In this document: piece after piece, positions 1 to 18,551 of the stretch
Position numbering within the stretch: the first letter of the stretch is position 1
Layout of the letters: the number at the start of each line of letters is the position of its first letter
Assembly (NCBI GenBank): GCA_903854305.1
Contig: CAINWC010000117.1
Location: 1-18,551, forward strand
DNA: 18,551 bases
Direction of reading: 5' to 3'
Source: an uncultured Pseudomonadota bacterium
GTDB lineage: Bacteria > Pseudomonadota > Gammaproteobacteria > Burkholderiales > Methylophilaceae
Position numbers and translations under genes: made by a program
The notes under the pieces: generated by a model
Told to the model about the DNA's origin: nothing
Seen by the model: the letters and a program-made list of their open reading frames with translations, nothing else
Databases searched by the model: none

Positions 1-228
1 AATTCAGATGAAGCCCGTGTGATCAAGGATTCCAACGGCAAGATTCTGCAAGATGGCGACACCATCACTGTGATTAAAGACCTTAAGGTTAAGGGTTCGT
101 CACTGGTGGTTAAAGTCGGTACCAAAGTCAAAAACATTCGCCTTGTGGATGGGGACCATGACATTGACTGCAAAATTGACGGCATTGGCGCAATGAAGCT
201 AAAGTCTGAATTCGTTAAGAAAGCATAA
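1..228 (+). CDS. phnA: PhnA/YjdM family protein, C-terminal part (5' truncated by window edge)
   Basis: The reading frame is open from base 1 and reads into the window before the first in-frame GTG, so this is the 3' end of a longer gene and not a 69-residue protein. The visible 75 residues are the highly conserved PhnA C-terminal domain: the DGD-(x)[10 protein letters not shown] stretch, then [10 protein letters not shown], a [11 protein letters not shown] loop and the terminal KLKSEFVKK. Family members are about 110 residues with an N-terminal zinc ribbon, which here would lie outside the window. The name comes from the E. coli phosphonate region, but YjdM is not needed for phosphonate use and its role is unknown. 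The recognition is firm; the function is not. A strong hairpin follows directly. Confidence 0.93.
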
Positions 229-234
229 AAGTTA

Positions 235-271
235 ACGGGCTACTGAAAGTGCATTCAGTAGCCCGTATTTT
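235..271. terminator. Strong hairpin terminator between convergent genes
   Basis: A perfect 13-base-pair stem (235-247 with 254-266, arm acgggctactgaa) encloses a 6-base loop and is followed by attttag. Read on the minus strand the stem is followed by taactttt, so it can end transcripts from both sides. It lies between the stop of phnA (228) and the stop of the minus-strand lipoprotein gene (286). Confidence 0.85.
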
Positions 272-285
272 AGAGTGCTGAGTGA

Positions 286-693
286 TTACCCTAGAGATTT
301 TTTTGTTTGCATCAAAATCTCTTCTGCGGTAGCGCTATCGTAAGAGAATGCTGAGCTTTTTGCAGTGACTTTCATTCGTGTAGTGTTGGCGCTAATCGGC
401 TCAATCTGTATTTCAATATTGCGTTCGCTGGTTTTTGCGGTCACTAATCGGATGCTGCTTTTATCTTGCATGCTGTCTGAGATTACCTTGATTTTCATCC
501 GATCTAAAGCATTGATTGTCGCTAGCCGTACTTTTGTTGCTGGTGCAGTAAAGGTGCGATAAGTTGTGCCATTTAAGGTATGAGTGATTGCGGCAGAACC
601 GCCTACACCTGCGGCAGTGGTGATCGCAGGCACACATCCAGCTAAAGTTGTCATGCACATCAATAAGAAACTAGCTAGGCAAAAATGTCGCAT
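286..693 (-). CDS. DUF3568-type small lipoprotein
   Basis: This encodes 135 residues. The N-terminus is a signal peptide with a good lipobox, LAGC, placing the lipid-bearing cysteine at residue 20. A glycine/alanine-rich segment follows (about residues 22-36), then a compact alpha-beta domain of about 95 residues with no obvious catalytic residues. The arrangement (lipobox, Gly/Ala-rich stretch, then a T-Y-R-T-F-x-A-P-x-x-K-V segment where a helix begins) matches the DUF3568 family as I remember it. Such proteins are found at the envelope and have no assigned function. A weak GTGAG-type ribosome site precedes the ATG, and a TTGACA-containing promoter candidate lies upstream. It is probably a single-gene unit, since the phnA hairpin lies just beyond its stop. 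Confidence 0.8.
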   Translation of the reverse strand: MRHFCLASFLLMCMTTLAGCVPAITTAAGVGGSAAITHTLNGTTYRTFTAPATKVRLATINALDRMKIKVISDSMQDKSSIRLVTAKTSERNIEIQIEPISANTTRMKVTAKSSAFSYDSATAEEILMQTKKSLG

Positions 694-731
694 TACTCAC
701 TCACTTAATATTTAAATTTTTTTGTGAGCAC

Positions 732-762
732 ATAGAATGGATTGCTTTTAGCCCGCTGTCAA
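732..762 (-). promoter_or_regulatory. Candidate sigma70 promoter for the DUF3568-type gene
   Basis: On the minus strand a perfect -35 box TTGACA (757-762) is followed, after 18 bases, by ATTCTA (733-738); TTCTAT at 19 bases is an alternative -10. A transcript from here would have a leader of about 30-35 bases before the ATG at 693. Judged by eye only. Confidence 0.45.
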
Positions 763-805
763 TAAAATCATAGCAGTGTGGATATTCCATTTGGATTTTA
801 TCGGA

Positions 806-2722
806 TCACTTACTCTTTGCGTGAAACATCACTGTCTGCGGCGGCCCCATTTTGATGACAGGTTTCCGAATTGTGCCCATCACGTGCATTTCGCAAGGTT
901 TGCAGTCAAATTTCAGGGTGAATCTATCGTTACCGTTAATTAGCGTCATCGGTTCAGCTGTTACCGTGCCTTGTACACCAATGACGCCTTTGGCTTCTTT
1001 TGGACACATGCCGTGGCTAAAGCGCAGGCAGTGTTTGGTAATCATTAGCGGCACTTCACCCAACTCTTTGTTCGCTTCATAAGCAGATGCAATGAGTTTT
1101 ACGCCGTGTTTTTCGTAAAAATGCCGTGCTTTTTGGTTATAAACATTGGCCAGATAGCTTAAAGTATCTTCAGGAAAAATCGCTGGCGGCACTGCGGCTG
1201 CTTTAGGTTGCGGGCGTTGATAAGCTGCTTGGCGCACTTGTTCTAATTGCGCAATTGCATCACGCCGTAAATTGTTTGCCACTGAAGCAGGTACAAACCA
1301 AGCGTGCGAAGTCTGCACGTAGATTTCAGTTGCTATAAAGTCGGTATTGCCGAGTTTACTCAAGTTATCACGTAAGCTGGTTTCAGCTTTTTCAATATTG
1401 TCAGCTTTTTGTTTTTCGGCTACGCACGCTACTGTCGCACTGAAGCCAACGTCATCAGTCACGCTAAGTGTAAAGCCATCGCTAGTTTCAGCAAAAATAA
1501 TTTGGACTGCAATTTTGCGTTGCGCGGAATCTTTCTCTAGTAAGCGCATAAATGCGTGGTCGCGGTTGCGGTATACCTTCATATTATTTCTAATATCGGC
1601 CGGCATTTCATTGGGGAATAGCTTTTTGCCGTCTACCGTATTAATGCGTAAACCGACTAACTCTTTGTGTACATCAAAAAAGCACACGCCATCGCCATTA
1701 TGTAATTGCACGTCTGACTCAACTTCAAAAAAGTCTTTGCCGACTTTTGATACGAGGCCTAAAGTTTCGCCTGAAAATTTAGGCGTGTCAAACGCGCCAA
1801 TATCACCTTGGCGACCATTCACAAAATAATCCGTCGCGCTGCGATTGAATGTTTTTTCCGGCTGTGGGCTAAATGTGTAAGTGCTAATGCCGGAAGAGGA
1901 TTTTGCCAGTTCAGGCGATTCGTGCAGAATTTCGTCCAGCAATTGTCGGTAATGCGCAGTGGCATTTTTAACGTAAGGTAAATCTTTGTAACGCCCTTCA
2001 ATCTTAAATGAGCTGACCCCCGCGCCAATCAAGGCGCGCAGGTTGGCGCTTTGGTCATTATCTTTCATTGATAAAAAGTGTTTATCCTTGCCAATGATGC
2101 GGCCTTTTGAATCTTCCAGCGTAAATGGTAGACGACATTCTTGAGAACACTCACCACGGTTTGCACTGCGGCCGGTATGTGCGTGGCTGATAAAGCATTG
2201 CCCGCTAAACGCCACACATAATGCACCGTGAATAAAAAACTCTAAGTTGCAGTCAGTGGCGGCGGCAATTTTTTGTATGGTGTGCAAATCTAACTCGCGT
2301 GCCAGCACCATTTGTGAAAAGCCGACTTGATCTAAAAACACCGCTTTTTCAACAGTGCGAATATCTGTTTGCGTACTTGCATGTAGCTGAATCGGCGGTA
2401 AATCCATCTCCAGCAAACCCATATCTTGCACAATCAGCGCATCTACTTCAGTCTCGTAAAGCTGATGTACCAGCTTGCGCGCGCCTTCCAACTCGTTATC
2501 ATGAAAAATCGTGTTCAGTGCCACAAACACTTCTGCATGGTAACGGTGCGCATGTTTAACCAAACGCACAATATCTTCCAAGGTATTAGGTGCTTTGGCG
2601 CGCGCACCAAACGCTGGCCCGCCAATGTACACGGCATCTGCGCCATGATTAATCGCTTCAATGCCAAAGTCTGCATTTTTAGCAGGGGCGAGTAGTTCTA
2701 AATGGCGGCGTGTTTTAATCAT
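806..2722 (-). CDS. rlhA: Peptidase U32 family protein, RlhA type (23S rRNA C2501 hydroxylation)
   Basis: This 638-residue protein belongs to the long form of the U32 family, in which E. coli RlhA (about 650 residues) hydroxylates cytidine 2501 of 23S rRNA. The N-terminal half is a TIM-barrel-like U32 domain starting LELLAPAK at residues 8-15, with INHGADAVYIG at 24-34. The U32 signature is intact at residues 161-179 (EFF-x-HGALC-x(4)-SGQC-x-IS). Cys169, Cys176, Cys192 and Cys196 form the set expected to bind an iron-sulfur cluster. The middle (about 300-500) matches the DUF3656 region of this subfamily. A second set lies near the C-terminus: Cys565, Cys573, Cys607 and Cys610. The length and C-terminal extension argue against the short U32 proteins TrhP, UbiU and UbiV. 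It is transcribed divergently from bioA. No strong ribosome site is visible. Confidence 0.85.
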   Translation of the reverse strand: MIKTRRHLELLAPAKNADFGIEAINHGADAVYIGGPAFGARAKAPNTLEDIVRLVKHAHRYHAEVFVALNTIFHDNELEGARKLVHQLYETEVDALIVQDMGLLEMDLPPIQLHASTQTDIRTVEKAVFLDQVGFSQMVLARELDLHTIQKIAAATDCNLEFFIHGALCVAFSGQCFISHAHTGRSANRGECSQECRLPFTLEDSKGRIIGKDKHFLSMKDNDQSANLRALIGAGVSSFKIEGRYKDLPYVKNATAHYRQLLDEILHESPELAKSSSGISTYTFSPQPEKTFNRSATDYFVNGRQGDIGAFDTPKFSGETLGLVSKVGKDFFEVESDVQLHNGDGVCFFDVHKELVGLRINTVDGKKLFPNEMPADIRNNMKVYRNRDHAFMRLLEKDSAQRKIAVQIIFAETSDGFTLSVTDDVGFSATVACVAEKQKADNIEKAETSLRDNLSKLGNTDFIATEIYVQTSHAWFVPASVANNLRRDAIAQLEQVRQAAYQRPQPKAAAVPPAIFPEDTLSYLANVYNQKARHFYEKHGVKLIASAYEANKELGEVPLMITKHCLRFSHGMCPKEAKGVIGVQGTVTAEPMTLINGNDRFTLKFDCKPCEMHVMGTIRKPVIKMGPPQTVMFHAKSK

Positions 2723-2788
2723 GAACGTCTTGGATTAATAGGTGAGGTTGAATTTTAGACGAAATAGCCGCTTATGACGACAATTGAC

Positions 2789-2817
2789 TTATTTGACCGT
2801 GGAAAACATCGTACAAT
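2789..2817 (+). promoter_or_regulatory. Candidate bioA promoter with -10 box directly before the ATG
   Basis: TACAAT (2812-2817) is a good -10 box and ends only 6 bases before the bioA ATG at 2824. The 17-base-spaced -35 (ttattt, 2789-2794) is weak. Two TTGAC-containing hexamers nearby (2785-2790 and 2793-2798) are at unsuitable spacing. Transcription would begin at or next to the A of the ATG, and no ribosome binding site is visible. Confidence 0.35.
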
Positions 2818-2823
2818 TCACCA

Positions 2824-4143
2824 ATGACCTCCCTCAATACGAACAATCAAAGTTTATTAAGCCGTAGCTTAAAATCTGTTTGGCATCCATGCACACAGAT
2901 GAAGCAGCATGAAGCTTATCCGCTGATTCCTATCAAACGTGGTGATGGCGTTTGGCTTTACGACGCTGAAGGCGCGCGTTATCTAGATGCGGTGAGTTCT
3001 TGGTGGGTAAATTTGTTTGGGCATAATAACCCACGGATTAAAGATGCAATCAAGTTGCAGCTTGATACCTTAGAGCATGTGATGTTAGCGGGTTTTACGC
3101 ATGAGCCTGTGGTGGAGCTCTCTGAAAATTTAGCTAAACTCACTGGCTTAGGCCACGCTTTTTATGCGAGCGATGGTGCGAGTGCCACTGAAATTGCATT
3201 GAAGATGAGTTTTCATTATTGGCGGAACACTGGTCAAACTAAAAAAACCAAATTTATCAGCTTGCAAAATAGTTACCACGGTGAGACTTTAGGTGCGCTG
3301 AGTGTGACCGATGTTGCGATTTTTAAAGATACTTATGCGCCGCTGTTAATGCAATCAGCCCAAATGCCTAGCCCAGATTTTAGGTTGAGTGAGGCGGGCG
3401 AGGGCGCAGAAGCTTTTGCCATGCGCTGTGCGGATGCTTTAGATTTTTATGTGAGCGAGCATCATGCGGAATTAGCAGCTTTTATTATCGAGCCGCTCAT
3501 TCAATGTGCCGCAGGCATGGGCATGTATCATCCAACTTACTTGCGGCGTGCGCGTGAAATTTGCAGCCAATATGATGTGCATTTAATTGCCGATGAAATC
3601 GCGGTGGGCTTTGGTCGAACTGGAACCATGTTTGCTTGTGAACAGGCAGATGTAGCGCCTGATTTTATCTGCTTATCTAAAGGCATCACCGGCGGTTATT
3701 TACCTTTATCCGCGGTACTGACCACAGATAAAGTGTACCAAGCTTTTTATGATGACAGCACGCTAAAAGGCTTTTTGCATAGCCATAGCTACACAGGTAA
3801 TCCGCTGGCTTGTAGTGCGGCATTGGCGACGCTGGCGATATTTGAATCTGACAATATTATCGAATCCAATAAAGTTAAAGCGGCTTATCTGAGCAGTCAA
3901 ATGCAAGTGCTCACTGACTTGCCAATTGAGCATATCCGTCATCAAGGCATGATTTTAGCGTTTGATGTTCAAACTCATAATCCTAAATTTTCTAGAGATT
4001 GTTACTCTGCGGCATTAATGCAAGGTTTGCTGTTGCGCCCCATTGGCAACACAGTTTATTTTATGCCGCCATACACCATTACTGAGCCTGAAATAGACAT
4101 AATGATGCAGGCAACGTTACAAGCCATTCAACATTCGCTATGA
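2824..4143 (+). CDS. bioA: Adenosylmethionine-8-amino-7-oxononanoate aminotransferase
   Basis: BioA converts 8-amino-7-oxononanoate (KAPA) to 7,8-diaminononanoate in biotin synthesis, using SAM as the amino donor and PLP as cofactor in the cytoplasm. The 439-residue length is typical. The N-terminal substrate region WHPCTQM (20-26) and SSWWVNLFGH (58-67) are hallmarks of BioA among class III aminotransferases. The PLP region shows SDGASATEIALKM (116-128), Asp257 in ADEIAVGFGRTG, and the Schiff-base lysine Lys286 in CLSKGITGGYLPLSA. The other bio genes are not in the window, so the pathway is split on this chromosome. The stop codon overlaps the dacB start (ATGA), so the two genes are translationally coupled although functionally unrelated. 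No BirA-like operator was recognised upstream. Confidence 0.96.
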   Translation: MTSLNTNNQSLLSRSLKSVWHPCTQMKQHEAYPLIPIKRGDGVWLYDAEGARYLDAVSSWWVNLFGHNNPRIKDAIKLQLDTLEHVMLAGFTHEPVVELSENLAKLTGLGHAFYASDGASATEIALKMSFHYWRNTGQTKKTKFISLQNSYHGETLGALSVTDVAIFKDTYAPLLMQSAQMPSPDFRLSEAGEGAEAFAMRCADALDFYVSEHHAELAAFIIEPLIQCAAGMGMYHPTYLRRAREICSQYDVHLIADEIAVGFGRTGTMFACEQADVAPDFICLSKGITGGYLPLSAVLTTDKVYQAFYDDSTLKGFLHSHSYTGNPLACSAALATLAIFESDNIIESNKVKAAYLSSQMQVLTDLPIEHIRHQGMILAFDVQTHNPKFSRDCYSAALMQGLLLRPIGNTVYFMPPYTITEPEIDIMMQATLQAIQHSL

Positions 4144-5624
4144 AAAAATTACTCTTTGCCCCTATTTTTAAATTGGGTTTTATATTAGTTTTTATCTGTG
4201 TTAGTTTCACGGCAAATGCCGAGCTACCGAGCACGGTGGCAGAAGCACTAAAAAAAGCGGGCATTCCGCAAGATAGCGTGGCTGTCATCGTACGTGCTGT
4301 GGATGGCACCAACCCAGTGGTCGCACTCAATGGTACTAAAAGTTTAAACCCAGCCTCGGTAATGAAGCTGGTCACGACGAATGCCGCATTAGATTTGCTG
4401 ACGCCTGTATACCGCTGGAAAACCGAGATTTACCAAGATGGCGTTGTGAGTAATGGCGTATTAGCAGGTAATTTGATTATTAAAGCGTATGGCGACCCAA
4501 GCTTTAAATCGCAGGAATTTTGGCGATTGTTGATGGGCCTGCAACAGGCGGGCATCAAAGAGATTAAGGGCAATTTAATGATAGATAAAAGTTATTTTGC
4601 AAAAAATGTAGGTACTAGAAATACGTTTGATGATGAAACCTGGCGTGCTTACAACGCCATGCCGAGTGCATTTTTGGTGAATGGTAGAAATACCAGCTTT
4701 AAGTTTGTAGCAGATGCCAGCGATGTGAATAATAACCGCGTAAGCATCGCCCAGGAGTTTGCGCTGCCTGAGTTGCAAATTATTAATAATATGAAGCTTA
4801 CGCAGGGCGCATGCGGTGAATGGCGTAGCCATTTTGGCTATACCGTTAAAACAAAAGAAGCCGGTTTGAAAAATGGCGAGACGAAAGTTGGCAGTACTGT
4901 CGCCACGTTTAATGGTAGTTTTTCGCCTGATTGTGGTGAGCGTTATTTGGAGTTAAGTGTATTTGACGATGATCAATATGCGTTTTACACCTTTAAAAAA
5001 TTGTGGCGTGAGTTAGGCGGCAAGTTTTCTGGGCAGTTACAAATACAAGATACGCCAGTCGGTGCCGTAAAGGTGATTGAACAGTTATCCGACCCATTAG
5101 GCTATGTGGTGCGCGACATTAATAAATGGAGCAATAATCTCATGGCGCGGCAGTTACTGCTAACGATTGCTGCTGAGAAAACATCGCTCCCAGCCAATGA
5201 AGCGAATGGTGCCGCCACCATTAAAACTTGGCTTGGCAGTAAGTCTGTTAACGGAAGCAGCCTTAATTTTGATGAGCTGGTGATTGAAAATGGTTCGGGC
5301 TTATCGCGTACTGAGCGCATCAGCGCAGAGCATTTGTCGCAAATGTTGGTGAGTGCTTACAATAGTCCGGTGATGCCTGAGTTCATGAGTTCGCTACCGA
5401 TATTGTCGTTAGATGGCACGGCGATGAAGCGCCTCAAAGATAGTCCCGTCAGCGCACGTGCACATCTAAAAACTGGTTCTTTAGATGGCGTGAGCTCAAT
5501 TGCGGGCTACGTACTGGATAATAAAAATAAACGTCATGTACTAGTCATGATAGTTAATCATGCAAAAGCAGGCGCCAGCAAAGCCGCGCAAGATGCGTTG
5601 ATTGAGTGGACTTACAATCAATAA
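4140..5624 (+). CDS. dacB: D-alanyl-D-alanine carboxypeptidase/endopeptidase (PBP4 type)
   Basis: This 494-residue protein is a class C low-molecular-mass penicillin-binding protein that trims or cleaves peptidoglycan cross-links in the periplasm. A signal peptide spans about residues 1-27, with likely cleavage after ANA. The three active-site motifs are in order and intact: S73-V-M-K76 (nucleophile and general base), S331-N-N333, and K444-T-G446 followed by SLDGVSSIAGY. The long stretch between the first two motifs (about 250 residues) is the insertion domain typical of the S13 peptidase family. Cys225 and Cys265 within it could form a disulfide. It overlaps the bioA stop by 4 bases and is probably translated from the same message. 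No clear terminator follows. Confidence 0.95.
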   Translation: MKKLLFAPIFKLGFILVFICVSFTANAELPSTVAEALKKAGIPQDSVAVIVRAVDGTNPVVALNGTKSLNPASVMKLVTTNAALDLLTPVYRWKTEIYQDGVVSNGVLAGNLIIKAYGDPSFKSQEFWRLLMGLQQAGIKEIKGNLMIDKSYFAKNVGTRNTFDDETWRAYNAMPSAFLVNGRNTSFKFVADASDVNNNRVSIAQEFALPELQIINNMKLTQGACGEWRSHFGYTVKTKEAGLKNGETKVGSTVATFNGSFSPDCGERYLELSVFDDDQYAFYTFKKLWRELGGKFSGQLQIQDTPVGAVKVIEQLSDPLGYVVRDINKWSNNLMARQLLLTIAAEKTSLPANEANGAATIKTWLGSKSVNGSSLNFDELVIENGSGLSRTERISAEHLSQMLVSAYNSPVMPEFMSSLPILSLDGTAMKRLKDSPVSARAHLKTGSLDGVSSIAGYVLDNKNKRHVLVMIVNHAKAGASKAAQDALIEWTYNQ

Positions 5625-5671
5625 TACTAAGCGCACAGCTCGGCGAACTTGTCAGAGTTTGCGGTATCATA

Positions 5672-5701
5672 TTGCCTGAAATATATTTTCGCGAAAAATA
5701 T
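5672..5701 (+). promoter_or_regulatory. Candidate promoter with an embedded palindrome, upstream of the FKBP gene
   Basis: TTGCCT (5672-5677) is followed after 17 or 18 bases by AAAATA or AAATAT (5695-5701). The spacer contains the perfect 12-base palindrome TTTTCGCGAAAA (5686-5697), which could be an operator. It lies about 50 bases before the FKBP start at 5747. Confidence 0.35.
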
Positions 5702-5746
5702 TGTGTTTAACTAAATTCGCCACTTTTATTACTTAAGGTCGTTAAT

Positions 5747-6238
5747 ATGAAACTTCTTAGTCTTTTGTTAGCATGCGCGTGCGCCGTTACGCTCAATGCT
5801 TGCAAAGCCGAATCAACCGCGTCAAAAACGCCAAGCTCATCAACACAGGCAACATCAACCAAGGAAAACACAGCAATGACACAAAATACAATTACTGAAT
5901 TACAAAAGATTGATACACAAGTGGGTACAGGCCGTGAAGCCGAAGCCGGTTTTAACGTGACTGTGCATTACACAGGCTGGCTTTATGAAGCCGCAGCTGA
6001 AGGCCACAAAGGCAAAAAATTCGATAGTAGTTTAGACCGCAACCAACCATTCAATTTCTTTTTAGGTGGCGGCCAAGTGATTCAGGGTTGGGATGAAGGC
6101 TTTGCTGGCATGAAAATCGGCGGCAAACGCACCTTGATTATTCCTTCAGAAATGGGCTACGGCGCACGTGGCGCAGGTGGTGCGATTCCTCCAAATGCGG
6201 CACTGATTTTTGATGTTGAATTATTAGACGTTAAATAA
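5747..6238 (+). CDS. FKBP-type peptidyl-prolyl cis-trans isomerase, predicted lipoprotein
   Basis: This 163-residue protein catalyses proline isomerisation. Residues 1-19 form a lipoprotein signal ending in LNAC (Cys19), then a Ser/Thr-rich linker to about residue 45, then one FKBP domain to the C-terminus. Domain landmarks are VHYTGWLYE, the KKFDSS strand, the GGGQVIQGWDEGFAGMKIGGKR stretch (starts near residue 107), and the YGARGAGGAIPPNAALIFDVELL ending. It is much shorter than FkpA and lacks an N-terminal dimerisation domain. The first ATG has an AAGG ribosome site. A second in-frame ATG at 5877 lies just before the domain and is preceded by AAGGA about 11 bases away, so a cytoplasmic short form is possible. 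An inverted repeat follows the stop. Confidence 0.93.
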   Translation: MKLLSLLLACACAVTLNACKAESTASKTPSSSTQATSTKENTAMTQNTITELQKIDTQVGTGREAEAGFNVTVHYTGWLYEAAAEGHKGKKFDSSLDRNQPFNFFLGGGQVIQGWDEGFAGMKIGGKRTLIIPSEMGYGARGAGGAIPPNAALIFDVELLDVK

Positions 6239-6247
6239 TTTTTTACG

Positions 6248-6269
6248 GGAGCGCAACTTATTGCGCTCC
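6248..6269. other. GC-rich hairpin in the FKBP-OsmC gap, no U-tract
   Basis: A 9-base-pair perfect stem (ggagcgcaa at 6248-6256 with ttgcgctcc at 6261-6269) encloses a 4-base loop, ctta. It has no T-run on its 3' side on either strand. It may be a weak or factor-dependent terminator, or a stabilising 3' end for the FKBP message. Whether the OsmC gene is transcribed separately is open. Confidence 0.5.
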
Positions 6270-6289
6270 TAAATTAGAAAGAGTTCAAT

Positions 6290-6727
6290 ATGCACGTAAG
6301 CGTTAAATGGATAGATGGCGTCAGCTTTGTAGGTGAGTCTGAATCTGGTCATGCGGTAGTGTTAGATGGTGCGCCGGAGAATGGCGGTCGTAACATCGGC
6401 ATGCGGCCTATGGAAATGTTGCTGATTGGTATGGGTGGATGTACATCATTTGATGTCGTCGCCATACTTAAAAAAGCGCGACAGCCGATTGTGGCCTGCG
6501 TGGCAGAAATCGATGCGACACGTGCGGATGAGATTCCAAAAGTGTTCACTAAAATTCATGTACATTTTGTGGTCACCGGCGATAACTTGAATGCATCGCA
6601 AGTCGAGCGTGCCGTGAAGTTATCCGCAGAAAAATATTGTTCAGCCTCTATTATGCTGAGCAAAAGCGTAGAAATTACGCATGATTTTGAGATTAGGCCA
6701 AATACCGTTCCAACCGGCGGTGTCTGA
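6290..6727 (+). CDS. OsmC family protein (YhfA-like)
   Basis: The product has 145 residues. OsmC/Ohr proteins reduce organic hydroperoxides with two active-site cysteines; the YhfA-like branch is less well defined biochemically. Both cysteines are present here: Cys51 in the LIGMGGCTSFD motif at the start of the central helix, and Cys117 in AEKYCSAS. The beginning of the protein forms the family's N-terminal strands (VKW, FVGES), and MRPMEMLL precedes the first cysteine. A GAAAGAG ribosome site sits at good spacing before the ATG. The next gene starts at or just after its stop, so the two are probably co-transcribed. A role in peroxide defence is inferred from the family. Confidence 0.92.
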   Translation: MHVSVKWIDGVSFVGESESGHAVVLDGAPENGGRNIGMRPMEMLLIGMGGCTSFDVVAILKKARQPIVACVAEIDATRADEIPKVFTKIHVHFVVTGDNLNASQVERAVKLSAEKYCSASIMLSKSVEITHDFEIRPNTVPTGGV

Positions 6728-6752
6728 GATTAGTTCAAACAAACCAAATGGC

Positions 6753-7136
6753 ATGCTGGGCATACGCCACATCGCTTTGTTTGTAAAAGAGTTGGAAATC
6801 TGCGTTAAGTTTTATGTCGAGATTATGGGCATGCAAATCGAGTGGCAGCCCGATGCGGATAATGTGTATTTAACCAATCAAGGCGATGTATTTGCGCTGC
6901 ATCGTGTAGATTACACGCCGCAAACGCAGCAACGGCTAGATCATATTGGTTTTGTGCTGAATTCAGCGGACGATGTCGATCATTGGTATGATTATTTTGT
7001 GAGCAAAGGTGTGAAAATTACTGAAGCACCTAAAACGCACCGTGATGGCGCGCGTGGTTTTTACTGTTTAGATGCGGTTGGTCATTTGCTTGAGCTGATT
7101 TACCATCCGTCTATATCTCAACTTCAAAAAGTTTAA
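6753..7136 (+). CDS. VOC (glyoxalase/bleomycin-resistance fold) family protein
   Basis: Starting at ATG 6753, the product is 128 residues with one pair of beta-alpha-beta-beta-beta modules of the vicinal oxygen chelate fold. It opens with MLGIRHIALFVK, where a family metal ligand His is expected, and has a second His in LDHIGFVL and a Glu in GHLLELIYH. This spacing suits a divalent metal site, but the substrate cannot be told. The frame is open further upstream, with alternative starts at GTG 6720 (8-base overlap with the OsmC stop) and ATG 6681. I chose 6753 because the fold begins immediately after it and the extra residues look nonconserved. None of the three has a clear ribosome site, so coupling to the OsmC gene is likely. 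Confidence 0.85.
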   Translation: MLGIRHIALFVKELEICVKFYVEIMGMQIEWQPDADNVYLTNQGDVFALHRVDYTPQTQQRLDHIGFVLNSADDVDHWYDYFVSKGVKITEAPKTHRDGARGFYCLDAVGHLLELIYHPSISQLQKV

Positions 7137-7190
7137 ATTCCAGCGGGTGTGAGTGAGTCGTTTTAAATCAACCCACTTCAAGTTTAGCCG

Positions 7191-7514
7191 CTAGGCTATG
7201 GTCTCCGTTACTTTCACAGTCAGCGGCTGCTCATCTTCTAGTAGATTCAACAAGCGATCTACATTCGGGTGTTTGCCTGGGCAGTTTTCAGCATCACCCG
7301 TATGCTCTGCAAACAGGCTTAAGCCTTCTACTGCCGCATCCAAAGAAATTTCCCCATACATACGATACAGGTGGTAATACACTTTTACCGAGCCGTGGCT
7401 ACCTGGTTTGTTTTCAATGACACCTGCTGAGCTACCGTCGTTATTGAAAAGTTCAATACGTTGCACATGCGAGGCATCGTCAAGAGTTTGTAATACATCG
7501 CTAAATTTTTGCAT
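7191..7514 (-). CDS. Small conserved protein, DUF2322-like
   Basis: This is a 107-residue cytoplasmic protein with no signal peptide or membrane segment. It contains RIELFNNDGSSAGVIENKPGS, a tyrosine-rich segment (VYYHLYRMYG), and a C-terminal EHTGDAENCPGKHPNVDRLL motif. These match DUF2322 as I recall it, a family in beta- and gammaproteobacteria with no known function. The ATG is preceded by AGGA at 8 bases, so the start is secure. It lies 66 bases downstream of coq7 on the same strand and may share its transcript. It converges on the VOC gene with no clear terminator between. Conservation of short Gly-His-Pro turns suggests a structural or binding role, but I will not assign one. Confidence 0.8.
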   Translation of the reverse strand: MQKFSDVLQTLDDASHVQRIELFNNDGSSAGVIENKPGSHGSVKVYYHLYRMYGEISLDAAVEGLSLFAEHTGDAENCPGKHPNVDRLLNLLEDEQPLTVKVTETIA

Positions 7515-7580
7515 ATCTAATCATCCTAAAATGTACTTAATTTCTGTAAAGCTATACTCGTTAAACAAGGTACGACGAAG

Positions 7581-8210
7581 TTATAAATAGTATGCCGAAG
7601 CGGTCATCAATTTAGACACCTGCTTCATTAAAAACTTTGCCGGGGCAGGTAGTTCTGCCGCGCCAAGTTGTTTTGCTTCTTTTGCATGCTTGGCTTCATC
7701 CAGCTGCATTTGTTCAATAATTTTACGGGTTTTCTGGTCGAATTCTGGCAGTTTCTCAAGATGGCTAGCCAAGTGTGCTTCAACCTGTTTTTCAGTTTCT
7801 GCCACAAAGCCTAGGCTCCATTTGTCGCCCAAGGCACCAGCGATGGCACCCATTGTGAAGGAACCTGCGTAAAACAAAGGATTAAGCAGGCTGGTATGAC
7901 CGCCAAGTTGAGTGATGCGTGTTTCACACCAAGCCAGATGTTCAGTTTCTTCTTGTGCCGCTTGTTTTAATGCCAAGGTTGTTTCAGCGCTATGAGCAGT
8001 GAGTGCTTGGCCGCTGTATAAAGCTTGAGCGCACACTTCGCCAGAATGATTCACTCGCATCAGCGCGCTTGCGTGTGCTTTTTCGGCCTCACTTAAATCA
8101 GCTTCAGTAATGCTGGCATCTGGATGCACACGCACGCTAAGTGGCTTAGCCAGTAAGGTGCGTAAGCCCGTGTCGAGCTCAACAATCAAAGTATCAAATC
8201 TATTTAACAT
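7581..8210 (-). CDS. coq7: 2-nonaprenyl-3-methyl-6-methoxy-1,4-benzoquinol hydroxylase (diiron)
   Basis: Coq7 adds the last ring hydroxyl in ubiquinone synthesis, using O2 at a carboxylate-bridged diiron site on the membrane surface. The product has 209 residues. All six ligands of the family pattern are visible: Glu58 in NHSGEVCAQALY, Glu88 and His91 in EETEHLAWC, Glu140 in VAETEKQVEAHL, and Glu172 with His175 in DEAKHAKEA. The spacing of the first four is the same as in animal COQ7 (30, 3 and 49 residues). The hydrophobic segment at about 112-127 fits membrane contact. No ribosome site precedes the ATG, and a TAAAAT box ends 6 bases before it. The gap upstream is filled by an inverted-repeat element. 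Confidence 0.96.
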   Translation of the reverse strand: MLNRFDTLIVELDTGLRTLLAKPLSVRVHPDASITEADLSEAEKAHASALMRVNHSGEVCAQALYSGQALTAHSAETTLALKQAAQEETEHLAWCETRITQLGGHTSLLNPLFYAGSFTMGAIAGALGDKWSLGFVAETEKQVEAHLASHLEKLPEFDQKTRKIIEQMQLDEAKHAKEAKQLGAAELPAPAKFLMKQVSKLMTASAYYL

Positions 8211-8241
8211 GGTTTAATTTTACGCTTAAATAGCATTCTTA

Positions 8242-8347
8242 AGCCAGTATTTGGCTTGCCCGTGGAATATATGAGCTGAAGCTCATTATTTCACACTTTA
8301 CTTGCCAGTTTACTGGCATAGTAAATTGGGGAAGCCAAATACTGGCT
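8242..8347. repeat. 106-base element with perfect 16-base inverted ends and two internal hairpins
   Basis: The ends agccagtatttggctt (8242-8257) and aagccaaatactggct (8332-8347) are exact reverse complements. Inside are two further hairpins: atgagct/agctcat (8271-8277 with 8280-8286) and a longer one, tttacttgccagt with actggca-t-agtaaa (8297-8309 with 8312-8325, one bulged base). Together they can fold as a three-way junction. Each outer arm is itself nearly self-complementary (aagcca/tggctt around a 5-base core). The right arm includes the first base of the GlcF-like stop codon, and the left arm is 31 bases before coq7. It could be a MITE-like or REP-like unit, or a structured 3' end. No other copy is seen in this window. 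Confidence 0.8.
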
Positions 8348-9564
8348 CACACGCCAAACCCCATTTGTTTAGCAATTATTTGTATTGGATGCATGACTGA
8401 AACGGTTAGGTTTTGTTCACGTAAAGCCTTGGCAATGTGTAAGCTACAGCCAATGTTTGAAGTGGCAAGAATCGCCACATGGTTGGCTTTAATGGCGGCT
8501 AGTTTATCTTCACGCAAGTTGTTGGCCATTTCGCTTTGCGTCAGCATATAAGCGCCAGCACCACCGCAGCATTGGCTGTTGCCGGGTAATGATTGAATGT
8601 CTGCTTCTGGGATTTTTTTAAGTAAGCTATAAACTGCCTGATGGCTTTTTTGCACGTTACGAAGCGAACAAGGATCTTGCACGTAAATGCGTTCACTCAA
8701 CGGCTTGATTTGAATGTTAGTCCAATCACATGACATCAAAAATGCACTGATGTCCTGAACTTTGTGTTGTGGTAAATAGTCGTTTAAGCCAGCACCACAG
8801 CCACTGGCGGTGGTTAATATTGGCATATGCTGATTAAAACTAGACGCATTCAAAGCCACTAACTTTGACGCTTCATCGGTATCGCCCATTTGTCTGGCGA
8901 TGCTGCCACAGCAAGTTTGCTGTGATGGCACATGCACATCAAAACCGAGTTTATTCAATATGGCAATACTGGCTGTTAGGGTTTGGCTATCTAGCGCGCT
9001 ACTTGTGCAGCCTAAAAACAGGCTAACAGCCCCTTTCTTATCAGCAGTTATACCATTTGAAGGGTATAGCGATTTCCATACAATCGGTTTATCAATCGTT
9101 GGCAATGATTTCGCGGCAGGTATTAAGTACTGTATTGCGTGGCTAAGTTTGAATTGCTGCGCCAACCAGATTAACCAGCTTAAGCGATAAGATAAATAGC
9201 GATGGCGTATAAACGGTTTTGTCAGTGTTAGCCAAATACTTTTCTTTGGGATGAAAAGCGCACGAGTGCTATCGACCAATGCGCCGTAATTTACGTTATT
9301 TGGGCAAGCAGTTTCACAGCTACGGCAATTTAAACATAGGTCAATATGCGCTTTAAATCGGTCATTATTGGGCAAAATTTCTTGCGCGACAGCGCGCATC
9401 AGTTGAATCCGCCCACGTGGTGAATCTGCCTCAGAGCCAGTTTTTCTGTAAGTGGGGCAGTGTGGCAGGCATAGGCCACAGGCCACGCAACGATCTGCTT
9501 CTACAATCAATTCTTTTATATTTAAAGCCATATCCTTATTATAAACCTTGCGTTGTTGGCTCAT
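8347..9564 (-). CDS. GlcF-like (Fe-S)-binding protein, orphan glycolate oxidase iron-sulfur subunit homologue
   Basis: From ATG 9564 the product is 405 residues, the usual length of GlcF, which passes electrons from the FAD subunits of glycolate oxidase. Two 4Fe-4S ferredoxin motifs lie near the N-terminus: Cys26, 29, 32, 36 and Cys77, 80, 83, 87. Between them is the DSPRGRIQLM motif typical of GlcF. The C-terminal half holds two CCG (heterodisulfide-reductase-type) domains with TCCGSIARQMGD and QCCGGAGAYML. The partners glcD and glcE are not in this window, so the real electron donor may be a different oxidase. A TTG at 9573 and an ATG at 9531 are alternative starts; 9531 has AAGGA, but only one base away. 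The stop codon touches the inverted-repeat element. Confidence 0.88.
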   Translation of the reverse strand: MSQQRKVYNKDMALNIKELIVEADRCVACGLCLPHCPTYRKTGSEADSPRGRIQLMRAVAQEILPNNDRFKAHIDLCLNCRSCETACPNNVNYGALVDSTRALFIPKKSIWLTLTKPFIRHRYLSYRLSWLIWLAQQFKLSHAIQYLIPAAKSLPTIDKPIVWKSLYPSNGITADKKGAVSLFLGCTSSALDSQTLTASIAILNKLGFDVHVPSQQTCCGSIARQMGDTDEASKLVALNASSFNQHMPILTTASGCGAGLNDYLPQHKVQDISAFLMSCDWTNIQIKPLSERIYVQDPCSLRNVQKSHQAVYSLLKKIPEADIQSLPGNSQCCGGAGAYMLTQSEMANNLREDKLAAIKANHVAILATSNIGCSLHIAKALREQNLTVSVMHPIQIIAKQMGFGV

Positions 9565-9623
9565 GCATCTCAAAGTGAATGCTTTGCAAATTTATGTGAA
9601 GATTGTACCTAAGCGGCACATAT

Positions 9624-9657
9624 AAAAAAATCCGCCTTCTTTTGAAAGACGGATTTT
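9624..9657 (-). terminator. Rho-independent terminator after ctpA
   Basis: Read on the minus strand, an AT/GC stem (aaaatccgtctt pairing with the gaaggcggatttt side, one G-T pair) closes a short loop and runs into seven T's. It lies 24 bases after the ctpA stop and 60 bases before the GlcF-like start, so these two genes are separate transcription units. Confidence 0.8.
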
Positions 9658-9680
9658 GTATAGCAGTGCTTGAACAATGT

Positions 9681-11126
9681 TTAGATTGTCGCTGGCTCTA
9701 CTTTGGGTGGTTCAGTATGACTGACTGGTTTGCCTTTTAGACAGTTCATGGCTTGCGTGAACTGAATATCATCTTTGCTGGCAGGCTCAATCGGGCCTGT
9801 AGGCTCGGCATATTTTTTCTCATTCAATTTATCTTTAGCCGCATCTTTAGCAGTAGTTACGGCATCAGGCTTCACAGCAACGCCAGCTTTTGCATCTTTA
9901 GGGTTCGATAAGTGGCCAGATAAATCTGCTTCATGGATGTTATTCGATTGATCTGTACCATCTTCAACAATATAGTCAGGGTCAATGCCCTTGGCTTGAA
10001 TCGAGCGGCCTTTTGGGGTGAAGTAGCGAGCCGTTGTTAGCTTAATAGCCGCACCGTTGTTCATTGGCATGATTGTTTGTACTGAACCTTTACCAAAAGT
10101 TCTAATACCCACTAGTGTTGCACGTTTGTGGTCTTGTAATGCCCCCGCTACGATCTCAGAAGCAGAAGCAGAGCCAGCGTTAATCAATACCACCATCGGT
10201 ACGGTTTTTAAATCTTCTGGAATATCTCGAATATAATCATTGGCATTGCCGCCACGGGCGTAATTCTCTGGGTTAACCGTCAATTGCATCTTAGAGTCAG
10301 GCGCACGACCTTCTGTGTACACCACTAAGGTATCTTTAGGTAAAAAGGCCGCAGCCACACCGACCGCGCCATTCAGCAAACCACCTGGATCGTTACGAAG
10401 ATCTAAAACAAAGCCCTTGAATGGACCTTTATTTTCATCATGCATGGTTTTAATCGCTTTTGCTAAATCTTCACCGGTGTGTTCTTGAAACTGAGTAACC
10501 CGTACATAGGCATAACCAGGTTCCGTCATTTTGTATTTCACACTTTTATTTTTGATAATGGCGCGAATAAGCGTGAACGTAAGCGGTTTTGGTTCATTTT
10601 TACGTAATGCGGTCAATGTGATTGGCGTATCAGGTTTGCCGCGCATGCGTTTTACGGCATCATTCAGGTTCAGGCCTTTAACGGGCGTGTCATCCAATTT
10701 TATAATTAGGTCGCCACTTTTAATGCCAGCTTTGTAAGCTGGTGAATCTTCAATCGGTGAAATCACTTTCACTAAACCATCTTCCATGCCCACTTCAATG
10801 CCCAAGCCGCCAAACTCCCCTTGTGTGGATGCTTGCATATCTTTAAATGCATCAACATCCATGTAGGTAGAATGCGGATCTAAGCCAGTGAGCATGCCGC
10901 TAATCGCTTCTGAAATTAGTTTTTTGTCTGCAACTGGCTCTACATAATCACTTTTTATTTTGCCAAATACTTCGGCAAATGCGCGTAAGTCCTCAAGTGG
11001 CAGTTGTGGCGAGGCCATTTTTTCAGCGACCGCCGAGTAAGTTAAACTCAGCATGAGACCAAGCGCTAAGCCAGAGCCTACGAGACCTATTTTGCTAAAG
11101 CGCTGATATTTATTTTGAACTTGCAT
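9681..11126 (-). CDS. ctpA: Carboxyl-terminal processing protease, S41 family
   Basis: This 481-residue serine protease acts in the periplasm, trimming or degrading proteins from a C-terminal tail, and in related bacteria it controls peptidoglycan hydrolases. Residues 14-34 form a signal anchor. A PDZ domain follows at about 104-190, containing SPAYKAGIKSGDLIIKLDD (128-146). The protease core has LDLRNDPGGLL (241-251), the catalytic serine Ser321 in GSASASEI, Lys346 in FGKGSVQ and Gln350. The serine-lysine and lysine-glutamine spacings (25 and 4) match the CtpB triad. The C-terminal 80 residues are Lys/Asp/Ala-rich, probably flexible. A GGGA ribosome site stands 7 bases before the ATG. A terminator follows. 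Confidence 0.96.
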   Translation of the reverse strand: MQVQNKYQRFSKIGLVGSGLALGLMLSLTYSAVAEKMASPQLPLEDLRAFAEVFGKIKSDYVEPVADKKLISEAISGMLTGLDPHSTYMDVDAFKDMQASTQGEFGGLGIEVGMEDGLVKVISPIEDSPAYKAGIKSGDLIIKLDDTPVKGLNLNDAVKRMRGKPDTPITLTALRKNEPKPLTFTLIRAIIKNKSVKYKMTEPGYAYVRVTQFQEHTGEDLAKAIKTMHDENKGPFKGFVLDLRNDPGGLLNGAVGVAAAFLPKDTLVVYTEGRAPDSKMQLTVNPENYARGGNANDYIRDIPEDLKTVPMVVLINAGSASASEIVAGALQDHKRATLVGIRTFGKGSVQTIMPMNNGAAIKLTTARYFTPKGRSIQAKGIDPDYIVEDGTDQSNNIHEADLSGHLSNPKDAKAGVAVKPDAVTTAKDAAKDKLNEKKYAEPTGPIEPASKDDIQFTQAMNCLKGKPVSHTEPPKVEPATI

Positions 11127-11248
11127 GTATTATTCCCAAACAATGGTAACTTGATCCATTAAGACAAACTTAGTTTTAATAGTTTCAAATGATAGTAATT
11201 TATATTCTACACAAAGCAACTTAAAGTATAACAGTAAGGGCATCTAAA

Positions 11249-11533
11249 TTGATTAAGCACCACATTGAAATTACTTATTGCACGCAATGCCGCTGGCTTT
11301 TACGGGCAGCATGGTTGGCGCAAGAGCTACTGACAACCTTTGAGCAAGATTTAGCCAGCGTGGCATTGAAGCCGGGCAGTAGTGGTATTTTTGATATTAC
11401 GGTGAATCAGCAACTGGTCTTTTCACGCAAAGTGGCTGGCCGTTTTCCTGAAGCTAAAGAAGTGAAACAGTTGGTGCGCGACCAAATTGACCCTACTCGT
11501 GATTTAGGCCATAGCGATAAGCCCGTTATTTAA
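11249..11533 (+). CDS. SelT/SelW/SelH (Rdx) family protein with TTG start
   Basis: The product has 94 residues and a thioredoxin-like fold. The family's CxxC redox motif is Cys11-Thr-Gln-Cys14, directly after the first strand (HIEITY). It is the cysteine version, with no in-frame TGA and so no selenocysteine. The segment GSSGIFDITVNQQLVFSRK and the later FPEAKEVKQLV match the rest of the Rdx domain. The physiological partner is unknown. The start codon is TTG: an AAGGG ribosome site lies 8 bases upstream and no ATG or GTG in frame fits. It is divergent from ctpA across a 122-base gap and ends 22 bases from the convergent NlpC/P60 gene. Confidence 0.9.
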   Translation: MIKHHIEITYCTQCRWLLRAAWLAQELLTTFEQDLASVALKPGSSGIFDITVNQQLVFSRKVAGRFPEAKEVKQLVRDQIDPTRDLGHSDKPVI

Positions 11534-11555
11534 AGCTAGCTGGGCAACGCCCTAT

Positions 11556-12143
11556 TTATTGAGATATTAATTGCTGAGGTAAGACAGACTCTCTCACCAC
11601 ATTTTTTTGTGAATCCATACGCTGTGCACCGCTAAACCGGCTCGCCCAGTAGCCTTCTTGCATGTTTTCTACCCTGACTTTTCCGCCTGCGCTGGGGGAA
11701 TGTATAAAGCGATTATTGCCTAAGTAAATGCCGACATGAGAAAAAGTGTTTTTGAGTGTATTGAAAAAGACTAAGTCGCCAGGCTGCAATTCACTTTTAG
11801 GGATGGTTTTGCCTAATTGACTAATGGCAAGCGCGCTGTGCGGCAAGGTTAAGCTGGCCGCCTGCTTAAATACATAGCGCACAAAACCACTACAATCAAA
11901 CCCTGTTTCAGGCGTGTTTCCGCCACGCGTATACTTAATGCCCGTAAGACTCAATGCATTCACCAATACTTCACGCGCACGACCAGACCAGTTTTCTGGG
12001 TTCGCATCGCTACTTATTTGTTCTGCCGATGTGCTTTCAACTGGTGTCGGCATAGGCTCAACCGCAGCACAAGATACGCTGGATAAAGCCAGCGCGATGC
12101 ACAATAGGTAACGTGTTTGAATTTTAGTCGTTGTTTTAAGCAC
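11556..12143 (-). CDS. NlpC/P60 family (C40) cell-wall hydrolase with export signal
   Basis: The product has 195 residues. Residues 1-25 form a signal peptide ending SSVSC; the -3 position is Ser, so the lipobox is imperfect and lipidation at Cys25 is likely but not certain. After a Pro/Ser-rich linker, the NlpC/P60 domain covers about 55-175. The nucleophile is Cys84 in GFDCSGFVRYVF, with His136 in SHVGIYLG as base and His148 in RFIHSPS as the third member. Such enzymes cut the D-Glu-mDAP bond in murein peptides, as in Spr/MepS. The start is GTG, needed to keep the signal peptide whole. No ribosome site is visible, and a perfect TATAAT sits 6 bases upstream. It is divergent from yoaA. Confidence 0.93.
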   Translation of the reverse strand: MLKTTTKIQTRYLLCIALALSSVSCAAVEPMPTPVESTSAEQISSDANPENWSGRAREVLVNALSLTGIKYTRGGNTPETGFDCSGFVRYVFKQAASLTLPHSALAISQLGKTIPKSELQPGDLVFFNTLKNTFSHVGIYLGNNRFIHSPSAGGKVRVENMQEGYWASRFSGAQRMDSQKNVVRESVLPQQLISQ

Positions 12144-12149
12144 AATGCG

Positions 12150-12178
12150 ATTATAAGAACTTAAGTTAAAAATGCAAA
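12150..12178 (-). promoter_or_regulatory. Promoter of the NlpC/P60 gene with TATAAT next to the start codon
   Basis: On the minus strand TATAAT (12150-12155) matches the sigma70 consensus -10 exactly and is separated from the GTG start by only CGCATT. TTTGCA (12173-12178) at 17 bases, or TTGCAT at 16, could be the -35. Transcription would begin at or within about a base of the start codon. Confidence 0.55.
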
Positions 12179-12229
12179 ACGCTTATATTAAACTTTACAT
12201 TAAGTAACATTTCGCAACATAAGTACTAT

Positions 12230-12260
12230 TTGTCTGGAATACGCTAACTCATGGGATAAT
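12230..12260 (+). promoter_or_regulatory. Candidate yoaA promoter with extended -10
   Basis: TGG-GATAAT (12252-12260) has the TG element of an extended -10 and one mismatch in the hexamer. TTGTCT (12230-12235) is a possible -35 at a long 19-base spacing. The expected start site is 3-4 bases before the yoaA ATG at 12271. No LexA-type box (CTGT-N8-ACAG) is seen. Confidence 0.45.
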
Positions 12261-12270
12261 TACAACCCTT

Positions 12271-14214
12271 ATGAGCACATATACCATTCGTCAGGTTTTT
12301 GAAAAAGACGGCATTTTAGCCACGCATATTGAAGGCTATAGCGAACGCACGCAACAGCTAGAAATGGCTTTGGCGATTGCTGATGCCATTGAACATAACA
12401 CACAGTTAGTGGCTGAGGCGGGTACTGGCACAGGTAAGACCTTTGCCTATTTGGTGCCGGCATTGCTTACTGGCGGCAAAGTGATTATTTCTACCGGTAC
12501 CAAAAACTTGCAAGATCAGTTATACAGCCGAGATTTACCTAATGTGCGCGATGCCTTAAAAGTGCCGGTTACCGTGGCGATGCTAAAAGGCCGTGCCAAT
12601 TATGTGTGCCACTATCACCTTAATCGGGCTGAGCAAGAAGGCCGTTTTGCCTCGCGTGAAGATGCCAAATATGTACATGTAATTAAAACGTTTGCTGAAA
12701 ATAGTAAAACTGGCGATAAAGGCGAACTTAATTCTGTGCCAGAAAACGCCATGATTTGGGCCAGCGTGACCTCAACCCGCGATAATTGTCTAGGTTCAGA
12801 TTGCAGCTATTATAAAGAATGTTTTGTGATGGAAGCGCGTAAAAAGGCGCTTGCAGCCGATGTGGTGGTGGTGAATCACCATCTATTTTTTGCCGACGTC
12901 ATGTTGCGTGATGAAGGCATTGCCGAGCTTCTACCAACAGCGAATACGGTGATCTTTGATGAAGCGCATCAATTGCCCGAAGTCGCAGGACTATTTTTTG
13001 GTGAAGATGTTTCAACCAGCCAATTGCATGAATTAACGCAAGATTGTACCGCTGCGCACCTAACACTAGCTAAAGATTGCACCGAACTCGGTAAGGCGAT
13101 ACCTAATCTAGAAAAAGCTGCCAAAGATTTCAGGCTGGTATTTGCCTATGAAGGCTCGCGCTTGCCTGTACAAAAAGCGTTGGCTTTAAAAGGCTTTGAA
13201 CAAGCCTATCAACACATGCAAAACCAATTAAGAGCACTGGCTAAAGTGCTTGAGACTCAAGCTGCACGCGATCCATTGTTAGAAAAGTGCTGGCAACGCA
13301 GCGAAGCTTTGTATGATTTGTTTAGCCGCTGGCAAACGGCCGAAAACAACAATCTAGTACGCTGGGTAGAAGTGTTTACCCATTCTGTACAACTGCACGC
13401 GACCCCTTTAAGTGTGGCTGAAGGCTTTGGCAAGCAACTGAATGCGCAACCACGCGCTTGGATATTTACCTCCGCTACGTTGGCCGTTAAAAGTGATTTT
13501 AGCCATTATATCGAGCAAATGGGTCTGCAAGCCGCCAAAACCGGCTTTTGGGAAAGCCCGTTCAATTATCAAGAGCAAGCACTTTTATATGTGCCACCCG
13601 ATATGCCAGACCCGAATAGCCCAAGTTATACCGCATGTGTTGTAGCCGCAGCATTACCCGTGTTGCAAGCTAGTGGCGGCAGAGCCTTTGTGCTTTCTAC
13701 CAGCTTGCGTGCCATGCGCGAAATTCATGCCTTACTGAAAGAAGATTTTTCTGAAAACGGCATCGAAAGCCCGCTGCTATTACAAGGTGAAAGCTCACGC
13801 ACCGAGTTGTTAGATCGCTTTCGTAAGCTAGGTAATGCCGTGTTAGTTGGCTCACAAAGCTTTTGGGAAGGCGTCGATGTGCGCGGCGAAGCCTTAAGCG
13901 TGGTAATCATCGACAAGCTGCCATTCGCCCCGCCAGATGATCCTGTATTGTCTGCGCGAGTAGATAAATTGAATGCAGAAGGTAAGAACGCATTTATGGA
14001 GTATCAATTGCCTTACTCAGTAATCACCTTAAAACAAGGTGCTGGGCGCTTGATTCGTGATGAGAATGATAGAGGTGTGCTGATGATTTGTGACCCGCGT
14101 TTGATTAGTAAGTCTTACGGTAAAAAAATCTGGCAAAGCTTGCCGCCGTTTAAGCGGACTAGAGAGATTGCGGATGTACAGGCGTTTTTTGAGGTTCTGG
14201 TAGAGGCGGGTTAA
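12271..14214 (+). CDS. yoaA: ATP-dependent DNA helicase YoaA (XPD/DinG-like, Fe-S)
   Basis: This 647-residue protein is a superfamily 2 5'-3' DNA helicase. Its length is near that of E. coli YoaA (about 636), shorter than DinG (about 716). Walker A is AGTGTGKT at residues 50-57. The four Fe-S cysteines of the XPD family are Cys113, Cys173, Cys178 and Cys184, the last three in NCLGSDCSYYKEC. The Walker B DEAH box is at 230-233 (VIFDEAHQLPE). Further motifs are WIFTSATLAV, SFWEGVDVRGE, and motif VI QGAGRLIRDENDRG. These match YoaA much better than DinG. In E. coli, YoaA works with the clamp-loader protein chi (HolC) in tolerance of replication-chain terminators. No ribosome site is visible. A possible psi homologue lies 3 kb downstream. 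Confidence 0.93.
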   Translation: MSTYTIRQVFEKDGILATHIEGYSERTQQLEMALAIADAIEHNTQLVAEAGTGTGKTFAYLVPALLTGGKVIISTGTKNLQDQLYSRDLPNVRDALKVPVTVAMLKGRANYVCHYHLNRAEQEGRFASREDAKYVHVIKTFAENSKTGDKGELNSVPENAMIWASVTSTRDNCLGSDCSYYKECFVMEARKKALAADVVVVNHHLFFADVMLRDEGIAELLPTANTVIFDEAHQLPEVAGLFFGEDVSTSQLHELTQDCTAAHLTLAKDCTELGKAIPNLEKAAKDFRLVFAYEGSRLPVQKALALKGFEQAYQHMQNQLRALAKVLETQAARDPLLEKCWQRSEALYDLFSRWQTAENNNLVRWVEVFTHSVQLHATPLSVAEGFGKQLNAQPRAWIFTSATLAVKSDFSHYIEQMGLQAAKTGFWESPFNYQEQALLYVPPDMPDPNSPSYTACVVAAALPVLQASGGRAFVLSTSLRAMREIHALLKEDFSENGIESPLLLQGESSRTELLDRFRKLGNAVLVGSQSFWEGVDVRGEALSVVIIDKLPFAPPDDPVLSARVDKLNAEGKNAFMEYQLPYSVITLKQGAGRLIRDENDRGVLMICDPRLISKSYGKKIWQSLPPFKRTREIADVQAFFEVLVEAG

Positions 14215-14250
14215 TAGCCTGTCTTAAGTAATGGCTAAAATTTGGTAGGC

Positions 14251-14288
14251 TACAATTGAATTGTAAACAATATCGTATGCTATACGAT
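14251..14288 (+). promoter_or_regulatory. Two adjacent palindromes over a likely promoter of the Sel1 lipoprotein gene
   Basis: tacaatt-g-aattgta (14251-14265) and atcgtat-gct-atacgat (14272-14288) are perfect inverted repeats 6 bases apart. TTGAAT (14256-14261) in the first could be a -35, and CTATAC or TATACG (14280-14286) in the second a -10, at 18-19 bases. This is a plausible operator-promoter overlap about 40 bases before the start codon. Confidence 0.4.
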
Positions 14289-14327
14289 TGATGTGACTCC
14301 CCTTTAATTAATAAGATACAAAAAACC

Positions 14328-15665
14328 ATGATAAAAAAACTACACTTAATTATCGCCACCTTTAGTTTTGTCGGTTGTGCAGAAAATCCTACTACACCTA
14401 TGAAACCTTTTGAAAATCAAAGAACCTATGATATTCCGGGTGATAAAGTTATAGACTTGCTAGGGAAGGGATTGCCGAGTTTTTTGGCGGCCACTTCAGC
14501 CACGCCTCCCAAAATTGAAGTAAAACATGACGACACTGGGGTGGCACTGATTATTACTAATTACAAGCCTAAAGATGACAGTTATACGCAATGTTTCATA
14601 GCCGGTGAAGGTTTGGGAAGTGCGGTAAAAAGAAAAAATGGACTGGATCATGGCGTGATTGCTATTACCTTGATACCAAGGGCTAAAGGAACGGTTGTTC
14701 GAGTATTAAGTGCCTTTGATGAAAACCACTCGGTAACTGCTCCTGGGAAAGTCATTGGCTATGTAGCTAGTCCTTATGGAAGCGGGGTGGTAAGGGACGC
14801 TACAATGGTTGACGTAGGTTCGCATTGCTACTCTACAGGTATCATACAACGTTCTATTTTTAACATGATTCAAAGCAAAGAGACGAGCCAGGGCAAATCA
14901 GTCAATGAAATTGGGGAAACACTGGTGTTAGATGAAGAGTTCAATGTTGGTAATGACGCTGATGGTGATGGCTTCAAGCGCTATGCGAGCAGGGTAAAAG
15001 GTTATAGCGAGGCTCAACGCAAAAATCTCGTAAATAGCACAATGAATCCGCAAGCTCTTTTCTCAGCCAGGGATGCAAATAGTTTAGGTGTTTTATATGC
15101 TAAAGGTTTAATCGTCCCTAAAAATGAAGCCACAGCGTTCAAGTTGTTTGAAAAAGCCGCAACAACTGAAAGTATAGGTGAGCCAGACGGAACAACGGCT
15201 GCGAGATACAATCTGGGCATTATGTATGAAAAAGGGCTGGGAACGATTAAAAATGAGCCTAAGGCACTTGAGTTCACCCAATTGGCTGGAGGAAATAATT
15301 GGCCCAGAGGACAGGTCAAGCTTGGTTATGTATATGCAAAAGGATTGCTAGGACTTAAAAAAGACGAAAATAAAGCTGCCAAATTGTTTACGCAAGTGGC
15401 TGTTAAACACCCGCAAGAAGGCAGTTATTTTGTGGCGTTACGTAATTTGGGTTATATGTATGCTCAAGGACTCGGGGTGAAAAGCAATGATATTGTCGCC
15501 TATGTTTGTTATAAAAAGATTGCATTTGAGGGGGAGGCTAAAGCCCAAAAAGCATCCGATATCATTAGAGTTAGAATGACGGAAGATCAGATTAATGAGG
15601 CTAACAGCTATTTGGATAATCATACTAAATTTGCACAATATCTCGAAAATAATCTTTATCTATAA
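14328..15665 (+). CDS. Sel1-repeat lipoprotein with an uncharacterised N-terminal domain
   Basis: The product has 445 residues. A short signal peptide ends in FVGC, so Cys17 is probably lipidated, though Phe at -3 is unusual. Residues 30-185 form a domain I do not recognise; it has a beta-rich pattern and two cysteines (Cys89, Cys167). An acidic loop D210-A-D212-G-D214-G follows, like the calcium loop of an EF-hand or dockerin. Four Sel1-type helical repeats then run from about 249 to 401, each with LG-x-x-YxKG or a close variant (YAKGL, YEKGL, YAKGL, YAQGL) and an Ala-rich second helix. Sel1 repeats bind proteins, so a scaffold role at the envelope is likely. The ribosome site is poor. It stands alone between yoaA and arfB. 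Confidence 0.8.
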   Translation: MIKKLHLIIATFSFVGCAENPTTPMKPFENQRTYDIPGDKVIDLLGKGLPSFLAATSATPPKIEVKHDDTGVALIITNYKPKDDSYTQCFIAGEGLGSAVKRKNGLDHGVIAITLIPRAKGTVVRVLSAFDENHSVTAPGKVIGYVASPYGSGVVRDATMVDVGSHCYSTGIIQRSIFNMIQSKETSQGKSVNEIGETLVLDEEFNVGNDADGDGFKRYASRVKGYSEAQRKNLVNSTMNPQALFSARDANSLGVLYAKGLIVPKNEATAFKLFEKAATTESIGEPDGTTAARYNLGIMYEKGLGTIKNEPKALEFTQLAGGNNWPRGQVKLGYVYAKGLLGLKKDENKAAKLFTQVAVKHPQEGSYFVALRNLGYMYAQGLGVKSNDIVAYVCYKKIAFEGEAKAQKASDIIRVRMTEDQINEANSYLDNHTKFAQYLENNLYL

Positions 15666-15696
15666 GCGTATTGCAGATAAATACATTGACCATGTA

Positions 15697-16113
15697 ATGT
15701 CAGTAATTTTAATTCCAGAAACTGAATATGAGCTCACCGCCATCCGCGCCCAAGGTGCGGGCGGGCAAAATGTGAATAAAGTTTCCAGTGCGATTCATTT
15801 GCGTTTTGATATTCCAGCCTCAAGTTTGAGTGATTGGTTAAAAGAGCGCTTGATGCATTTGAAGGATAGCCGCATTACCGATGAAGGTGTTTTGGTCTTA
15901 AAGGCTCAGCAGTATCGTACGCAAGAGGCCAATAAAAAAGATGCGATTAAACGTTTACATGAGATTGTTAACGCGGCAAATCAAGTAAAACCGATGCGCT
16001 ATGCCACTAGACCTAGTTATGGCGCTAAGCAACGCCGCTTAGAAAGTAAAACACAACGCGGGCAAATTAAGCAGATGCGTGGCAAAATAGCGTCTGACAA
16101 AAATGAGCATTAA
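15697..16113 (+). CDS. arfB: Alternative ribosome-rescue factor ArfB (peptidyl-tRNA hydrolase)
   Basis: ArfB (YaeJ) enters ribosomes stalled on messages without a stop codon and releases the peptide. The product has 138 residues, as in E. coli (140). It has the GGQ catalytic motif at 22-24 in the context RAQGAGGQNVNKVSSA, the typical class-I release-factor core without codon-recognition domains, and a basic C-terminal tail (about 108-134; KQRRLESKTQRGQIKQMRGK) that fits the empty mRNA channel. I chose ATG 15697; the frame is open 34 codons further up but that stretch is hydrophobic, nonconserved and overlaps the Sel1 gene. The gene overlaps tsaB by 11 bases and probably begins an operon with tsaB and rimI. 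Confidence 0.94.
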   Translation: MSVILIPETEYELTAIRAQGAGGQNVNKVSSAIHLRFDIPASSLSDWLKERLMHLKDSRITDEGVLVLKAQQYRTQEANKKDAIKRLHEIVNAANQVKPMRYATRPSYGAKQRRLESKTQRGQIKQMRGKIASDKNEH

Positions 16114-16810
16114 ACCTAACGTGAATTTACTCGCACTCGACACCTCTACTGAATACTTATCACTTGCTTTACTGAAAGGCGATAAAACGTTTACCTTTGA
16201 TATCAACGCTGGGCAAACGCATTCGCAAATCATCTTGCCGCAGTTGCAAGCCTTACTTAATGAGGCTAATTTGCAGTTAAAAGAGTTGCAGGGCATTGCT
16301 TTTGGCGCGGGACCAGGTTCATTTACCGGTGTGCGTATTGCCGCTGGCGTGGTGCAGGGCTTGGGCTTTGGGGCTAATTTGCCAGTGGTGAGTATTTGTA
16401 CATTACTGGCGTTGGCTGAAGCGAGCGGTGCAGAGAAAGTCATTGCCTGCTTGGATGCGCGCATGGGCGAGGTCTATCACGCAGCTTATGCAAGAGTTTC
16501 AGGCGAATGGCAAATAGTGATTGAGCCTGGACTATATAAGCCCGAAGCTGCACCAGCCATAGAAGGTAACGGTTGGACTGGCGCTGGTAGCGGTTGGCAG
16601 ACTTATAAAGAGCAGCTAGGTGCTGTTTATGCTGGGCAGTTGCAGGCCGTGCAGCCAGAACTATTGCCAATTGCTAGTGCCATACTCAGGCTGGCGCAGC
16701 CTATATTCGCAAGAGGCGAGGCGAAGCCTGCAAGTGAGGCAATGCCGATTTATATTAGAAACCGTGTCGCGCTTAAAACTGCGGAGCGTGAGCAGGGCTT
16801 GCGTTTATGA
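16103..16810 (+). CDS. tsaB: tRNA t6A37 biosynthesis protein TsaB
   Basis: TsaB partners TsaD and TsaE in transferring the threonylcarbamoyl group to A37 of ANN-decoding tRNAs. The product has 235 residues, close to E. coli TsaB (231). It has the ASKHA-fold N-terminus LLALDTSTEYLSLAL (9-23), the HSQIILPQLQALL stretch, and the family hallmark GAGPGSFTGVRIAAG (68-82). CLDARMGEVYHAAY is also typical. It lacks the metal-binding histidine motif of TsaD, as expected for this inactive paralogue. It overlaps arfB by 11 bases and rimI by 4 (ATGA), so translation of the three is coupled. Confidence 0.96.
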   Translation: MSIKPNVNLLALDTSTEYLSLALLKGDKTFTFDINAGQTHSQIILPQLQALLNEANLQLKELQGIAFGAGPGSFTGVRIAAGVVQGLGFGANLPVVSICTLLALAEASGAEKVIACLDARMGEVYHAAYARVSGEWQIVIEPGLYKPEAAPAIEGNGWTGAGSGWQTYKEQLGAVYAGQLQAVQPELLPIASAILRLAQPIFARGEAKPASEAMPIYIRNRVALKTAEREQGLRL

Positions 16811-17268
16811 GTGCAGCGTTGAACATTCAAGCGCAATTTCGTCCGATGCAGTTGGATGATTTAGATGAAATTCTGGCGATTGAGCCACAGATTTACCCCT
16901 ATCCTTGGTCGCGCGGCAACTTTAGTGACTCATTGAATTCTGGTTATAGCGCATGGGTGCTGGTTGAGCATGAAAAGATTATTGCTTATGCACTATTGAT
17001 GATGGTGTTAGATGAGGCGCATTTGCTCAATTTAAGCGTTGCGAAATCGTACCAAAAGCAAGGTTTAGGCCGATTATTGTTAGAGCACATGCTGCAAATT
17101 GCCAGAAATCATCAGGCGGCCAATATGTTTTTAGAGGTTCGCCAGAGCAATGTTTCAGCCATCGCTTTGTATGAAAATATCGGTTTTAATGAAATGGCGA
17201 TTCGACGTGGCTATTATCCAGCTGCAAATGGGCGTGAAGATGCTGTTTTAATGGGGTTGGCGCTATGA
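16807..17268 (+). CDS. rimI: Ribosomal protein S18-alanine N-acetyltransferase RimI
   Basis: RimI acetylates the N-terminal alanine of ribosomal protein S18. This 153-residue GNAT protein shows the family start (FRPMQLDDLDEILAIE), the PYPWSRGNF segment typical of RimI (31-39), and the acetyl-CoA motif Q83-x-x-G86-x-G88 (YQKQGLGRLLLEH). The catalytic Glu110 (FLEVRQSN) and Tyr122 (ALYENIGF) are in the positions expected for the E. coli enzyme's Glu103 and Tyr115. RGYYP (134-138) is a further RimI signature. Four-base overlaps join it to tsaB upstream and to the UDG-fold gene downstream. In E. coli rimI is instead joined to holD, which bears on the identity of the next gene. Confidence 0.95.
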   Translation: MSAALNIQAQFRPMQLDDLDEILAIEPQIYPYPWSRGNFSDSLNSGYSAWVLVEHEKIIAYALLMMVLDEAHLLNLSVAKSYQKQGLGRLLLEHMLQIARNHQAANMFLEVRQSNVSAIALYENIGFNEMAIRRGYYPAANGREDAVLMGLAL

Positions 17269-17945
17269 GCTTAATGACGCGTGAAGACATGTTGCGAGAA
17301 TTGGAGTTGTTGCCTGTGTGGCAGCTTCGTGCTCCTTTGCCATCATCGCTGGCAGAAGTTCCGTTGGTCGTATCAGATACTGCCATGTTAGAGGTAGAGC
17401 CGCCAACTGTAACGCTTGCGGAAGCATTGCCAATCAATGCTGAGAAAATTACAGTTGAGGTTGCTGCAACTCAAGTGCTGGATGTTGAAGAACCGTTACA
17501 AGTTGAAACGTTGGCGATTGTTGACTTGCCGGCAATAGAGCCAGTAGTCATGTCACCACTTTTCGCGGATATTGCAAATGATGATGGTGATTGGTTATTT
17601 GTGTTGCCAAACACTGTATTGCGAGCCGATGAAGCGCGGTTGTTGCAAAACATTTTTATGGCTATGCGCATTAAAGCTCAACCAGTAGAAATCTCATCAA
17701 ACATTGCGGATGTTATTAACACCACTCAACCCAAACTGGTGGTTGCGATGGGCGAAGCAACCGCGCAGGCGATGTTGCAATCAACCGAAACATTAAGCCA
17801 TTTACGCGGCACGCTTCATCAATTTCAAGGTATTGCACTAGTGGTCACCTATGATTTAGCTCATTTGTTACAAACGCTGCCAGACAAAGCAAACGCATGG
17901 AACGATTTGTGTTTAGCCATGCAAGCTTTGCATAAGCTTAAATAA
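17265..17945 (+). CDS. UDG-fold protein without catalytic residues; candidate DNA polymerase III psi subunit (HolD-like)
   Basis: The product has 226 residues in three parts. Residues 4-24 (TREDMLRELELLPVWQLRAP) resemble, from memory, the N-terminal clamp-loader-binding peptide of HolD, with the same L-x-x-L...W-x-LR-x-P pattern. Residues 25-105 are a Val/Glu/Pro/Ala-rich, probably disordered linker. Residues 106-226 resemble the end of family-4 uracil-DNA glycosylases: PKLVVAMGEATAQAML (156-171), LRGTLHQFQGIALVVTY (180-196), and DKAN-AW-x-DLCLAM. The GEAPG catalytic region is absent, the usual HP after VTY is Asp197-Leu198, and Cys216 is the only cysteine, so no Fe-S cluster is possible. It is therefore unlikely to be an active glycosylase. 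Its ATGA overlap with rimI parallels the holD-rimI pair of E. coli. A plain degenerate glycosylase remains the alternative. Confidence 0.75.
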   Translation: MSLMTREDMLRELELLPVWQLRAPLPSSLAEVPLVVSDTAMLEVEPPTVTLAEALPINAEKITVEVAATQVLDVEEPLQVETLAIVDLPAIEPVVMSPLFADIANDDGDWLFVLPNTVLRADEARLLQNIFMAMRIKAQPVEISSNIADVINTTQPKLVVAMGEATAQAMLQSTETLSHLRGTLHQFQGIALVVTYDLAHLLQTLPDKANAWNDLCLAMQALHKLK

Positions 17946-18075
17946 TCGCTTATTTGTAATAATCTTGACCTTGGTGAGCAGTAAGCTATTGAACTCAGCC
18001 GCTTAGTCGCAATCTATATTGGTGTGCTTTTGTGATACATGGTTTTATAAAATGGTTGTTTCATAAGGAATGAAG

Positions 18076-18551
18076 ATGCAAAAAATCTACTTAAAATTAC
18101 TCACAGCGTTACTGTTGTTGAATCTAACCGGCTGTGGCTACAACAAATTTCAATCGCTGGATGAAGAATCAAAAGCCAGTTGGTCTGAGGTGTTGAACCA
18201 ATATCAACGCCGTGCAGATTTAGTGCCTAACTTGGTGAATGTGGTCAAGGGCTATGCGGAGCATGAAAAAGAGGTGCTGACACAAGTGGCTGAGGCGCGC
18301 TCTAAAGTTGGTAGCATGCAAGTCACCGCCGATGTGCTGAATGATCCTGAGGCTTTTGCTAAATTTCAGGCCGCCCAAGGCCAGCTGACTTCAGCATTAT
18401 CTCGCTTAATGGCCGTTTCAGAAAACTACCCTAATTTAAAAGCGGATCAAGGCTTTAGAGATTTGCAGGCGCAGCTTGAGGGCACTGAAAATCGCATTAC
18501 CGTTGCGCGTAATCGCTACATTGAAACGATTAAAGGTTACAACGTGGCCGT
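18076..18551 (+). CDS. lemA: LemA family lipoprotein, 3' truncated by window edge
   Basis: The frame stays open to the end of the window (158 full codons), so the stop lies outside. The signal peptide ends in the lipobox LTGC with Cys20. The LemA core follows: YNKFQSLDEE, then W-x-EVLNQYQRRADLVPNLVNVVKGYAEHE (about residues 34-60), the family's most conserved stretch, and SRLMAVSENYPNLKAD with RDLQAQLEGTENRI further on, predicting a long helical bundle. I start at ATG 18076 because AAGGA lies 6 bases before it; the in-frame ATG at 18070 abuts that site. LemA genes are often followed by a TPM-domain (YgcG-like) gene, which would be outside this window. Its cellular role is not settled. Confidence 0.93.
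   Translation, partial: MQKIYLKLLTALLLLNLTGCGYNKFQSLDEESKASWSEVLNQYQRRADLVPNLVNVVKGYAEHEKEVLTQVAEARSKVGSMQVTADVLNDPEAFAKFQAAQGQLTSALSRLMAVSENYPNLKADQGFRDLQAQLEGTENRITVARNRYIETIKGYNVA

Follow-up and report, generated by a model that had tools for sequence, protein, structure and literature searches.

The window, that is, the whole stretch of 18,551 nucleotides analysed here, harbors a run of overlapping genes in which tsaB and rimI are followed by a gene encoding a psi-like protein (Table 1). Upstream on the plus strand lies an ORF with a GGQNVNK motif (15595–16113), presumably encoding the peptidyl-tRNA hydrolase ArfB; a later ATG is its probable true start.

Table 1. Genes of the tsaB–rimI run and parts of the psi-like protein (positions in the window)
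Feature	Position	Strand	Remark
tsaB	16103..16810	+	Upstream of rimI; belongs to this overlapping gene run
rimI	16807..17268	+	Marks the holD locus as its neighbour, in E. coli as in relatives
Psi-like protein, CDS (226 aa and stop)	17265..17945	+	Start within ATGA overlap with rimI
N-terminal peptide, residues 4–24	17274..17336	+	Apparent counterpart, via relatives, of the psi peptide that binds the clamp loader
Linker, residues 25–97	17337..17555	+	Mostly predicted to be disordered; no conservation
Degenerate family-4 UDG domain, residues 98–226	17556..17942	+	Pfam psi model also matches some relatives
VTYDLAHLL, residues 194–202	17844..17870	+	Lost His-Pro catalytic motif; VTYHPAYLL in active relatives
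DKANAWNDLC, residues 207–216	17883..17912	+	C-terminal K-x3-W helix, also in HolD and UDG-type relatives

Conservation of the psi-like protein was determined from 74 relatives. The mean majority-residue fraction was 0.93 for residues 4–22, the most conserved stretch of the window family, 0.17 for the linker and 0.67 for the core. The initial annotation had described a C-terminal domain resembling uracil-DNA glycosylase (UDG) with Asp-Leu in the place of His-Pro, without GEAPG and with a single cysteine, and all of this was confirmed. The window protein lacks both the GE[AG]PG and the HP catalytic motif of family-4 UDGs and has one cysteine instead of the four of a [4Fe-4S] site. Neither GE[AG]PG nor at least four cysteines were found in any of the 120 listed window relatives; the residue following [TS]-[YHF] was Asp in 104 and His in 1 of them. 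Judging from these residues, uracil excision has apparently been lost in the window protein. The fold has been retained: HHalign comparison of the window core with UDG cores gave 99.9%, and the predicted structure of the window protein keeps the family-4 UDG fold, with UdgX among the fold matches of the model. 1EM8 was not among the 50 fold matches listed for it, which has no bearing either way.

The RimI protein of the window was matched in 149 of 150 genomes of the same order. From these, 100 loci were selected for broad coverage of families, f26 excepted, and 99 were kept after L105 had been dropped (no RimI match in the stretch); 20 further stretches, picked for special questions, stand outside this set. 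A UDG was counted as motif-bearing if it contained GE[AG]P[GNS] and, following T/S and an aromatic residue or His, HPA[YS]LL. By this definition, the next ORF after rimI was a motif-bearing UDG in 81/99 loci. The remaining 18 comprised two which narrowly miss the definition and were counted as not motif-bearing (L067, L082), L096, and 15 degenerate or short cases identified by eye. At L096 (G018:C21), a 388-aa ORF labelled transposase-like by eye lies between rimI and the UDG, which retains a psi-like N-terminus. L020 (G130:C40) carries a UDG-type ORF of 605 aa into which an intein with a LAGLIDADG endonuclease was apparently inserted. LAGLIDADG-type Pfam matches occurred in one beta UDG-type member and the UDG match was split in two in G130; length and split match indicate that the LAGLIDADG-type matches belong to L020.

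At class level, RimI was matched in 125 of 149 sampled genomes; 60 of the 125 loci were taken and 59 kept, as L137 was dropped (contig ends before the upstream ORF). A motif-bearing UDG was located upstream of rimI in 44/59 loci, the position of holD in E. coli. The initial annotation had predicted for many betaproteobacteria a rimI-linked UDG with the same N-terminal peptide, and this proved correct, with intact motifs in 81/99 loci and the loose peptide pattern in 78/81 of these UDGs; the class-level loci reveal that the rimI-linked UDG reaches beyond the betaproteobacteria. Furthermore, rimI was found beside the UDG in 77/77 readable named loci, including those of Nitrosomonas, Nitrosospira, Paraburkholderia, Cupriavidus, Ralstonia, Thiobacillus, Thauera and Methylomonas koyamae. 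These were the best 80 by likeness to a beta UDG, less L187, L248 and L255 (no ORF passing the motif filter), and the count is not a random sample because loci were chosen by likeness. The psi-like proteins encoded upstream of rimI at L146 and L153 (family f60) have, by eye, seemingly lost most of the core and retained an N-terminal peptide-like region, the linker and the C-terminal K-x3-W segment.

The N-terminal peptide was analysed with patterns drawn up after inspection of the sequences. Within the first 120 residues, 78/81 motif-bearing UDGs at order level matched a loose and 66/81 a strict psi-like pattern, and 41/44 at class level matched the psi-like pattern; within the first 70 residues of 1733 other ORFs, the loose pattern occurred 18 times and the strict pattern never. 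None of eight family-4 UDGs distant from rimI showed the strict pattern. The strict pattern also revealed a psi-like start, with low HMM scores, in a UDG of L124 and L125 (family f39) located away from the RimI match; hence, the peptide may not be tied to the rimI locus. An HMM built from enterobacterial HolD N-termini only gave at least 8 bits for 11/100 order-level and 18/59 class-level neighbours and for 1/1733 other ORFs; the window protein, one of the 100, scored 1.2 bits. With the gamma-trained HMM, 40/100 order-level neighbours reached at least 5 bits versus 10/1733 other ORFs, and the window protein just 4.4 bits.

Profiles were then constructed from 38/44 gamma N-termini (A4) and 60/81 beta N-termini (A5). 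A search of 177,635 distinct PDB sequences with the gamma profile placed psi at ranks 1–4, namely 3GLI_O, the psi peptide bound to the clamp loader (E 1.7e-4), 9OYG (E 2.0e-4), and 8GIY and 3SXU (both E 1.7e-3); rank 5 was unrelated (E 0.3). The beta profile found no match among the PDB sequences. Profile comparison gave 92.7% for gamma against enterobacterial HolD N-termini, 84.7% for beta against HolD, 92.5% for beta against gamma and 98.0% for window against beta, values reached by 0/40 column shuffles in each case. The direct match of window to HolD N-termini was weak (10.8%, 0/40 shuffles), and that of window to gamma was 8.1% (1/40). These weak direct matches are likely due to the different Trp spacing: three residues separate L-x-L from Trp in 73/81 beta and 120/120 listed window-family proteins and two in 41/44 gamma, 119/120 pseudomonad and 117/120 enterobacterial listed proteins. 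By these comparisons the window N-terminal peptide is, in all appearance, the counterpart of the clamp-loader-binding psi peptide, linked to HolD through relatives.

For the core, the link to psi also runs through intermediates. A Pfam scan of the window family found UDG in 61/74 and DNA_III_psi in 31/74 members at E up to 1 (best psi match E 0.0017), and the third-ranked family in 5/74. The bridge between family-4 UDGs and HolD suggested earlier thus found support, these two being the only Pfam families that match many members. In P0028 and P0085, the psi model (positions 39–126) and the UDG model overlie the same C-terminal region; the other 5 of 7 window relatives scanned singly gave no psi match. 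The enterobacterial HolD profile matched the window family only weakly when compared directly (3.7%); a pool of 14 short neighbours matched the window family at 99.2% and HolD at 97.8%. In two short neighbours, L048 and L113, the Pfam psi match spans peptide and core together. This model also matched 19/44 gamma UDG types (best E 6.4e-5; at the N-terminus in the one member with positions shown) and 2/81 beta UDG types. The PF03603 genome matches in G025, G201 and G221 cover just the N-terminal 21–25 positions of the model and adjoin rimI; the G025 match falls on the start of the L043 UDG-type ORF. The nearest other solved folds to E. coli psi are UDGs. Direct HHalign comparison of the enterobacterial HolD core with UDG cores gave noise and was set aside, and a search with the window protein returned no PDB sequence at E up to 10.

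A C-terminal K-x3-W motif, picked after the sequences had been seen, was present in 119/120 listed window relatives, 81/81 beta and 43/44 gamma UDG types, 118/120 pseudomonad and 113/120 enterobacterial proteins and 0/8 family-4 UDGs away from rimI. As it also occurs in 184/1831 unrelated ORFs and in the Thermus UDG, it was dropped as a psi-specific mark; the motif supports only shared descent.

The occurrence of chi, psi and Ung was examined in the genomes. The genome of the window (90.4% complete) contains chi, and a PF03603 search of it found no separate holD, in agreement with the initial annotation. Chi (PF04364) was detected in 146/150 genomes of the order and PF03603 in 6/150 at E up to 0.01; all six matches adjoin rimI and occupy the place held elsewhere by the UDG type. 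On the classical view, 140 genomes would thus possess chi and no psi. Classical Ung was found in only 39/150 genomes, so that many of them may rely on the rimI-linked UDG as a main enzyme of uracil removal; the UDG families surveyed were Ung and family 4. Loss of catalysis simply tracking the presence of Ung was considered and rejected, since 11 of 18 degenerate or short order-level cases (by-eye reading; the 15 order loci plus L113, L114 and L115) are without Ung and 7 have it. The genome of the window gave no Ung match and encodes two other UDG-superfamily genes, family-5-like and mismatch-type (labels by eye), which may explain why catalysis could be lost.

Four genomes of the order were without detectable chi, and three of these are all sampled members of family f40 (L106, L107, L108, L109). 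They encode a family-4 UDG, adjoining rimI in two genomes and on another contig in the third, in which no psi peptide was found by the beta, gamma or HolD HMM or by the strict pattern. In a quick tree, with degenerate rows on long branches and their placement unsure, the f40 UDGs fell inside the beta clade (support 98) beside L100, which has the peptide (27 bits) in a genome with chi. Joint absence of chi and peptide is expected if both work together; it represents one event. Contrary to such pairing, three f2 loci keep chi and lack the strict pattern; L112 (f2) scored 20 bits with the beta HMM though it lacks this pattern. In G034, the remaining genome without chi, the peptide is retained (L031); here the absence of chi is likely an assembly gap, because two relatives of its family have chi.

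We conclude, with a probability of roughly 0.85, that in this Methylotenera-like lineage the window protein serves as psi (HolD) of DNA polymerase III. The proposal that the rimI-adjacent protein is the missing psi is thus supported by homology that partly runs via intermediates, by the fold, by peptide conservation, by the locus, by the presence of chi and by the failure to find another psi. The window protein shares the plan of P. aeruginosa psi and would therefore work as psi, with its UDG domain as chi scaffold; it presumably binds both DnaX and chi. Docking on the clamp loader, at its DnaX collar, would fall to the N-terminal peptide; the flexible linker would leave the remainder free to swing, and the degenerate UDG domain would hold chi and, via chi, reach SSB. 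UDG stands beside rimI in most sampled beta- and gammaproteobacterial loci, and the ancestor was probably a rimI-linked UDG already equipped with the psi peptide, of which the window lineage would have kept the psi role alone. The data suggest a like origin for E. coli psi, from a repair enzyme of the family-4 UDG type. Probably, psi of most Beta- and Gammaproteobacteria is a still-active family-4 UDG, and a bifunctional ancestor of this kind was reduced separately to E. coli HolD, to pseudomonad psi and to the window protein.

Alternatively, the peptide might just tether a present or former UDG to the clamp loader and let repair keep up with the fork; the protein would then bind DnaX and not chi and would be no true psi. 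Most sampled relatives keep the UDG motifs (81/99, 44/59), which makes repair tethering a plausible first use. We consider this unlikely as an account of the window protein, as its lineage is without catalysis yet kept peptide and fold, L048 and L113 match the psi model over both parts together, the six PF03603 matches sit beside rimI in the place of the UDG type, and chi is kept in 146/150 genomes.

Far less probable is that the protein is a degenerate, enzymatically inactive UDG with no relation to the clamp loader, such as a remnant with a DNA-binding or regulatory role, and that its N-terminal likeness to HolD is convergent. The peptide is short and its direct match to HolD weak, as convergence would have it; the gamma peptide nevertheless retrieved psi at the first four PDB ranks, and convergence would require a separate coincidence for the place at the HolD locus, for the intermediates, for the match between the E. 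coli psi fold and UDGs and for the Pfam psi match over the core. Excision of uracil or another base through an altered active site is the least probable reading. UdgX is a UDG-superfamily member with changed chemistry, and both its place among the fold matches and the retained UDG fold would fit such an activity; this is opposed by the absence of GE[AG]PG and the four cysteines throughout the listed relatives, by Asp in the place of His in most of these and by the two other UDG-superfamily genes of the genome.

According to passages of a 2012 review, chi occurs in alpha-, beta- and gammaproteobacteria and psi in gammaproteobacteria only, and it is asked there whether psi homologues elsewhere have become too divergent to be recognised, or whether chi acts with different partners or serves different functions (PMC3290774). 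The window protein as psi names such a subunit for betaproteobacteria. In the open-access literature, no paper joining psi and UDG was found. The names given to relatives are uracil-DNA glycosylase, hypothetical protein and 'DNA polymerase', suggesting why the betaproteobacterial psi was overlooked; the last name (P0004 and others) looks like an annotation error. The finding also offers an origin for psi, HolD from a family-4 UDG, and leads to the prediction that many bacteria couple uracil repair to replication: if psi is a still-active UDG, uracil removal would be built into the clamp loader.

A cryptic psi of pseudomonads (HolD, PA4679 in P. aeruginosa) was reportedly described by Jarvis et al. 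in 2005. Like the window protein, pseudomonad psi consists of an N-terminal peptide, a long linker and a C-terminal psi core, and in the Stutzerimonas-like locus L155 its gene adjoins rimI as in the window. Genus names, length and place suggest that L155 is the PA4679 orthologue; its pseudomonad relatives (P0122 and others) are publicly named 'energy transducer TonB', which looks like an annotation error. Differences lie in the spacing, with two residues before Trp in 119/120 listed pseudomonad proteins and three in the window family, and in the core, which matched UDG cores at 1.3–1.7% for pseudomonads and at 99.9% for the window. P. aeruginosa psi is experimentally proven, and its conserved N-terminal end is described together with a flexible part, which was modelled as 125 residues, and the psi core (PMC3197488). 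In another study, a conditional mutant was supported by a form longer by 45 residues and not by a construct beginning at the shorter annotated start (PMC8879598).

Solved family-4 UDGs (TIGR00758; 1UI0, 1VK2, 4ZBX) differ from the window protein, which is without their catalytic motifs and Fe-S cysteines; they are without the psi peptide, and their alignment to the rimI-linked profile begins at about position 61. In E. coli, the N-terminal part of psi enters the clamp-loader collar, psi pairs with chi and chi binds SSB, according to excerpts of two sources (PMC3290774, PMC11253446). E. coli HolD (PF03603) has 137 aa and no long linker, whereas the window protein has 226 aa with a linker, and holD lies upstream of rimI, the window gene downstream. 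Both genes nevertheless adjoin rimI, and both proteins share the peptide plan, the strand and helix order of the core (by eye) and a C-terminal K/R-x3-W helix.
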